This document shows, piece after piece, positions 1 to 64,000 of a stretch of DNA of 64,000 bases. The first letter of the stretch is position 1; each line of letters opens with the position of its first letter. The stretch spans positions 124,001 to 188,000 of the forward strand of contig NZ_QMFY01000008.1 in assembly GCF_003286915.1 (NCBI RefSeq), in the 5' to 3' direction. Both the position numbers and the translations under genes were made by a program. The DNA comes from Pseudochryseolinea flava. GTDB taxonomy: Bacteria; Bacteroidota; Bacteroidia; Cytophagales; Cyclobacteriaceae. Below the pieces are notes generated by a model. The model was not told the DNA's origin. It was given only the letters and a program-made list of their open reading frames with translations, and ran no database searches.

Positions 1-291
1 CTTCTGCAAGAGAAACGAATCGAGTTTGCGATGGAACACCACTACTGGTATGAATTATTGAAGTGGTATTACAGAGATCCGGAAGCAATGAAAGCCTACG
101 TTGGCGATCAGGATCGCGGCGACCCGCAAGTTTCATATGTGCCGAATACCAATCCAAAGCAATGGACAGCAACATATCCAAACGTAGAAAAGTATCCTTT
201 GACGGATCAAAAACTCTACTTGCCATTGCCTGCCGCCGATGCAGCAGCGATGCCAAGCTTGACAATGGATCCAATTGATTATGAGTTCTAG
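1..291 (+). CDS. SusD/RagB-family outer-membrane glycan-binding lipoprotein, C-terminal fragment
   Basis: Only the last 96 codons are inside the window; the reading frame is open from base 1 and ends at TAG 289-291. The fragment starts LLQEKRIEFAMEHHYWYELL, the conserved ERRIEFAFE-x-x-R-W-x-D/E-L block of the SusD/RagB C-terminal domain. It ends with a LYLPLPAAD segment and a DPIDYEF tail, as these proteins usually do. SusD proteins are surface lipoproteins that sit over a SusC TonB-dependent transporter and help capture oligosaccharides. The SusC gene should lie upstream, outside the window. The surface lipoprotein and glycoside hydrolases that follow make this the end of a polysaccharide utilisation locus. 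Confidence 0.9.
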   Translation, partial: LLQEKRIEFAMEHHYWYELLKWYYRDPEAMKAYVGDQDRGDPQVSYVPNTNPKQWTATYPNVEKYPLTDQKLYLPLPAADAAAMPSLTMDPIDYEF

Positions 292-332
292 TATGTGTGT
301 TGCATACAGATTCAAACGAAAAAAGAATTGAT

Positions 333-1829
333 ATGAAAATAAGAAGCTATCAACTATTCAAATATTTTATGCTGGCGATTGTCTTGGCAGCAACAGGTGT
401 AGTGTATACATCGTGCGAGTCGGATGAGACAACGGCAGCAGCTCCTCCTGTGATCACGGGTGTCCGGCTTACTGACCCAGAACAACGTGATAGTACATTC
501 ACGCAAGCTTTCCCTGGAACAACGATCGTAATCCAAGGTGATAACTTTGTAAATGTAAAAGCTGTCGTGTTGAACGGATTTAACTTGACATTCAATCCAA
601 ACTATGTCCTGAAAAATTCAATCATCATTGGTATTCCAGGAAATCTTCCGGTGAAGGCTCTGTATCCTGAATTGCCCAATACGATTGTGGTCGTGAATGA
701 CAAGGGCGAAGCATCGTTTGATTTTAAGTTTCTTGCACCAGCACCATGGATTCAGTTGGTGAAATTTCAACCACCAGCAGCGGTGGGAAAAACAATTACT
801 ATTCTTGGTGGTGATTTTTACGCGGTCGAGAAAATTCAATTTAAGGTCGATGATGACGTTGTAGCAGAGGTTACTGACTTCACGGTTGGTGAAGATTTCG
901 ATATGATCACCTTTGAGATACCTGATGGTGGAACGTCTGACGGAGAAATCGTAGTCGTAACGGAAAGTGGAGAAGCATCTACTGACTATTTAAGTAATCC
1001 ATTCCCTGAATTTTTGTTCTTGAGTGATCTCTATCAAATTCCCGGCGACACGTTAACGATCGAAGGAAAGTATTTTGATTTTGTTGAGAAAGTTGTCTTT
1101 CCGGATGGAACAGAAGTGTTGAAAGAAGATTTGAAATTCAATGCACTCAATACAAAAATCGACTTGCTTGCGCCTGATATCGCTCCTGGCTCAGGACCTG
1201 TAATTCTGGTGACAGAGTTTGGCGACGAAATTGAAAGTCCGATCATCTATAACGAGATGTCAGGTGTATTTAAAAATTGGGAGAGCGAAGGCGGTGATTG
1301 GGGCAAGGGTACACGCGAACAAGCCGATGGTACCAAACCACCTTTCGTCGGAACAGGTAACTACCTGCATATGATTAGCCCGATGGATGCGAACGTTAAC
1401 TGGTGGACCGATCCACTGGTGTTGACGGTGCAAACTTCTGATCGCCCTGCACCGGCTGGCGTAACGGATGCAACACCGATCAGCCAAATCGGAATCGCCT
1501 TTAACTATTACACAGGTAATCCATGGACGAAAGGTTATCTTGCCATTCGCTTTGGCGGACACCCCGGAAGTTCTCCCCATGCAAAAGTCGACCCCAACGA
1601 CAACATCGCAGGTAAATCCATCACGCGTCGTTGGCAGACTTATGTCGTGCCTTTGAGCGAAATCATCGGCGGTGAAACTTGGGGTGGTCCTGTTACAACT
1701 TGGGGACAATTTAAAACTGCAACCAATGGATTTGATCCGTTCTTGTTCGCTCAATTCTTTAATGCTAACAGCGAGGCACAAACGGTAAATCAGTTCTGGG
1801 ATAATATGAGATTTGTGAAACTGCAATAG
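333..1829 (+). CDS. IPT/TIG-domain surface glycan-binding lipoprotein (SGBP-like)
   Basis: The protein has 498 residues. I use ATG 333 because it gives a clean lipoprotein signal peptide (MKIRSYQ, hydrophobic stretch, lipobox VYTSC). A GTG start at 297 would add 12 residues in front of it. After the anchor Cys come repeated beta-rich segments of IPT/TIG type, each with a G-D-x-x-x-I-x-G-x-x-F-like pattern (around residues 40-130, 140-220 and 225-305). A C-terminal domain rich in Trp and Gly follows. The gene begins 41 nt after susD, the usual place for a SusE/SGBP-B-like protein that holds polysaccharide at the cell surface. A terminator follows. The ligand cannot be read from the sequence. 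Confidence 0.82.
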   Translation: MKIRSYQLFKYFMLAIVLAATGVVYTSCESDETTAAAPPVITGVRLTDPEQRDSTFTQAFPGTTIVIQGDNFVNVKAVVLNGFNLTFNPNYVLKNSIIIGIPGNLPVKALYPELPNTIVVVNDKGEASFDFKFLAPAPWIQLVKFQPPAAVGKTITILGGDFYAVEKIQFKVDDDVVAEVTDFTVGEDFDMITFEIPDGGTSDGEIVVVTESGEASTDYLSNPFPEFLFLSDLYQIPGDTLTIEGKYFDFVEKVVFPDGTEVLKEDLKFNALNTKIDLLAPDIAPGSGPVILVTEFGDEIESPIIYNEMSGVFKNWESEGGDWGKGTREQADGTKPPFVGTGNYLHMISPMDANVNWWTDPLVLTVQTSDRPAPAGVTDATPISQIGIAFNYYTGNPWTKGYLAIRFGGHPGSSPHAKVDPNDNIAGKSITRRWQTYVVPLSEIIGGETWGGPVTTWGQFKTATNGFDPFLFAQFFNANSEAQTVNQFWDNMRFVKLQ

Positions 1830-1850
1830 ACAATACACAAAACGTGTTTA

Positions 1851-1887
1851 AAGAGAGTGGTGATAGAAGCCACTCTCTTTTTATTTT
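1851..1887 (+). terminator. Rho-independent terminator of the SusD/SGBP transcript
   Basis: AAGAGAGTGG (1851-1860) pairs with CCACTCTCTT across a 9-nt loop and is followed by a T-rich run. It separates the binding-protein genes from the GH2 gene at 2060, which therefore probably has its own promoter in 1888-2059. Confidence 0.85.
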
Positions 1888-2059
1888 AAGAGACTCATGA
1901 ATGGACGGCAGTGGTGAGCCGATGATTAGTCTCCTCAATTTCTTACTTGTAAAAGTTGAGATGAAACATATCATACCTTAATGAGAGATATTTTATCCAT
2001 CCATAACGTTTGTGCTACGGTATCTTGCTGCGAAAATATTGGTTTGAAATTTTATTGTA

Positions 2060-4468
2060 ATGCAAAAGATTAGTCTCGTAATTTTATTCTTAGTGAGTTC
2101 TTGGTCGGGTTTTACGCAGTCAGCATCCCGAACTACAGTTATCTTTAATGAGGGATGGAAGTTTTTTCTTGGCGATAATCATCAAGCAAAGGACCCATCG
2201 TTTGATGATGTTACCTGGAGGAATATCAAGTTACCACACGACTGGAGCATCGAAGGAACTTTTAGCGACAAACATCCTGCAGGTGTAGGCGGTGGTGCAC
2301 TCCCAGGCGGTGTCGGCTGGTATCGTAAAACTTTTAGTGTTTCGAAATCTGTTAGCGGAAAGAAGATGTTCATCGCGTTTGATGGTGTGTACTGCAATAG
2401 CGAGGTCTGGCTGAATGGACATTATTTAGGGAAAAGACCCAACGGGTACATTTCGTTTCAGTACGACATCACACCCTTTATCAATTTGGAGAAATCGAAC
2501 GTTATTACTGTTCGCGTTGACAATTCTCAACAACCTAACTCGCGTTGGTATTCCGGCTCTGGAATATATCGCAATGTGTATCTTATAACGACGAAAGATA
2601 TTCATGTTGATCAGTGGGGAACATTCGTGCAGACGCCAGAAGTTTCTAACGAAAATGCACTGGTTACCTTATCAACAACCATAAAAAATGGAAGTAAAAA
2701 ATCAGCTTCCGTAAGCGTAGTCACAACGTTGATTAATGCCGAGGGAAAGCAAATATCCAAATCAACCACACTCGACGATGTAGCAGAATCGGGATCACGA
2801 AAGATTGATCAATCATTTCGCGTTACTAAGCCTACTCTATGGTCAATAGAAAATCCATATCAATATCAGTTTAAGACGGAGCTTTTTGTTGATCGGAAAA
2901 AAATGGACGAGTATGTCACGCCGTTCGGTGTTCGAGCTTTTTCGTTTGACGCAGCGAAAGGTTTTTCTCTGAATGGTGTACCGACAAAGATAAAGGGTGT
3001 TTGTCTACACCATGATTTTGGCTGTCTGGGTGCTGTATTCAATGTACGTGCAATGGAACGCCAATTAGAAATCATGAAAGCAATGGGCGTTAATGCCATT
3101 CGAACATCTCATAATCCACCGGCGCCGGCATTGCTGGATTTGTGTGACAGGATGGGATTTCTCGTGATGAATGAAGCATTCGATATGTGGAAGAGGGAGA
3201 AGAATAAGTTTGACTACCATTTGCATTGGGACGAATGGCACACGCGTGATCTTGAAGATCACATACTACGTGATAGAAATCACCCGAGTGTTTTTGCTTG
3301 GAGTGTAGGAAACGAAATCGGGGAACAATGGGATACAACAGGTGTGCGTATTACAAAAGAACTCGTTTCAATTGTGAAGCGTCTCGATCCTACACGTTTT
3401 ACGGTGACTGCTAATAATGAAGTGAAGCCTACTAATAGTCTGATCAAAGCTGAAGCACTTGATTTGATAGGTTATAACTACAATCATAAAGCATACGAAA
3501 ATTTTCCAAAGGATTATCCTGGGAAGATTTTTATCGGCACTGAAACAACATCGGCATTGGCAACGCGTGGCCACTATGATATGCCCTCAGATAGCATTCG
3601 CCGTTGGCCGATTGCGTGGGACAAGTTGTTTACAGAAGGAAATGCCGACAACACGGTCTCTGCCTACGACAACGTGAGCGCGCCGTGGGGATCTACACAT
3701 GAGGAAACCTGGAAGCTTATGAAGAAGAACGATTTCTTGTCAGGTATGTTTATCTGGACAGGTTTCGATTACCTCGGTGAACCAACACCTTACGTGTGGC
3801 CATCAAGGAGCTCGTACTTCGGCGTTGTTGACCTCGCGGGATTTCCCAAAGATGTATACTACATGTATCAAAGTGAATGGACAAACAAACCTACGCTTCA
3901 CATTTTTCCACATTGGAATTGGACGCCGGGGAAATTAGTCGACGTGTGGGCTTACTATAATCAAGCCGATGAAGTAGAGCTATTTCTCAATAACAAATCG
4001 CTGGGTGTAAAATCAAAGAAAGAAGACGAGCTGCATGTGATGTGGAGAATTCCATTCGAAGCCGGTACGCTCAAAGCGGTATCAAAAATAAATGGACAGG
4101 TAGTCATGACGAAGGAAATTAAGACAACATCGTCGCCTGCGCGTGTAATATTGACCGCCGACCGAAGTGAGATTAAAAATGGTAGCGATGATCTGTCTTT
4201 CGTGACTGTGAGCGTCGTTGATGCCGATGGAAACATCGTGCCCTACGCTGATAACTTAGTGAAGTTTACACTTTCTGATAATATTGAGATCGCGGGTGTC
4301 GATAACGGCGATCCAACAAGTCACGATTCTTTTAAAGCGACAGAACGCAAGGCGTTTCATGGATTAGCACTCGTTGTTATTCGCGGAAAAAATAGAAAGG
4401 GAACGGCGAAACTCACTGCGACGGCGGAGGGATTACAATCATCAACGATAGACCTAGTGTTGAAGTAA
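2060..4468 (+). CDS. Glycoside hydrolase family 2, beta-galactosidase-like
   Basis: The protein has 802 residues and an N-terminal signal peptide (MQKISLVILFLVSSWSGFTQ), so it is probably periplasmic. It shows the GH2 order. A jelly-roll sugar-binding domain (about 25-190) contains LPHDWS and GVGWYRK. An Ig-like domain spans about 195-295, and a TIM barrel about 300-600. C-terminal Ig-like domains resembling DUF4982 and an invasin-like Big domain follow. Family knowledge places the acid/base Glu in SVGNEIGE (E419) and the nucleophile in IGTETTSA (E495); both are present, and NAIRTSHNPP is the typical barrel motif. It hydrolyses a beta-linked glycoside, most often beta-galactoside. Exact specificity is not visible. 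It sits between PUL binding proteins and a GH3. Confidence 0.9.
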   Translation: MQKISLVILFLVSSWSGFTQSASRTTVIFNEGWKFFLGDNHQAKDPSFDDVTWRNIKLPHDWSIEGTFSDKHPAGVGGGALPGGVGWYRKTFSVSKSVSGKKMFIAFDGVYCNSEVWLNGHYLGKRPNGYISFQYDITPFINLEKSNVITVRVDNSQQPNSRWYSGSGIYRNVYLITTKDIHVDQWGTFVQTPEVSNENALVTLSTTIKNGSKKSASVSVVTTLINAEGKQISKSTTLDDVAESGSRKIDQSFRVTKPTLWSIENPYQYQFKTELFVDRKKMDEYVTPFGVRAFSFDAAKGFSLNGVPTKIKGVCLHHDFGCLGAVFNVRAMERQLEIMKAMGVNAIRTSHNPPAPALLDLCDRMGFLVMNEAFDMWKREKNKFDYHLHWDEWHTRDLEDHILRDRNHPSVFAWSVGNEIGEQWDTTGVRITKELVSIVKRLDPTRFTVTANNEVKPTNSLIKAEALDLIGYNYNHKAYENFPKDYPGKIFIGTETTSALATRGHYDMPSDSIRRWPIAWDKLFTEGNADNTVSAYDNVSAPWGSTHEETWKLMKKNDFLSGMFIWTGFDYLGEPTPYVWPSRSSYFGVVDLAGFPKDVYYMYQSEWTNKPTLHIFPHWNWTPGKLVDVWAYYNQADEVELFLNNKSLGVKSKKEDELHVMWRIPFEAGTLKAVSKINGQVVMTKEIKTTSSPARVILTADRSEIKNGSDDLSFVTVSVVDADGNIVPYADNLVKFTLSDNIEIAGVDNGDPTSHDSFKATERKAFHGLALVVIRGKNRKGTAKLTATAEGLQSSTIDLVLK

Positions 4469-4572
4469 TATTAGCATTGCTTCAATTGTGCAGAATGTGT
4501 TTTTTTGTTTTATGGGTCGCGCTTGAGTGGAGGTCATGATGATTCAACATTCAAGCGCTTTATTTGAAGACT

Positions 4573-5373
4573 ATGAAAAGTATCATGACAATTCTTTTTG
4601 CGCTGTCGACTACAAATGGGTTGTTGGCGCAATCCGCTGATTCATCCAAATATTTTAAATCATTTGATGGAACACAAATTCATTATCAGGTGAAGGGAGA
4701 TGGTTTTCCGATTTTGCTTGTTCATGGTTTTGTAGTGAACGGTGAGTCGTGGAAGCGAACGATGTTGTATAAAGATTTACTGGCATCGGGATATCAAGTT
4801 ATCGTCGTCGATTTAAGAGGGAACGGAAAATCGGACAGGCCTCATCATGAGTCTGCTTATCTAAAAGATGCCGAAGCAAATGACCTCATGCAACTCATCA
4901 GCTTTTTAAAGATCAAGCGGTATGCCGTGGTTGGATATTCACGTGGTGCGATCATTACATCGCGGTTGCTTGTGTTGGATCAACGCGTGACGAAAGCTGT
5001 ATTGGGCGGTATGGGATCTGCCTTTACAGATCCCGAGTGGCCACGTCGATTGATGTTTTATCGTGCGTTGTCGGGAGAGCCGGTTCCTGAGTTGGAAGGG
5101 TTTATCAAATATGTGAAAGAGTCAGGGCTTGATCAGCGATCCCTTGCGTTGATGCAGTATGGACAACCCTCAACAAGTGACGCCGAGCTATCAAAAAATG
5201 TCAAACCAGTACTGGTCATTTGTGGTGACAAAGATGAAGACAATGGTTCGTCTGAGGCTTTGTTTAAGATGATACCTCACGCGCAGTATAAGCGACCTCC
5301 AGGAGACCATAACAACACAGTACGAACAGCTGAGTTTTCTAACGAAGTGTTAACGTTCTTAAACGAAAAATAA
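4573..5373 (+). CDS. Secreted alpha/beta-hydrolase fold protein
   Basis: The protein has 266 residues from ATG 4573; a TTG three codons upstream is less likely. A signal peptide (KSIMTILFALSTTNGLLAQ) precedes a classical alpha/beta hydrolase: an HGF oxyanion region around residue 52, a VVDLRGNGKSDRP block, and the nucleophile elbow GYSRG (Ser about 123). The acid is probably Asp in ICGDKDEDNG and the base His in PGDHNN near the C-terminus. The family includes esterases and proline-iminopeptidase-like enzymes. Because it lies between GH2 and GH3 genes and is exported, removal of acyl groups from the glycan is plausible, but that is inference from context. Confidence 0.82.
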   Translation: MKSIMTILFALSTTNGLLAQSADSSKYFKSFDGTQIHYQVKGDGFPILLVHGFVVNGESWKRTMLYKDLLASGYQVIVVDLRGNGKSDRPHHESAYLKDAEANDLMQLISFLKIKRYAVVGYSRGAIITSRLLVLDQRVTKAVLGGMGSAFTDPEWPRRLMFYRALSGEPVPELEGFIKYVKESGLDQRSLALMQYGQPSTSDAELSKNVKPVLVICGDKDEDNGSSEALFKMIPHAQYKRPPGDHNNTVRTAEFSNEVLTFLNEK

Positions 5374-5480
5374 CAGTTGTAAGGGCGTGATTTGTATTGC
5401 TAAAGTTTAGCCTAACAATTCAATAACGATTACCTTGCATGGCTTTTTAATTCAAACCAATCAATCCCAAAATAAACTAC

Positions 5481-7643
5481 ATGAAAAACGTTTTTATGGT
5501 TAGCGCACTATGTGGTCTGCTAACAGCATGTGGAGCGCCAGAGCAGCATACGGCGAAGTCTACAGAAGAAAAAATCGACAGCTTGATCAGCGAGCTTACG
5601 ATCGAAGAAAAAGTTGCCTTGATCCATTCGGAGTCGTCATTTGCTTCGGGCGGTGTGAAACGTCTCGGTATTCCACATTGGGTGATGTCGGATGGACCGC
5701 ATGGCGTTCGGAAAGAACACGGTACGGATTATGTGCCAGATGAAGGTGTGGCGGACTCAATCACGTATTTACCAGTAGGGGTTGCGTTGGCATCAACGTG
5801 GAACCCAGAGCTTGGTTATCAATACGGTGAAGTACTTGGAAGCGAAGCCAACGCGCGTGGCAAAGATGTTATTCTTGGTCCTGGTATCAACATCATTCGA
5901 ACACCTGTCAACGGAAGAAATTTCGAATACTTGTCGGAAGATCCCTACCTTATTTCCAAGATGGTAGTCGGTTATATCAAGGGTGTGCAAGACCAAGGAA
6001 TTTCTGCGTGTGTTAAACATTTCGCTGCGAACAATCAGGAGACGCAGCGCACTCAAGTAGATGTGTACATGAGTGAACGTGCATTGCGTGAGATCTATTT
6101 GCCTGGCTTTAAAGCCGCAGTTCAAGATGCTGAAGTGAATACACTCATGGGGGCGTACAATAAATTCCGCGGACAATATTGCACGCACAACGACTATCTT
6201 GTCAATACAATCTTAAAGGGAGAATGGGGATTCAAAGGTGTGGTGATGAGCGACTGGGGTGCTGTACACAATACCATGGAAGCCATCAACAATGGAACGG
6301 ATGTGGAGATGGGGACAGATCTTAGCTTGGGTTCAAATCCGAACTACGGAAAGTATTTCCTTGGCGATACTGTTGTGAGCCTGGTGAACAGTGGAAAGGT
6401 AGATGTGAAAATCATCGATGATAAAGTAAGGCGTATTCTCCGTATGATGTACAAAACGAATATGTTTGGAAAACGTCAATCAGGTGCATTCAATACGAAG
6501 GAGCATCAAGCAACAGCATTGAAAATTGCGGAAGAAGCCATCGTTCTCTTGAAGAACGATAACATACTACCGTTGAAACGTGAATCGGTGAAGACTATCG
6601 CCGTGATCGGTGCGAATGCTACGCGTAAGCATGCGGGAGCGGGCGGAAGTTCACAAGTGAATGCAAAATATGAAGTCACGCCGTTAGAAGGAATTCAAAA
6701 ACTTCTGGGCGATAAAGTAGTAGTGAAGTATGCTGCGGGTTATGAAATCTCTAAAGAAGCGAAGGCAAATCCAGCGTTGATTCAGGAAGCTGCGAAACTT
6801 GCGGCGTCGGCAGATGTGGTAATTTATGTTGGTGGTTGGATTCACGGATTTTCCGATGCGTGGACCGACAATGCTTTCGATTCGGAAGACACTGATAAAC
6901 CCAATATCATCTTACCATTTGGACAAGAAGAATTATTGAAGGCAGTTCAAAAAGCAAATGCTAAAAATGTCGTCGTGTTATATGGCGGAGCCGCTACCGA
7001 TATGAATGCCTGGGAGAAACAAGCGAAGGCAATTGTCCAAGCGTGGTATCCAGGAATGGAAGGTGGAACGGCGCTTGCGAAAATTTTATTCGGTGAAACA
7101 AATCCTTCAGGAAAACTTCCGATGACTTTCCCGAAGAAACTTGAAGACAGTCCTGCGCATGCTAATGGTTCTTATCCCGGTGACAAGAATAACGGTTGGA
7201 AGGCTGAATATAAAGAAGGCATTTTTGTGGGTTATCGTTACTATGATCAAAACAAAGTGGCGCCAGCTTATCCTTTTGGATACGGCCTTTCGTATACGAC
7301 ATTTGAATTCGGGAAAGCGTCTGCAACGAAGGCAGATGGTGGAAATGTGGTCGTGAAAGTAACGGTGAAGAATACAGGTAAAGTTGCAGGTGCGGAGGTT
7401 GTGCAAGCATACGTGTCGGCAAGTGAGACCAAAATAGAAAGAGCGCCAAAGGAATTGAAAGGGTTTAAGAAGGTATTTCTACAAGCTGGAGAATCGAAAG
7501 AGGTTGAGATTACACTCGATCAGAATGCTTTTCAATATTATGATGAAGCCACAAAATCGTGGGCTACTGAAAAAGGCCGTTACACGATCTTGATCGGAAA
7601 TTCATCTCGCAACACGCCAGTGACAGCGGATACTAATTTTTAA
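5481..7643 (+). CDS. Glycoside hydrolase family 3 lipoprotein, beta-glucosidase-like
   Basis: The protein has 720 residues. The N-terminus MKNVFMVSALCGLLTAC is a lipoprotein signal with its lipobox Cys at residue 17. The GH3 TIM-barrel domain contains the substrate-site KHFAANNQ block and the nucleophile motif VMSDWGAVH, with Asp at about 258. The second alpha/beta domain starts around residue 340 (EEAIVLLKNDNILPL), and a fibronectin-III-like domain closes the protein (YPFGYGLSYTTFEF onward). Family members release terminal beta-D-glucose, xylose or related sugars. The gene is the last of the PUL-like cluster and is followed by a strong terminator. The substrate is not evident from the sequence. 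Confidence 0.92.
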   Translation: MKNVFMVSALCGLLTACGAPEQHTAKSTEEKIDSLISELTIEEKVALIHSESSFASGGVKRLGIPHWVMSDGPHGVRKEHGTDYVPDEGVADSITYLPVGVALASTWNPELGYQYGEVLGSEANARGKDVILGPGINIIRTPVNGRNFEYLSEDPYLISKMVVGYIKGVQDQGISACVKHFAANNQETQRTQVDVYMSERALREIYLPGFKAAVQDAEVNTLMGAYNKFRGQYCTHNDYLVNTILKGEWGFKGVVMSDWGAVHNTMEAINNGTDVEMGTDLSLGSNPNYGKYFLGDTVVSLVNSGKVDVKIIDDKVRRILRMMYKTNMFGKRQSGAFNTKEHQATALKIAEEAIVLLKNDNILPLKRESVKTIAVIGANATRKHAGAGGSSQVNAKYEVTPLEGIQKLLGDKVVVKYAAGYEISKEAKANPALIQEAAKLAASADVVIYVGGWIHGFSDAWTDNAFDSEDTDKPNIILPFGQEELLKAVQKANAKNVVVLYGGAATDMNAWEKQAKAIVQAWYPGMEGGTALAKILFGETNPSGKLPMTFPKKLEDSPAHANGSYPGDKNNGWKAEYKEGIFVGYRYYDQNKVAPAYPFGYGLSYTTFEFGKASATKADGGNVVVKVTVKNTGKVAGAEVVQAYVSASETKIERAPKELKGFKKVFLQAGESKEVEITLDQNAFQYYDEATKSWATEKGRYTILIGNSSRNTPVTADTNF

Positions 7644-7666
7644 CGAATAAATTTTGAGATCATCAA

Positions 7667-7698
7667 GAGCCTGCTCAAATTTGAGTAGGCTTTTTTTA
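7667..7698 (+). terminator. Rho-independent terminator after the GH3 gene
   Basis: GCCTGCTCAAA pairs with TTTGAGTAGGC (one G-T pair), directly followed by seven T. It marks the end of the glycan-degradation cluster. Confidence 0.9.
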
Positions 7699-7814
7699 TG
7701 CTTAATGTGACTTCTTTGCCACGGTGGTATTATGAAAGCCTGCAGAGATTTTAAGTTTCGCAAAGTAGGTGCGTACTTGAACAGGAACATATCCCCCAAT
7801 TAAGTTATTACCCT

Positions 7815-8003
7815 ATGAGATTACTATTTCTCCTCGGTATTGGCTTCGCCATTTTTGTTTTCGTTCGCTGGGTCATGTCGGCAACGGCGAAAGATGAAAA
7901 GTGTTCGCGCTGCGATGGTCGCGGATTTTGGTACGGCACGCGCGGTAAAGAAAAATGTGAGTGGTGTCGTGGTTCGGGAAAGTTGCCCAAAGGCATCAAT
8001 TAG
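7815..8003 (+). CDS. Small membrane protein with a DnaJ-like zinc-finger motif
   Basis: The protein has 62 residues. An N-terminal transmembrane segment (LLFLLGIGFAIFVFVRWV) is followed by two CxxC motifs of the DnaJ CxxCxGxG type: CSRCDGRGFW and CEWCRGSGK. Four cysteines with these spacings form one zinc site in DnaJ-like cysteine-rich domains. The protein is too short for a full DnaJ domain, so it may be a minimal membrane-tethered zinc-ribbon protein. Function is unknown. The next gene starts 47 nt downstream. Confidence 0.7.
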   Translation: MRLLFLLGIGFAIFVFVRWVMSATAKDEKCSRCDGRGFWYGTRGKEKCEWCRGSGKLPKGIN

Positions 8004-8050
8004 CCAGAGCAATTATTGGCATCTTCTTTATATCGTTATCATCAAACTAC

Positions 8051-8395
8051 ATGCGTATGAAAACGATCATAATCCTGTTCGCTTCCCTGATTTGTTCACA
8101 CGAGATTTTTGCGCAAATTCAGGATGCAGATACCGTTCGCAATCCCATTAAGCAAGGTGATCCTGCACCGCAAGTACTTCCTAAAGCCGACTACCGCCGG
8201 AGTCTTATCGTAATTAAAAAGCAAGAACTTCCGGTTGGTGTGAAGAAATCTTTGCAAAGTGATGAATTTAAAGGATGGGAGAAGGCAACTTTCTATCGCA
8301 ACGATGCATCTACTATTTACCTTATCGAAATACAAGATCCAACGAAAACCAGAAGATATAGGTTTACCAAGGACGGTAAGCTTATCGACGAATAA
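8051..8395 (+). CDS. Hypothetical secreted protein
   Basis: The protein has 114 residues from ATG 8051 (ATG 8057 is equally possible). A longer open frame back to 7961 overlaps the previous gene and would bury the signal peptide, so I reject it. The signal peptide MRMKTIIILFASLICSHEIFAQ ends at a typical Ala-Gln site. The mature part contains RRSLIVIKKQELPVGVKKSL and a segment ending in YRFTKDGKLIDE. This resembles the small beta-rich, PepSY-like periplasmic proteins common in Bacteroidota, but I cannot assign the family with confidence. No partner is evident. Confidence 0.65.
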   Translation: MRMKTIIILFASLICSHEIFAQIQDADTVRNPIKQGDPAPQVLPKADYRRSLIVIKKQELPVGVKKSLQSDEFKGWEKATFYRNDASTIYLIEIQDPTKTRRYRFTKDGKLIDE

Positions 8396-8497
8396 TACTC
8401 CGTGATTGGCGTGGGGCGTAGGAAGGAAAAATAATTCCAGGTGGGGGAGGCACATTTGTAGGGCTTTTCCGTTCTTCCATAAAGAACCCCCACCACT

Positions 8498-10957
8498 ATG
8501 ATCAAAAATTATCTGCTGATTGCGATCAGAAATTTCCAGCGCCAGAAAATGTTCTCGCTGTTGAATGTGTTCGGCCTAGCCCTTGGATTAGCAAGCTCCA
8601 TTCTCATCTTCCTCTACGTAAGCGACGAACTTCAATACGATGCGATGCATCCTTTGGGCAATGACACCTATCGCGTCGGATGTACCGTAACCAATCCGGA
8701 AGGACAAACTTTCGACAATACAAGCGCACCAGGATTTTGGACGCGTGAACTAAAGGAGTCACGCGCAGAGGTAGTCCAAAATGTGCTCATTGATAACATC
8801 GGCTATCCAACCTCGCTACATCACAAAGCGGCAGATAAAATTATTCTCACAGAGGAAATTCGTTGGGCTGAACCTGGATTTCAATCTGTACTATACTTCA
8901 ATTTAATTCAGGGGAATTTAGAAAAGATCTTCGAAGATCAGAATAGCATGGTGCTGAGTGAAAGTGGTGCGCGTAAATTATTCGGCGATCGTGATCCTAT
9001 TGGTGAGATTGTCACCATCAAACATACGTGGGCAACGCGCGGAAAAGAAATCGATGTGAAAGTCACTGGCCTCTATAAAGACCTTCCCGCCAACTCACAT
9101 TTCAAGCCAAACTATATCATTAATGTTAACGCACTTCGCGCTGTGGTTGAAGACTTTGCTGCTTACATGGAAGGAACACGCCTGCAAAATTCAGAGTGGT
9201 TTGAAAATTACCTTGTACTTAAACCTGGAACTGATCCAAAGGTGATGGAAGCAGGTCTGCAAAAATATGTCGACGTCATGGCACAATCCGATTCGGCGTT
9301 TGTTGCTGGAGGATGGAAAGTTACGCCATTCTTGAAATCGATATCCGAGATTCACTTTGATCAGAAGAACGTATGGGAACCTGGATACGGTGGAGATAAA
9401 AAATACCTAGCCATATTCAGCGCTGTAGCTATTTTGATATTGGTGATCGCGTGCATTAACTATATGAACCTCGCTACAGCACGTTCGGCAAGAAGAGCAA
9501 AAGAGGTCGGCTTACGGAAATCATTTGGAAGTAGAAGGCGAGAGATTGCTTATCAATTTTTCAGCGAGTCTACGTTGATGACACTCGGCTCTTTACTGCT
9601 AGCATTTGTGCTGGTCATTATATTCCTTCATCCGTTTAACCAACTTGCACACAAATCGTTCACGTTTGCGTCGTTGTTTAATCCGTTGCTCATGCTGATC
9701 ATCGCCGGTGTCGTCGTGTTTATGGCGGTGGTGAGTGGTAGCTATCCGGCCATCTATTTGTCAGCGTTCCAACCCACAGAAGTTTTAAAGGGACAACAAG
9801 TAAGGGGTAAAGCCGCAGAGTTATTCCGGAAAGGGTTAGTGACGGTGCAGTATGCAATTTCATTGATCTTAATTATTTCTACACTTGTTGTCATTCGTCA
9901 GATGCAACATATGCAAGGATCAAAGTTGAATGAGCAAGGAAATCAATTGCTTTCGATTCGCTATGGTGGTACTGCTCCTCAGAATAAATATCAAACTTTT
10001 AAACAGGCCGTACTTCAAGATAAAGACATCCAACATGTGACCATGGCCAATCACTTGCCGCGGTTAAATTTCTTCGGGTGGATTGGCGTGACTTTTCAAT
10101 TTCCTGATTTTGATGGGAAAGATCTTCAATGGAATCAGCTCAACGTCGATTACGATTTTGCTCGCACATATAAACTCGAAATTATTGCGGGACGAGATTT
10201 TGATGTGAATAGCGTAGCAGATTCGTTATCGTTAATTCTAAATGAAGCAGCGGTAAAAGCCTTGAATCAGCCCATTGAAAAAATTATAGGAACAACCGTT
10301 ACGGAGGTAGGAGAAGTGAACAGAAATTATAAAGTGATTGGTGTCGTGAAAGATTTTCCCTTCCGGTCTATGCATCAAGAAATTGAACCGTTGGCGCTTA
10401 ATCCTCATGTACACTTTATCGACCGCATTGCCTATGTTGAATTACCAGCAGGGAAAATTCAAGAGAAGATTAAATTCATTGAAAGTAAATGGAAAGAAGT
10501 TTTTCCAGGCATAGGCTTTGACTACTGGTTTGTGAGCGATGAATTTAATCGGATGTATGCTGTCGAAGGAACTGTTGCGTCGCTCGCAAAAACATTCGCG
10601 ATTCTGGCAATACTCATCACCGCGCTTGGAATTTTTGGACTTGCATCCTATACCGCAGAACAGAAAACAAAAGAAGTGGGTATTCGAAAAGTACTCGGTG
10701 CCGCGGTGCGCCAAGTGGTGGGCATGTTTCTCTGGATCTTTTTCAAGATTTTTCTCATATCCGCATGCATCGCAATACCAGCAGCATATTTCTTGTCAGA
10801 CTTCTGGCTGAAGAATTTCAAGTATCAAACGAATTTAAGTGTTTGGATCTTTGTGGCTAGCCTTGGTGGATTGTTGATCATCACCATGTTCACGATCAGC
10901 TATGAAACATGGAAAGCAGCAAAGGCGAATCCGGCGCGATCGTTACGAAGTGAATAA
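8498..10957 (+). CDS. ABC transporter permease of the MacB/FtsX superfamily
   Basis: The protein has 819 residues. It opens with MIKNYLLIAIRNFQRQKMFS and a first transmembrane helix (about 20-42), then a large periplasmic MacB_PCD domain (about 45-290). A cluster of three helices forms the first FtsX domain (about 300-450). A second periplasmic domain follows, then a C-terminal FtsX helix cluster (about 695-810) ending in ANPARSLRSE, the usual tail of this Bacteroidota group. Family members act as mechanotransmission proteins with a cytoplasmic ATPase to export or extract lipoproteins, peptides or drugs. No ATPase gene is adjacent, so the partner must be elsewhere. The gene converges with DUF4202 with no bases between stop codons. 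Confidence 0.88.
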   Translation: MIKNYLLIAIRNFQRQKMFSLLNVFGLALGLASSILIFLYVSDELQYDAMHPLGNDTYRVGCTVTNPEGQTFDNTSAPGFWTRELKESRAEVVQNVLIDNIGYPTSLHHKAADKIILTEEIRWAEPGFQSVLYFNLIQGNLEKIFEDQNSMVLSESGARKLFGDRDPIGEIVTIKHTWATRGKEIDVKVTGLYKDLPANSHFKPNYIINVNALRAVVEDFAAYMEGTRLQNSEWFENYLVLKPGTDPKVMEAGLQKYVDVMAQSDSAFVAGGWKVTPFLKSISEIHFDQKNVWEPGYGGDKKYLAIFSAVAILILVIACINYMNLATARSARRAKEVGLRKSFGSRRREIAYQFFSESTLMTLGSLLLAFVLVIIFLHPFNQLAHKSFTFASLFNPLLMLIIAGVVVFMAVVSGSYPAIYLSAFQPTEVLKGQQVRGKAAELFRKGLVTVQYAISLILIISTLVVIRQMQHMQGSKLNEQGNQLLSIRYGGTAPQNKYQTFKQAVLQDKDIQHVTMANHLPRLNFFGWIGVTFQFPDFDGKDLQWNQLNVDYDFARTYKLEIIAGRDFDVNSVADSLSLILNEAAVKALNQPIEKIIGTTVTEVGEVNRNYKVIGVVKDFPFRSMHQEIEPLALNPHVHFIDRIAYVELPAGKIQEKIKFIESKWKEVFPGIGFDYWFVSDEFNRMYAVEGTVASLAKTFAILAILITALGIFGLASYTAEQKTKEVGIRKVLGAAVRQVVGMFLWIFFKIFLISACIAIPAAYFLSDFWLKNFKYQTNLSVWIFVASLGGLLIITMFTISYETWKAAKANPARSLRSE

Positions 10958-11545
10958 CTACGCGGCAGCACGCGCAATAAGGGCACCGATGCGATCGCTC
11001 ACAGGAATCTTTACAGCTTCTTGTATCGCCCTCGGTGTCATTTTCTTTAACGTCTTCTGTAAAATATCAACGACTTTGTCGTCGTCGTGTTTTGCAGCAA
11101 ATTCTTCAAGATAGTATTCGATGAATACCAAGCACACTACATCTTCAAGCGTTTGTGTGTCGGTATTCGATTTTAATTCTTTCTTGAGCAGAAGGAACTT
11201 TACTTTATCAATGATGTCTTGGTCGTAGCGGCAACTGCTTAGTACCTGCTGTGCAATTTCAGCGTGATGAAACTTCTCAGCGTTTCGCCATTGAAGATAT
11301 CCTTTCTTGTCCATAGAGTACGACTCGCGCGGAATTTCCCAACGACCAACGTGTTGCGCGCGGGCAGCGAGTTGCAAATACTCGGGTGCATTGGGCGCAT
11401 AACGATTCAGGCGCTCCGTCATCCGGATACCGTACAACAATTCTTTTGGATGTGACTTCCCTTCAAAAACTTCTTGATGTGTATCATTCGCATTATACGC
11501 ATCGAAGGTCGCAAATGCTCTTTCAAGTTTTTCGTTCGCTGACAT
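10958..11545 (-). CDS. DUF4202 family protein
   Basis: The protein has 195 residues. The sequence matches DUF4202 as I know it: LERAFATFDAYNANDTHQ near the N-terminus, then a helical HD-like core with LAARAQHVGRWEIPRESY and KFHHAEIAQQVL. The conserved His and Asp residues suggest a metal-binding helical fold, but no activity is known to me. It lies 9 nt downstream of cobA on the same strand and so is probably cotranscribed with it. In other genomes DUF4202 genes tend to accompany nitrite/sulfite assimilation genes, which fits this location. Confidence 0.82.
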   Translation of the reverse strand: MSANEKLERAFATFDAYNANDTHQEVFEGKSHPKELLYGIRMTERLNRYAPNAPEYLQLAARAQHVGRWEIPRESYSMDKKGYLQWRNAEKFHHAEIAQQVLSSCRYDQDIIDKVKFLLLKKELKSNTDTQTLEDVVCLVFIEYYLEEFAAKHDDDKVVDILQKTLKKMTPRAIQEAVKIPVSDRIGALIARAAA

Positions 11546-11554
11546 GTGCTAAAA

Positions 11555-12325
11555 TTACACCGCTACCTTCAATTTTGCCAGCTCTTCGCGCAAACTGAGC
11601 AGCGAACTTTCTAGTACAACGTTACCGATAACAATAACCGCGGGTGACGACAATTCACCCTCTTTAACTTTTTCAAGAATATTTTGTGCAGTACCAATCG
11701 CGATTTTCTGTGTCGCCCACGTGGCTTCTTGAATCACGGCAATTGGTTCTGCTAACGATCGGGTCAAAGCAAACATCTCTGCAATCCTTGCTAGGTGCGT
11801 CATGCCCATCAGAATCACAACCGTCGCCGATGACTTTGCCGCATGAATGATGTCATTTGAAAGTTCGCCAGAGCTTAATGTTCCTGTAACTACCCAAAAG
11901 CTTTCGTTCACACCGCGTTTTGTTAGCGGAATACCGGCGGCACCTGCCGCAGCCAGTGAACTTGATATGCCCGGTATTACTTCTACATGTATGCCATGAC
12001 GTTGCACGTATTCCAATTCTTCATGACCTCTACCAAATACATACGGATCGCCACCTTTTAATCTAACCACCTTTTCAAAACGGCTTGCATAAAATACCAA
12101 TAGACGATTGATCTCCTCTTGCGGAAACTCTTTTTTGCCTTTTCGCTTGCCAACATATACCAAACGACATCCAGGTTTACTCTCTTGAAGCAATCGCTCA
12201 TCTACCAGCGCATCATATAAGATAACGTCGGCACGTGTAATCGCTTTCATCCCTTTTAGAGTCATCAACTCAGGATCGCCGGGGCCGGCGCCTACAATAT
12301 AGAGTGTTGTTTCAGCTTGCTTCAT
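11555..12325 (-). CDS. cobA: Uroporphyrinogen-III C-methyltransferase
   Basis: The protein has 256 residues, the length of a stand-alone SUMT. It methylates uroporphyrinogen III twice with S-adenosylmethionine to give precorrin-2, the precursor of siroheme. Motifs are the SAM-binding YIVGAGPGDPELMTLKG at the N-terminus, VRLKGGDPYVFGRGHEE in the middle and VIPGISS plus GIPLTKRG after it. No CysG-type dehydrogenase/ferrochelatase domain is fused. The gene is divergent from nirB, and the TACGTA cluster lies in the 116-nt interval between the start codons. Co-regulation with NirB, which needs siroheme, is therefore likely. Confidence 0.94.
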   Translation of the reverse strand: MKQAETTLYIVGAGPGDPELMTLKGMKAITRADVILYDALVDERLLQESKPGCRLVYVGKRKGKKEFPQEEINRLLVFYASRFEKVVRLKGGDPYVFGRGHEELEYVQRHGIHVEVIPGISSSLAAAGAAGIPLTKRGVNESFWVVTGTLSSGELSNDIIHAAKSSATVVILMGMTHLARIAEMFALTRSLAEPIAVIQEATWATQKIAIGTAQNILEKVKEGELSSPAVIVIGNVVLESSLLSLREELAKLKVAV

Positions 12326-12340
12326 GGCTCATAAAATATT

Positions 12341-12398
12341 TACGTAATAATACGTAAATTTTACGTGGTGTACGTAGTTTATTAATACTTTTTACGTA
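12341..12398. promoter_or_regulatory. TACGTA cluster in the cobA/nirB divergent promoter
   Basis: TACGTA occurs at 12341, 12351, 12371 and 12393, with the variant TACGTG at 12362. Start-to-start steps are 10, 11, 9 and 22, close to whole helical turns. The first pair forms TACGTAATAATACGTA, an inverted 7-2-7 arrangement like the architecture (though not the exact heptamer) of NarL sites. The same word is clustered before the kinase gene at 15507 and before narK. I infer an operator for a nitrate/nitrite-responsive regulator. Confidence 0.7.
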
Positions 12399-12441
12399 TA
12401 ATTACTTAAAATTTGAAGATTTACTACTTAAATCGTTTGCA

Positions 12442-14940
12442 ATGAAAAGGATCGTGATCGTAGGAAATGGAATGGTAGGATATAAGCTTTGCGAAAAGCT
12501 ACGTAGCCGTTCAGCCGAAGTAGAAATTATCGTTTACGGAGAGGAGCCCCGTCCTGCGTACGACCGTGTCCATCTCAGCAGCTACTTCTCGGGATCTACC
12601 GCTGATGACCTGTTAATGGCACCAGCATCATGGTATGTCGAAAACAATATTACACTGCATACGGGTGAATTAGTCATCGACATCGATCGTGAAAAGAAGA
12701 CGATCAAAACCCACATGGGGCGTCACGATCATTACGACCACCTCGTGTTGGCCACAGGATCAAGTGCATTTGTTCCCACGATCGACGGCGTTGAGCGCGA
12801 TGGTGTGTTTGTATATCGCACGATCGAAGACCTCAATGATATTATTGCGTATTCGAAAAAAGTAAAGCGTGGCGCCGTAATGGGCGGCGGACTTTTAGGA
12901 TTGGAGGCAGCAAAAGCGTTGATCGATCTTGGACTTGAAACGCATGTGGTAGAATTCGCGCCGCGTTTGATGCCAAGGCAAATCGATGACGCTGCGTCGG
13001 AAGTGCTCGCGCATAAATTGTCACAACTTGGTATCACCATTCACCTCGGAAAAAATACTAAATCCATCGATGGCAACGGGAAGCTTGAAGGCTTGTCTTT
13101 TGCCGACGGTAGTAAACTCGATATTGAGATGTTGGTCATCTCAGCAGGGATCCGTCCGCGGGATGAACTAGCAAAGGCAACGTTGCTAAATGTTCACCCG
13201 CGCGGCGGTATTCTCGTAGATCAGCATCTGCGCACGAATGATGAAAATATTTTTGCGATCGGTGAGTCTGCCGTATTCAATAATATGGTGTATGGATTGG
13301 TGGCACCAGGATATGAAATGGCCGATATCGTTGCCCGTCAAATCACTGGCGATAACGCAAAAACATTTAATGGATTTGATATGTCGACGAAACTTAAACT
13401 CATCGGCGTCGATGTGGGAAGTTTCGGAGATCCGTTCTGCGATAACACACCAAGTATTCCCATTGTGTTTAAGAACAAGCATAAAGGCGTGTACAAGCGC
13501 ATCAATATTTCGGAAGATGGAAAATTATTGCTCGGTGGTATTTTGATCGGGGATGCGAGTCAGTACAACATTCTCCATCAAATGGTGGCGAACAAAATGC
13601 CGCTGCCGGAAAATCCAGAGACATTAATTATTGGCAATGGAAGTGCAAAGGGCGGCGACGAAGGTGCAGGCGTGAAGGGATTGCCGGACACTGCGCAAAT
13701 TTGCTCTTGCGAAAATATTACGAAAGGGGAACTTGTTCATCAAATTACAGAATGCGGCATTACCAGTGTTGATGGCCTGAAGAAATCTACAAAAGCGTGT
13801 ACCGGATGCGGTGGTTGTACACCACTTGTAAACGATCTGCTCAAGATCACGCTCGAGTCGATGGGACACAAAGTGAAAAAAGTATTATGCGAACATTTCG
13901 ACTTTTCTCGTCAAGAACTTTATGACCTCATCAAAGTGAAAGGGATCAAGAGTTACGATGCATTGCTCGACATGCACGGTAAGGGAGACGGCTGTGAAAT
14001 CTGTAAACCTGCAGTGGCTTCATTGATGGCGAGTATCTGGAACGATTTGATTCTTGAACAAGATACCATTCAAGATAGCAATGATCGATTCTTGGCAAAC
14101 ATACAACGTGGCGGTACGTACTCAGTCGTTCCGCGCATTGCCGGTGGTGAGATCACGCCGCAGAAACTTTCTGCGATCGGTCGCATTGCAGAAAAATATA
14201 ATCTCTATACAAAGATCACTGGTGGTCAGCGCATCGACATGTTCGGCGCGCGCATGGATCAACTTCCGGATATTTGGGAAGAACTTGTTGCAGAAGGATT
14301 TGAAAGCGGACACGCGTATGGAAAATCATTGCGTACGATCAAAAGTTGCGTAGGGTCAACATGGTGCCGTTACGGCGTGCAAGATTCAGTTTCCTTCGCT
14401 GTATTAATTGAAGAGCGCTACAAAGGGTTACGTGCACCGCACAAACTCAAAGGCGCTGTGTCTGGATGTATTCGTGAATGCGCTGAAGCACAATCAAAAG
14501 ATTTTGGAATTATTGCTACCGATAAGGGCTGGAATTTATATGTGTGTGGTAACGGTGGTGCGCGTCCTCAACATGCGAAATTGTTAGTAACCGATGTCGA
14601 TTCTGAAACCTGTATCAAATACATCGATCGTTTCTTGATGTACTACATTCGCACGGCAGACCCACTAACACGTACTGCTACGTGGTTGAATAAACTCGAT
14701 GGAGGTCTCGAATATCTTTATGATGTGGTCGTCAATGATTCTCTTGGAATTGGTGAGATGTTGGAGAAGGAGATGGAAGGATTGATTGCTACTTATCACT
14801 GTGAATGGAAGAAGGTGGTTGAAGATCCTGCGCTTCGTGCGAAATTCCGTCACTTCGTGAACAGTGATGATGCCGATGAGAACATCGAATATGTAGACAT
14901 GCGTGGACAAAAATGTCCGGTAGATTGGAATAAAAAATAG
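12442..14940 (+). CDS. nirB: Assimilatory NAD(P)H nitrite reductase, large subunit
   Basis: The protein has 832 residues, the normal NirB length. It reduces nitrite to ammonium with six electrons from NAD(P)H through FAD, Fe-S centres and siroheme. An FAD/NAD(P)-dependent reductase domain covers about 1-400 (MKRIVIVGNGMVGYKLCE; AVMGGGLLGLEAAKALIDLG). A BFD-like [2Fe-2S] domain carries ICSCEN and CTGCGGC, and a further segment has GCEICKP. A nitrite/sulfite reductase ferredoxin half-domain begins near residue 555. The siroheme/4Fe-4S ligands follow as CVGSTWC and CIREC, the expected C-x5-C and C-x3-C pair. nirD follows after 14 nt. All expected catalytic residues are present. Confidence 0.96.
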   Translation: MKRIVIVGNGMVGYKLCEKLRSRSAEVEIIVYGEEPRPAYDRVHLSSYFSGSTADDLLMAPASWYVENNITLHTGELVIDIDREKKTIKTHMGRHDHYDHLVLATGSSAFVPTIDGVERDGVFVYRTIEDLNDIIAYSKKVKRGAVMGGGLLGLEAAKALIDLGLETHVVEFAPRLMPRQIDDAASEVLAHKLSQLGITIHLGKNTKSIDGNGKLEGLSFADGSKLDIEMLVISAGIRPRDELAKATLLNVHPRGGILVDQHLRTNDENIFAIGESAVFNNMVYGLVAPGYEMADIVARQITGDNAKTFNGFDMSTKLKLIGVDVGSFGDPFCDNTPSIPIVFKNKHKGVYKRINISEDGKLLLGGILIGDASQYNILHQMVANKMPLPENPETLIIGNGSAKGGDEGAGVKGLPDTAQICSCENITKGELVHQITECGITSVDGLKKSTKACTGCGGCTPLVNDLLKITLESMGHKVKKVLCEHFDFSRQELYDLIKVKGIKSYDALLDMHGKGDGCEICKPAVASLMASIWNDLILEQDTIQDSNDRFLANIQRGGTYSVVPRIAGGEITPQKLSAIGRIAEKYNLYTKITGGQRIDMFGARMDQLPDIWEELVAEGFESGHAYGKSLRTIKSCVGSTWCRYGVQDSVSFAVLIEERYKGLRAPHKLKGAVSGCIRECAEAQSKDFGIIATDKGWNLYVCGNGGARPQHAKLLVTDVDSETCIKYIDRFLMYYIRTADPLTRTATWLNKLDGGLEYLYDVVVNDSLGIGEMLEKEMEGLIATYHCEWKKVVEDPALRAKFRHFVNSDDADENIEYVDMRGQKCPVDWNKK

Positions 14941-14954
14941 AAAGGACTTACAAC

Positions 14955-15338
14955 ATGGAAATACTAAACGCTATCAAGACCTTCAAGCCTGAAGTAGAAA
15001 CCGAAGTGAATGTTTGGTTTAAAGCTGCGCACGTAACAGCGTTTCCGGAAAACGGCGGCGCATGTGTAAAGTATAAAGACATGCAAGTAGCGGTGTTCAA
15101 CTTTACGAGACGAAACGAATGGTTTGCTTGCCAGAATCTTTGTCCTCACAAAATGCAGATGGTTCTCTCGCGCGGAATGGTTGGCTCAGTAGAAGGCGAA
15201 CCGAAAGTCGCATGTCCTTTTCATAAGAAGACGTTCTCTCTTAAAACCGGAGAATGCTTGAACGCGGAAGAGTGTTCAATTGCCGTCTTCCCTGTGAAAA
15301 TTGAAGATGGCTACGTTCATATAGGCTTTACGAAGTAA
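14955..15338 (+). CDS. nirD: Nitrite reductase small subunit, Rieske-type
   Basis: The protein has 127 residues. NirD is the partner of NirB with a Rieske fold. The sequence retains the fold pattern CQNLCPHKMQMVLSRGMVG and CPFHKKTFSLKTGEC, the two strand-loop regions where Rieske proteins carry CxH and CxxH. The first loop is CPHK and the second CPFHKK, so a C-x-H and a C-x-x-H are both visible here. Many NirD proteins have lost these ligands, so cluster binding is possible but unproven. An AGGA-like ribosome site (AAAGGAC) precedes the start. Cotranscribed with nirB. Confidence 0.92.
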   Translation: MEILNAIKTFKPEVETEVNVWFKAAHVTAFPENGGACVKYKDMQVAVFNFTRRNEWFACQNLCPHKMQMVLSRGMVGSVEGEPKVACPFHKKTFSLKTGECLNAEECSIAVFPVKIEDGYVHIGFTK

Positions 15339-15357
15339 AGCGTTCTTTTTATAAAAG

Positions 15358-15420
15358 TGGTAGGGCTTGCCTAAACGGCAAGGTGAAATGTCGGGCCTCG
15401 AAACCTGGCATTTCTTACCA
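15358..15420 (+). promoter_or_regulatory. Candidate structured RNA: compact three-way junction between nirD and the sensor kinase
   Basis: The outer stem is TGGTA (15358-15362) with TACCA (15416-15420). The second stem is CTTGCC (15366-15371) with GGCAAG (15377-15382) closing a 5-nt loop. The third stem is GAAATGTCGGG (15385-15395) with CCTGGCATTTC (15404-15414), 11 pairs including two wobbles, closing an 8-nt loop. Only one to three unpaired bases join the stems. No T-run follows, so it is not a simple terminator. It could be a riboswitch-like leader of the kinase gene or a processing/stability element of nirBD. The assignment is from base pairing only. Confidence 0.45.
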
Positions 15421-15454
15421 ACACTGAAACGTTAAAATATTTCATCGAAAATAT

Positions 15455-15505
15455 TACGCAGTTGCGTAGTGCAGAATCAAGCATGCTACGTAACTTTCCT
15501 ACGTA
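15455..15505. promoter_or_regulatory. TACGTA sites directly in front of the nitrate-sensor kinase gene
   Basis: TACGTA lies at 15487-15492 and 15500-15505, the second ending one base before ATG 15507. Upstream the pair TACGCA (15455) and TGCGTA (15463) forms an inverted near-match. A site at the ribosome-binding position would let a bound regulator block the promoter or the start region. Autoregulation is therefore the simplest reading (inference). Confidence 0.6.
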
Positions 15506-15506
15506 A

Positions 15507-17357
15507 ATGATACTTAAGTTTAACACCGAGGATAAGTTGAAATTCAACCGCTTTAGCAAGCTGGGCATGTGGTACATACTCGCCCTCAGTGTTATCGCGA
15601 TTGTATCCATCGTAGGACAATTTCTGATTCAGAATCACCTCAAGAGCCAGTCCAGCGACTCGCGTGTTGTTAACCTAGCGGGAACACAACGTTATAAAAG
15701 TCAATGGATCGTTAAAATGTCGTTGCTATTGTATACAGATATCGAGCATACACATTTTGCTGATAAAGCTGCCACACTCGAAAAGCTACTCGAAGAATGG
15801 AAACGTGGTCATGTTGGATTACAGCATGGTGATACGGCCTTGCAGCTTCCGGGAACCAACAGCGATAGCATCATTCGAATGTTTCAGGATATCGATCCGT
15901 ACTTTCAACATGTTTATGAAAGTGCGAAAGCAATTATAGCGTTTAAGAAAGGTGAGGTAAGAGACAAAGCTTCTATTGACAACGCGGTGAAACTGTTGCT
16001 CGACAACGAATTTGCTTTTCTGCAGAAGATGGATCGCATTGTGTTCCAGTATGATTTCGAAGCCAAGCAAAAAATAGCCACGTTGAGTAAGCTTGAATAT
16101 TTTCTGCTCGCGCTTTCAATACTCGTCATTGCTTTGGAAATTCTATTTGTATTCCGCCCGACAGCCGTGCAAGTCAACAAGACCGTTAACCAACTGATTG
16201 CGTCGGAGAAGAATGCTAAAAAACTCTCGAAGGAAATTGGCGTGCTCTATGCGTCACTCGAAAAATCGTATGAAGATCTTTCGCACGTGAATTTGCCGAA
16301 GGAGACACCGAAACTCTACGCAAAGACTGATCGCGGTGGAAACGTAACCTTCATTTCAGATTTGTTTGCTGACTTGAGCGGCATCGATGAAGGTGCAACA
16401 GGTGGCGTAGTGAAAGATTTGTTCGGCGACGAATCGTTGGACGAAGATAGTCTCGAAGAAATTTTGGACCTCGTATCGAATGGCAAAGCATGGCAAGGCG
16501 TGGTTCGCTACGTCAACGAAAAAACGGGGAAAGATCGCTGGGCGGAGATCATGATCGTGCCCGTGGTTAACGAGGAGGATGAGATAGACGAATGGCTGAT
16601 CATGGGATCAGATATTACAAGGCAAAAGTTTGCTGAACAGAATATGCGCGAAAAAAATCGTGCGGAAGTAGAGAAGAAAGTCAATCAACAGAAATTTCGT
16701 TCGGTTTTAATTCTGGAAGGGCAGGAGGAGGAACGGAAACGTTTGGCCATGGATATCCACGATGGCATTGGCCAGATGCTAACATCTTTGAAATTCCACA
16801 TTGAATCAATTAATGCGACTGGTGATCCAACAGCTGTTCAGCAGAAACTTACAGAAATCCAACATCTTATTGCACAAGTAATTAAGGAGGTGCGACGTGT
16901 AACGTTCAATCTCAAGCCAACTGTACTTGGCGACTACGGATTACAAGCAGCATTGAATGTGTTCGTAAAAGAGATCGGTAAACTGACGGAAATAAAATTG
17001 GCGTATCAAACAGAAGGTGATACATCTGTTAGACTACCACAGAAAATCGAGAATAACATTTTCAGAATTATTCAGGAAGCGATCAACAACGCTATCAAGT
17101 ATTCATCTGCAACCCAGATTGATGTTATCCTTCAACAGGAAGAAGAAACTGTAAATATCATCGTGCAGGACAATGGGAATGGTTTCGATGAGAAACTTGT
17201 GGAGGCACGTAGCGTGAACATCGAGTCGGGCAGAGGCTTTTTTAATATGTACGAACGTACCGAATATATTAACGGTGCACTTAGCATTAAATCAGAACCA
17301 GGTAAAGGAACGCGTGTGCATTTGGCTGTTCCTGTTAAAACTTTAATTGCAGTATAA
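15507..17357 (+). CDS. NarX-like membrane sensor histidine kinase with P-box sensor and PAS domain
   Basis: The protein has 616 residues. Transmembrane helix 1 spans about 21-41 and helix 2 about 195-215. They bracket a periplasmic four-helix-type (PilJ/NarX-like) domain. It begins RVVNLAGTQRYKSQW (53-67), a good match to the NarX/NarQ P-box; Arg62 aligns with the P-box arginine that contacts nitrate in NarX. A cytoplasmic PAS-like domain (about 265-375) follows. The HisKA_3 phospho-acceptor is His418 in MDIHDGIGQ. An HATPase_c domain carries QEAINNAIKYS, DNGNGFDE and GRGFFNMYER. The response regulator gene starts 2 nt after the stop. It probably senses nitrate/nitrite outside the inner membrane. 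Confidence 0.9.
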   Translation: MILKFNTEDKLKFNRFSKLGMWYILALSVIAIVSIVGQFLIQNHLKSQSSDSRVVNLAGTQRYKSQWIVKMSLLLYTDIEHTHFADKAATLEKLLEEWKRGHVGLQHGDTALQLPGTNSDSIIRMFQDIDPYFQHVYESAKAIIAFKKGEVRDKASIDNAVKLLLDNEFAFLQKMDRIVFQYDFEAKQKIATLSKLEYFLLALSILVIALEILFVFRPTAVQVNKTVNQLIASEKNAKKLSKEIGVLYASLEKSYEDLSHVNLPKETPKLYAKTDRGGNVTFISDLFADLSGIDEGATGGVVKDLFGDESLDEDSLEEILDLVSNGKAWQGVVRYVNEKTGKDRWAEIMIVPVVNEEDEIDEWLIMGSDITRQKFAEQNMREKNRAEVEKKVNQQKFRSVLILEGQEEERKRLAMDIHDGIGQMLTSLKFHIESINATGDPTAVQQKLTEIQHLIAQVIKEVRRVTFNLKPTVLGDYGLQAALNVFVKEIGKLTEIKLAYQTEGDTSVRLPQKIENNIFRIIQEAINNAIKYSSATQIDVILQQEEETVNIIVQDNGNGFDEKLVEARSVNIESGRGFFNMYERTEYINGALSIKSEPGKGTRVHLAVPVKTLIAV

Positions 17358-17359
17358 CT

Positions 17360-18022
17360 ATGAATAAGATCAACATCGTTTTAGCGGATGACCATGTGTT
17401 GGTGCGTAACGGGATTAAAGCTATGCTTGAATCAGATCATGACATTGATGTGATCGGCGAGGCAGGGAACGGACTTGAAGCACTTGAAGCAGCAAAACGT
17501 TTGCATCCTCATATCCTTGTTTTAGATATTCGAATGCCGGAGTTGAATGGACTTGAAGCAGCAGCGCGATTGGACGATTATTCGCCAGATACAAAAGCCG
17601 TTATATTGTCAATGCACGACTCGGAAGAATACGTGATGCAAGCGCTGGATGCTGGAGCCCATGGATATTTATTGAAAGATACCGACCGCAACGAATTTGT
17701 AAAGGCATTGAAACAAATTCATAGTGGAAGCAAATATTTTAGCGGGGCAGTATCCAACGTACTGGCTAACCGCCTTTTGAATGCGCAAACCAAGCCGTAC
17801 ACCAACAAGGTGGCCGACATCGAAGATACATATAACCTGACGCGCCGAGAGAAAGAGATTCTTCAAATGGTTATCGATGGGAAACAAAACAAGCAAATTG
17901 CCGAAGCGTCTGGCAAAAGTGTCCGTACCATCGAAACCCACCGCTTTAACATCATGAAAAAGTTAGGCGTCAACAACGCCATAGACATGGTGAATAAAGC
18001 GGTGAAGGAGAATCTGGTTTAA
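17360..18022 (+). CDS. NarL/LuxR-type response regulator
   Basis: The protein has 220 residues. The receiver domain has acidic residues D10-D11, the phosphorylation site Asp56 (HILVLDIRMPELNG) and a conserved Lys in LLKDTDRN. A linker leads to a GerE/LuxR helix-turn-helix domain (about 150-215) with LTRREKEILQMVIDGKQNKQIAEA and the recognition helix around SVRTIETHRFNIMKKLGV. It is almost certainly the partner of the preceding kinase, separated by only 2 nt. It is the best candidate for binding the TACGTA clusters before nirB/cobA, the kinase gene and narK; this is inference from location. Confidence 0.92.
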   Translation: MNKINIVLADDHVLVRNGIKAMLESDHDIDVIGEAGNGLEALEAAKRLHPHILVLDIRMPELNGLEAAARLDDYSPDTKAVILSMHDSEEYVMQALDAGAHGYLLKDTDRNEFVKALKQIHSGSKYFSGAVSNVLANRLLNAQTKPYTNKVADIEDTYNLTRREKEILQMVIDGKQNKQIAEASGKSVRTIETHRFNIMKKLGVNNAIDMVNKAVKENLV

Positions 18023-18024
18023 AT

Positions 18025-18160
18025 GGTGTTGACGTATTGACGTATTGATGTGCTGACGTCCTCCGGCTTATGTGCTCACCACTAAACGATCACATTAATT
18101 ATTGATGAATAAATATGAACTATTCGTTGATCAATTAACATCAACACATCAGCACGTCTA
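18025..18160. repeat. Degenerate TGACGTATTGATGTGCTGA-type satellite
   Basis: Units such as TTGACGTATTGACGTATTGATGTGCTGACGT occupy 18029-18058. Their inverted relatives (AACATCAACACATCAGCACGTC) occupy 18137-18158. The two blocks could pair across about 80 nt. The second block ends 5 nt before the CTGGCAC element of the next gene. The pattern is short and imperfect and does not encode protein. Confidence 0.55.
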
Positions 18161-18163
18161 ACC

Positions 18164-18179
18164 TGGCACCACATTTTAT
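18164..18179 (+). promoter_or_regulatory. CTGGCAC promoter-like element (member 1)
   Basis: CTGGCACCACATTTTATT resembles the -24 half of a sigma-54 promoter but lacks the GC of the -12 half. It lies 53 nt before ATG 18217. A closely similar sequence precedes the gene at 53294, and related ones precede the genes at 47489 and 40580. Confidence 0.5.
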
Positions 18180-18216
18180 TCCTCCCTTCATGTTGAATCA
18201 AAACAAAGGAGGAACT

Positions 18217-18639
18217 ATGGCATTGCAAGAAAAAAGTTATGATGTCGACAATCGTACGGGAACGAATCATGAAGGTCCGTATGCCAACACGCCTGTAAGA
18301 CGACTTACAGCCACGTCGATTATTGGAGATAGCGTAGAGAATGCTGCAGGAGATGACCTCGGCAAAATCGATAACCTGATGGTGAACTTAAACACGGGCG
18401 AAATTGAATATGTGGTGTTAGAGTTTGGTTCGTTCTTGGGGATTGGCGGAAAATTATTTGCTATTCCTTTTTCAGAATTGACGCTTGATGCCGAGCGTGA
18501 GCTCTTCATTTTGAATCGTGACAAGGATTACCTGAAGGATACTCCAGGCTTCGATAAAGCCCACTGGCCCGATACCAACGACCACTCATATTTTAACGAT
18601 GTAAACACCTATTGGGGATCGCCCCGGGCGTATTACTAG
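18217..18639 (+). CDS. PRC-barrel domain protein
   Basis: The protein has 140 residues. I place the start at ATG 18217 because AAAGGAGG ends 3 nt upstream; an in-frame ATG at 18190 would put that ribosome site inside the gene. The PRC-barrel core covers about 35-110: LTATSIIGDSVENAAGDDLGKIDNLMVNLNTGEIEYVVLEFGSF, then KLFAIPFSELTLDAERELFILN. Stand-alone PRC-barrel proteins are common in stress regulons; the exact role is unknown. A strong terminator follows at 18705. The gene shares an upstream CTGGCACCAC element with another small gene in the window. Confidence 0.88.
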   Translation: MALQEKSYDVDNRTGTNHEGPYANTPVRRLTATSIIGDSVENAAGDDLGKIDNLMVNLNTGEIEYVVLEFGSFLGIGGKLFAIPFSELTLDAERELFILNRDKDYLKDTPGFDKAHWPDTNDHSYFNDVNTYWGSPRAYY

Positions 18640-18704
18640 TTGTTGTAACGTTCGTGAATAGTGCGACTTTGTCGTATAGACCTTACGTTGTAACCTGGTA
18701 TGGA

Positions 18705-18740
18705 AAGCGTCGCTCAAAAAGGCGACGCTTCTTCTTTTTA
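18705..18740 (+). terminator. Rho-independent terminator after the PRC-barrel gene
   Basis: AAGCGTCGC (18705-18713) and GCGACGCTT (18722-18730) form a perfect 9-bp stem with an 8-nt loop, followed by CTTCTTTTTATT. It lies between convergent genes. Confidence 0.9.
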
Positions 18741-18758
18741 TTGCTTCACGTTAGTTTA

Positions 18759-19538
18759 CTAATAATCCGAGTAGTCCGTTGGATGAAGCAGCATGATCGT
18801 AATCTTTGATACGTTATGCTGGTACATCGGCAGTGACGACATCTTTTTCCATTCCGGGTCACTCACAAATGTCTTCCAGTGCTCTTCTCTGGCGCTACGG
18901 TTCTCGAATGAAGTCATGTACATTAAATTGGGTAAGGTTGGACCAATCAACGCTTCTCCATAGAATACTGCATTGAACTTTAATTTTTCGAATAGTAGTA
19001 TTTCGCCACCCTCGTTAAACATGTGCTCTTTGTTCTTGTAAATTTTTTGGCTGTGGCCTTCGTAACTTCTCAGCTCGTAAATCCGTTGGTCGCGTGGAGT
19101 GGTGAATGATGGAGCATGAAGTTTAGGTGCATCACGGAAAGCCCTGAGGAATATCGATTCGATGCGATCGAACGTTGGTGTTTGATAATCGGCATCGAGA
19201 TAATCTTTACCGGTAGTCGCGTATGTATTGTCTTTTGAAAGTACATCTTGAATTTTTACAAACTGATCGGGCGATTGATAGGGGATGAGTAAGATAATTT
19301 TCTTTCCAGAATTCACAGTATCAGACGACACGGGCTTAAACGCACCAATGTTTTTAATCCCTGCGCGATGCAATGCGGGTAGGAGTGACTGTTTTAGATA
19401 TGCGTCGTTAGCCGCCTCTTGATTTGCGTTTGAAATGTTTATGGTTCTGATTTCATAGAATTCCTGCGTCGCTTTTTTCTGAGCAAAAACAAGGCAAGGA
19501 AGCGTGTAAAGGAGAGCGATGGAGAGATACTTGATCAT
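18759..19538 (-). CDS. NIPSNAP family protein, exported
   Basis: The protein has 259 residues from ATG 19538 (codons upstream to 19592 add a non-signal extension). The signal peptide MIKYLSIALLYTLPCLVFAQ is clear. Two ferredoxin-like NIPSNAP repeats are visible: the first begins EFYEIRTINISN (about residues 25-120). The second begins RIYELRSYEGHSQ (about 150-250) and includes LMYMTSFENRSAREEHWKTF. Bacterial NIPSNAP proteins have no well-defined activity; the fold is a dimeric alpha-beta barrel. It is divergent from the TetR gene, which may control it. Confidence 0.85.
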   Translation of the reverse strand: MIKYLSIALLYTLPCLVFAQKKATQEFYEIRTINISNANQEAANDAYLKQSLLPALHRAGIKNIGAFKPVSSDTVNSGKKIILLIPYQSPDQFVKIQDVLSKDNTYATTGKDYLDADYQTPTFDRIESIFLRAFRDAPKLHAPSFTTPRDQRIYELRSYEGHSQKIYKNKEHMFNEGGEILLFEKLKFNAVFYGEALIGPTLPNLMYMTSFENRSAREEHWKTFVSDPEWKKMSSLPMYQHNVSKITIMLLHPTDYSDY

Positions 19539-19660
19539 AATGTGGTTGTATTTGAAGTTGAAGGTAACGATGGTAACAAAGCGTTGCAACATTGTTTTGT
19601 TGAAAAAACATAACGCCCTGTGCTTGTATAAGTGAACGAATATTCATTTATATTTGCCGG

Positions 19661-20251
19661 GTGCGAACAAGAGACGAGAATAAAGAAGAGACCATCCGCC
19701 AAAAGGCCATCGAACTTTTTGTAAAACATGGGTTTGATGGATTAAGCATGCAAAAGCTCGCAAAGGAAGCGGGGGTATCTCCGGCCACACTTTACATCTA
19801 TTACAAAGATCGCGATGACATGATCGTGCAATTGTGGGTTTGGGTGATGAAAAAGATGGTCGATACGACACTGGAGGGCTTTGATCCCGGAATGTCATTC
19901 GAAGCGGGACTAAAATTACAGTGGCAAAATCGGGCGAGGTTTTGCATGGAATATCCGATGGAACTCCATTTTATGGAACAGATTAAGTACTCGCCGTATC
20001 ACGAGGCTTGTTCAAAAAAAATGGATGCAAAGTTTATTAACACGATGGGCGAATTTGTTCACAATGCAATTCGTCGTAAAGAGGTTGTGAAGGTACCTGT
20101 AGAAGTATATTGGTCAGTGGCTTTTGCTCCGCTGTATCAACTTGTAAAGATGCACATGTCTGGAAGAGGATTGCGAGACGAAAAGTTTGTACTGGATGAG
20201 AAGACGATCAATCAAACTTTTAAGCTTGTGCTCAAGGCGTTAAAGCCTTAA
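19661..20251 (+). CDS. TetR/AcrR family transcriptional regulator
   Basis: The protein has 196 residues with a GTG start at 19661. The N-terminal DNA-binding domain (about 8-55) has the TetR pattern IRQKAIELFVKHGFDGLSMQKLAKEAGVSPATLYIYYKDRDDMI. The C-terminal domain is all-helical and would bind a ligand. It lies between a divergent NIPSNAP gene and a downstream small gene and MFS exporter (20293, 20543), an arrangement typical of a local repressor of an efflux system. No clear operator palindrome was identified. Confidence 0.9.
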   Translation: MRTRDENKEETIRQKAIELFVKHGFDGLSMQKLAKEAGVSPATLYIYYKDRDDMIVQLWVWVMKKMVDTTLEGFDPGMSFEAGLKLQWQNRARFCMEYPMELHFMEQIKYSPYHEACSKKMDAKFINTMGEFVHNAIRRKEVVKVPVEVYWSVAFAPLYQLVKMHMSGRGLRDEKFVLDEKTINQTFKLVLKALKP

Positions 20252-20292
20252 TGTGTCGATAGCTTGTAGTGTAAGAAATAGACCCTAGTTGT

Positions 20293-20520
20293 ATGATGGA
20301 AACAATGAATGCGGTGTTGGTGTTTAAGACCAACCTTAACCCAAGTGGCGTTGAAGACATCGCGATGCTTTTATCGAAAGATCCACGCATAAAAAAGTGG
20401 AATGTCGATCTTGAAGATGTTGATCGCATATTGCGCGTTGTGTCGAACACGTTGACGCCGATGGAAGTGCAACATCAGATAAATGCTGCGGGATATTTAT
20501 GTGAGGAATTGCCAGATTAG
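20293..20520 (+). CDS. Small HMA-fold-like protein
   Basis: The protein has 75 residues (in-frame ATGs at 20293, 20296 and 20305; the exact start is uncertain). The pattern MNAVLVFKTNLNPSGVEDIAMLL, KWNVDLEDVDRILRVVS and a C-terminal helix gives the beta-alpha-beta-beta-alpha-beta order of heavy-metal-associated domains. The metal-binding CxxC is missing. Similar metal-less HMA-like proteins are common in Bacteroidota. It sits between tetR and an MFS transporter and is probably cotranscribed with them. Confidence 0.65.
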   Translation: MMETMNAVLVFKTNLNPSGVEDIAMLLSKDPRIKKWNVDLEDVDRILRVVSNTLTPMEVQHQINAAGYLCEELPD

Positions 20521-20542
20521 TTAACAAGTAAGATTTCAAACA

Positions 20543-21847
20543 ATGAAGAAAATAGTTTTTTCAAAATATGAGCGATTTGTTATTGCGCTCATTGTACTCG
20601 TTCAGTTCACGGTGATCGCCGATTTTATGGTCTTAGCACCACTCGGGATGAAGTTGATGCCTGAGTTGAATATCACGACAGCGCAATTTGGAATTGTCGT
20701 GGCGGGTTACGCGGTAAGCGCAGCAATTTCAGGTTTACTTGCTGCAGGTTTTGCTGACCGGTTCGACCGCAAAAAAATTCTACTGTTCTTTTACTCAGGA
20801 TTTTTGATCGGAACATTACTGTGCGGACTTGCCAATAGTTTTTATTTTTTGCTGTCGGCGCGTGTCGTGACTGGAATATTTGGTGGTGTCGTAGGATCAG
20901 TCGTGTTCGCGATTGTGACCGACTTATTTGCTCCACAAGTCCGCGGACGTGTAATGGGCTTCGCGCAGATGGCTTTAGGTGCTAGTCAAATCTTAGCCGT
21001 ACCAGTTGGATTGATGTTTGGTACACATGAGGATTGGAAAGTTGCAGGATATGCGATGGACTGGCATATGATCTTCTTGATACTTGTGGTGCTTGGCCTG
21101 TTTGTACTGTTCATGATTGTAAAAATGGAGCCAGTGAATGCTCATTTGTCTATTAAAACAGATCGCAAACCTTTTGATCATTTGTTGAAGACTCTTTCCA
21201 ACAAACAATATGTAAAAGCGTTTGCAGCAACAACGCTTTTGGCTACCGGCGGATTCATGCTCATGCCTTTTGGAAGTTTATTCACCACGATCAATCTCGG
21301 GATAGCGGAAGAATTGTTACCATGGTTGTATTTGATCACGGGCGTATTTACCATGATCTCCGGACCTTTTATTGGAAAGCTTGCAGATACTGTTGGAAAG
21401 TATCCGGTCTTTTGTATTGGTTCGCTGATTAGCGCAACGGTAGTGGTGATCTATGCGAACTTGGGTCCAACACAACTGTGGGTACTGATCATCATTAATG
21501 CAATTATGTTTGCTGGGATCACGTCGCGAATGATTGCTTCGCAGGCGTTGATGAGTATTATTCCGAATCCCGCGGATCGTGGAGCATTCATGGCAATCAA
21601 TTCTTCGATGCAATATTTCGCCGGTGGTATTGCCGTATCAATCGCTGGACTGATCGTGTTTCAAAAAACAAAAACATCACCTGTCGAGAATTTTGATACC
21701 TTGAGTTATGTGGTGGTGGTAACCATGGCGATCACAGTAGTGATGATGTATTTCATCAGTAAGCAAGTGAATCAAAAGCTTGGCGCGCAGGGAAGTCAAC
21801 CTTCAAAAACATCAGGTGAAAAAGTTGTTGAAGTTGCAGCGAGGTAA
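20543..21847 (+). CDS. MFS transporter, probable drug/sugar efflux (AraJ-like)
   Basis: The protein has 434 residues and twelve predicted transmembrane helices, in two bundles separated by a cytoplasmic loop around residues 195-215. The loop-2 motif GFADRFDRKKILLFFYSGFLIGT is the standard MFS signature between helices 2 and 3. The repeat in the second half is FIGKLADTVGKYPVF. Such proteins export small molecules with the proton gradient. The neighbouring tetR suggests inducible efflux. The gene ends before a bidirectional terminator at 21941. Confidence 0.88.
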   Translation: MKKIVFSKYERFVIALIVLVQFTVIADFMVLAPLGMKLMPELNITTAQFGIVVAGYAVSAAISGLLAAGFADRFDRKKILLFFYSGFLIGTLLCGLANSFYFLLSARVVTGIFGGVVGSVVFAIVTDLFAPQVRGRVMGFAQMALGASQILAVPVGLMFGTHEDWKVAGYAMDWHMIFLILVVLGLFVLFMIVKMEPVNAHLSIKTDRKPFDHLLKTLSNKQYVKAFAATTLLATGGFMLMPFGSLFTTINLGIAEELLPWLYLITGVFTMISGPFIGKLADTVGKYPVFCIGSLISATVVVIYANLGPTQLWVLIIINAIMFAGITSRMIASQALMSIIPNPADRGAFMAINSSMQYFAGGIAVSIAGLIVFQKTKTSPVENFDTLSYVVVVTMAITVVMMYFISKQVNQKLGAQGSQPSKTSGEKVVEVAAR

Positions 21848-21940
21848 AAATGAGATCTACACGACAACGTACTGGCTACTGGAACTGAGGGAACTGCTCC
21901 CCATTTTATTCGATGGCATACATTTTTGTTGAAATAAAAA

Positions 21941-21967
21941 AGCCTCAGTTTAGTTGAGGCTTTTTCG
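21941..21967. terminator. Bidirectional terminator between the MFS and lipoprotein genes
   Basis: AGCCTCA (21941-21947) pairs with TGAGGCT (21955-21961). An A-run precedes it and TTTTT follows, so it can act on both converging transcripts. Confidence 0.88.
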
Positions 21968-21985
21968 TTTATTTTTTGCGATGTA

Positions 21986-22522
21986 TTAAAATGAGTTTGC
22001 CTTTGTTACTGCTCCTTTGAACGAACCAGAGATGGTACTATTATCTTCAAGGGTGAACGAGAATTCAAATACATGTTCCTCACCTGATTTACTGACAGTT
22101 ACCTGACCGTCGGAAATTTCTTCATCATACACTGTAGGTGTTTCAGATCCAAACCCAACGAACACCAGCGCAGATTTTAAGATGTTATCTGATGTTCCAG
22201 GTAAATACTGTGCTGCGGGCACCCAGCCTTCTTGCGTCGATTGAACTTGGAAACGCACAGCATCTCCTGAACCCTGAAACTTATCGCTTTCAGAAAACGT
22301 GATGCCGTCTGATGCAATGACGACGTTGTAAACGTGATATGATTTATCACCAACGGTTGTAGTAGTAACTGAATCGACATAAGCGTCGGTGAGTGCATAA
22401 GTTGTGTTGTTAACTTTAAATTCATTAGCCACTTTCTTATCATCATCATCATCTTCGTCTTTACAAGCTGCGAGCAATGATCCCATCGCCAGTACAGTCA
22501 AACAGAATAGTAACTTTTTCAT
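21986..22522 (-). CDS. Hypothetical lipoprotein
   Basis: The protein has 178 residues with a lipoprotein signal MKKLLFCLTVLAMGSLLAAC and an acidic spacer directly after the lipid-bearing Cys (KDEDDDDDKK). The rest is beta-rich: VANEFKVNNTTYALTDAYVDSV and a C-terminal FSFTLEDNSTISGSFKGAVTK. This resembles small Bacteroidota beta-sandwich lipoproteins whose role is not known. Acidic residues right after the Cys are a known surface-export signal in some Bacteroidota, so it may face outward. No operon partner is evident. Confidence 0.75.
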   Translation of the reverse strand: MKKLLFCLTVLAMGSLLAACKDEDDDDDKKVANEFKVNNTTYALTDAYVDSVTTTTVGDKSYHVYNVVIASDGITFSESDKFQGSGDAVRFQVQSTQEGWVPAAQYLPGTSDNILKSALVFVGFGSETPTVYDEEISDGQVTVSKSGEEHVFEFSFTLEDNSTISGSFKGAVTKANSF

Positions 22523-22627
22523 AAATCTGGTTTTAATATTTATGAGTAGTTACTAAAGTTATGTGCCAGCCTACCACACGACCCTGCGCGTAGCTGATTG
22601 GTTGCCAAGAGAAACGTGTGGAATTTT

Positions 22628-22969
22628 TTAAATGCGTTGGTAAGGTTCAGAAAGTTTTTTCGGCGCTACCGTGCAATACGCAGTGATGAGTGCATCTTTA
22701 CAAATCGATGCTTTCACTCGACGAAGATCAATGATTGTCCAACCTTGCTTACCCCAACCACCAGGTACAGGATAGATTACATGTTCGTCATACGCGCAAA
22801 AAACAGATTGATTTAAGGCAGTCAGTTTTACGACTGCTCGTTTTTCATTTTCTTTTAGCGTAGCAAAAATTTTCTTACGCACACGAAACGATGGATTTTC
22901 CCAATGCGGTTGTTCTTCGACTTCTGCCAACCCGAGTGCAATTTTTCGGAAGTTGTTAACTGAGATCAT
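22628..22969 (-). CDS. MmcQ/YjbR family protein
   Basis: The protein has 113 residues, the usual family size. The sequence FRKIALGLAEVEEQPHWENPSFRVRKKIFATL followed by a C-terminal segment with DLRRVKASICKDALITAYCTVAPKKL fits the double-wing DNA-binding-like fold of the MmcQ/YjbR family. No biochemical function is established. It is divergent from narK, with the TACGTA cluster nearer to narK (first site 165 nt from this start), so co-control is uncertain. Confidence 0.85.
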   Translation of the reverse strand: MISVNNFRKIALGLAEVEEQPHWENPSFRVRKKIFATLKENEKRAVVKLTALNQSVFCAYDEHVIYPVPGGWGKQGWTIIDLRRVKASICKDALITAYCTVAPKKLSEPYQRI

Positions 22970-23134
22970 CGCGTGCTTCTTAACTCACAAATCAAGATAC
23001 AAAGATCCATGTTGTCGTATATCGACATATTTTTATCGGCCTGCGTCAGCCCAACATGGCCTGGAGACAGAAGCTGTTGTTATTTACTTAACTATGGATG
23101 ACCACACTTACGGTCGTTTTTGCAAACGATTTTC

Positions 23135-23226
23135 TACGTAAATCAATCCTTTTCGTAATTATTTTTACGTATTTATTACGTAAAATATAAGTAAGTTACG
23201 TATGTTTATTACGTATTAATTACGTA
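23135..23226. promoter_or_regulatory. TACGTA cluster in front of narK
   Basis: Six exact TACGTA sites start at 23135, 23166, 23177, 23197, 23210 and 23221, with a near-match TTCGTA at 23152. The steps 11 (23166 to 23177) and 11 (23210 to 23221) are one helical turn. The last site ends 12 nt before ATG 23239, so it probably overlaps the promoter or leader. Expected frequency of a 6-mer is about one per 4 kb, so six in 92 bp is far above chance. Confidence 0.75.
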
Positions 23227-23238
23227 AACGTTTCAAGC

Positions 23239-24570
23239 ATGCTCAACAGCAATCCCACAGACAAAGCCACTAAAATCAACTTACTCGATTTTAAAACACC
23301 CCAGATGCGGGCCTTTCATTTAACTTGGATGACGTTCTTCCTTTGTTTCTTCGGATGGTTCGGCATCGCTCCTTTGATGCCTATTGTCAGAAAGGATCTT
23401 AATCTTGATCAAGCACAAATAGGAAACATCATCATTGCTTCGGTAGCCATTACTGTTTTTGCGCGCTTATTCTTCGGATGGTTGTGTGATAAAATCGGAC
23501 CACGGTTGAGCTACACGCTGTTGTTGATTATCGGATCTATTCCGGTAATGTGTATTGGTTTTGCTAACAGCTACGAATCGTTTTTATTATTTCGTTTAGC
23601 CATTGGTCTTATTGGGGCTTCATTTGTAATCACACAATATCACACCTCTGTGATGTTCGCGCCCAACGTAGTGGGTACTGCAAATGCTACTGTTGCTGGT
23701 TGGGGAAATATGGGCGGTGGTGTTACATTAATGGTAATGCCGTTAGTATTTGCAGCGTTTGTTGGCGCCGGTTATCTGGAGCCACAAGCATGGCGTTATA
23801 GCATGGTCGTTCCTGGTGCAGCACTGTTCATCATGGGTTTTATCTACTACTTCTTTACACAAGATACACCAAGCGGAAATTTCAAAGACATTGATCGCAC
23901 AGCAACAGACAAGAAAAGTGGCAAAGGAAATTTCTGGAGTGCTTGTAAAGATTATCGTGTTTGGGTGCTCTTCCTCGCGTATGGCGCTTGCTTTGGTATT
24001 GAGATTACGATCGACAATATCGCAACACTCTACTTCGTCGACAATTTCAATTTAGGTATTAAAGAAGCCGGCATCATTGCAGGCACGTTTGGGATGATGA
24101 ACATCTTCGCGCGTGCATTGGGTGGAATCTTCGGTGATATGGCGGGAAAAAAATACGGCATTAATGGAAGGATAATCATTCTCGGCGCATTCTTACTGCT
24201 TGAAGGTATCGGCATCATGATCTTCTCTACAATGGACGTGCTATTGTGGGCGATCGTTACCATGTTGCTCTTCGCGCTCTTCTTGAAAATGTCTAACGGA
24301 GCAACTTACGCTGTGGTGCCATTCATTAATAAGAAGGCCATGGGTGCTGTAGCAGGTATCGTTGGCGCGGGCGGAAATGTTGGTGCCGTGCTCGCTGGAT
24401 TTCTGTTCGCCTCAAAAACAATCTCATATCGTGAAAGCTTGTTCATTATTGGCATCGTGGTGATGGCTGTTTCAGTGCTGTCGCTAATCCTCGTGATGGT
24501 AACGATGAAGAAAAATAATCCGGTAGTAGAAAATGCACCGGTAACACAAACAGAATTACAACCTGCTTAA
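23239..24570 (+). CDS. narK: Nitrate/nitrite transporter of the MFS NNP family
   Basis: The protein has 443 residues and twelve transmembrane helices. It carries the nitrate signature glycine-rich motifs of the NNP family: GWGNMGGGVTLMVMPL in helix 5 and AGIVGAGGNVGAVLAG in helix 11. The loop RLFFGWLCDKIGPRLSY is the MFS motif. Members import nitrate with protons or exchange it for nitrite. It is the first gene of the nitrate uptake and reduction cluster and is preceded by six TACGTA sites. A long imperfect palindrome follows the gene, and the next gene starts 164 nt downstream. Confidence 0.93.
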   Translation: MLNSNPTDKATKINLLDFKTPQMRAFHLTWMTFFLCFFGWFGIAPLMPIVRKDLNLDQAQIGNIIIASVAITVFARLFFGWLCDKIGPRLSYTLLLIIGSIPVMCIGFANSYESFLLFRLAIGLIGASFVITQYHTSVMFAPNVVGTANATVAGWGNMGGGVTLMVMPLVFAAFVGAGYLEPQAWRYSMVVPGAALFIMGFIYYFFTQDTPSGNFKDIDRTATDKKSGKGNFWSACKDYRVWVLFLAYGACFGIEITIDNIATLYFVDNFNLGIKEAGIIAGTFGMMNIFARALGGIFGDMAGKKYGINGRIIILGAFLLLEGIGIMIFSTMDVLLWAIVTMLLFALFLKMSNGATYAVVPFINKKAMGAVAGIVGAGGNVGAVLAGFLFASKTISYRESLFIIGIVVMAVSVLSLILVMVTMKKNNPVVENAPVTQTELQPA

Positions 24571-24630
24571 TTGATAATCACCTCTCAAAATGATACAGGT
24601 AGAAATAGCAACATTTTAACATTGACAGCA

Positions 24631-24657
24631 TAGCGCGGTTACCAGGTAATCCCGCTA
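24631..24657. repeat. 27-bp imperfect palindrome after narK
   Basis: TAGCG at 24631 and CGCTA at 24653 close an inverted repeat whose inner arms are GGTTACC and GGTAATCC. It has no T-run on the plus strand. It may be a weak terminator, an mRNA 3' stabiliser or an operator. Confidence 0.5.
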
Positions 24658-24667
24658 AAAACAAAAA

Positions 24668-24713
24668 GTCCCCGTAGGAACTGGACATTCATCAGGGGAC
24701 CTATCTAGTTCTT
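24668..24713 (+). promoter_or_regulatory. Possible H-type pseudoknot leader upstream of the outer-membrane channel gene
   Basis: GTCCCC (24668-24673) pairs with GGGGAC (24695-24700). The enclosed AGGAACT (24676-24682) can pair with AGTTCTT (24707-24713), seven pairs with one wobble, which makes a pseudoknot. It ends 21 nt before ATG 24735, close enough to affect ribosome access. This could be a translational switch for the channel gene and the uptake operon. It rests on pairing in one sequence only. Confidence 0.4.
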
Positions 24714-24734
24714 TCAAACTAAACATACAAATCT

Positions 24735-26114
24735 ATGGATAAGAAAAAATACTTACTACTTTTCTCACTCCTTTTTTGCATGCTCGCACCAAAAGTGATG
24801 CATGCACAAATTACCGTTTCTGGACAAATTAGAACGCGGACTGAACTGCGTAACGGACAAGGTCTTCCGCAAGTGCAAGATACCTCACGTGCACTATTCA
24901 CCTCACAACGCTCCCGACTGAATGTTGGCTTTGCGGCACACCGTCTGAAAATATATACGTCAATTCAAGATGTTCGCGTATGGGGACAAGACCAATCACA
25001 AATCAATCGTACAACATCAGATGCGATCGATGGATTTATGCTGCACGAGGCATGGGCCGAAATTAGTCTTGTAGACACCGGTAAAGTAGTCAAGAACTTC
25101 GCATTGAAAATCGGACGTCAGGAACTTGTATATGATGATGCTCGCCTCCTGGGAAATCTCGATTGGCTACAACAGGCAAGACGACATGACGCGATGGTAT
25201 TAAAATTCGATCATAGCGGATGGACTGCACATCTTGGTGTTGCATATAACCAAAATGCTGAAAGAAAATCAAACACATTGTACAACGGTACCCCTACCGC
25301 TGGCGCAGTAAGCACCAATGGATTAACGGCGCAATACAAAGCCATGCAATTTCTGTACGTCGGTCGCAAGCATTTCTTCGGAAATTCATCGTTCCTCTTT
25401 TTCAAAGATGACTTCAGTAAATTCCATTTTGCAGAGACCGATGTTGAGAAAAAAACACCGATCTATGAAAAAGGCGTGTGGAGCCGCTATACACTCGGCG
25501 GTAATCTTTTTGGAACAGCGAAACGTAAGCTCGGATTTGCGTTGAGCGCATTTTATCAATTCGGTCAATATCGTGAAGGAACGAAGCTCGATGAATATCT
25601 AGTCTCCGCATCGGTGATGTATTCCGCCGGCCGCAAGTGGAGCTTTGGTCCAGGTGTCGATATAACATCTGGAAACAACGGCACTGATCCAGCAGATAAA
25701 TTTAAACGCTTTGATCCACTCTATGGAACTCCTCATAAGTTTTGGGGATACATGGATTACTTCTATGTAGCCGATGGATTTGGGTCAAGCGGTTTACAGG
25801 ATTTTTACTTCAAAACAAAATACAAAGCTAAAGACAATTTGACTTTAACATTAGATGCTCATGAATTTGTATTACCCGCTGCGGTAAAAGCAAATGATGG
25901 CAAGGAGCTTTCTAAAAAACTAGGAACCGAACTGGATTTGATTTTCCAATATACGTTGACGAAGGCGATCACCTTTGAGGGTGGCTACTCAGCTATGTTT
26001 TCTACAGAAACGATGTCTTCACCCAAAGTCAAGAACGTGAAGAAAGCTGCTGATTTCTCTGATTGGGCTTACGTGATGATTAACATCAAGCCATCTGAAA
26101 TTATCCTCAAATAA
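24735..26114 (+). CDS. Alginate-export-type outer-membrane channel, probable nitrate porin
   Basis: The protein has 459 residues. Signal peptide MDKKKYLLLFSLLFCMLAPKVMHAQ. The mature protein is a beta-barrel of the alginate_exp type: SGQIRTRTELR at the N-terminus, SQRSRLNVGF and LKIGRQELVYDDARLLGNLDWLQQARRHDAMVLKF in the middle, and an aromatic-terminated last strand region. The family covers channels for anionic substrates. Its place as the first gene after narK and only 13 nt before nrtA argues that it lets nitrate through the outer membrane. That assignment is contextual, since the domain name refers to a different substrate. Confidence 0.85.
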   Translation: MDKKKYLLLFSLLFCMLAPKVMHAQITVSGQIRTRTELRNGQGLPQVQDTSRALFTSQRSRLNVGFAAHRLKIYTSIQDVRVWGQDQSQINRTTSDAIDGFMLHEAWAEISLVDTGKVVKNFALKIGRQELVYDDARLLGNLDWLQQARRHDAMVLKFDHSGWTAHLGVAYNQNAERKSNTLYNGTPTAGAVSTNGLTAQYKAMQFLYVGRKHFFGNSSFLFFKDDFSKFHFAETDVEKKTPIYEKGVWSRYTLGGNLFGTAKRKLGFALSAFYQFGQYREGTKLDEYLVSASVMYSAGRKWSFGPGVDITSGNNGTDPADKFKRFDPLYGTPHKFWGYMDYFYVADGFGSSGLQDFYFKTKYKAKDNLTLTLDAHEFVLPAAVKANDGKELSKKLGTELDLIFQYTLTKAITFEGGYSAMFSTETMSSPKVKNVKKAADFSDWAYVMINIKPSEIILK

Positions 26115-26127
26115 AAACCTTACGACA

Positions 26128-27393
26128 ATGAAAAATATCAATATCAACATATCGAAATTTTTAGTTCTACTGTTTGCTCCACTCATGCTGCTAGTGTTCA
26201 CAGCGGCAACGGTGAATGAATCATCAAACAGTGCTGCAACAACGACCTCACCCAGAGAAAAAGGTGATGTGATCAAGTTAGGATTTATTCCTTTGACCGA
26301 TTGCGCACCAATCGTCATGGCAAAGGAGCTTGGATTGTTTACGAAGTATGGTTTGAATGTAGAGGTAACGAAAGAAGCTTCGTGGGCCAATGTGCGCGAC
26401 AAAATATTAACGGGAGAACTCGATGGTGCTCATTGTCTTTTCAGTATGCCGTTTTCAGTGTACACGGGTGTTGGCGGTAAGGCCGGTTCAGAAATGAAAA
26501 TAGCCATGGTCCTCAATAACAACGGACAGGCTATCACTTTATCAAAAGATTTCTGTGGTAAAGTAGGTTTCAAGCAAACCAATAAAGTGGCTGGCGTTGT
26601 TGCAGCAAAACAGAAGGCGGAAAAGGAAGTGACGTTCGCGATGACTTTTCCTGGCGGAACGCACGACATTTGGCTTCGTTATTGGCTTGCGGCAGCAGGT
26701 ATAAATCAAAAAACATCGAAGATCATTACTATTCCGCCACCACAAATGGTAGCAAACATGAAAGTTGGCAACATGGATGGCTATTGTGTAGGTGAACCTT
26801 GGGGGGGAGTAGCTGTGAAGCAGAATGTTGGGTTCACAGAAATATCAACACAAGACATTTGGAAACATCATCCCGAAAAAGCGCTCGTTGTTAATAAGGG
26901 TTTTTCAGAAGGACGGCGAGAAGAATTGAAGCTCGTTATGAAAGCGGTGTTGGAAGCTTGTAAATGGCTTGACAATCGTGCTAACCGCAAGAAGGCTGCT
27001 GCCATTATTGGAAAGCAACAGTATGTAAACGCGCCTGCGGATGTAATCGAAGCACGTTTGATGGGTGACTATAATCTTGGTTGCGATCAAGGTACGCAGA
27101 TCTACACGGATGATTATATGTTATTCCATCGTGGCGGTGATACAAACTTGCCGCGGAAATCACACGCAATTTGGTTTATGGCACAGTACATGCGTTTCGA
27201 CTATTTGCAATCGGCACCCGACTACAAAGCTATTGCCGATAAGTTGATCATGCAGGATTTGTATATAGAAGTAGCGAAAAGCATGAACATTAAGATACCG
27301 GCTGATGATATGAAACCCTTCACCTTAACGATAGACAAAGCAGTGTTCGATCCCAATAGCCCGGGTGACTATTTAAAGCTGGCAAAAAAGTAA
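26128..27393 (+). CDS. nrtA: NrtA/CmpA-type nitrate-binding protein of an ABC importer
   Basis: The protein has 421 residues. A hydrophobic N-terminal segment (about 10-30) provides export. The substrate-binding fold starts with VIKLGFIPLTDCAPIVMAKELGLFTKYGLNVEV, close to NrtA/CmpA, and continues with SWANVRDKILTGELDGAHCLFSMP. The signature MDGYCVGEPWGGVAVK occurs in the second lobe. NrtA/CmpA proteins bind nitrate/nitrite or bicarbonate; the flanking nitrate genes favour nitrate. No lipobox Cys is evident, so it may be anchored by the uncleaved segment or be free. Permease and ATPase genes follow. Confidence 0.9.
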   Translation: MKNININISKFLVLLFAPLMLLVFTAATVNESSNSAATTTSPREKGDVIKLGFIPLTDCAPIVMAKELGLFTKYGLNVEVTKEASWANVRDKILTGELDGAHCLFSMPFSVYTGVGGKAGSEMKIAMVLNNNGQAITLSKDFCGKVGFKQTNKVAGVVAAKQKAEKEVTFAMTFPGGTHDIWLRYWLAAAGINQKTSKIITIPPPQMVANMKVGNMDGYCVGEPWGGVAVKQNVGFTEISTQDIWKHHPEKALVVNKGFSEGRREELKLVMKAVLEACKWLDNRANRKKAAAIIGKQQYVNAPADVIEARLMGDYNLGCDQGTQIYTDDYMLFHRGGDTNLPRKSHAIWFMAQYMRFDYLQSAPDYKAIADKLIMQDLYIEVAKSMNIKIPADDMKPFTLTIDKAVFDPNSPGDYLKLAKK

Positions 27394-27479
27394 ATGATTC
27401 CAACGATCAATTGATCTGTAAACTTTGTAACGCCTAGGTTCCTCTCGTCGAATGATGAGAGGCGCCAGGCACAAGAAAC

Positions 27480-28340
27480 ATGAAAAGAACAACAACACTT
27501 ACAGCGACATTTACGCGTGATTGGTTCGGCGGTAGCAATGGTGAGACGACAAATGTTTTCGTAGCTAAGCTTATCTCGATAATAAAAGGCTTGGTGTTTA
27601 ATGCACTTGGTTTTGGCATTCTTATAGGTATATGGTATCTCGTGAGTATCTTAACTGATGGTGAGTTGCCAACGCCTTACGCAACCTTTTTAGTCTTGTG
27701 GGAACTCATTAAAGATCCATTCTATGATTATGGCCCTAACGATAAGGGTATTGGTCTCCAGTTGGGAAGCTCTCTCTTGCGCGTTTTCTTTGGCTTTACA
27801 TTAGGGGCAATCGTCGCCATTCCATTGGGAATTTTAATTGGAGCGAGTACAATATGTAAACGAATGTTCTATCCTATCGTGCAAGTACTGAAGCCGGTAT
27901 CTCCACTCGCATGGTTTCCGATTGGTTTAGTGGCTTTTCAGTCGGCGGGATCAGCGACGATCTTCATCATATTCATCACGTCGCTCTGGCCAACGTTGAT
28001 CAACACCTCTTTCGGTGTCGCGTCATTGCCTGACGATCACAAGAACGTAGCGAAGGCTTTTGGCTTTTCGAAATGGAAATATCTTACGAAAGTACTTCTT
28101 CCATTTAGCTTGCCGCATATCATTACTGGGCTGCGACTTAGCATTGGTGTGGCGTGGTTGGTTATTGTTGCTGGCGAAATGTTATCGGGCGGAATCGGTA
28201 TCGGATTCTTTGTGTGGGACAGCTGGAATGCGCTGAGTCTCGAACGTGTGATCTCGGCAATTCTTATTATCGGTCTAGTGGGTCTTCTTTTGGATAGAGG
28301 ATTTTCACTCATCGAAAAACGTGTAACGTACAGTATCTAA
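27480..28340 (+). CDS. nrtB: NrtB-type ABC importer permease
   Basis: The protein has 286 residues with about six transmembrane helices (first helix about 40-58). The EAA loop that contacts the ATPase is KNVAKAFGFSKWKYLTKVLLPFSLPHIITGLR. The group is NrtB/SsuC/TauC in the binding-protein-dependent inner-membrane family. It lies 86 nt after nrtA and 37 nt before the ATPase gene and completes the importer with them. Confidence 0.92.
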   Translation: MKRTTTLTATFTRDWFGGSNGETTNVFVAKLISIIKGLVFNALGFGILIGIWYLVSILTDGELPTPYATFLVLWELIKDPFYDYGPNDKGIGLQLGSSLLRVFFGFTLGAIVAIPLGILIGASTICKRMFYPIVQVLKPVSPLAWFPIGLVAFQSAGSATIFIIFITSLWPTLINTSFGVASLPDDHKNVAKAFGFSKWKYLTKVLLPFSLPHIITGLRLSIGVAWLVIVAGEMLSGGIGIGFFVWDSWNALSLERVISAILIIGLVGLLLDRGFSLIEKRVTYSI

Positions 28341-28377
28341 CGAAGCGTAGCATGAGCAACTAAACAACATGTGAAAG

Positions 28378-29193
28378 ATGAGCTATTTAAAAATTGAAAA
28401 TATGGAAATCTCCTTCAACACGCCCAAAGGTCGCTTTGTGGCAGTGAAGGATGTAAACTTAGATATTGCAAAGGGAGAAATCGTTTCGATCATTGGTCAT
28501 TCTGGTTGTGGTAAGTCTACAATTTTGAACGCCATCAGCGGAATGCTTTATCCAGCAAAGGGAACGGTAACTTTGGCCGGTAAGCAAATCAAAGGTCCAG
28601 GTCCTGATCGTGGAATCGTTTTTCAGAATTATTCATTACTTCCTTGGTTAACCGTGTACGAGAATATTTTTCAAGCCGTTGATGCAGCATTGGTGCTAAC
28701 ATCGAAAGCTGAGAAAAAAGAACTCGTGGAAAAATATCTGAAGATGGTGAATCTGTGGGAGCATCGTGAAAAGTTTCCAAAACAGATTTCCGGTGGAATG
28801 AAACAACGCACCGCCATTGCGCGTGCCTTCGCTATCAATCCCGATGTATTGTTGTTAGATGAACCTTTCGGAGCACTTGATGCACTTACAAAAGGATCAC
28901 TTCATATCGAGTTGCTGAAAATGTGGAACCTGACACAACGGAGCAAAACGATTGTGATGGTTACACATGATATTGAAGAAGCGGTTTTTCTTTCCGATCG
29001 AATTGTAGTTATGAACAATGGACCTGCTGCGACGATTCGCGAAATTGAAGAAGTGAACTTGCCAAGGCCACGCAATAAGAAAGACATCGTGAACATGGAG
29101 GAATACAAAATTATTCGTGAGCGACTGTTGAGTTTGCTGATGGATAAAGTTGAAATTGACGAAAAGGATTTCTTCAAAGAAAAGGCGGCGTAG
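28378..29193 (+). CDS. nrtD: NrtD-type ABC importer ATPase
   Basis: The protein has 271 residues with every ATPase motif: Walker A GHSGCGKST (about 40-48), Q-loop VFQNYSLLPW, signature ISGGMKQRTAIARA, Walker B VLLLDEPFGALD and the switch His in VTHDIEEAVFLSD. It is the single-domain form (NrtD-like), without the solute-binding extension of cyanobacterial NrtC. It energises nitrate import with the two preceding gene products. Confidence 0.93.
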   Translation: MSYLKIENMEISFNTPKGRFVAVKDVNLDIAKGEIVSIIGHSGCGKSTILNAISGMLYPAKGTVTLAGKQIKGPGPDRGIVFQNYSLLPWLTVYENIFQAVDAALVLTSKAEKKELVEKYLKMVNLWEHREKFPKQISGGMKQRTAIARAFAINPDVLLLDEPFGALDALTKGSLHIELLKMWNLTQRSKTIVMVTHDIEEAVFLSDRIVVMNNGPAATIREIEEVNLPRPRNKKDIVNMEEYKIIRERLLSLLMDKVEIDEKDFFKEKAA

Positions 29194-29276
29194 TCATACT
29201 GGTGATTATTGCTATGGAATGTTAGTATTTAAGGACTCGTTTTGATGCATTGTCATGGAAACGGGAAAAACATAAG

Positions 29277-32200
29277 ATGAAGAGACACGCGGAAGAAAGT
29301 TTCAAAACAACCTGCTCCTACTGCGGAGTGGGTTGTGGCATTGTTGTCAAGAAAAATCGAAAAGGGAAGATCACTGTTGAAGGAGATCAAGATCATCCGG
29401 TGAACAGAGGAATGTTGTGTTCGAAGGGCATGAACTTGCATTACGCTATGCAAGATCAAAGTGACCGGCTACTCCATCCAGAAATGCGATGGAGCAGAAA
29501 CCACCCTTACCAACAAGTAAGTTGGGACATGGCCTTGCAACGTGCTGCTGCTGTTTTTAAATCGATCATTCAAACCTATGGCCCCGACGCCGTAGGATTT
29601 TATGTGTCTGGGCAATGCCTGACAGAAGAATACTACATCGCCAATAAGCTGGTAAAGGGATTTCTCGGTACGAATAATATCGATACGAATTCAAGGCTCT
29701 GCATGAGTAGTGCAGTAGCAGGGTATACCAAGACGCTCGGTGAAGATTCTGTTCCCATTGCATATGAAGACATCGAGCTAGCAGATTGTTTCTTTATCGC
29801 GGGGGCAAATCCAGCATGGTGTCATCCGATTTTGTTCAGAAGAATCGAGGCGCATAAGCAAGCTAATCCCGACGTCAAAGTTATTGTCGTTGATCCGCGA
29901 CGCACGCAGACCTGCGCAATGGCGGATTTGCATTTGCAAATTTCGCCGGGCACCGACATGTACGTGTATCATGCCATCGCTCGCATTCTCATTGAGAACG
30001 GTGATGTCGATTATAACTTTATTAACAACCACACTGAAGGTTTTGCGGAATACCGCGATGCTGTGTTCAACGTTACTGTTGAAGAAGCAGCGCGCATTTG
30101 TGATGTGCCCGAAAGTGACATCAGACTGGCCGCGTCATACATTGCTGCTGCAAAAGGTTTTTTGACTTTGTGGGCGATGGGATTGAATCAAAGCGTGATC
30201 GGCGTGAACAAAAATATCGCGCTGATTAGTTTGAATTTGATCACGGGGCATATCGGCAAACCGGGTTCCGGACCATTCTCTTTAACTGGGCAACCCAATG
30301 CGATGGGTGGTCGTGAAGTTGGCGGTCTTGCCACGATGCTTGCCGCACATCGTTCGTACGCAAATCCCGAACATCGGAAAGAGGTGGCATCGTTCTGGGG
30401 TGTTCCGTCAATTTCAGAAAAACCTGGACTCACCGCCACGCAAATGATTGAGGCTCTTGAACGTGGTGACTTGAAAGCAATTTGGATTATCTGTACGAAC
30501 CCGTTGGTAAGTTTGCCTGATACGCGTCGCGCTGAAGCCGCGATGAAGAAAGCACGCTTTGTTGTTGTCCAAGATATTTCTCGTAAATCCGATACGCTGG
30601 ATTTCGCCGATCTGATACTTCCTGCCGCGGGCCACTTCGAAAAGGAAGGAACAATGACAAATTCGGAACGTCGAATCAGTCATTTAAGCAAGGCTATTGA
30701 TGCACCAGGTGAAGCATTGCCGGATGTAGAAATACTTTGCCGCTTTGCTAAAGCGATGGGCTTTCATGGGTTTGACTATAACAACGTCGACGAAATTTTC
30801 GATGAACATTGTCGCCTCACAAAAGGTACGAACCTTGATATCAGCGGACTGAACTATGCTCAGCTCAAAGAAAGCGGAACAATTCAGTGGCCTGTTCCGG
30901 AAAAGAATCACAAAGGAACCGCCAGACTTTTTACCGATAGTCAGTTTTATACACCATCAAAGAAAGCGAAATTTCATCCGTTGAATAATCCAGAAAATCA
31001 ATCGGAGCCGTTGACAAGCGACTTCCCCTTGATCCTAACCACCGGACGAATACGCGATCAGTGGCATACGATGACCAAGACAGGAAAAGTCAATAAGCTT
31101 CGGCAGCACATCGACAAGCCGGTACTCGAAATTCATCCGCATGATGCCATGGTCAGAAATATCAAAGAGGGTGATGTAGTCGAGATCGATAATTTTCGCG
31201 GTACTGTTCGTGTGTCGGCAAAAATTTCAGAAGACATCAAGAAAGGTGTTGTTTTTCTTCCTATGCATTGGGGAAAAATTTTGCAAAAGGATTTGGCGCG
31301 CGCGAATAATCTCACCAGTCATTTGGTTGATCCGATCTCCAAGGAGCCTGACTTTAAATTCTCTGCTGTTGAAGTTCGCAAATTCGAAAAGCCGATTGAA
31401 AAAATTATTGTTGTTGGTGCAGGCGCCGCGTCGTATCGATTCTTGCAGACCTATAGAATGCTGAATGAACAAGACGAGATCTTAGTTTTTTCGAAGGAGA
31501 AAGATCCTTTTTATAACCGCGTACTGTTACCTGAATATGTAAACGATACACTATCATGGGATCGCTTGCAAAAATTCCAGAACGGTGAGTTTGAATCGTT
31601 GAATGTAAAACTTCACACGGAAAGGGAAATCGTCATGATCAACCGCACGCAACAGTATGTCGTTGATAATACGGGAAAGAAATATCCGTATGACAAACTC
31701 ATTCTCGCTACCGGTAGTAGAGCACATATTCCTAAGGAAGCACCAGTGCATCTTCCAGGTGTGTTTACGATGCGCACAAGAAAAGATGCCGATGAGCTTA
31801 AGAAATTTTTGAAAGCGGATGGCCATGTGGCGATTATTGGTGGTGGTTTGTTGGGGTTAGAGCTTGCTGCATCGTTGCGTGAATTGGATGTTAATATTTC
31901 AATCATTCAATTGAGTGGTCGCTTAATGGAACGACAGTTGGATAACATGTCTGGCCAGTTGCTGCTTGAGATTGTAGAAGAGATGGGTATTCAGCCGCAG
32001 CTTCGCGATCAGGTGGAATCAGTGGAACAAGTGAAAGGAAAGAATCAACTAGCAGTTCATCTTAAATCAGGTAAGGTTCTCATTGTCGACGCGATTGTCT
32101 ATGCTGTAGGTACTAGGCCCAATATTGAATTTGCAACGGAAGCAGGGCTTGATACCGCTAGGGGTATCGTTGTAAATGACTATATGCAGACAAGCGATCC

Positions 32201-32798
32201 AAATATTTTTGCGGCAGGGGAGATTGCAGAACATCGCGGCAAGCTGTTAGGCATTACGTCAGCTGCTGAGAAGCAGGCCGATGTATTGGCGCGCTTTATT
32301 TACGGCGATGTATTGAGCACGTATGAAGGTGCTACGCCGATGAACATTTTGAAATTCTCCAACCTTGATCTATGCTCTATCGGTATTGCCGAAATTCCGG
32401 TGAACAGTGAGGGATATGATGAAATTCTTTTCATCGATAAGTCGATGCGCTACTACAAGAAATGTATCGTCAAGGATGACAAGCTTGTAGGTGCCGTGTT
32501 GGTTGGTGATAAATCTGAGTTTGCTGAATTCAAAACATTGATTGAAAATCAGATTGAGTTGTCGGATCGTCGCATGCAACTACTTCGATCTGGGAAAAAG
32601 CAAGAGCCCGTTGTTGGGAAATTGGTATGTACATGTAACCAAGTGGGAGAGGGCAACTTGAAGAAATTGGTTGAAGGTGGTTGCAATTCGTTGCCAGAGC
32701 TTTGTCAGTCGTCGGGTGCGGGGTTAGGCTGCGGAAGTTGCAAGCCAGAGATTCAACGGATTTTGAAGGAACTGGAAGCAGTAAAGGTGGAGAACTAA
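29277..32798 (+). CDS. Assimilatory nitrate reductase fused to an FAD/NAD(P) reductase and BFD-like domain
   Basis: The protein has 1173 residues from ATG 29277; a TTG nine codons upstream is the only alternative nearby. Residues 1-55 form the 4Fe-4S site of molybdopterin oxidoreductases (C13, C16, C20, C48; CSYCGVGC). The Mo-bis-MGD catalytic part runs to about 690 (PTSSRLCMSSAVAG-like block SRLCMSSAVAGY; DPRRTQTCAMADLHL; the dinucleotide-binding C-terminal TTGRIRDQWHTMT). From about 708 a NirB-like flavoprotein begins (KIIVVGAGAASYRF; VAIIGGGLLGLELAAS). A BFD-like [2Fe-2S] domain ends the chain with VCTC and GCGSC. It thus combines the NasA/NasC-type catalytic subunit with a NasB-type electron-input subunit and probably draws electrons from NAD(P)H directly. 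Confidence 0.9.
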   Translation: MKRHAEESFKTTCSYCGVGCGIVVKKNRKGKITVEGDQDHPVNRGMLCSKGMNLHYAMQDQSDRLLHPEMRWSRNHPYQQVSWDMALQRAAAVFKSIIQTYGPDAVGFYVSGQCLTEEYYIANKLVKGFLGTNNIDTNSRLCMSSAVAGYTKTLGEDSVPIAYEDIELADCFFIAGANPAWCHPILFRRIEAHKQANPDVKVIVVDPRRTQTCAMADLHLQISPGTDMYVYHAIARILIENGDVDYNFINNHTEGFAEYRDAVFNVTVEEAARICDVPESDIRLAASYIAAAKGFLTLWAMGLNQSVIGVNKNIALISLNLITGHIGKPGSGPFSLTGQPNAMGGREVGGLATMLAAHRSYANPEHRKEVASFWGVPSISEKPGLTATQMIEALERGDLKAIWIICTNPLVSLPDTRRAEAAMKKARFVVVQDISRKSDTLDFADLILPAAGHFEKEGTMTNSERRISHLSKAIDAPGEALPDVEILCRFAKAMGFHGFDYNNVDEIFDEHCRLTKGTNLDISGLNYAQLKESGTIQWPVPEKNHKGTARLFTDSQFYTPSKKAKFHPLNNPENQSEPLTSDFPLILTTGRIRDQWHTMTKTGKVNKLRQHIDKPVLEIHPHDAMVRNIKEGDVVEIDNFRGTVRVSAKISEDIKKGVVFLPMHWGKILQKDLARANNLTSHLVDPISKEPDFKFSAVEVRKFEKPIEKIIVVGAGAASYRFLQTYRMLNEQDEILVFSKEKDPFYNRVLLPEYVNDTLSWDRLQKFQNGEFESLNVKLHTEREIVMINRTQQYVVDNTGKKYPYDKLILATGSRAHIPKEAPVHLPGVFTMRTRKDADELKKFLKADGHVAIIGGGLLGLELAASLRELDVNISIIQLSGRLMERQLDNMSGQLLLEIVEEMGIQPQLRDQVESVEQVKGKNQLAVHLKSGKVLIVDAIVYAVGTRPNIEFATEAGLDTARGIVVNDYMQTSDPNIFAAGEIAEHRGKLLGITSAAEKQADVLARFIYGDVLSTYEGATPMNILKFSNLDLCSIGIAEIPVNSEGYDEILFIDKSMRYYKKCIVKDDKLVGAVLVGDKSEFAEFKTLIENQIELSDRRMQLLRSGKKQEPVVGKLVCTCNQVGEGNLKKLVEGGCNSLPELCQSSGAGLGCGSCKPEIQRILKELEAVKVEN

Positions 32799-32840
32799 AC
32801 ATTATAAGAAGTATCTTTAAGGAGTAATCGGCTGTTTGAT

Positions 32841-34304
32841 ATGACAATGGAAGCGAAAAAGAGTGATTTGATTAGGGCATTTGTGAAGGGCGGAATTTTA
32901 TCTCCGGCCGATATGCTGAAGATCATGGACATCTCTCGGGCACTGGGCAACAAATTCGTGTTGTTTGGCTCACGCCAGGATATCATGTTCCCATCCAATG
33001 GTGCTGATGAAAAAGAGTTGGACCGATTGTTTCGTGAGATCCATATCGACTACGAACTTGGTAGCGACCAGTCTGTCCACCAAAACATCGTAAGTTCTTA
33101 CGTTGCCGACAACGTCGTTGATACAACCAATTGGGTTAAAGAAGATACCTACCACTTTGTGATCGACAATTTCGATTACAAACCGAAGATCAAAATTAAT
33201 ATCGTTGACCCCGTTCAAAGTATTATTCCTTTACTAACAGGTGAAATAAATTTTATCGCATCGAAGGAGGAAAATTATTGGTACATGTATTTGCGTGATC
33301 CACGTAAAGGGAACTCTGTGGAATGCTGGCCAAAGTTGATCTTTACACAAGACATTGCGAAGGTCTCTAAAGCACTTGAGGAATTGTTCTTGAATTTTCA
33401 GCCCTTTGCACTTGATGAATTATTTGTCATCCTGCAGGGTAAAATGCGCATCAACTACCGCGCACTCACAGAGAAATTGAAATTTCCGGAAACAACGTTC
33501 CCATATTATGAAGGTCTCAATGCTATGGTGAATAACCAATACTGGTTAGGACTTTACTGGCGAAATAATCACTACGATATCGACTTCATGACGGCGGCAT
33601 GTAGGCTTTGTCAAGAAACAAATATTGGGAAGATCAACATCATTCCATGGAAGGCGTTCATCATTAAAGGTATCAAGGCCACTGACAGAATACGCTGGCA
33701 GAAGTTAATGGGTAAATTCGGTATTAACGAGCGCCATTCATCGCTTGAATTGAATTGGCATCTTCCGGTAATCGATGCTGATGCACTTGAACTAAAAAGA
33801 TTTTTGGTTCGTGAACTCGATCAGCAGGATATCAGTACACATGGTTTAACGTTTACCATTAAAATGAAACGCGATATGTTTTTGTTTACTTCCATTGTTA
33901 TTGAAAGGAGTACGCAAAACGAAACCAGCGAACGTTATACGATCAAGTATGCGAAGAATTTTAATCCCAATAACATCACGTATCTCACGTATGCACGCGA
34001 TGTGAAGAAGGAGATCATTCCAACATTGTTAATTGAATTAAGTAAGCTGTACTATCGACAACTCAATCCTGAGAAAGAACAGCAGGCGGATCAATCGAAG
34101 GAAGAAAAGAAAGTGAGTGCCGTAACAAGCTATCAGTGTACCAACTGTCTCTCCGTTTATGACAAACGCTACGGAGATGCTATTGCGAACATTCCACCAG
34201 GTGTTTCTTTTGAAGATCTACCCGAATCATATAAATGCCACGTCTGCGACAGTACGAAAAAATATTTCGTTGCTTTGCGTGAAGTTTCAGAAGTTGGAAA
34301 ATAA
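32841..34304 (+). CDS. Nitrite/sulfite-reductase-fold protein with C-terminal rubredoxin domain
   Basis: The protein has 487 residues. AAGGAG precedes the start, and ATG 32847 is an alternative. Residues 5-75 resemble the ferredoxin-like half-domain of nitrite/sulfite reductases (GGILSPADMLKIMDISRALG; VLFGSRQDIMFP). A second similar half follows at about 265-360. The siroheme/4Fe-4S cysteine pairs found in true reductases are absent; the only close pair is C254/C257. After a charged linker, residues 428-480 are a rubredoxin with C433, C436, C466 and C469 (spacing 2-29-2) around YGDAIANIPPGVSFEDLPESY. It is likely an iron-carrying electron-transfer partner for nitrate or nitrite reduction. The function is inferred. 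Confidence 0.8.
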   Translation: MTMEAKKSDLIRAFVKGGILSPADMLKIMDISRALGNKFVLFGSRQDIMFPSNGADEKELDRLFREIHIDYELGSDQSVHQNIVSSYVADNVVDTTNWVKEDTYHFVIDNFDYKPKIKINIVDPVQSIIPLLTGEINFIASKEENYWYMYLRDPRKGNSVECWPKLIFTQDIAKVSKALEELFLNFQPFALDELFVILQGKMRINYRALTEKLKFPETTFPYYEGLNAMVNNQYWLGLYWRNNHYDIDFMTAACRLCQETNIGKINIIPWKAFIIKGIKATDRIRWQKLMGKFGINERHSSLELNWHLPVIDADALELKRFLVRELDQQDISTHGLTFTIKMKRDMFLFTSIVIERSTQNETSERYTIKYAKNFNPNNITYLTYARDVKKEIIPTLLIELSKLYYRQLNPEKEQQADQSKEEKKVSAVTSYQCTNCLSVYDKRYGDAIANIPPGVSFEDLPESYKCHVCDSTKKYFVALREVSEVGK

Positions 34305-34351
34305 AAGCGTAAATGTTGCGCTGTAGTTATAAATTACAACGCAACTAAAAC

Positions 34352-37300
34352 TTACATATTTCTCCGGTATTGTCCACCGACTTCGAAAAGCGCTTTCGTG
34401 ATTTGCCCGAGTGAGCACACTTTACAAGCTTCCATCAGCGATTCAAAAATATTTCGATTTTGAATTGCACTTTGTTGAACTTGCTCTAGCAAAGCCGTTG
34501 CGCGGTTGTTCGCGAAGGCATGAAGTTCACGCAGCATTTTAATTTGGTATTCCTTTTCTTCTGTTGTCGCGCGAATAACTTCCTGTGGGATGATCGTCGG
34601 TGATCCTTTTGAACTTAAGAACGTATTCACCCCCACGATTGGATATTCGCCGGTGTGTTTTTGCATTTCATAATACAAGCTTTCTTCTTGGATTTTTCCA
34701 CGCTGATACATCGTCTCCATGGCACCCAATACGCCACCTCGTTCCGTAATGCGATCGAACTCTGAAAGCACGGCTTCTTCAACGAGATCGGTTAATTCTT
34801 CTATGATGAATGAACCTTGTGTTGGATTTTCATTTTTGGCAAGTCCAAGTTCTTTGTTGATGATTAGCTGAATCGCCATCGCGCGACGGACGCTTTCTTC
34901 TGTTGGCGTTGTGATTGCTTCATCATAAGCATTGGTGTGAAGCGAATTGCAATTGTCATAAATGGCGTACAATGCTTGCAGTGTCGTACGGATATCGTTA
35001 AAGTCGATTTCTTGCGCATGTAGTGAGCGCCCCGAGGTTTGAATGTGGTATTTCAACATCTGACTTCTTGCGTTGGCGCCGTATTTGACCTTCAGTGCCT
35101 TTGCCCAAAGTCTGCGCGCCACTCTTCCAATAACAGCGTATTCCGGATCGACACCATTGCTAAAGAAGAAAGATAAGTTCGGCGCAAATTCATTGATGTC
35201 CATCCCGCGACTTAAATAATACTCAACGTAAGTAAAACCGTTGGCCAACGTAAAGGCTAGCTGCGTAATTGGATTTGCACCAGCCTCTGCGATATGATAT
35301 CCGGAAATGGAAACTGAATAAAAATTGCGAATGTTTTGATCGATGAAATATTGCTGTACATCGCCCATGAGACGTAAGGCAAATTCAGTTGAGAAGATGC
35401 AGGTGTTTTGCGCTTGATCTTCTTTCAAAATATCAGCTTGCACGGTACCGCGAACTTGCGCAAGTGTTTCCGTCTTAATTTTTGCATACACGTCGGCGGG
35501 AAGCACCTGATCTCCTGTTACACCGAGTAGCATGAGGCCCAATCCATCATTTCCTTTCGGGAGCGTACCTTGATAAGCGGGTCGGACTGCATTTTTTTCC
35601 TTGTACAGCGCATCAATTTTTTTCTGAACGTCAGCTTCAAGTCCGTTTTGCTTGATATAAATCTCACATTGTTGATCGATGGCCGCATTCATAAAATAGC
35701 CAAGCAACATCGGTGCAGGCCCATTAATCGTCATCGACACGGAAGTGCGCGGATCTGCAAGGTTAAATCCACTGTATAATTTTTTGGCGTCATCAAGGCA
35801 GCAAATACTCACCCCCGAGTTGCCGATTTTTCCATAGATGTCTGGGCGATAATCAGGATCATTTCCATAAAGCGTCACAGAGTCGAAGGCTGTAGAAAGA
35901 CGTTTCGCGGGCATCGTGTGACTCACATAGTGGAAGCGGCGATTGGTTCTTTCAGGTCCGCCTTCACCAGCAAACATTCGTGTCGGATCTTCGCCTTCAC
36001 GTTTGAAAGGATAGATTCCTGCGGTGTACGGAAACTCTCCAGGAACGTTTTCTTGTAGCGTCCACTGCAATAAATCACCCCAAGCTTCGTAGCGTGGAAG
36101 AGAGACCTTCGGAATTTGCAAATGTGAAAGTGACTCAGCATGTGTCTTGATGCCCAGCTCTTTGTCACGTACTTTGAATTTAAATACGGGCTCTTTGTAT
36201 TGGCTTACTTTCGATGGCCACGATTCAATGAGCTTCCAATTCTTTGGATCAAGGTTTAATTTTAATCTATCAAATTCCGCTTGAAGCACTTTCGCAACAT
36301 CGGCATTGTCACGTGCAATCGTGTCGATCGTTTTTTGAACGGCATACAATTTTTGTGCGGTATCTTTTTGCTCACGAACCCATCCGTCGTACTGACGATT
36401 ATTTTCTGAAATCTCGCTGAGGTATCGTGTCCTGTTCGGCGGGATTACAAAAACTTTCTCTGACATTTCTCTCGTGATGGCAAACGTCGATTGTAATTTG
36501 CTAGACGTCTTCGAAGCAATTTTGTCCATCACTTGCTTGTACAACTGATTTGTACCGGGATCATTGAATTGCGAAGCAATCGTTCCAAATACAGGCATGT
36601 CTTCAACTTTACTATTCCAAAGTTGATGGTTCCGCTGAAACTGTTTTTTAACATCACGCAACGCATCGAGTGCACCGCGTTTATCGAACTTGTTCAAAGC
36701 AATAACATCGGCGAAATCGAGCATGTCAATTTTTTCGAGCTGTGTTGCTGCACCATATTCTGGCGTCATTACATACAACGAAACGTCGCTATGGTCAAGA
36801 ATTTCGGTGTCGCTTTGACCGATACCCGAAGTCTCCAAGATGATTAAATCATATTGTGCTGCTTTCAATACTTGAATCGCCTCTTTCACGTACGCAGATA
36901 GTGCAAGATTGCTTTGACGTGTAGCCAACGATCGCATGTAAACGCGCGGGTTGTTGATGGCGTTCATCCGAATGCGATCACCCAATAGTGCACCACCAGT
37001 TTTACGTTTCGATGGGTCTACTGAAATAATGCCAAGTGTTTTATCCTTGAAGTCGATCAGGAATCTTCTCACGATCTCATCAACCATCGATGATTTCCCC
37101 GCACCGCCTGTGCCGGTAATACCGAGGACAGGCACCGATGATTTTTCTGCAAGAACTTTTACTTCGTTGAGAATATCTTTATTCTGATCATAAAAGTTTT
37201 CGGCAGCGGAAATAATTCTCGCAATTGCGACGGGATTCTTAGTGGTCAGGGCATCAATTTCTTTTTTCGAAATTTTTTCACCCGTAGGATAATCACTTTG

Positions 37301-37780
37301 CTGCACTAAGTCATTAATCATTCCTTGCAATCCCAATGCGCGACCATCGTCGGGAGAATATATTTTCGTGATACCATACGCCATGAGATCTTTTATTTCT
37401 TCCGGTAGAATCACCCCCCCGCCACCACCGAAGATTTTGATGTGACCTGCGCCCTTTTCTTTCAGCAAGTCGTACATGTATTTAAAATATTCGTTGTGAC
37501 CGCCTTGATAGCTGGTCATCGCGATGGCTTGGGCATCTTCCTGAATTGCAGTATTCACTACTTCTTCAACACTTCGATCGTGGCCAAGGTGAATCACTTC
37601 ACAACCCGTGGCCTGAATGATGCGACGCATAATATTGATCGCAGCGTCATGTCCATCAAAAAGACTTGCCGCGGTTACGATGCGAACTTTATTTTTCGGC
37701 TTATAGGGCTCCGGTGCAGCATGACCGGCGAGACTTTGTTTTTTATCTTGTTTTGAAGCGGAAATCGTTTCTGTACTCAT
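34352..37780 (-). CDS. icmF: IcmF-type fused isobutyryl-CoA mutase (B12-dependent)
   Basis: The protein has 1142 residues from ATG 37780; a TTG seven codons upstream is less likely. Order of domains: cobalamin-binding domain (about 30-165; [12 protein letters not shown]), a MeaB-like GTPase chaperone (about 200-430) with P-loop [12 protein letters not shown] and NKFD, and the mutase substrate-binding barrel (about 530-1100). This B12-GTPase-mutase order defines IcmF, which converts isobutyryl-CoA to n-butyryl-CoA (some members act on pivalyl- or isovaleryl-CoA). The fused GTPase loads and protects the cofactor. The adjacent plus-strand nitrate genes converge on it; no functional tie is seen. 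Confidence 0.92.
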
Positions 37781-37893
37781 GATCCAGTTGTATGGGTACA
37801 AAAATAAATAGAAACTGTTGAATACCTAACGACTATTAGGAAAAGCGTTATGGTCTTGCTTTACGGACCCGTCGAACATGAAACCAATGGTTG

Positions 37894-38625
37894 TCAACGA
37901 TAAAGGGTTTGACAGTTTGGACAGAAGAAGCTTCGTCGTTTTGCTTTGCCTGTATATTTCTTGATCGCTGGTGTGCTGCATCGAGGGCATTTCTTTTTCG
38001 TAAAAATGAGCCAATGCTTCTTCAGCTCAAATTTCTTTTTCCATCTCAGAAAGTCGAAACTATAATTACGTGCCTCGTTGATCATGGCGGTGAGCTTGCG
38101 TGGTGGAAGCGCCTCTACCATACTTTCGGGATGAATCATCACGCGAAAAAGTACCTCGTTCTTAATGATGTTGCCGACACCCGAGAAAATATTTTGATCG
38201 AGTAACGCATCGCTTATCATCATACCTTTTATGCTTTTCAACTTCTTTCTTGCACGCGACGCATCCCATCGTGTTGACATTACGTCGGCAGACCAATCGT
38301 AAACGTCGCCTAATTTGCCGTCAATCATTCGTATCGCGCATGCATACAAATTAATCTCATGGCCACCCTCTAATATTAAACTCAGCTGAGGCGATCCACT
38401 TTTTTCTCCATCGATTCTGTAGCTGCCAAACATCAAGAAGTGCACGCGAATGGTTGTGTCGGGAAGGATGATTAAAAAATGTTTTCCCCAAGTCTTGAAC
38501 TGTTTTATTGTCTTTCCAATGAGATCATGTTTGTCGATTTTGGATATCCCTTTCGCGGCGATAATCTGGAGCCCCTTGAGATGTTTGATCTCATCCTTTA
38601 AAATAGCGAGTGAAGGACCTTCCAT
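37894..38625 (-). CDS. Fpg/Nei family DNA glycosylase (endonuclease VIII-like)
   Basis: The protein has 243 residues. After the initiator Met come EGPS, which match the catalytic N-terminus of Nei (Pro-Glu-Gly-Pro) except that the Pro itself is missing: position 2 is Glu. Further landmarks are the helix-two-turn-helix GMMISDALLDQNIFSGVGNIIKNEVLFR and a C-terminal zinc finger with CPRC and CPNC (C4 type) ending NCQTLYR. These enzymes excise oxidised pyrimidines or purines and cut the strand. The catalytic N-terminal Pro seen in bacterial Nei/Fpg is not obvious, so activity may differ. The start codon abuts the stop of the SemiSWEET gene. Confidence 0.82.
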   Translation of the reverse strand: MEGPSLAILKDEIKHLKGLQIIAAKGISKIDKHDLIGKTIKQFKTWGKHFLIILPDTTIRVHFLMFGSYRIDGEKSGSPQLSLILEGGHEINLYACAIRMIDGKLGDVYDWSADVMSTRWDASRARKKLKSIKGMMISDALLDQNIFSGVGNIIKNEVLFRVMIHPESMVEALPPRKLTAMINEARNYSFDFLRWKKKFELKKHWLIFTKKKCPRCSTPAIKKYTGKAKRRSFFCPNCQTLYR

Positions 38626-38901
38626 TTAATTCTTGTTTTCCTTGTAACGAATCCCGAGACAAATGATAAGTATGTTGAGCACAATAGACGTAGCGTTGGT
38701 GATGATAATTGGGAGATCTTCACGGAGTACGCCGTACCAGATCCAAAGCGATAATCCAACGAACAGGGTGAGCAGGTATACGATCGAGAGGTCTTCGGCT
38801 TTTTTATTTTTTACAATTTTGATGAGTTGTGGAAGTAGCGACAGCGCGGTGAATACGCCGGCAATAATCCCGATAATTTTGATGAGTTGCTGGTCCATCA
38901 T
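38626..38901 (-). CDS. SemiSWEET sugar transporter
   Basis: The protein has 91 residues, the size of a three-helix bacterial SemiSWEET, which works as a dimer. The PQ-loop motif ALSLLPQLIKIVKNKKAEDLS is in helix 1. Helix 2 contains YLLTLFVGLSLWIWYGVL and helix 3 NATSIVLNILIICLGIRYK, with the helix-3 Asn of the family. It moves small sugars down their gradient. The stop codon immediately precedes the glycosylase start, so the two are probably cotranscribed. Confidence 0.9.
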   Translation of the reverse strand: MMDQQLIKIIGIIAGVFTALSLLPQLIKIVKNKKAEDLSIVYLLTLFVGLSLWIWYGVLREDLPIIITNATSIVLNILIICLGIRYKENKN

Positions 38902-38950
38902 GTCGTTGATGTAAACTTGGTGCCACGGTGTGAATGCTTATCTTTAGTGA

Positions 38951-39616
38951 ATGGAGACAATACAAGAGAAAATTCTCGTGAGTGATTCGATAGGAGAGAT
39001 CTCACTGGAAACATATATGCTTGCTTCGCCACGGTTGGTGATGACGCTCGCCCACGGTGCCGGCGCCGGCATGCAGCATCGGTTCATGGCATCTCTTTCG
39101 AAAGCGCTTGCTGAGGTCAATGTCGCGACGGTGCGTTTCAATTTTCCGTACATGGAGAATGGGAAGAAACGCCCTGATGTTCCCGCCGTAGCGGAAAAAA
39201 CAATTGGTGCAGTGCTGCAGCATGCGGCTTCGAAGTATCCGGAAATACCCTTGTTTGCCGCTGGAAAATCTTTTGGCGGAAGAATGACTTCGCAGTTTCT
39301 ATCCAAGCAACAATTTGATCGCGTGCGTGGAGTTATATTTTATGGATTTCCGTTACACCCTGCTGGTACGCCTGCGATCACGCGCGCGGAGCATTTGAGC
39401 AATGTGAAGCTCCCGATGCTTTTCTTGCAAGGCACGAAGGATACGCTTGCTGAAAATAGTTTGATCGAGAGCGTGTGCAGCAAGCTTCAAACGGCAACAC
39501 TCGACAAGATTGAAGGTGCTGACCATGGTTTTATGATCTCGAGGAAAGAGCGCATCGATATTCTTGTTGACAGAACGGTGCAGTGGATTGAAAGTAGATT
39601 TCAACTGCTCGGTTAA
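38951..39616 (+). CDS. Alpha/beta-hydrolase fold protein (KANL3/TEX30-like)
   Basis: The protein has 221 residues and no signal peptide. Key features: LTLAHGAGAGMQHRFM (oxyanion and start of the fold), FNFPYMENGKKRPD, the nucleophile elbow AGKSFGGRM, an acid near LFLQGTKDTLA and a base His in EGADHGF. This is the bacterial alpha/beta family related to TEX30/KANL3 and dienelactone hydrolases. The substrate is unknown. It is divergent from the SemiSWEET-glycosylase pair, and its 3' end overlaps the stop of the following minus-strand gene by 4 bp. Confidence 0.85.
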   Translation: METIQEKILVSDSIGEISLETYMLASPRLVMTLAHGAGAGMQHRFMASLSKALAEVNVATVRFNFPYMENGKKRPDVPAVAEKTIGAVLQHAASKYPEIPLFAAGKSFGGRMTSQFLSKQQFDRVRGVIFYGFPLHPAGTPAITRAEHLSNVKLPMLFLQGTKDTLAENSLIESVCSKLQTATLDKIEGADHGFMISRKERIDILVDRTVQWIESRFQLLG

Positions 39617-39948
39617 GGAACACAATAGCGGACCCACGAGAACGCGACGCGGTCGTTCAAATAGTTGATGTTGTCCTCATGCGCATAGGCCTCGCGTTCG
39701 AAAGGAATCGATCGATAAGATTTGTCGTGATTGTGGCCCGCCAGTCGTGCGGCGACATAGAATAATCCATACAACAGCCAATGGAAAATAAACAGCAACT
39801 CCAGTTGTTGTAAGAAATGAATCTTCTCATGACGAATTAGCGAAGAATCTTTTTTCTGCGGATCATATATCCAAATGAAAATAAAGAACGAAAAACCGCA
39901 ATACGATTTAAAGATTTTTCGCTTGGTATATAGGACTACTGGAAGCAT
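39613..39948 (-). CDS. Small membrane protein with an HExxH motif, possible metallopeptidase
   Basis: The protein has 111 residues. A hydrophobic segment (about 17-28) precedes RHEKIHFLQQLELLFIFHWLLYG, in which HEKIH fits the zincin HExxH motif inside a helix. Further on, PFEREAYAHE supplies a Glu at the spacing expected for a third zinc ligand. Two hydrophobic stretches suggest membrane association. This resembles small Bacteroidota HExxH membrane proteins of unknown role. The initiator (ATG 39948) was taken as the first in frame. Catalytic activity is a guess from the motif. Confidence 0.6.
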   Translation of the reverse strand: MLPVVLYTKRKIFKSYCGFSFFIFIWIYDPQKKDSSLIRHEKIHFLQQLELLFIFHWLLYGLFYVAARLAGHNHDKSYRSIPFEREAYAHEDNINYLNDRVAFSWVRYCVP

Positions 39949-40088
39949 GGCTTAGTAACGACGAACTGTTTAAAATCGTTGCAATTTCTAAATCATGGAG
40001 GAACCATGGTGGCCAATATTTGAGATGAGTTTTCGTCTTGCGATGAAGTGTAAATTTCGCGACCTTTGCTATTCCCCAAAATGTCGGT

Positions 40089-40514
40089 ATGAAACCAAGA
40101 GCAATTTGTTGTGCAAAAACGATTGTAAAAGATCCAGTAAAAACCAAGCCTGCTGTAGATGTCGATGTTTTATCGTCGATCGATCCAGCTGTCATGGAGG
40201 ATTCCTTTGTATACGTGCATTGTTATTTTGACAACCAGTCTGAAGGATCGTTAATTCGGATTTGGCGTACAACGTTCCTCGTCGACGCAGGTTCAAACGC
40301 GAAATCTAAATTGGTTCATGCTGAAAATATTTCGTTCGCGCCACAATGGACGATGATTCCTGATTTTCGGAATTACTCATTCTTGCTGATTTTTACGGCA
40401 CTTCCGAAATCCTGTAAGCAGTTCGACCTCATCGAACAGATTCCCCAGCCAGGTGGCTTTCTTGTGAGAAATATCCACAGGAATGAGCAGGATGTGTATC
40501 ACATTAACATTTAA
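40089..40514 (+). CDS. Hypothetical protein, Bacteroidota-type
   Basis: The protein has 141 residues and no signal peptide. The middle reads WRTTFLVDAGSNAKSKLVHAENISFAPQWTMIPDF, and the end has LIFTALPKSCKQFDLIEQIPQPGGFLVRNIHRNEQDVYHI. I recognise this arrangement, a beta-rich body with an FDL-x-E-x-I-P and an R-N-x-x-D-V-Y-x-I tail, from unnamed Bacteroidota proteins, but no function is known to me. An overlapping open frame at 39995-40231 is a shadow. It precedes a small gene with a CTGGCAT element. Confidence 0.7.
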   Translation: MKPRAICCAKTIVKDPVKTKPAVDVDVLSSIDPAVMEDSFVYVHCYFDNQSEGSLIRIWRTTFLVDAGSNAKSKLVHAENISFAPQWTMIPDFRNYSFLLIFTALPKSCKQFDLIEQIPQPGGFLVRNIHRNEQDVYHINI

Positions 40515-40539
40515 ATCGATTGAAGGCCGGTTGTTCCTC

Positions 40540-40556
40540 TGGCATGAAGTTTTTTA
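40540..40556 (+). promoter_or_regulatory. CTGGCAT promoter-like element (member 2)
   Basis: CTGGCATGAAGTTTTTTA lies exactly 40 nt before ATG 40580, the same spacing as the CTGGCAC elements before 47489 and 53294. It is the weakest match of the group (T instead of C at the sixth position). Confidence 0.4.
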
Positions 40557-40579
40557 ACTCGAAGCAAGGAACAACCACT

Positions 40580-40789
40580 ATGAAAACAGTTTACTACAAA
40601 GGCAAGTCGTATACCTATAAGGTAATGGGCGACGTGAAAGATGAACGTCAATTTTCTTTGTATAATAATGATGGATTACTCATGCACTTCGTTGCTGAAC
40701 GCGATCTAGATAAAAGACCTTCTCTCCTCTCTAACATCGTCAGCCTTTATTACAAAACAATTATGGAAGAACAGCCGTCGATGTTTTAA
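40580..40789 (+). CDS. Small hypothetical protein
   Basis: The protein has 69 residues. ATG 40580 is chosen over an in-frame start at 40520 because AAGGA lies about 10 nt upstream and the longer form would span the promoter-like element. The sequence MKTVYYKGKSYTYKVMGDVKDERQFSLYNNDG looks like a small beta-sheet protein; no family is recognised. It belongs to the group of small genes preceded by CTGGCAY. Confidence 0.65.
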   Translation: MKTVYYKGKSYTYKVMGDVKDERQFSLYNNDGLLMHFVAERDLDKRPSLLSNIVSLYYKTIMEEQPSMF

Positions 40790-40807
40790 AGTCGACAGCT
40801 GTTTACA

Positions 40808-43800
40808 TTATTCTTTTCTTCGAAGTGCTTCTTCGAGTTGCTCGATGCGTTTTTGGAATTCGAATTCGCGCCGACGAAACTCTTCTTGCGTCGCTTCAAG
40901 CTCTTCCATGTTTTGACGCATCTCCTCTTCCTGTGCGCGAAGTTCTTCTGTCTGTTCTTTCGCCTGTTGGAGCAGCAGCGTTGTCTTATGACTTAAGTTC
41001 ACCGCGTGGATATTCAAAGCAATAACGCTCGAAACTTTATCTAAAAATTCGGTAACAGTAGCAGTAATTTCTGTTAAGAAAGCAATCTCAACAACGCCCA
41101 AAATGTCACCATCATCCGTCCTTAGCGGAAGCAGCAGTAACCTTGCAGGTGTTGCTTCACCCAATCCAGAAGTGATTTTGAGATAATCTGTCGGAATATT
41201 TGTGACAATTTTCCGCTCACCGTCTTTGTAACTCGCGCCAATCAATCCCGCGCCGATTTCTATTCGCTCATGTTTCTTATGCTCGCGATTAACGCCGTAA
41301 GTTGCCAGCACTTCAAGGTGTTCATCACTTGGATCTTCACGATTCACGACAGTCATAACACCTTGCTGCGCGCGAACGTATTTGAGAAGCGCTTTTAATA
41401 CTTCATGAGAGAATTCGTTGAGGCTTCCTTTCTGTTTGCTGATAACGTCGCTGATGTGTGCAATGCCTTCGGAGATCCAGGCTTGAATTTTTTCTTGTTC
41501 CGCTTTCTTTATAATCTCAGCATTCTGTTTTTTTACTTCGCTGGTTTGCTCTTCAATGATCGCTTTCAATTCGGCTTGCTGACGTTTCGCTTTCCTTCGC
41601 TGATAGCGGAACAACCAGATTGCGCCACCAACAATTGACACGACGAGGAGTGTATTGAACCACCATGTTTTCCAAAACGGTGGAACAATGGTGATGTGTA
41701 TTGAAGCACCTTCTTCGTTCCACACGCCGTCGTTATTCGAAGCTCTCACGCGAAAGGTATATTCGCCAGGACTCAAGTTGGTATAAGACACCTTTCGCTC
41801 GTTACCAGCATCGATCCATTCGTCCTGAAAGCCTTCCATTATATATTGGTACCGATTTTTTTCAGGTTGACGATAGTTCAGCGCTGTGAATTCAAACGAG
41901 AATATATTCTCTTCGTAGCTAAGCCTAATATCTTTCGTAAAAAGAATATGTTGTTTTAATATTTCTTTTTCGCCAATAGGAACAGGCTTGTTGAAAAGCC
42001 GGAAGTCGGTGATGTAAACGGGAGGCTTTTTCTCATTGCCTTTTATCGCTGACGGATCGAACATGTTAAATCCATTTGTTCCACCGAAGATGAGTTCGCC
42101 GCGTGTTGTTTTGTAGAATGACCATCGCGTAAATTGATTGCCTTGCAATCCGTCACTGACAGTAAAATTTTTGAAAGTTTTCTTTTCAGGATTAAAACGA
42201 CTTAATCCTTTGTTGGTACTTAACCATAATTGTTGTTGTCCGTCTTCAAGTATGCCGACTACAGCGTCGTTAGGAAGTCCGTCATGTGTTCGATAAGCTT
42301 CGAATGTTTTTGTCTTTCGGTCATAACGATTTAAACCTCCACCGTCGGTACCGATCCAAACTCTGTTTTTACTGTCTTCGAATATGACAAAGATTGCGTT
42401 TGAACTTAATCCTCCTGGCTTGCCGGTGGCGCGGATAAATTGAAAAGTCTCAGTCCGCGGGTCCATGATGATAAGTCCATTGCGTTCCGTCGCGATCCAA
42501 ATCATCCCTTGCCTATCTTGATACAAGAATCCAAGGGGAGACGCTGGAATAGATTGCGGATTACTCGGGTCATTGACATAACGGGTGAAATCGTCTGTCG
42601 CCGTATTGTATCGGTTTAGACCTCTCCCGTAAGTAGCAATCCAGATGTTGCCATCGTTGTCTTTCAGCAGATCGAAAATATTGTTATCACTCAAGCTTCT
42701 TGGATTGCTAGGATCGTGTAGATAATGTCGCGTCTTATTTGTTTTCGGGTCGAAACGATGGAGACCATCTGCCCAATTGCCCGCCCAAAGTTCACCGTTG
42801 TTGTCGAACTCAATCGCCAATACTTTGTCATTGGAAAATAATCCTTTAGCCACAGCAAGATATCGTCCTGTCTCCCGATCTAATCGGTTGATTCCACCAC
42901 CATCCATACTGATGTACAATTGTCCTTGCTGATCTTCGACATAGTTCGTCACAGTGTTATTTGCAATACTGTAAGGGTCGTGATTAAGATGTCGAATATG
43001 AGGGAATCCAAATTTACCTTTATCATACACGTTGATGCCACCGAATCGCGTGCTCGCCCACATGCGCTGGTCGTTGTCGAAATAAATTCCCGTAATGATA
43101 TTACTGGACAACGTGGTTTCATCTCCTTCAACTTTTCGATAGTTGGTAAACGTTCCATTAGCGTTCATTTTCGCAAGTGCGCCATCCGTGGCAAGCCATA
43201 GCGCGCCAGAAGCATCTTGTGCAATGGCATAGATGTAATTGTTGCCGAGTGATGTTGGGTCCGCAGGATTGTGTTGGTACCGGGTTACCGTACCATCTTG
43301 TGGATTGAGTTTATTTAGGCCAGTGTCAAACGTACCAACCCATAGGCTATTGCTCTGATCTTCATAGAGCGAAATCAAATTATTACTACTTAAGGAACGT
43401 GGGTTGGTCGGATCATGCGCGTAGGTAGTGAAAGTATTTTCATCGCTGTTCAACATGCTTACGCCGCCGTCAGTTGCCACCCATAGTCGGTGTTGATGAT
43501 CTTCTAACACATGTCGGACAATTTTTCCAGCAATACGATTGGGTTGCCCAGCAACAGGTAAGAAATGTTTAAAACCATTGATCGCCGAATCATAAAGATT
43601 TAATCCCGCACCGGTGCTAACCCATAGTCGCTTTTTAGAGTCGAAAAAAACAAACGTTACTTCATTACTGGTTAATGAATTGGCATCGAGGCTGTCATAC
43701 AAAAATCGCGTGAACTGGTTTTTGTTCCGGTCATACATGTTCAGTCCTCCCAATGTAGCGAGCCAGATGTTCCCTGATTGATCCTGTGTAATCCATTTGA

Positions 43801-44089
43801 CATTGTTATTGCTGATCGACGTGGAGTCGCGTGGATCATTTCGAAACACCGTGAAAGAATAGCCGTCGTAAAGATTTAATCCATCTTCGGTGCCGATCCA
43901 AATAAAACCATAACGGTCTTGATAAGCAGCAGCGGCATTTCCCTGCGAGAGCCCTTGTTCAACACCGAAATGGTCAAACCGCATGTCTTGAGCAAGGCAA
44001 ACTTCGGAGAAGCAGCAGCATAGGACGACGAGAAATTTGAAGAGGGGAGTGTTTTTTTTCGAGCGATGGAAATCTGAATTTGATCGCAT
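40808..44089 (-). CDS. Reg_prop/Y_Y_Y membrane sensor with GAF domain and coiled coil, no kinase
   Basis: The protein has 1093 residues. After a signal peptide (FLVVLCCCFSEVCLAQ), two seven-bladed propellers are built from Reg_prop repeats (pattern GxIWIGTxxGLNxYD, repeated about 13 times from residue 40 to 700). A Y_Y_Y domain (about 715-780; LSPGEYTFRVRASNNDG) and one transmembrane helix (about 790-810) follow. Inside the cell come a coiled coil, a GAF-like domain (about 860-1020) and a long Glu-rich coiled coil to the end. The histidine kinase, receiver and AraC parts of hybrid two-component systems are all missing. It may signal through another protein or control an adjacent partner. Confidence 0.88.
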   Translation of the reverse strand: MRSNSDFHRSKKNTPLFKFLVVLCCCFSEVCLAQDMRFDHFGVEQGLSQGNAAAAYQDRYGFIWIGTEDGLNLYDGYSFTVFRNDPRDSTSISNNNVKWITQDQSGNIWLATLGGLNMYDRNKNQFTRFLYDSLDANSLTSNEVTFVFFDSKKRLWVSTGAGLNLYDSAINGFKHFLPVAGQPNRIAGKIVRHVLEDHQHRLWVATDGGVSMLNSDENTFTTYAHDPTNPRSLSSNNLISLYEDQSNSLWVGTFDTGLNKLNPQDGTVTRYQHNPADPTSLGNNYIYAIAQDASGALWLATDGALAKMNANGTFTNYRKVEGDETTLSSNIITGIYFDNDQRMWASTRFGGINVYDKGKFGFPHIRHLNHDPYSIANNTVTNYVEDQQGQLYISMDGGGINRLDRETGRYLAVAKGLFSNDKVLAIEFDNNGELWAGNWADGLHRFDPKTNKTRHYLHDPSNPRSLSDNNIFDLLKDNDGNIWIATYGRGLNRYNTATDDFTRYVNDPSNPQSIPASPLGFLYQDRQGMIWIATERNGLIIMDPRTETFQFIRATGKPGGLSSNAIFVIFEDSKNRVWIGTDGGGLNRYDRKTKTFEAYRTHDGLPNDAVVGILEDGQQQLWLSTNKGLSRFNPEKKTFKNFTVSDGLQGNQFTRWSFYKTTRGELIFGGTNGFNMFDPSAIKGNEKKPPVYITDFRLFNKPVPIGEKEILKQHILFTKDIRLSYEENIFSFEFTALNYRQPEKNRYQYIMEGFQDEWIDAGNERKVSYTNLSPGEYTFRVRASNNDGVWNEEGASIHITIVPPFWKTWWFNTLLVVSIVGGAIWLFRYQRRKAKRQQAELKAIIEEQTSEVKKQNAEIIKKAEQEKIQAWISEGIAHISDVISKQKGSLNEFSHEVLKALLKYVRAQQGVMTVVNREDPSDEHLEVLATYGVNREHKKHERIEIGAGLIGASYKDGERKIVTNIPTDYLKITSGLGEATPARLLLLPLRTDDGDILGVVEIAFLTEITATVTEFLDKVSSVIALNIHAVNLSHKTTLLLQQAKEQTEELRAQEEEMRQNMEELEATQEEFRRREFEFQKRIEQLEEALRRKE

Positions 44090-44345
44090 GGAATAAGAAC
44101 TGGTTATGGATAATATTACTAAAAAAAGAACTTGAAATGAAGGGAATCGAATGATTTCAATCGATGACGTCTTTTTTATTGATGCTGCCTTTAGCTTGAT
44201 TCAACAAGTGTCGCTTTCACAAAATGGTACTTAGAAAATGATTAGTAGTTGGTGTTGCCGCACAAAAAGTAATCAAGGATTAATTCATTTTTTTAATTTC
44301 GGGTATCCCGGCCGTTGTACGTCCAACGGCGTATCTGTAGTCGCA

Positions 44346-44948
44346 ATGAAATTTTATTTTTTTGTTTTGGTTGGTTACCTAAATGTAGTCACAGTAGTGG
44401 CTCAGGACTGTGAGTTGAAAAAGGTGAAGGATGGAATCTCTGTTTATACGTGCAAAGCGAAAGACTCGAAGTTGAAGTCAATTCGCGCGGAGTTGAAATT
44501 ATCAGGGAAGACATTAACAGACTTAACGACGCTTCTCGATGATATCGATAGCTACAAGTATTGGCAGTACAAGATGATAGCGTCGCAAGTGCTAAAACGC
44601 ATTAGTGGGGAAGAGGTAATTTATCGGACCGTCGTGGAAGCGCCATGGCCCGCATCGAATCGGGAATTGATCGTGCACAAAAAGCTGACCCACGATGAAC
44701 CAGCCAAGACGTTGTTGATAGAAGTAAAAACAATCGACTATGCGTATCCTGTTGACGATGACCTCGTGCGGGTGCCGTATCAACTTGCCGTGTGGCATGT
44801 AACGGAAGTTGCCGATGGATTAAACATTGTTTACACGTTGTCGGTCGACCCTGGTGGATCGATACCCGCTTGGATTATTAACCTGGGTGTTGCCGAAGGG
44901 CCTTTTCATTCTTTCGGGAAATTGAAAGAGAAACTGGGAATCCGTTAG
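44346..44948 (+). CDS. START-domain lipid/steroid-binding-like protein, exported
   Basis: The protein has 200 residues from ATG 44346. An upstream ATG (44238) would add 36 residues with no signal character, whereas MKFYFFVLVGYLNVVTVVAQ is a clear signal peptide. The mature region follows the START helix-grip fold: TLTDLTTLLDDIDSYKYWQYKMIASQVLKRIS, then APWPASNRELIVHKKL and YQLAVWHVTEVADGLNIVYTLSVDPGGSIPAWIINLGVAEGP. START domains bind hydrophobic ligands in a deep pocket. It is divergent from the propeller sensor gene. Confidence 0.85.
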   Translation: MKFYFFVLVGYLNVVTVVAQDCELKKVKDGISVYTCKAKDSKLKSIRAELKLSGKTLTDLTTLLDDIDSYKYWQYKMIASQVLKRISGEEVIYRTVVEAPWPASNRELIVHKKLTHDEPAKTLLIEVKTIDYAYPVDDDLVRVPYQLAVWHVTEVADGLNIVYTLSVDPGGSIPAWIINLGVAEGPFHSFGKLKEKLGIR

Positions 44949-45014
44949 TTGTACCCATACCAACGCGTGGATAATCCAACTAATAATTATCTTTGCGTCT
45001 TGAATCCCCAACGT

Positions 45015-46790
45015 ATGCGATTATCATCCATTTACCTCTTCATTGTATTCCTGTTCACTGGCGTTGCAGCCTGTAGTGTTCTTCAAAAGAAAGATGTTGA
45101 AAAGGAGGCGCGTGCTTTTTTGACTGCATTTCAGAATAACTTATCTAAAAGTGATGCTGAAATTCTGAAACAGTTCGATACGCAGCAATCCGCGGAAGCT
45201 ATTCTTGCCGCGATTCGCATTTTGCAAAACAAAGAAAATGAGTTCTTGAAATGTAGCGTGAACTTTGAAAATGCGGAGCTGGTATTCGATAAAGGTATCG
45301 TGAACGTGTTGGCACCCGTAAGTTTTCATTCTGAAAAACTCGCACAGGAATACGCCGCTGAAAGTTCTGTTAAGATGATTTTGAAACCCAAAGATGGTAG
45401 TTATGTGATTAGCACGTTTGACGCTGAGGCTTTTTACAAAGCTTTTGCAGACTTGCGTATCGAGGCAGAATACAGCGTCGAACAGGCACAAGCGCTGAAG
45501 GTACGTCAACCTATTTTTGCGATAGCGCAAGCGTTACAGCAGAAATTTGATTCTGTTGTGTGGTATGCGACGTATAATCAAAAGCGCTATTTCTATGTGG
45601 TTGAGGGTGTATGGGAAGTTGATGGTGAGAAAAAATCCACAGACTATACTATGGGATTAGTTGACGATGCAGGTACCGTGATTATTCCCGTTGAATATCA
45701 ACTCATCGGAACGATTGGATTTGACCTTCCCAATATTGTTGAAGTAAAGAAAGATGGAAAGGTGGGATACTTCGATTTAGTATCAAAGAAACTTTTACTG
45801 GATACCGATCACGATTTGATTATCCCTTACAAAGAAGGAAAAGCAATGGCTATTGTGAAATCTGATACAACGTATGGCTGGATTGACAAGGACTATTCCT
45901 ATCAAGCTGGGCTTCCTTCCGAGGCTGCGCAGCAATGGGTCAACACTTTTGCGTTCATACCAGATAATTTAAAATTTAAAGGTGATAGCCTTTATGCTTA
46001 CTGTGAAATTCCACGTGAGCCAAGCATCGGTTACGGCATCTTGATTCCGCCTTCATATTTGGTGAAGTCTGGATTGCTCGATGAAAAAATTGAAGGGATT
46101 TCCACGACGCCTTTCCCTTACGCAGGTTGGACCGACTACGTTGAGACAAAAGGTACGAAGGTCCAATCGATCACCGACAAAATTAGTGCCGTGATGACGT
46201 CCATCACGGAGCGATACATCGAGGGGCGCGAAGAATTCTATACGTACGACCGTGTTGTTTTCGTGGGACCACAGCATGATACTTTGGAGATCGACAATGT
46301 GGCCAATGCAGGTGAAGTGAACTTTAAAAGATTAGATGACCGTCTTTTGGAGGTTAGCTATGAAGGCGCATATTCAGAAATGGATGGTGAGTATTGGGAC
46401 GAGTACAACCTGTTCAAGTACGACTATTTCGAATTAGGTCCCGACACACAAATGAAGCGACTGAAATCAAATCGAGATTTCGCATTCACGCAATTTGTCA
46501 AGATGGATAGCACGTACCTGACCGGAGATTTTTTGGTGTATGAAGATGGCGAACAAAAGAAGCGTACTTTTCTGTCGACCGCTACCATTGAATACATACG
46601 CGCCGAGATTCTTGCAACGTATGGATTTATCTTTCCTGAGGATGGCGTGAAGCAGCGCTTTGAGTATCGTGATTGGTATAATCCTCGTTACGAGAGCATC
46701 GAAGCTTTTCGCGAAGACATGACGGAAATCGATCGCTACAACCTTGATTTCCTCGATAAGATTTTGTCGCTGATGCAGAAACCTGTGTAA
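45015..46790 (+). CDS. Hypothetical lipoprotein with WG-repeat-like segment
   Basis: The protein has 591 residues from ATG 45015. Signal peptide MRLSSIYLFIVFLFTGVAAC ends in a lipobox Cys (residue 20). An alpha/beta N-terminal domain (about 30-160) is followed by a region at about 185-310 with WG-like beta repeats (GLVDDAGTVIIPVEYQLIG; GYFDLVSKKLL; YGWIDKDYSYQAG). The C-terminal half is unassigned but contains many acidic and aromatic residues. No catalytic motif is seen. It is cotranscribed with the following membrane gene, with TAATG stop/start overlap. Confidence 0.75.
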   Translation: MRLSSIYLFIVFLFTGVAACSVLQKKDVEKEARAFLTAFQNNLSKSDAEILKQFDTQQSAEAILAAIRILQNKENEFLKCSVNFENAELVFDKGIVNVLAPVSFHSEKLAQEYAAESSVKMILKPKDGSYVISTFDAEAFYKAFADLRIEAEYSVEQAQALKVRQPIFAIAQALQQKFDSVVWYATYNQKRYFYVVEGVWEVDGEKKSTDYTMGLVDDAGTVIIPVEYQLIGTIGFDLPNIVEVKKDGKVGYFDLVSKKLLLDTDHDLIIPYKEGKAMAIVKSDTTYGWIDKDYSYQAGLPSEAAQQWVNTFAFIPDNLKFKGDSLYAYCEIPREPSIGYGILIPPSYLVKSGLLDEKIEGISTTPFPYAGWTDYVETKGTKVQSITDKISAVMTSITERYIEGREEFYTYDRVVFVGPQHDTLEIDNVANAGEVNFKRLDDRLLEVSYEGAYSEMDGEYWDEYNLFKYDYFELGPDTQMKRLKSNRDFAFTQFVKMDSTYLTGDFLVYEDGEQKKRTFLSTATIEYIRAEILATYGFIFPEDGVKQRFEYRDWYNPRYESIEAFREDMTEIDRYNLDFLDKILSLMQKPV

Positions 46791-47428
46791 TGCAGCGCGT
46801 TCTTAAAATCGGAAGCTATGTATTGTTTGTAATTGTATTGTTATTGGCGATACTGCTAACGATTAACACACTGACGTATCTAAATTTCGATTCGCGTTAT
46901 AGCTTTTTACGAATAAAGCAGGAAGCAATTGCCACGGGATGGTATCTTCCTGCTTACTACGCCCATGTTCTTCTCGGCGGACTCATTTTGCTATCAGGAT
47001 TTTTTCAGCTCTATCCGAACGCTTATCGCAACTTTCCAAGTGCACATCGGCGCCTTGGCTACTTCTATGTGATGGGGATTTTATTTTTTGCCGCACCAGG
47101 CGGGTTAGTCATGAGCTTGTTCATCGGAAGAGGACCGGTTGTTCTGACGAGTTTTTTACTTCAGACGGTGTTGTGGTTCACGTTTACTGCGATTGCTTTC
47201 GATCGTATCCGCAAACGACAGATCGATGCTCATCGAGAATGGATGTGGCGCAGTTTCGCACTCACATTTGCTGCAGTAACATTGCGCATTTATATCTATA
47301 TATTTTCGTGGAGCTTTGAACTTGCTCAACCGTCTGCTTATGCCGTGTTTTCCTGGTTGAGTTGGGTTCCAAATCTAGTCGTTGTAGAATTATTTCTTCG
47401 CTCGAAGAGACGCACAATCCGGTATTGA
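46790..47428 (+). CDS. DUF2306 membrane protein
   Basis: The protein has 212 residues with about six transmembrane helices (first at about 10-30). The family pattern is HVLLGGLILLSGFFQLYPNAYRNFPSAHRRLGYFYV, then a conserved RQIDAHREWMWRSFALTFAAVTLR block. DUF2306 is thought to be a heme/cytochrome-b561-like four-helix membrane family, but no activity is established for it. Its start overlaps the stop of the preceding gene by one base, so the two are translationally coupled. Confidence 0.85.
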   Translation: MQRVLKIGSYVLFVIVLLLAILLTINTLTYLNFDSRYSFLRIKQEAIATGWYLPAYYAHVLLGGLILLSGFFQLYPNAYRNFPSAHRRLGYFYVMGILFFAAPGGLVMSLFIGRGPVVLTSFLLQTVLWFTFTAIAFDRIRKRQIDAHREWMWRSFALTFAAVTLRIYIYIFSWSFELAQPSAYAVFSWLSWVPNLVVVELFLRSKRRTIRY

Positions 47429-47448
47429 TACTGCGTAGAGGCTGCTGC

Positions 47449-47465
47449 TGGCACCGTTTTGTATT
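47449..47465 (+). promoter_or_regulatory. CTGGCAC promoter-like element (member 3)
   Basis: CTGGCACCGTTTTGTATT is exactly 40 nt before ATG 47489. It has the -24-like TGGCAC and a T-rich stretch in place of the sigma-54 -12 GC. Confidence 0.5.
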
Positions 47466-47488
47466 TCTATTTCGAAACGAAAAAGAAT

Positions 47489-48043
47489 ATGAAATCTGGT
47501 CACGAAAACGATTTTGTTGTACGAGGACAATATGCTTTTCAACATAACCGTATTGATCCGCGCATTAGAAACAATGACTTCCAATATCAAAGAGGCTGGG
47601 GGAAAGATGCCGATCGTGTTCGACGTGGTGCGTATGATCGTTATCAGTTTTACCCAAGAGAATTTTATAACAGCATTCAACGCGAGGGACGAGCATATGA
47701 CTTAGCGGCGAACTACCGAAGGCAAGATGCGATGGCTGCAAGAAATTCGCGGCGCGATGCAAAATACGCAACCGACTATTCACCGAAACGTAACGTTACA
47801 AGGCGTGATGAATCTATTGCCGATGATATATACATCCGTCTTACCGAGCACGGTGACCTCGATGCATCAGAGATGATGCTTGATGTGACAAACGGTGTTG
47901 TAGTTATTTCTGGATATGTTGATTCGCGCGCGTCAAAACGTCTAGCAGAGGATATTTGTGAGCATGTTCGCGGTGTTCAACAAGTAGAGAATAGACTGCG
48001 CGTGCAACCGCCGTTAGGAAATGGTGTTAGCATCGGCCGTTAG
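47489..48043 (+). CDS. BON-domain protein
   Basis: The protein has 184 residues from ATG 47489; the upstream TTG (47459) lies across the promoter-like element. The first 110 residues are unusually rich in Arg, Asn, Gln, Tyr and Asp (RVRRGAYDRYQFYPREF). The C-terminal part is a BON domain (about 110-180): SIADDIYIRLTEHGDLDASEMMLDVTNGVVVISGYVDSRASKRLAEDICEHVRGVQQVENRLRV. BON domains bind membranes or other ligands and occur in stress-induced proteins such as OsmY. No signal peptide is obvious. The stop overlaps the convergent small gene by 4 bp. Confidence 0.85.
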   Translation: MKSGHENDFVVRGQYAFQHNRIDPRIRNNDFQYQRGWGKDADRVRRGAYDRYQFYPREFYNSIQREGRAYDLAANYRRQDAMAARNSRRDAKYATDYSPKRNVTRRDESIADDIYIRLTEHGDLDASEMMLDVTNGVVVISGYVDSRASKRLAEDICEHVRGVQQVENRLRVQPPLGNGVSIGR

Positions 48044-48261
48044 TAGACAGCTTCGATGCCATACACTTCTGAGAAGTATTGTTCTAAACCTTTTGCGCGG
48101 CTCTTTGGGAATCCAGGTTCTTCGAGCGTAATCCAAAACTCACCTTCATCATTTATTTTTGTGATGATGTAGGTGGTGGTGGGTGAGTATGCGCGCACCG
48201 ATTTTGCGCCTTCACTAAAATGACTGAGCGTTTCTTCGATCAGATTTAAACTTTTTTGCAC
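48040..48261 (-). CDS. Small hypothetical protein
   Basis: The protein has about 73 residues if GTG 48261 is the start; TTG 48276 is possible. The sequence VQKSLNLIEETLSHFSEGAKSVRAYSPTTTYIITKINDEGEFWITLEEPG looks like a globular alpha/beta protein. No family is recognised and no catalytic motif is seen. It is oriented against the BON gene with a 4-bp overlap at the stops. Support is the coding-like composition only. Confidence 0.5.
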   Translation of the reverse strand: MQKSLNLIEETLSHFSEGAKSVRAYSPTTTYIITKINDEGEFWITLEEPGFPKSRAKGLEQYFSEVYGIEAVY

Positions 48262-48358
48262 GCTGCAAGGTAACAATTTATCCCATCAACCGCCAACACG
48301 TGCTTCCATTATTGCGATCGTTCGGCTATCTTCCGCCACTTAAGAAAAGACGGTTGCC

Positions 48359-48823
48359 ATGGAAAGTGCTTCGATTAAAGAAATCAGACAAGAATTAAAA
48401 GAGCAAGAATCGTCTCGCCTGCAAGAGATATGTCAACGTCTTGCACGCTATAAAAAAGAGAATAAGGAACTATTATCCTATCTTTTATTTGATTTTCATG
48501 ACGAGAACGGATATGTTAATAAAGTAAAAGAAGAAATTGAGAATCATTTTGAAGATTTACCGCAGGGAAATGTCTACTATGTCAAGAAAAGTCTTCGCAA
48601 GATTTTGAGAATCGTAAATCGTCGCGTGAAATATTCTGAGGTCATTTCAACAGAGATCGATGTGCGCATTCACTTTTGTGAATTGGTGAAAAAGCACCGC
48701 GTGCCATTGCAGAAAAATGTCGTGTTGTCCAATATGTATCAGCAGCAGGTAAAGAAAATTCATTCGCTTATCGCAAAGCTGGATGAAGATCTTCAAGGGG
48801 ACTTTGATACATCGATGTTATAG
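48359..48823 (+). CDS. Hypothetical helical protein
   Basis: The protein has 154 residues, all predicted helix, with many Lys and Glu residues. The start MESASIKEIRQELKEQESSRLQEICQRLARYKKENKELLSYLLFDFHD leads to a middle segment LPQGNVYYVKKSLRKILRIVNRRVKYS and a basic C-terminal half. I recognise it as a common unnamed Bacteroidota protein type but know of no function. No signal peptide or membrane helix is present. Confidence 0.75.
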   Translation: MESASIKEIRQELKEQESSRLQEICQRLARYKKENKELLSYLLFDFHDENGYVNKVKEEIENHFEDLPQGNVYYVKKSLRKILRIVNRRVKYSEVISTEIDVRIHFCELVKKHRVPLQKNVVLSNMYQQQVKKIHSLIAKLDEDLQGDFDTSML

Positions 48824-49174
48824 CTTGTTGATTGATTGCCTGCGAGCCTAGTGCCTCAAGTTTGTTTGTATTGAGGAAAATATTTTCCAAGGACGTGATA
48901 ATCGTCGTTAAGGAAAGTAGGCATATTGATTTAATGATGTAAGGCATACGGTTGATCTCTCTTAGGATGCATTCATACCTCACAGTTGATACAATCCTTA
49001 CTTTACACGGGTAACACCGTTTTGATGACATGGGATCAACGCAAAGAGAGGCTGTACTTGTTGCAGCCTCTTCTTTTTTTCTATGAAACCGCTTTTTTAT
49101 GACGCTTTCGATGGCTTTTAATGCACAGCGACATTTGTCTGGCGCAATTCGCGAAATTGTCATAAGATTGTATC
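48824..49174. other. 351-bp intergenic region with a terminator
   Basis: No convincing gene is seen. A weak open frame on the minus strand (48768-49163) overlaps the previous gene and looks spurious. The region holds a possible small hairpin (ACGG at 49008 with CCGT) and a strong terminator at 49046. The terminator is over 200 bp from the previous stop, so either that mRNA has a long 3' end or a short RNA starts in this region. Confidence 0.5.
49046..49080 (+). terminator. Strong rho-independent terminator in an intergenic region
   Basis: GAGAGGCTG pairs with CAGCCTCTTC's complementary part (GAGGCTG with CAGCCTC, 7 bp) and is followed by a run of seven T at 49074. Confidence 0.82.
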
Positions 49175-49900
49175 ATGTTCGGATTTTATACCCCATTACT
49201 TTTCCTCCAAGGATTCTGCTTGTACCATGCCTACAAGAATAATGTAGAGCAACGTTGGTACTATCTCATTATCTTCTTGCCCATTGTGGGCTGCTTAATT
49301 TATTTGTATCACCATTTTTATAGTCGCCGGAGTATGGAGAGCATCGGGCAAACCGTCAAGCTCGCCGTCAACAGCAATTATCGGATCGAACAACTCGAAA
49401 AGAATCTTCGTTTTGCAGACAACGTAACAAATAGAATTCAATTGGCTGATGCATACGTAGCTGCCGGACGATACCCGGACGCGATCGCGTTATACGAAGA
49501 AAGTATGAGCGGATTTATGGCCGATGATCCTACGCTGAAGATGAAAGCTTTGGTAGCACATTTTCAGAATAAATCTTATGATGCTGCGATCACGTACGGG
49601 AGGCAGCTGGAAAATGAGAAATCTTTTAAGAATGCTGAAGAACGCATTGCTTTTGCGTGGTCACTTCACTTCGCTGGAAATGTAGCGGATGCAGAAAAGG
49701 AATTTGGCGGTATGAACAAAACTTTTACCAATTATCCGCATCGCTTGGCCTATGTAAAATTCTTGAAGCTTCATAGTAATCATGCAATGCTCGAGGAGGT
49801 AGTGAAGGAAATGTTTGAGGAGCATGATCACATGAAAGGTACCGAGCGCCGACTTTATCGCGATGTGTTTAATGAACTGCGAGATCTTGTGAAGAAATAA
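49175..49900 (+). CDS. Membrane-anchored TPR protein with a PLDc_N-like start
   Basis: The protein has 241 residues. Two transmembrane segments at the N-terminus (about 5-18 and 28-45) resemble the phospholipase-D nuclease N-terminal (PLDc_N) helices. A cytoplasmic helical part follows with TPR-like repeats (RIQLADAYVAAGRYPDAIALYEESM; LVAHFQNKSYDAAITYGRQL; ERIAFAWSLHFAGNVADAEKEF). TPR arrays bind other proteins. Role unknown. The next gene starts 34 nt downstream and is probably cotranscribed. Confidence 0.8.
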   Translation: MFGFYTPLLFLQGFCLYHAYKNNVEQRWYYLIIFLPIVGCLIYLYHHFYSRRSMESIGQTVKLAVNSNYRIEQLEKNLRFADNVTNRIQLADAYVAAGRYPDAIALYEESMSGFMADDPTLKMKALVAHFQNKSYDAAITYGRQLENEKSFKNAEERIAFAWSLHFAGNVADAEKEFGGMNKTFTNYPHRLAYVKFLKLHSNHAMLEEVVKEMFEEHDHMKGTERRLYRDVFNELRDLVKK

Positions 49901-49934
49901 TGTGGTTCAAGAAATAGTTTGTTAACTTTCTTGT

Positions 49935-50540
49935 ATGCCGCTACAATATATTCTTGAACTCGTCGGAACGTTCTTCTTTGCCATATCAGGGTCTCTGGCC
50001 ATACAAGATGATCATGACGACCTTTTCGGTGCCGGGTTTTTAGGCTTTGTAACAGCGATTGGTGGCGGTACCTTACGCGATATCATGCTTGACAGTTATC
50101 CACTTGTGTGGATTGGCGATATCAACTTTCTCTACGCAATTTTCGCAGGCGTTATCATGGCTTACATTTTCTTTAATCGGCTAATCGGACTGCGCAGAAC
50201 TTTCGTCTTTTTTGATACGGTTGGAATTTCATTTTTCACCATACTCGGTGTTGAAAAAGCGCTTAGTCTTGGCGTTCGCCCAGAAATAGCCGCGATCATG
50301 GGAATGTTCAGCGCCGTGATGGGCGGTGTAATTCGCGACGTGTTCACGAAAGAAACACCAGTGCTTTTTAGAAAAGAAATCTACGCAACGGCCTGCCTAA
50401 GCGGCGCAATTGTTTATTTGTTACTCTATCGCTTTGGTGTCGATAGGAACATCAATCTGCTCATCTCAAGCACTGTCATTTTTACGGTGCGCATCCTCGC
50501 CATTAAATTTAAGTTGTCGTTGCCTACATTTAAGCGATAG
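49935..50540 (+). CDS. TRIC-family (UPF0126) cation channel
   Basis: The protein has 201 residues with about seven transmembrane helices, the size of prokaryotic TRIC channels. The internal repeat is visible: GFVTAIGGGTLRDIMLD in the first half and GMFSAVMGGVIRDVFTK in the second. These glycine-rich kinked helices with the G-G-x-x-R-D motif line the pore. Prokaryotic TRIC channels conduct monovalent cations. The 3' end overlaps the convergent peroxiredoxin-like gene by 11 bp. Confidence 0.92.
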   Translation: MPLQYILELVGTFFFAISGSLAIQDDHDDLFGAGFLGFVTAIGGGTLRDIMLDSYPLVWIGDINFLYAIFAGVIMAYIFFNRLIGLRRTFVFFDTVGISFFTILGVEKALSLGVRPEIAAIMGMFSAVMGGVIRDVFTKETPVLFRKEIYATACLSGAIVYLLLYRFGVDRNINLLISSTVIFTVRILAIKFKLSLPTFKR

Positions 50541-51078
50541 CAAACTGTTCGATCTTCGATACATCCATGCGATCATTCAATCGATCGGAATAGTAAACCT
50601 CTTTAATCACGAGGTTCTTATCAATCAAAAACTCAGCGGGCATGGTGTTGAATGCTTCACCTGATTTCATCATGTGTGTCGGTAATTTTTGACCACTCGC
50701 TTTAAATGCAGTCTGCACAAACGATGATAGATGACTAATGACAGCTTTCGATGTAGACGGTTCCAATCCATATTGCGTGTACCAGTTTTTAGTTGGATCA
50801 GCAATAAGTGGTATGGGCGACACCCCAGTATGAAACGAGCTTCTCAACAACACGCTCGCTTTCGATTCAAAAAAGAATATCATCTCAAGGCCTTTGTCTT
50901 TCATGTCTTGATGAATCTTCGTTAGCGTGTGAACCCGAAGATTACAAAATGGACACCCAGCGTGGCGGAAGAATCCCAAGAAGATCTTTTTGTCGCGATA
51001 CGATTCCAGATTGACTTGACGACCGTAAATGTCGGGGACGGCGAAAATTGGTGCCGATTGATTGGATTGAAGTTTCAT
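50530..51078 (-). CDS. Peroxiredoxin-like AhpC/TSA family protein
   Basis: The protein has 182 residues, without signal peptide. It has the thioredoxin-fold start (APIFAVPDIYGRQVNLESYRDKKIFLGFFRHAGCPFCNLRVHTLTKIH), in which CPFC is a CxxC redox pair rather than a single peroxidatic Cys. It belongs to the peroxiredoxin-like group of Bacteroidota. It probably reduces peroxides or disulfides in the cytoplasm. The C-terminal region includes SGEAFNTMPAEFLIDKNLVIKEVYYS, the strand pair typical of the fold. Confidence 0.85.
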   Translation of the reverse strand: MKLQSNQSAPIFAVPDIYGRQVNLESYRDKKIFLGFFRHAGCPFCNLRVHTLTKIHQDMKDKGLEMIFFFESKASVLLRSSFHTGVSPIPLIADPTKNWYTQYGLEPSTSKAVISHLSSFVQTAFKASGQKLPTHMMKSGEAFNTMPAEFLIDKNLVIKEVYYSDRLNDRMDVSKIEQFAIA

Positions 51079-51148
51079 TGGTGTTTCAGTGTATGAATAT
51101 ACGTTATCTTGCCACCGTTTAGATTTATAGGTTTGTTAATAATTTAAA

Positions 51149-51847
51149 ATGTCGAATACTAAGCGCACAATCTTTGCCTGCGGTGCCGGTCTCCTCGCAC
51201 CTTTTCTCCAGCACATGGCATCTCTTACCGGAAAGAAAAGGCCACGTATATGCTTGCTACCAACAGCCGTAGCCGACAGTCCAGCTTTTATTGAAACGTG
51301 GTTAACCCGTTGCGGTGGACTTGATATTGAACCACATGTTCAGAAAGTATTCATCTCAAGTTATGACCAAAAAATTTCCTTTGAAGAATCGCTGTTAAGC
51401 ATGGATGGAATTGTTGTAAGCGGTGGTAATACGTTAAATATGATGGCCATCTGGAAGGCACAAGGTATTGACAAAATTCTTCGGAAGGCCTGGGATCAGG
51501 GAATTGTGCTGGCCGGAGGAAGTGCCGGATCGCTTTGCTGGTTTGAGCACGGAACCACCGATTCGCGTCCCATTGAAATTACAACCGTAGATTGTCTCGG
51601 ATTTTTGGAAGCAAGTCATTGTCCGCATTACGATTCTGAGCCCACACGACGACCTCTTTATCACAACTACATTCGTTCGGGTACGTTTAAACCTGGCTAT
51701 GCGTGCGACGACTATGCTGGAATTGTTTTTGAAGGCAATACGGTACGGCAAGTTGTTTCGCTGAAAGAAGAATGCAACGCCTATTACGTGTATGCAGAGA
51801 ATGGCGAAGTAAAAGAACGCATACTTGAAAAAGTAGTATTGAAATAA
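51149..51847 (+). CDS. Peptidase E-like (family S51) hydrolase
   Basis: The protein has 232 residues, the normal S51 length. The nucleophile Ser lies in VLAGGSAGSLCWFEHG, the family's GxSAG elbow, and the conserved SGGNTLNMMAIW block is just upstream. PepE removes N-terminal Asp from dipeptides and tripeptides; the more distant group this resembles is less well defined. It is the first of three tightly spaced genes (5 nt to arfB, which is 2 nt from the next). Confidence 0.87.
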   Translation: MSNTKRTIFACGAGLLAPFLQHMASLTGKKRPRICLLPTAVADSPAFIETWLTRCGGLDIEPHVQKVFISSYDQKISFEESLLSMDGIVVSGGNTLNMMAIWKAQGIDKILRKAWDQGIVLAGGSAGSLCWFEHGTTDSRPIEITTVDCLGFLEASHCPHYDSEPTRRPLYHNYIRSGTFKPGYACDDYAGIVFEGNTVRQVVSLKEECNAYYVYAENGEVKERILEKVVLK

Positions 51848-51852
51848 ACAGC

Positions 51853-52272
51853 ATGAGTTCGCAAAATCGGCCCATCACCGTGGACTTGGTAATGCCTGAG
51901 ATTGATTATTCAACTTCTCGGAGCAGTGGTCCTGGTGGCCAAAATGTAAATAAGGTAAATACCAAAGTCACGTTGAAATTTGATGTGAAGCAATCGCAAT
52001 TACTAACGGAAGAGGAGAGGGCCGTGATTGTAGAGAAGCTTCACTCGAAGATTACGGTGGAAGGCGTGTTGGTTTTGGTGTCGCAAGAGAAACGATCGCA
52101 ATTGGAAAACAAGTTGAATGTGAATGCGAAATTCAATTTGTTGATGCATAAAGCTTTTGAGAAAAAGAAATTGCGAAAGGCAACTAAACCTTCAAAGAGC
52201 GCGGTGAAAGAGCGTATCAAAAGCAAGAAGCAGCATTCGGAGAAAAAGAAATGGCGTCAAAAACCGGAGTAG
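51853..52272 (+). CDS. arfB: Ribosome-rescue hydrolase ArfB (YaeJ-like)
   Basis: The protein has 139 residues, typical for ArfB. The GGQ motif of peptide-release factors is at 28-30 (TSRSSGPGGQNVNKV), followed by the RF-1 domain. The C-terminal tail is rich in Lys and Arg (KKLRKATKPSKSAVKERIKS, then KKQHSEKKKWRQK), which in ArfB enters the mRNA channel. It releases peptides from ribosomes stalled without a stop codon. It lies between peptidase E and a short-chain epimerase-like gene. Confidence 0.94.
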   Translation: MSSQNRPITVDLVMPEIDYSTSRSSGPGGQNVNKVNTKVTLKFDVKQSQLLTEEERAVIVEKLHSKITVEGVLVLVSQEKRSQLENKLNVNAKFNLLMHKAFEKKKLRKATKPSKSAVKERIKSKKQHSEKKKWRQKPE

Positions 52273-52274
52273 AT

Positions 52275-53078
52275 ATGAAAGCAGGCACGTTGAGTATTTT
52301 AGGGTGTGGTTGGTTGGGTATGGCCGTGGCGGATCGGTTTTTACGCGAGGGATGGCAGGTGAATGGCTCTACGACAACGCAGGAAAAATTATCAACGTTA
52401 ACAACGAAAGGCGTGAATGCGTTTTTGGTTGAGATGAATCCTCATCTCCAAGGAAGTGCATTAGATCGCTTCTTTCATGCCGATGTGTTGCTAGTGAGTG
52501 TACCGCCGCGACGCAAGGCCGGACTCACAGATTTGTACAATACCCAAATCGAATCGCTCTCCATCGCGTTAACAAAAACGAATATCACGCGCATTATCTT
52601 TATTAGCTCGACGAGTATTTATGACGATCTCAACCGCGAAGTGTTTGAAGAAGATGCCAATCCGTCGTCATATCTTTATCGCGCAGAGCAATGTTTGTTT
52701 TCTGTTGAAAACTATAAGACAACAGTGCTTCGTTTTGCAGGACTGATCGGAGGTGATCGCCATCCAGGAAGATTTTTATCAGGTAAACAGAATGTAGATG
52801 GTGCGGAGATGCCTGTGAACATGATTCATCAACAAGATTGTGTGAATATTATTATGGCGATTGTTCAGCAAGATTTATTCGGTGATGTGTTTAATGCATG
52901 TGCAGACCTGCATCCAACCAAGAAAGAATTTTACGAAGCTTCAAGCCGTGCGTTGAATGTCGCTCCACCAACCTTCAGCAACAACGTTCATACTCCGTTT
53001 AAGATTGTGAATGCTGATAAGCTGAAAGAAAAACTCCAATATCAATTCACCTACCCCGACCCCATGTCAATGATCTAA
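52275..53078 (+). CDS. NAD-dependent epimerase/dehydratase-like (YeeZ-type) SDR protein
   Basis: The protein has 267 residues from ATG 52275, two bases after the arfB stop; a start at 52251 would overlap arfB by 22 bp. The Rossmann start LSILGCGWLGMAVADRFL has the G-x-G-x-x-G dinucleotide motif. ITRIIFISSTSIYDDL follows, with the Ser of SDR-like proteins, then the segment with YRAEQ. The shortened C-terminal domain fits the YeeZ branch of extended SDRs. Substrate unknown. Confidence 0.82.
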   Translation: MKAGTLSILGCGWLGMAVADRFLREGWQVNGSTTTQEKLSTLTTKGVNAFLVEMNPHLQGSALDRFFHADVLLVSVPPRRKAGLTDLYNTQIESLSIALTKTNITRIIFISSTSIYDDLNREVFEEDANPSSYLYRAEQCLFSVENYKTTVLRFAGLIGGDRHPGRFLSGKQNVDGAEMPVNMIHQQDCVNIIMAIVQQDLFGDVFNACADLHPTKKEFYEASSRALNVAPPTFSNNVHTPFKIVNADKLKEKLQYQFTYPDPMSMI

Positions 53079-53090
53079 TTCCTGCCAAAG

Positions 53091-53250
53091 ACGTACTTCA
53101 GATTCTTACTCCCTTACCTGACTTCTTACTCCTGACTTCTTACTCCTTGCTCCTGACTTCTGACTTCTGATTTCTGACTTCTTACTACTTACTACTTACT
53201 ACTTACTTCTTACTCCTGACTCCTGACTTCTGACTCCTTACTTCTTCTCC
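53091..53250. repeat. Degenerate satellite of ACTTCT/ACTCCT units
   Basis: The tract is built from short units such as CTGACTTCTTACTCC, CTTACTACTTACTACTTACT and TGACTCCTGACTTCTGAC, nearly all pyrimidine-rich with TGA/TTA steps every 7-8 bases. It lies directly before the CTGGCAC element of the gene at 53294. It is not CRISPR (no conserved long repeat, no spacers) and not coding. It may vary in length by slippage. Confidence 0.85.
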
Positions 53251-53253
53251 CCC

Positions 53254-53270
53254 TGGCACCACAATTTTAC
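53254..53270 (+). promoter_or_regulatory. CTGGCAC promoter-like element (member 4)
   Basis: CTGGCACCACAATTTTAC lies 40 nt before ATG 53294 and matches the element at 18164 in its first eleven bases (CTGGCACCACA). Confidence 0.55.
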
Positions 53271-53293
53271 CCCTTCAAACAAACGTGCAAGCC

Positions 53294-53539
53294 ATGAAAT
53301 ATCAAATTGAAGACAACGCTGTTTTGTTTGAAGTAGACAGAAGGCAGATAGCAGACATCACGCCCGGTGATGTTTTAGAAACAGAGCATTTTCCGGGAGG
53401 AGCGTATACGTGGACAGAGCAGGATAGTCAGTTTATCGAGAGCAATCCTGAGGCGAACGTGTATTTACGGATGGAGCGTCATGGTGATGCTTACGAAGGA
53501 AAGGGTATTTTAATTTTGCCTGCTGAAGTGAATTGGTAA
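53294..53539 (+). CDS. Small hypothetical protein
   Basis: The protein has 81 residues from ATG 53294; a GTG three codons upstream is possible. The sequence MKYQIEDNAVLFEVDRRQIAD, then FPGGAYTWTEQDSQFIESNPEANVYLRMERHG and a hydrophobic tail ILILPAEVNW, looks like a small acidic beta-sheet protein. No family is recognised. It carries a strong CTGGCACC element upstream and is flanked by satellite sequence on both sides. Confidence 0.7.
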   Translation: MKYQIEDNAVLFEVDRRQIADITPGDVLETEHFPGGAYTWTEQDSQFIESNPEANVYLRMERHGDAYEGKGILILPAEVNW

Positions 53540-53544
53540 TACCG

Positions 53545-53730
53545 GAGAGCCAGTTGCCGGTTGCTGGTGTGCCGGTTTGTTTAGAGATGAGAGATATTGA
53601 AGGCTGCCCGTGGTGGTGGCCTTTTTAATTGTATTCATATAACATCAATCGAAAAAACGAAAGCTAAAAAAACGGGAACCGGCGACTGGAAACTGGAAAG
53701 CTGAAAACGGAAAACTGTGAACTGCATGTA
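53545..53730. repeat. Inverted, degenerate CCAGTT/AACTGG repeat block
   Basis: The first part (53547-53576) is GCCAGTTGCCGGTTGCTGG and similar. The second (53676-53725) is AACCGGCGACTGGAAACTGG followed by AAAGCTGAAAACGG and AAACTGTGAACTG. The halves are roughly inverted copies across about 100 nt and lie just after the small gene at 53294. Confidence 0.55.
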
Positions 53731-53807
53731 GCGACGACTGAGGGAAAAGCACTGTTTTTATTTCCGTGCGAATGAGGGTATATTTGCCGATTCTTTAAAG
53801 TAATCGC

Positions 53808-54620
53808 ATGAGGCTTGGACAATTAGCCAGAAAGTTGGCTATCCCACCATCAGACATCACAGACTTCCTGGCAACTCAGGGGGCAGCACCACTCGAAGGT
53901 GCCAATACAAGGTTATCCGACGAGCAACTGTCTATCGTCCTGCAACGGTTTGCACCGAATGGATTCAATGAGACGAACATCAATATTGATGACACGCTGC
54001 TCTCACAGCCGTCCGAATCTCCGCAGGAAAACTTCTCGAATCATCACGAAGATCAATCGGAAGAGATCATCTCAAATGCGCCTGCACCAATGTCGGCTGA
54101 CGAACCATTAGCTGTCGTGACTGAGACTACTGCAACTTCGGATAGTGATGTCGAAAGTGAAGGCAAGATTGAAACCATTAAAGCGCAGAAGGTTTCCCTT
54201 TCCGGATTAAAAGTTCTTGGAAAAATCGAATTACCTGAGCCGAAGAAAAAAGTGCAGGAAGTTCAGCCAGAAGATTCAGAAGCGTCGAGTGAAGATAAAC
54301 CGACAGAGAACAATCGCCCGCCGTACGAAAAGAAAAGACCGCATCACTTTAAGAAGGATCGTCGTGAGCAACGTCCAACGAAGAATCCAGTGGCCTTGGC
54401 GCGTGAGCGTGAAGCACGTGCTGCAGAAGACAAGCGCAAGGAAGATGAAAAGAGAAGAAAGGAATTGCGTACGTTAAATTACCAGAAGCGCGTGAAACCA
54501 GCAGCACCAACCAAAGCTGCTAGACTTATCGATGAAGATGTTGTGGGTATGTCGAGTGCCGATCTCAAGCCGGAACCGAAAACCTGGTTGGGCAAATTCT
54601 GGCGGTGGTTCACGACATAA
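53808..54620 (+). CDS. IF-2-N-like domain protein with disordered basic tail
   Basis: The protein has 270 residues. The first 45 residues (MRLGQLARKLAIPPSDITDFLATQG) have the fold pattern of the N-terminal domain of translation factor IF-2: helical, with LAxxL and DITDFL. The rest is low-complexity. An acidic region (60-180) is followed by a Lys/Arg/Glu-rich stretch (185-240; PYEKKRPHHFKKDRREQRP) and a short C-terminal Trp-rich end. It has no GTPase domain, so it is not IF-2. It may bind nucleic acid or ribosomes. Function unknown. Confidence 0.72.
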   Translation: MRLGQLARKLAIPPSDITDFLATQGAAPLEGANTRLSDEQLSIVLQRFAPNGFNETNINIDDTLLSQPSESPQENFSNHHEDQSEEIISNAPAPMSADEPLAVVTETTATSDSDVESEGKIETIKAQKVSLSGLKVLGKIELPEPKKKVQEVQPEDSEASSEDKPTENNRPPYEKKRPHHFKKDRREQRPTKNPVALAREREARAAEDKRKEDEKRRKELRTLNYQKRVKPAAPTKAARLIDEDVVGMSSADLKPEPKTWLGKFWRWFTT

Positions 54621-54635
54621 ATCTGACTTCGTAAC

Positions 54636-54986
54636 CTATTCTTTGTCGGGATCGATGATGACGATTTTACCTGGGTGGCTAAATCGAAAGTCTTCCTTTT
54701 TTTGATTGATACCATACCGTTTGTTGACGTAGCCTTTTTCGTATGCTTTAACACGCGCTTCGAATTCAATGATCATTCCCGGTTTCAAATTGATCTCTTC
54801 GAAGCCTTTGGTCAAGGAGAACCATGCGTGATCAGTGACAACAATTTTCTTTTCAATGTCAATGACTTTTGTGAGGAGTACGGTTGACTCAGAATATCCT
54901 TGGTAGTTTGTTTTCTTTCCGAATCGTGAAAATACCGCGCGGAATTTTTTACGTTGTCCTTCGTCGTCTGATAGTTTTGATCGCAT
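54636..54986 (-). CDS. Hypothetical cytoplasmic protein, OB-fold-like
   Basis: The protein has 116 residues. The sequence RKKFRAVFSRFGKKTNYQGYSESTVLLTKVIDIEKKIVVTDHAWF and IIEFEARVKAYEKGYVNKRY suggests a five-stranded small barrel. I have seen this pattern in unnamed Bacteroidota proteins but cannot name the family. The start lies 5 nt beyond the stop of the DMT-exporter gene on the same strand, so the two are probably cotranscribed. Confidence 0.7.
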   Translation of the reverse strand: MRSKLSDDEGQRKKFRAVFSRFGKKTNYQGYSESTVLLTKVIDIEKKIVVTDHAWFSLTKGFEEINLKPGMIIEFEARVKAYEKGYVNKRYGINQKKEDFRFSHPGKIVIIDPDKE

Positions 54987-54991
54987 GTGCG

Positions 54992-55873
54992 TTATGTTTT
55001 TGATTTGCGTTGTCCGACGTAAAGAGCGACCATGACAAGCGCAGTTCCAATATAAGTAAAGATGGTGAGCGGCTCATCGAGGAGCAAATTCGAATACAAA
55101 AAGCCGAAAATAGGGCATAGGTACAACCACATTGAAGCGTGAACAGCATCACGTTTTAATAAACGTAACCAGAGTTGTACAGCAATGATTGAAACAGGAA
55201 TGACTAGCCATGCGATAGATCCCCAAAACGTGAGATCGAAATGATTTTCGTGCTTATGTAACGCGAGGGCAAAGGGAACAAGCAAAAGCCCACCGATAAA
55301 AACTTGCCATGCATTGATGGTGGTTCTCGACAACGTCCAAGGTACTGCGGCGTAGTATACTGCACCTGCCGAGTATGCGAGCATACTCAATGCAAGTAAA
55401 ATCATTCCTGAGAAAGTAGCATAACTCGTCGCAAAAAGTGGGTAAGCTGTTAGTACAACGCCGGCGATGCCAATGGCGATACTTATCCATTCTTGCAATC
55501 GCACACGGCGACGCATCCATATTGCGGAAAGAATACTTATGAACAATGGATTCAACGCAATTGCCAACGATGTAATTCCAGGTGTAATGAACTGTAACGC
55601 GATGACAAATAATCCTAAGTAGAGTGTCGTATTAAGGATGCCAAACAATGTTAGCTGTTTCCATTCTCCTCCTTTTGGTAACCTGCTTTTGTCGATGAAC
55701 GATACGTAAGCAAGTAGAATAATACCAGCTAAAAGAAATCGAGTTGTGAAAAGTACGAGCGGCTCTGCAGATTGAAGTCCGAATTTCCCGGCCACAGATG
55801 CGGATGCCCAAAACATGACGAACAGTATTCCGGTAAAGAATGATTCAGACGAGAATTTTGGTGATGTATTCAA
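54992..55873 (-). CDS. DMT-superfamily (EamA) exporter
   Basis: The protein has 293 residues with ten transmembrane helices in two EamA repeats of five. The first repeat begins GILFVMFWASASVAGKFGLQSAEPL and the second about residue 150 (TFSGMILLALSMLAYSAGAVYYAAVPW). RFLLAG and LNPLFISILSAIWMRRRV are typical of EamA drug/metabolite exporters. No regulator is adjacent. The substrate is unknown. Confidence 0.88.
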   Translation of the reverse strand: MNTSPKFSSESFFTGILFVMFWASASVAGKFGLQSAEPLVLFTTRFLLAGIILLAYVSFIDKSRLPKGGEWKQLTLFGILNTTLYLGLFVIALQFITPGITSLAIALNPLFISILSAIWMRRRVRLQEWISIAIGIAGVVLTAYPLFATSYATFSGMILLALSMLAYSAGAVYYAAVPWTLSRTTINAWQVFIGGLLLVPFALALHKHENHFDLTFWGSIAWLVIPVSIIAVQLWLRLLKRDAVHASMWLYLCPIFGFLYSNLLLDEPLTIFTYIGTALVMVALYVGQRKSKT

Positions 55874-55944
55874 ACGTAATTTCTTCCTTGCAAAGGTAGT
55901 GATCTATACGTGCTTCGGTGTTCACATGTTCACATATTTGTAAA

Positions 55945-55971
55945 ATGAAAAAGCCCGTCGTAAAACGGGCT
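55945..55971 (-). terminator. Rho-independent terminator for the minus-strand gene at 55996-56571
   Basis: On the minus strand AGCCCGT and ACGGGCT (55952-55971) form a 7-bp stem followed by TTTTTCATTT. Confidence 0.85.
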
Positions 55972-55995
55972 CTAACTTTTTATCGTATTTACAGA

Positions 55996-56571
55996 TTAGA
56001 ATTCGGCTACCGTAGTTTTACCACTATCCGTTACCACTTCAAAAGTGATTTCGCTGTTACCTTTAATTTGCGTGAGGTTGTAGATAAGACCGAAGCTTTT
56101 GTCAACGATGATCTTTTCTTCGTGAAGAACGCTAGATGCATTTGAAATCCTAACATACACACCTTCTGCACCTGAGCTCATTACATTCAACACGTACTTG
56201 CCTTCTGCGTTTGCAACTTTATTAACACGAACAAATGATTCTACTTTAGTTGCAGTATAGTTTACTTGCTCAAGTTGCTTACCAGCTTTGTCTTCAATAA
56301 CGATCGTGTATTGACCTTCTGCTAATTGGCTGAAGTTATACGGACGCTTGAAAGATGCAACATTGGCAATCGTTTCAGTGAAGATCAACTTTTTGTTTTT
56401 ATCAAGGATCGATACTTTCACATCACCTGCCATGTCGGATTTGTATACTACGCTGTAAACAGAATTGTTAGCAGAAGAAACAACCGCTTTAGTAGAAGCT
56501 GGTGCTTCAGCGAAAGCCGATACCGAGAGCAATGCAAAAACGAAAAGGAGAGATGTGATCCTGAAGTTCAT
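55996..56571 (-). CDS. Secreted hypothetical protein, beta-sandwich
   Basis: The protein has 191 residues from ATG 56571; the open frame to 56673 upstream has no signal character. Signal peptide MNFRITSLLFVFALLSVSAFA. The mature part shows two Ig-like beta-sandwich repeats: SVYSVVYKSDMAGDVKVSILDKNKKLIFTETI, and a second ending ITFEVVTDSGKTTVAEF. The sequence is similar in style to the DUF3244-like proteins of Bacteroidota, but the assignment is tentative. It probably resides in the periplasm. Confidence 0.75.
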   Translation of the reverse strand: MNFRITSLLFVFALLSVSAFAEAPASTKAVVSSANNSVYSVVYKSDMAGDVKVSILDKNKKLIFTETIANVASFKRPYNFSQLAEGQYTIVIEDKAGKQLEQVNYTATKVESFVRVNKVANAEGKYVLNVMSSGAEGVYVRISNASSVLHEEKIIVDKSFGLIYNLTQIKGNSEITFEVVTDSGKTTVAEF

Positions 56572-56710
56572 GTTAGTGTTTTGTTTTTTTTTGTTGATGC
56601 AAAGGTGGGCTAATCCTTTAACCTGGCTTTTGAAAACACGTGTTGCGACAGATCGAGGTAAGAAATGCCGCACTAGTGAAGAATCATAATATTATATGCT
56701 GCCAATGGCC

Positions 56711-56754
56711 CGCCACAAAATGCATTCTCACAAACTTCAGGCGCCACAAAATGC
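56711..56754. repeat. Direct repeat CGCCACAAAATGC
   Basis: Two perfect copies of the 13-mer lie at 56711-56723 and 56742-56754, 31 bp apart start to start (about three helical turns), about 140-180 bp upstream of ATG 56571. Confidence 0.7.
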
Positions 56755-56822
56755 TGTGAGCTTTAAAGATTCTATTCAATACTTTATATGGTTAATTTGT
56801 GTAAAATATTGTTTTAGAACTG

Positions 56823-56841
56823 AGTTTAAACCATTTAAACT
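56823..56841. repeat. Palindrome AGTTTAAA-CCA-TTTAAACT
   Basis: A perfect 8-bp inverted repeat with a 3-bp spacer, about 250 bp upstream of the gene at 56571. A compact symmetric site fits a dimeric regulator, but no partner is known. Confidence 0.6.
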
Positions 56842-56874
56842 GTGATTTTGGAATTTTATTTTGTTTTGGGCTCG

Positions 56875-56907
56875 CCTAAAAAGGGTCAGAAATGTTAAAA
56901 ATGACCC
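56875..56907 (-). terminator. Rho-independent terminator of the minus-strand gene pair at 56964-59092
   Basis: GGGTCA (56883-56888) and TGACCC (56902-56907) form a 6-bp stem; on the minus strand it is followed by a T-run (AAAAA at 56878-56882 on the plus strand). Confidence 0.65.
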
Positions 56908-56963
56908 GGGTTTCGACATCTTTGCCGATACCATTACACTAACGATCGGAAGCCTATAGAATT

Positions 56964-58124
56964 TTAGAAAGAGTCGCTGCTACCACCACCGCCGAAATCA
57001 CCTCCTTTAACCGGCGCGTCTTGCACGTTGATCTGGTTCCCTCCCAATGTTTGTGATATCACGACTGCCTCAATGTTCATACCTGCCCATTTTTCAGGAA
57101 GATGATTCTCGCGAGTAAAGCCGTGACGAACGATTTTTAGGTAATTCAATAACGCTAAAGAGATCGATACGAGAATCACGCCTGCGATTGTTAGTGTGAT
57201 TTCGGGATGTCCGAGGCTGAAATAATACTTAAAAGTGAATACAGCAAAAGCGATCACAATCAAGCTTACGCGAATGAGAACAATATTCTTCTGCACGATG
57301 CCGAAATACAAATAGATCATTGGGATAATTACTGTAAGCGCATAGAAAATCCACGCGAAAGGAATGTCCTGGCCCTCTTCAAGTGCTAATTCCATCATCT
57401 CAATGCTTAGCTCGCGAACGACGAAATAATTTCCACCACAGTATACAATGAGCAGACTGGTGCTTTCTATAATAAGGAGTGCATCACACCAAGGTTGAGC
57501 GCTGTCGTTTTGCCTCGCGCGACGTGTGATGAAATAGACCAGCCCAAATACGATCATCATGACAAACGGAATGATCTGCTGCGCGAAGCCACCCATCTCA
57601 TATAAGCTGTTGAAGACAATGAATGCAAAACTTAAGACGGTACCAAGGGTTGCGATCAAATCGATGTAGCGAATTGCGGCGAACAAAAACAAGAAAAAGA
57701 AAACGTATGAGGTCACGGCTGTGGTAGGATTAGCTAACACGATCAATCCTCCGATAATAATTCCCACCCCAAAGTATAATAATGCTTCTGTAACGCCCGA
57801 CTTGTAGTGTTTGCCTTGGGAAATCATGATTTCAAGGAGTACAATTGAGACCACGCCACCGAAAACGCAGGCACCTGCGATCGAGTCGTCGCTGCCAGTG
57901 TCCATCGCTAGAATAAGCAAACCTATCGCGCCGAATGATCCCAGAAGTGTAGCAGCAAAAAGTAAAATGCGGATAAACATATTGGGATGGTAGAAGCTGC
58001 ATGGATATTCGCGTTCAATGGTATGGAATTGTTCTCGCGTAATGTAATCTTGTTTCATCCATTGCTTAACCTCTTTTTGAACGAGTAGATTTTTTAAGTT
58101 CGTCAAATTGTATGCTGTCGCCAT
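56964..58124 (-). CDS. Multi-spanning membrane protein, unassigned
   Basis: The protein has 386 residues. A cytoplasmic N-terminal helical part (1-50) carries EVKQWMKQDYITREQFHTIEREYPCSFY. About ten transmembrane helices follow, with the last around 315-330. A cytoplasmic tail ends in a glycine-rich GGDFGGGGSSDSF. The paired genes resemble the DUF2157/DUF4401 type of membrane protein in other bacteria, but I am not sure of the family. The next gene on the same strand is 5 nt upstream. Confidence 0.7.
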   Translation of the reverse strand: MATAYNLTNLKNLLVQKEVKQWMKQDYITREQFHTIEREYPCSFYHPNMFIRILLFAATLLGSFGAIGLLILAMDTGSDDSIAGACVFGGVVSIVLLEIMISQGKHYKSGVTEALLYFGVGIIIGGLIVLANPTTAVTSYVFFFLFLFAAIRYIDLIATLGTVLSFAFIVFNSLYEMGGFAQQIIPFVMMIVFGLVYFITRRARQNDSAQPWCDALLIIESTSLLIVYCGGNYFVVRELSIEMMELALEEGQDIPFAWIFYALTVIIPMIYLYFGIVQKNIVLIRVSLIVIAFAVFTFKYYFSLGHPEITLTIAGVILVSISLALLNYLKIVRHGFTRENHLPEKWAGMNIEAVVISQTLGGNQINVQDAPVKGGDFGGGGSSDSF

Positions 58125-58129
58125 AAAAT

Positions 58130-59092
58130 CTATCGTTTAAAATGATTTTTAAATTTAACAATGAAGTATACGAAACCGCCACAAGAAAATACGGAGTAGA
58201 AAAACCAAAATATAATGTCATCCAAGCGCAGTACGTCGAAGATAAGGTAGGTGGTCGCTACGTAAGCGGCGAGAAAGGCATAAAGCAAAAATAGAAATGA
58301 TCTTTTATAGCGTGCCACGTAATAGGAGAACGCGCACCCACCGACTACTAACAGGTAATAGATTATTGACCATTCTTCAGAGAATAATCCCGTGAGCGTA
58401 GAGACAAAGAAAATCAGTGCGTTGATGTTGAGGATGCTAAACGTGAAATGTTGCTTTATATTCTTTCGGTCGAGAAACATTGCGATGCTTGCCATGCCGA
58501 TGCTAAAGAAGATTCCTGTGACGTGAAGATTTGACGCTTCGATAAAATCTCCACTATACCATTTCATCGGTGATATGGAAATACTCCAAAACGATGCGAA
58601 TGCAGTAATGCCCAATGATAAAACGCCAAGGTGATCGAATCGGTAAGCGGTGTAGAAGAAGATAGCGGCGGTGATGAGCGTCGTGATTCCCATCGCATCG
58701 TCTAAAATTTCATATTGAAACTGCGCGTATCCCAGCACTGTAATGAGCAAAAGCGAGGCGAGCAGTACAATGTAGTCGTAGTAGGGAATAGGATGCTTAA
58801 CAATGTTGTTGCTGTAAGGGACGGCTCTTGTCATGACAAACCAATAACAGACCGTTGTTAACGCGATTAAAAAGATGATGCTTAACAGATGGCCGATGTC
58901 GCCGATATTTTGATAGACAAGAATTCCAAGACCGGATGTGAGTAATAATACGCCGAGGTAGAGAATGACACGTAAATCATAGAAAACGGATACAAGTTTG
59001 CCAGAGAACAACGGATCGATGCGTTCAAATTGATCTTTTGAAAGGAGCACTTTGTCGAGGAGCTCTTGGGGAAGTTTTTTGATCATATCCAT
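58130..59092 (-). CDS. Multi-spanning membrane protein, DUF2157-like
   Basis: The protein has 320 residues. A short cytoplasmic part (MDMIKKLPQELLDKVLLSKDQFERIDPLFSG) precedes about nine transmembrane helices, each roughly 20 residues. The architecture and size fit DUF2157 family proteins. It is cotranscribed with the gene 5 nt downstream, and the two may form one complex. No catalytic motif is visible. Confidence 0.65.
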   Translation of the reverse strand: MDMIKKLPQELLDKVLLSKDQFERIDPLFSGKLVSVFYDLRVILYLGVLLLTSGLGILVYQNIGDIGHLLSIIFLIALTTVCYWFVMTRAVPYSNNIVKHPIPYYDYIVLLASLLLITVLGYAQFQYEILDDAMGITTLITAAIFFYTAYRFDHLGVLSLGITAFASFWSISISPMKWYSGDFIEASNLHVTGIFFSIGMASIAMFLDRKNIKQHFTFSILNINALIFFVSTLTGLFSEEWSIIYYLLVVGGCAFSYYVARYKRSFLFLLYAFLAAYVATTYLIFDVLRLDDIIFWFFYSVFSCGGFVYFIVKFKNHFKR

Positions 59093-59271
59093 AAATGTCG
59101 TGAAAAATGTGACGATAATTTATTGTGATATCTAAATATCCTTTAACACAACCTGATTCTTGCGTTCACGATCAGATTGAAAAAAATAAATATGTTAAAT
59201 GAATCAAAAGTTCGAAACCTATGTTCGTTATTTTTCGAACAATTCATCCTGTTCTAACCTAACATTCCCTC

Positions 59272-60453
59272 ATGAATAAATCTTACCGGATTGACTCGAT
59301 CGATTTGCTTCGTGGTATTGTGATGATCTTAATGGCACTTGACCACGTGCGCGACTACTTTCACGCTGACGCCTTTTTATATAACCCGTTAGACTTGACA
59401 CAAACTAGTGTGCCTTTGTTTTTTACGCGATGGATCACACATTTTTGTGCGCCGGTTTTCGTGTTCCTAGCAGGTACTTCCTCTTTCCTCGTCGGTGAGC
59501 GCAAATCGAAAAAGGAACTGAGTTTCTTCTTGGTGAAGCGCGGCATTTGGTTGATCGTACTCGAGTTAACCATTATCAATTTTGCCTGGTTCTATAATAT
59601 TTCGTTTTCACTGATCATTTTGGTTGTGATCTGGGTGTTGGGCGTTGGTATGTTGGTGCTCGCGGCAGCCATTCATTTGCGATACTATGTGGTGATGGTG
59701 CTCGGCTTCGCTTTGGTGTTTGGCCACAATCTCCTCGACGGCATCTACGTGGATGGAAATAATGCAGATGCTATTGGATGGACAATGCTCCACGGCTTCA
59801 AAGCCTTCCCCGTAACCGATCATTTTACGTTGTTTGCTGGTTATGCCATCTTACCATGGACGGGTATCATGTTACTCGGGTATTGTTTTGGTAAATTGTT
59901 TACACCTGCTTTTCAGGAAAGACGTGAAAAAATACTGCTAAGCATCGGCGGTGGATTAATTCTACTGTTTGTGATCTTACGTTTGCCAAATATTTATGGC
60001 GATCCAAGTCCATGGTCAGTGCAGTCAACCACAATCGATACAATATTGTCGTTCATCAATGTTTCTAAATATCCGCCGTCGCTGTTGTACACCTTGATTA
60101 CGCTCGGCCCGGCAATCATTTTTCTTTCACAAGCGGATAAACTGAATTTCAATTCTTGGTTTAACCGAATGGCGTGGACGCTAGGCAAAGTGCCGATGTT
60201 CTATTATGTCTTACACTTGTATTTGATTCACTCGCTGGCGGTGGCAGCAGCCTTGTTAACGGGTTATGATTTAAATGACATGGTTTTCACGACGTGGGTA
60301 ACTGACTCGCCTAATCTGAAAGGCTATGGCTTCAATTTGTGGATTGTTTATGCTGTATGGATTTTTGTTGTTCTATCTTTGTACCCACTTTGCAAATGGT
60401 TTGCGAAGTACAAAGCAGACCATCGCGAAAAATGGTGGTTGAGTTACTTATAA
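59272..60453 (+). CDS. Heparan-alpha-glucosaminide N-acetyltransferase-like membrane protein (DUF1624)
   Basis: The protein has 393 residues and about ten transmembrane helices. The start RIDSIDLLRGIVMILMALDHVRDYFH is the family signature: Asp, Arg, Gly and the H in LDHVRDY line the membrane active site. Lysosomal HGSNAT transfers acetyl groups from acetyl-CoA to glucosamine across a membrane. Bacterial members are thought to modify envelope sugars. A perfect inverted repeat GTTCGAA/TTCGAAC (59210-59240) lies just upstream. A CDGSH gene follows 11 nt downstream. Confidence 0.86.
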   Translation: MNKSYRIDSIDLLRGIVMILMALDHVRDYFHADAFLYNPLDLTQTSVPLFFTRWITHFCAPVFVFLAGTSSFLVGERKSKKELSFFLVKRGIWLIVLELTIINFAWFYNISFSLIILVVIWVLGVGMLVLAAAIHLRYYVVMVLGFALVFGHNLLDGIYVDGNNADAIGWTMLHGFKAFPVTDHFTLFAGYAILPWTGIMLLGYCFGKLFTPAFQERREKILLSIGGGLILLFVILRLPNIYGDPSPWSVQSTTIDTILSFINVSKYPPSLLYTLITLGPAIIFLSQADKLNFNSWFNRMAWTLGKVPMFYYVLHLYLIHSLAVAAALLTGYDLNDMVFTTWVTDSPNLKGYGFNLWIVYAVWIFVVLSLYPLCKWFAKYKADHREKWWLSYL

Positions 60454-60464
60454 CAACGAACGAT

Positions 60465-60689
60465 ATGACAAAAACTAAAATAACAGTAAACAACAATGGA
60501 TCGCTCAAGATCGATGGCGATTTTGAAATTGTTGATATGCAAGGCAATGCGTATGGACTACAAGGTCGAACAGTAGTATCATTATGTCGCTGTGGGTTGT
60601 CTAATAACAAACCGTTTTGTGACGGCGCGCATAAAGGCCACTTAGAGCATGAGGCAAAAGCATTTGATCTACCATCGAAGAAACAATAA
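60465..60689 (+). CDS. CDGSH-type iron-sulfur protein
   Basis: The protein has 74 residues from ATG 60465; an in-frame ATG at 60339 lies inside the previous gene. The single CDGSH signature reads CRCGLSNNKPFCDGAH. It has three Cys and one His ligands that hold a labile [2Fe-2S] cluster. The N-terminal strand region (ITVNNNGSLKIDGDFEIVDMQGN) is usual for short soluble bacterial members. It may carry electrons or iron-sulfur clusters. Confidence 0.9.
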   Translation: MTKTKITVNNNGSLKIDGDFEIVDMQGNAYGLQGRTVVSLCRCGLSNNKPFCDGAHKGHLEHEAKAFDLPSKKQ

Positions 60690-60698
60690 TCGCTACGC

Positions 60699-60992
60699 AT
60701 GAAGGCATATGTTATTGTAGATGTATCGATTCACGATGCTACACGCTATGAAGATTACAAGAAGTTAACACCTGCATCGCTGTTACCTTTCGAGGGTAAG
60801 TTTGTGGTGCGCGGCGGAAATGCAGAAACGCTCGAAGGCGACTGGACTCCTGGGCGTGTAGTCGTACTTGAGTTTCCCAACAAAGAGAAAGCGAAGGCAT
60901 GGTGGAGTTCAGAGCTGTATGCGCCTGCTAAAGCACTGCGACAAGCAACGGCAACAACGCAGATGATTCTTGTTGAAGGCGTAGCGCCTTAA
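60699..60992 (+). CDS. DUF1330 family protein
   Basis: The protein has 97 residues, typical for DUF1330. The pattern MKAYVIVDVSIHDATRYEDYKKLTPASLLPFEGKFVVRGGNAETLEGDW, then RVVVLEFPNKEKAKAWWSSELY is the family's dimeric alpha/beta barrel. No enzyme activity is established. It is probably cotranscribed with the CDGSH gene (9 nt). Confidence 0.9.
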   Translation: MKAYVIVDVSIHDATRYEDYKKLTPASLLPFEGKFVVRGGNAETLEGDWTPGRVVVLEFPNKEKAKAWWSSELYAPAKALRQATATTQMILVEGVAP

Positions 60993-61006
60993 GAAATATG
61001 ATGAAC

Positions 61007-62014
61007 TTACCGCTCCTCGTGGCGTTGGAAACTATAGTATAGATAGAACAACGCTGGAAGAATGAATACACTTCCAATGATGAGCGCCCATCCGAGTGCC
61101 TCCATCGTTTTTGGAGGCGCTTGAAGTTCAAGCAATGAAAGACTTCTGCCGCCGTGTAGTCGGATGAAGTCGGGGAAATGCGCGTAGCTTACTGCGAACA
61201 AGATCATGGTCACCTGAAAGCCCGCCATGATTCGCGGTAACATATTTTTTCCGCGATAAATAAAATACCAAAGGACTGCTAGCGATACCGTTGCAGCTTG
61301 CACCGCGATAAGTCCTAACGGTTCTCCAAATACCCAATGGCGCAAGGGAATCTTGTCAATCTCGGCGACAATAAACACAATAATCCCGCATACAATAGCC
61401 GCGATGTTCATGCGAATCGCTTTGTTAACGAAGCGTTTTCTATCAGCTTCGTCATCGGCTTCGCCAATTAAAAATACCGATGCTAAGAATCCGCAGATTG
61501 ACACGGTGAATAATCCGACACTGATTGAAAACAAATTGAACCAACTGAAAACATACGCCGTTTGGAAGTCGGATGCATCGGGTTGAATTCGCCCGGAAAT
61601 TGTACTCGCTGCGATAATGCCGAGGAAAAAAGGTGTGACAAAACTCGATAAAAGAAAAATCCGGTTGTAAAGCCACTGCATATCGTCTTTGATGGCATCG
61701 TAGTGTCGAAATACAAATGCTGTTCCGCGTGCGATAATTCCGACGAGCATAATCACCAGTGGAATGTGCAAATAGGTAGACATCTCACTGTAGATTACGG
61801 GGAAGCCCACAAACAAAATCACAATCGCAATGATGAGCCACATGTGGTTGGCTTCCCATATCGGACCGATCGCGTGGTATAAGGTCTTTCGTGTTCTGAT
61901 ACGATTTTTTGCCGAGGTTAGGAGCTCAATAATTCCGGCGCCAAAATCAGCACCACCAAGAATGAGGTAGAGCAGTATCGAAAGCCACAAGTAAGCGATG
62001 ACAACGTACGCCAT
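61007..62014 (-). CDS. cydB: Cytochrome bd ubiquinol oxidase, subunit II
   Basis: The protein has 335 residues and about nine transmembrane helices. The start YVVIAYLWLSILLYLILGGADFGAGIIELL is the standard CydB N-terminus, and HAIGPIWEANHMWLIIAIVILFVGFPV is the conserved helix 2-3 block. CydB pairs with CydA to oxidise quinol and reduce oxygen to water at high affinity. It is 3 nt downstream of cydA, on the same strand. Confidence 0.94.
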   Translation of the reverse strand: MAYVVIAYLWLSILLYLILGGADFGAGIIELLTSAKNRIRTRKTLYHAIGPIWEANHMWLIIAIVILFVGFPVIYSEMSTYLHIPLVIMLVGIIARGTAFVFRHYDAIKDDMQWLYNRIFLLSSFVTPFFLGIIAASTISGRIQPDASDFQTAYVFSWFNLFSISVGLFTVSICGFLASVFLIGEADDEADRKRFVNKAIRMNIAAIVCGIIVFIVAEIDKIPLRHWVFGEPLGLIAVQAATVSLAVLWYFIYRGKNMLPRIMAGFQVTMILFAVSYAHFPDFIRLHGGRSLSLLELQAPPKTMEALGWALIIGSVFILPALFYLYYSFQRHEER

Positions 62015-62017
62015 AGG

Positions 62018-63343
62018 CTAATGATTTGATTTGTCTTCGGGTTGATCGTAAAGCAATGGAACCATTTTGATCTGCCTGTTCAATAGAAAGATTACCACCA
62101 CTGTAAGCGACAGATAAATTGCTGTGAAAATGTAAAACGAGTAGGCAATGCCCGGCATCGGTGTAACGGCATCAGCGGTGCGCATCACGTTGTGAATGAT
62201 CCAAGGTTGTCGACCCACTTCCGTAACTGTCCACCCGGCTTCAACGGCAATGAATCCCAATGGCGTGGCTAGTGCAAAGAGCTTGACAAACCAGCGCCTG
62301 TCGAGCCATTGTTTCTTCCAGTAGCTCAAAAAGAAAATAACGGCGAGGAGCATCATGAACATACCAATGCCTACCATAATCTGAAACGCGAAGTGTGTAA
62401 CCAATACGGGCGGTCTATCTTCTTTCGCAAATTTGTCGAGACCTGTCACTTCTTGATCAAAATCACCGTGCGCCAGAAAACTTAACATGCCGGGGAGCTC
62501 AATCGCATAATCGATTGTTTCCGTTTCTTCATTTGGAATACCGCCAATAATAAGCGGAGCTTTCTCACTTGTATGAAAGTGTGCTTCCATAGCCGCGAGC
62601 TTCGCGGGTTGTCGTACGGCGATGTCTTTCGCAGATAGATCACCACTAATCGGTTGAAGCAAAGCGGCAATCGTTCCGAATGAAGCTGCAATCTTGAAAG
62701 CGCGTGTGTGGAAGTCTACATTCTTTTTCTTCAGAATCATAAACGCGTGAACACCAGCAACGGCAAAACCAGTGGCTGCGATCGCGGCAAGCGTCATGTG
62801 TATGGATTGAAAGAGCCAGGCATCGTTAAACATCGCCGCGATGGGATCGATGTTTGAGTATGTACCATTGTCGAAATCAAATCCAGCGGGGCTATTCATC
62901 CAAGCATTTGCCGACACAACAAGTATACCCGAGGCAAGTCCGCTGACACCCACAACCACGCCTGTAAACCAATGGAACCACGGATTGAAGCGATTCCATC
63001 CATAAAGATAAAATCCGAGTGCGATGGCCTCTATAAAGAAGGCAGTACCTTCAAGCGAAAAGGGCATCCCGAAAATTGGCCCTGCGTGTTTCATGAATTC
63101 TGGCCACAGCAGGCCGAGCTCAAAAGAAAGCATAGTACCCGATACGGCGCCAGTCGCAAAGAAAATCGCGACGCCTTTACTCCAAGCTTTGGTAAGCTGT
63201 CGATAACGGTCGTCTTTCGACTTTATCCATTTGTAATGGGAGACAGCCATGAAGAATGGCATCACCATTCCGATGCAAGCATATATAATGTGAAACCCAA
63301 GCGACAATGCCATCTGCGATCGGGCAGCGAGAAAATCGTCCAT
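62018..63343 (-). CDS. cydA: Cytochrome bd ubiquinol oxidase, subunit I
   Basis: The protein has 441 residues from ATG 63343 (an upstream ATG at 63367 would add 8 non-conserved residues). DDFLAARSQMALSLGFHIIYA contains His18, the b595 axial ligand. The SGTMLSFELGLLWPEFMKHAG block carries the conserved Glu residues of the proton path, and GRQPWIIHNVMRTADAV lies near the C-terminus. The Q-loop is short, so it is not the long E. coli form. The oxidase supports microaerobic growth and protects against nitric oxide and peroxide. This may suit a nitrite-using cell (inference). Confidence 0.94.
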   Translation of the reverse strand: MDDFLAARSQMALSLGFHIIYACIGMVMPFFMAVSHYKWIKSKDDRYRQLTKAWSKGVAIFFATGAVSGTMLSFELGLLWPEFMKHAGPIFGMPFSLEGTAFFIEAIALGFYLYGWNRFNPWFHWFTGVVVGVSGLASGILVVSANAWMNSPAGFDFDNGTYSNIDPIAAMFNDAWLFQSIHMTLAAIAATGFAVAGVHAFMILKKKNVDFHTRAFKIAASFGTIAALLQPISGDLSAKDIAVRQPAKLAAMEAHFHTSEKAPLIIGGIPNEETETIDYAIELPGMLSFLAHGDFDQEVTGLDKFAKEDRPPVLVTHFAFQIMVGIGMFMMLLAVIFFLSYWKKQWLDRRWFVKLFALATPLGFIAVEAGWTVTEVGRQPWIIHNVMRTADAVTPMPGIAYSFYIFTAIYLSLTVVVIFLLNRQIKMVPLLYDQPEDKSNH

Positions 63344-63504
63344 ACAGGCGGGGCGTTGTGATGTCACAAATATAGAAGCGGAACTCGTTCGTGGAAGGAA
63401 TATTTAATTCAAATTTCGATCGATTCGGAAATTTCTACGCCAACGTTCACAATACTTTTCGGTGGCATGAGAATATTAACCTCCAACGATTGAAAAATGT
63501 GTTT

Positions 63505-63951
63505 ATGAAAACCATCGAAAAGGATTTAATTGCACGTTCGACAATCACCATTCAGGCACCTGTTGAACGCGTATGGGAAGCGTTGGTAACACCCGCGCTC
63601 GTGAAACAATACCTGCACGGAACGGATGTTGAATCGGATTGGAAAGTAGGAAGTAGTGTAATCTTCAGAGGCGAATGGAAGGGGAAGTCGTATGAAGACA
63701 AAGGTGAGATTAAAGCAATCGAAAAAAACAAAAGATTGCAATATTCATTCTGGAGTTCGCTCGCGGGAAAAGAAGATAGTCCAGCAAATTACGTGATGGT
63801 AACTTACGACTTACTTCCCACGGCACGCGGCACTGAACTTACCATTTCTGCCGATGATCCCAATGCCGACGAACAAACTAAGAAGCACATGGAGCAGAAC
63901 TGGGATATGGTTTTGCAGTCGTTACAGAAACTTCTCGAGGCGACCACATAA
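63505..63951 (+). CDS. SRPBCC/AHSA1 family protein
   Basis: The protein has 148 residues from ATG 63505. A longer frame to 63391 adds a weak extension. The AHSA1-like fold is visible as STITIQAPVERVWEALVTPALVKQYLHGTDVESDWKVGSSVIFRGEW and the C-terminal helix KHMEQNWDMVLQSLQKLLEATT. SRPBCC proteins bind hydrophobic ligands or act as Hsp90-cochaperone-like factors. The gene is divergent from cydAB. Function unknown. Confidence 0.84.
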   Translation: MKTIEKDLIARSTITIQAPVERVWEALVTPALVKQYLHGTDVESDWKVGSSVIFRGEWKGKSYEDKGEIKAIEKNKRLQYSFWSSLAGKEDSPANYVMVTYDLLPTARGTELTISADDPNADEQTKKHMEQNWDMVLQSLQKLLEATT

Positions 63952-63957
63952 AAAAAA

Positions 63958-63990
63958 GAGGCTGTTTCATCATTTGAAACAGCCTCCTGT
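63958..63990. terminator. Strong terminator after the SRPBCC gene, near the window end
   Basis: GAGGCTGTTTCA (63958-63969) and TGAAACAGCCTC (63975-63986) form a perfect 12-bp stem with a 5-nt loop, preceded by an A-run. The T-run is on the minus strand, so it also fits a convergent gene beyond the window. Confidence 0.85.
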
Positions 63991-64000
63991 TATTTCAACG

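Follow-up and report, generated by a model that had tools for sequence, protein, structure and literature searches.

A rubredoxin-tailed protein with a sulfite reductase fold lacking the siroheme centre is genomically paired with the single-chain nitrate reductase of Bacteroidota

What does a protein do that has the body of a siroheme reductase, none of the cysteines of its catalytic centre, and a rubredoxin at its C-terminus? Such a protein is encoded in a 64,000-nucleotide stretch of the Pseudochryseolinea flava genome (contig NZ_QMFY01000008.1, positions 124,001 to 188,000; hereafter, the window). The reading frame reported in the initial annotation is present and encodes 487 amino acids (Table 1); it is open only on the forward strand, with no rival frame on the other. 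As that annotation also held, the gene closes the nitrate operon, being the last of the run NarK–porin–NrtABD–Nas, and the following gene (34352-37801) is convergent. The latter encodes an ordinary fused isobutyryl-CoA mutase/GTPase, IcmF. NCBI names the Nas gene and its follower ‘nitrate reductase’ and ‘rubredoxin’, respectively, and no NCBIfam model spans the whole rubredoxin-tailed protein; the database name hides a sulfite reductase (SiR)-like body that makes up approximately 400 of the 487 residues.

Table 1. Positions in the window of the nitrate island genes and of the parts of the rubredoxin-tailed protein
Feature	Coordinates	Strand	Remarks
Uroporphyrinogen-III C-methyltransferase	11555..12325	-	siroheme synthesis for NirB/SiR
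NirB, complete nitrite reductase	12442..14940	+	own SiR domain and cysteines
NirD, small subunit	14955..15338	+	Rieske-type
NarK-type nitrate/nitrite MFS transporter	23239..24570	+	TIGR00886, just below cut-off
Alginate-export-family outer-membrane porin	24735..26114	+	recurrent in nitrate islands
NrtA-like nitrate-binding protein	26128..27393	+	NMT1_2
NrtB nitrate ABC permease	27480..28340	+	TIGR01183
NrtD/C nitrate ABC transporter ATPase	28378..29193	+	TIGR01184
Single-chain assimilatory nitrate reductase (Nas fusion)	29250..32798	+	directly upstream partner
Rubredoxin-tailed, siroheme-less SiR-fold protein	32841..34304	+	487 aa; subject of this study
Complete SiR/NiR fold without cluster cysteines, residues 10-410	32868..34070	+	AlphaFold2, VIA-align, HH against NirA
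First NiR/SiR ferredoxin-like half-domain (PF03460), residues 11-66	32871..33038	+	Pfam, E 3.9e-9
C254-x2-C257, helix of the second half-domain	33600..33611	+	common, not invariant
HSSLELNWHLP (motif HSxxExNWHxP), residues 299-309	33735..33767	+	approximate position of SiR C-x5-C
End of last helix and variable low-confidence linker, residues 411-429	34071..34127	+	alignment, AlphaFold2
Rubredoxin, residues 430-478, C433/C436/C466/C469	34128..34274	+	Pfam, structure match

The N-terminal part of approximately 420 residues had been described as resembling a nitrite/sulfite reductase, and several lines of evidence agree with this description. The Pfam match of the first half-domain to PF03460 (E = 3.9e-9) exceeds the curated cut-off; nothing was called by Pfam between residues 66 and 430, which leaves the second half-domain unrecognised. 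An AlphaFold2 model built from a 64-member alignment was confident (pLDDT 90, pTM 0.82), and its comparison with siroheme reductases recovered the SiR/NiR fold. In Foldseek and VIA-align searches, residues 10-410 superpose end to end on residues 81-544 of E. coli SiRHP (VIA-align: Z 28-29, rmsd 3.2-3.5 Å over approximately 375 residues, 12-13% identity), followed by plant nitrite reductases (Z ~26) and mycobacterial NirA (Z 25); the body is composed of two ferredoxin-like half-domains and two NIR_SIR-type domains. HH comparisons with single sequences were too weak by themselves (E. coli SiR: probability 1.6, E = 0.03; NirB: first half-domain only), so family profiles were used, and the relation was then clear, extending over 275 columns with SiR (E = 5e-7) and 395 columns with NirA (residues 9-409 on 196-644, E = 4e-6). 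A sequence search of the PDB with the family profile matched only rubredoxins or rubredoxin-containing proteins; the relation to SiR therefore rests on the fold, the family profiles and the Pfam half-domain. Since the structure matches and the family profiles agree, the entire two-half reductase body, not one half alone, is present. With regard to NirA or SiR as the ancestor of this body, the profile scores are close, and the identity of 12-16% is too low for a trustworthy tree.

The C-terminal rubredoxin, assigned at the outset to C433, C436, C466 and C469, was recovered both by Pfam (PF00301, residues 431-476, E = 3.6e-13) and by structure comparison, in which residues 428-481 match rubredoxin structures with Z ~9 (Foldseek, VIA-align); the four cysteines are present in all 64 homologues. 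The linker that tethers it varies in length among the homologues, and pLDDT falls below 50 at residues 423-426. No Rieske-type [2Fe-2S] domain, the carrier type of NirD and NasG, was matched by Pfam in the rubredoxin-tailed protein. A diverged member of the family (locus L020, 1495-2871) has lost the middle of the rubredoxin by deletion and retains all four cysteines.

These four are the only invariant cysteines among the 64 homologues. The C-x5-C/C-x3-C pairs that ligate the [4Fe-4S]-siroheme centre, which the initial annotation had failed to find, are indeed absent: not one of the four cysteines occurs in any of the homologues examined. The siroheme-binding loops are gone from the family, the region of the C-x3-C loop ranks among its most variable parts, and nothing in it corresponds to the Arg/Lys-rich loop that precedes the second half and is invariant in SiR and NirA. 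As had also been noted, C254 and C257 form the only other close cysteine pair; they are kept in 58/64 and 63/64 homologues, respectively, and were rejected as a ligand pair, one or the other being missing in several members. Situated in a helix, this pair could represent a disulfide or a metal site.

At approximately the position of the SiR C-x5-C motif, the family carries a motif of its own, HSxxExNWHxP, in which H299, S300, E303, N305, W306, H307 and P309 are invariant in the 64 homologues; N305 was set opposite C434 manually, with the helix that follows (K319-R-F-L on E448-R-F-L) as the guide, and this placement is approximate. Judging from the alignment, the loss of ligands and loops together with an invariant motif at the C-x5-C site indicates that the siroheme/[4Fe-4S] centre has been lost and that the rebuilt site is under strong selection, in contrast to a decaying pseudogene; signs of purifying selection are seen for the protein.

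In E. coli SiR, R83, R153, K215 and K217 are the substrate-anion residues. Their equivalents were traced by sequence-profile alignment, which in the first half of the fold has no gaps near these residues: R83 corresponds to R12 (kept in 64/64), K217 to K118 (K/R in 60/64), and the K215 equivalent is K/R in 48/64 homologues, with the R153 equivalent replaced, mostly by Q, and those of R214, Q121 and H123 replaced too. The rebuilt pocket consists of the invariant HSxxExNWHxP and the conserved R12, R45, Q46, N82, K118, W270 and K271. The kept R83 and K217 equivalents and the invariant motif, as well as the siroheme made by the gene island, would suit a protein that is still an enzyme, holding siroheme or another cofactor in an altered pocket and reducing nitrite, sulfite or another oxyanion with rubredoxin electrons. 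We regard this as improbable, however, given the complete loss of the cluster cysteines, the replaced R153, R214 and Q121/H123 equivalents, the Arg/Lys-rich loop without a counterpart, and the complete NirB and SiR encoded in the same genome. It is also doubtful that the pocket binds a new ligand at the former siroheme/cluster site, for example transiting nitrite or nitrate, or a non-haem metal, which would make the protein a new nitrogen-oxyanion enzyme or a nitrite-handover device fed by the rubredoxin.

The surroundings of the gene point to its partner. The window holds a complete nitrate-assimilation island, to which a NarX/NarQ-like kinase and a NarL-like regulator also belong, and the complete NirBD encoded elsewhere in it means that nitrite reduction is already provided for. 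Upstream of the rubredoxin-tailed gene, across a gap of 42 bases, lies the Nas fusion, which is composed of an Fe4S4/Mo-bisMGD part (residues ~15-710), a NirB-like FAD/NADH reductase (718-1105) and a BFD [2Fe-2S] domain (1125-1174), and has no SiR domain. By Pfam (PF18267, E = 2.8e-23), its FAD half is a member of the NADH:rubredoxin-reductase-like superfamily, and it also gives NorW and NirB matches.

Relatives were collected with an alignment, as exact peptide patterns taken from this one sequence had yielded none. In GTDB genomes, a profile-derived scan detected at least 578 loci that encode the protein; the best 80 of these were fetched, and all of them come from broadly defined Bacteroidota, with Balneolaceae included. 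The order Nas, then rubredoxin-tailed gene, on the same strand was found in 80/80 loci, and the upstream Nas is a single Mo-FAD-BFD chain in each of the 79 loci that cover it. Start and stop of the two genes overlap by 1-8 bases in approximately 17 of the 80 loci; in one (L050), 2.4 kb lie between them. Two other genes recur in this collection: the alginate-export-family porin, possibly an outer-membrane nitrate channel, in 38/80 loci, and a DUF4202 gene, which in the window (10958-11545) adjoins the siroheme methyltransferase, in 12/80.

The pairing also holds at the level of whole genomes. Among 59 relatives, 21 encode the rubredoxin-tailed protein. Of these, 20 have a full-length Nas fusion and the remaining one (G008) has a contig-truncated version, compared with 0 of the 38 others (Fisher 2e-16, with a lower true significance as the genomes are related). 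One genome (G055) has kept both genes although they are unlinked. A phylum-wide draw of 395 genomes revealed the protein in 29, with the Nas fusion in 28 of them and the gene located at a contig end in the 29th (G183). Four Bacteroidota plasmids carry the rubredoxin-tailed protein, and the same four carry a close Nas fusion; plasmid records outside Bacteroidota contained no full-length single-ORF Mo-FAD-BFD fusion. A full-length Nas-FAD fusion apparent in Arthrobacter was rejected, as it proved to be two overlapping ORFs. The initial annotation had tentatively placed the protein in nitrate or nitrite reduction; the partner can be narrowed to the Nas fusion directly upstream, which precedes the gene in 80/80 loci, and NirB is ranked below it as a partner on gene adjacency. 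Such strict pairing, and the ability of a rubredoxin to report redox state, might also be expected of a redox or nitrate sensor gating Nas or its operon; this is very improbable, considering that Pfam detected no output domain of any sort, DNA-binding and kinase domains included, and that the island already encodes a NarX/NarL-like pair.

The Nas fusion was found without the rubredoxin-tailed protein in five genomes (loci L149-L153; G274, G108, G066, G211 and G235). All five have a neighbouring active-type NirA and no NirB, whereas NirB is present in every genome with the rubredoxin-tailed protein that is not contig-limited, i.e., NirBD goes with this protein. Next to Nas, at least four of the five, with G235 as the doubtful case, carry a gene for a CysJ-like FAD reductase or an ORF that agrees with it in size and location; the family match was shown for L149, L150 and L152. 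These loci appear to form a second island type, in which the Nas fusion is accompanied by a NirA-type reductase and separate genes for a CysJ-like flavodoxin and FAD reductase. Positions conserved in partner-bearing Nas fusions and changed in the five fusion-only genomes number 8 of 118 conserved ones in the FAD-BFD half, whereas the Mo half has 3 of 233 (p = 0.008), an enrichment that is suggestive only, as the positions are few and confounded by clade and by faster evolution of the FAD half.

The association with NirB raises the possibility, which we consider less likely, that the protein couples nitrate and nitrite reduction, either taking electrons from NADH via Nas/NirB for NirBD or passing nitrite from Nas to NirB and preventing its build-up; the partly kept anion-site residues R12 and K118 would fit oxyanion binding. 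On the other hand, only approximately 31 of the 80 loci have nirBD inside the 10 kb that was fetched, compared with Nas directly upstream in all 80, NirBD functions without such a protein outside this group, and the window holds its own NirD as a carrier. A precedent for coupling exists in Paracoccus, where NasG was proposed to feed both enzymes (PMC4724949).

The one-to-one gene pairing and the translational coupling, like the conserved rebuilt pocket, would also suit an assembly or maturation factor acting in cofactor insertion or folding of Nas, in which the rubredoxin would handle redox steps or deliver iron. Such a role seems unlikely: Mo-enzyme chaperones of the NarJ/TorD type are all-helical and of unrelated fold, an intact rubredoxin would be unusual in a chaperone, and five genomes manage without the protein. 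Of the two roles suggested in the initial annotation, that of an electron carrier (or subunit) is favoured over that of an assembly factor.

We therefore hypothesize, at a probability of roughly 0.55, that the rubredoxin-tailed protein serves the single-chain Nas of Bacteroidota as a dedicated redox subunit without catalysis of its own, or as a tightly coupled partner. In NirB, the FAD-BFD module hands electrons to the attached SiR domain. In the Nas fusion, a NirB-like module of this kind would serve the Mo domain to which it is attached, the SiR-shaped body being supplied by the next gene. This body may dock on the FAD/BFD half of Nas, roughly as the SiR domain would pack in NirB, and the rubredoxin, swinging on its linker, could carry single electrons and so smooth or branch their flow between NADH/FAD and the Mo centre. 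A dead nitrite reductase would in this way have been kept as a docking body, with the rubredoxin replacing siroheme/[4Fe-4S]. We infer electron transfer by the rubredoxin tail to Nas from the fold, the genomic pairing and precedent: in Paracoccus, a separate carrier, NasG, was proposed to relay electrons between the NADH site and NasC, and the FAD oxidoreductase Flp was proposed as the electron donor to NasC in Bradyrhizobium (PMC4724949). Two observations weigh against a redox subunit. The five fusion-only genomes have the Nas fusion without it, so the fusion can work alone, at least where a CysJ-like flavoprotein adjoins; and the Nas fusion already holds FAD and [2Fe-2S], which makes the need for an extra carrier not obvious.

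A family encoded in hundreds of Bacteroidota genomes is thus filed as plain ‘rubredoxin’ despite its siroheme-reductase body without an active centre. No description of the pair was found in the searched literature, mostly without subscription papers, and the pair points to a type of nitrate reductase undescribed there, in which a one-chain Mo-FAD-BFD enzyme is joined by a rubredoxin-tailed pseudo-reductase. It would be a clear example of a redox enzyme that has become a carrier or scaffold, and the question of what supplies electrons to nitrate reductase in Bacteroidota becomes testable.

Compared with known systems, the body shares its whole fold and domain order with SiRHP/CysI (1aop), NirA (1zj8) and plant NiR (2akj), as well as the scaffold residues equivalent to R83, R117, Q118 and N154; unlike these enzymes, it has no cluster cysteines, the siroheme loops are missing, a C-terminal rubredoxin is present, and the protein is presumably not catalytic. 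In Paracoccus-like nitrate assimilation, carriers of the NasG/NirD type are likewise small redox proteins proposed to act between the NADH site and Nas; NasG, however, is a ferredoxin that is not tethered and has a different fold, whereas here a rubredoxin is tethered to an SiR-like body and NirD is separate. Flp–NasC of Bradyrhizobium and NasB–NasC of Bacillus similarly supply a Mo nitrate reductase by way of an FAD NAD(P)H oxidoreductase, but in Bacteroidota the oxidoreductase and the reductase are joined in a single polypeptide, after which a third protein is encoded. Finally, fusion of a rubredoxin to a larger body is also known from flavorubredoxin (NorV/NorW) and the rubredoxin-fused hybrid cluster protein (7e0l), and NorV is fed by an NADH:rubredoxin-reductase-like flavoprotein; in those proteins the body is an enzyme, whereas the body described here has lost its active site.
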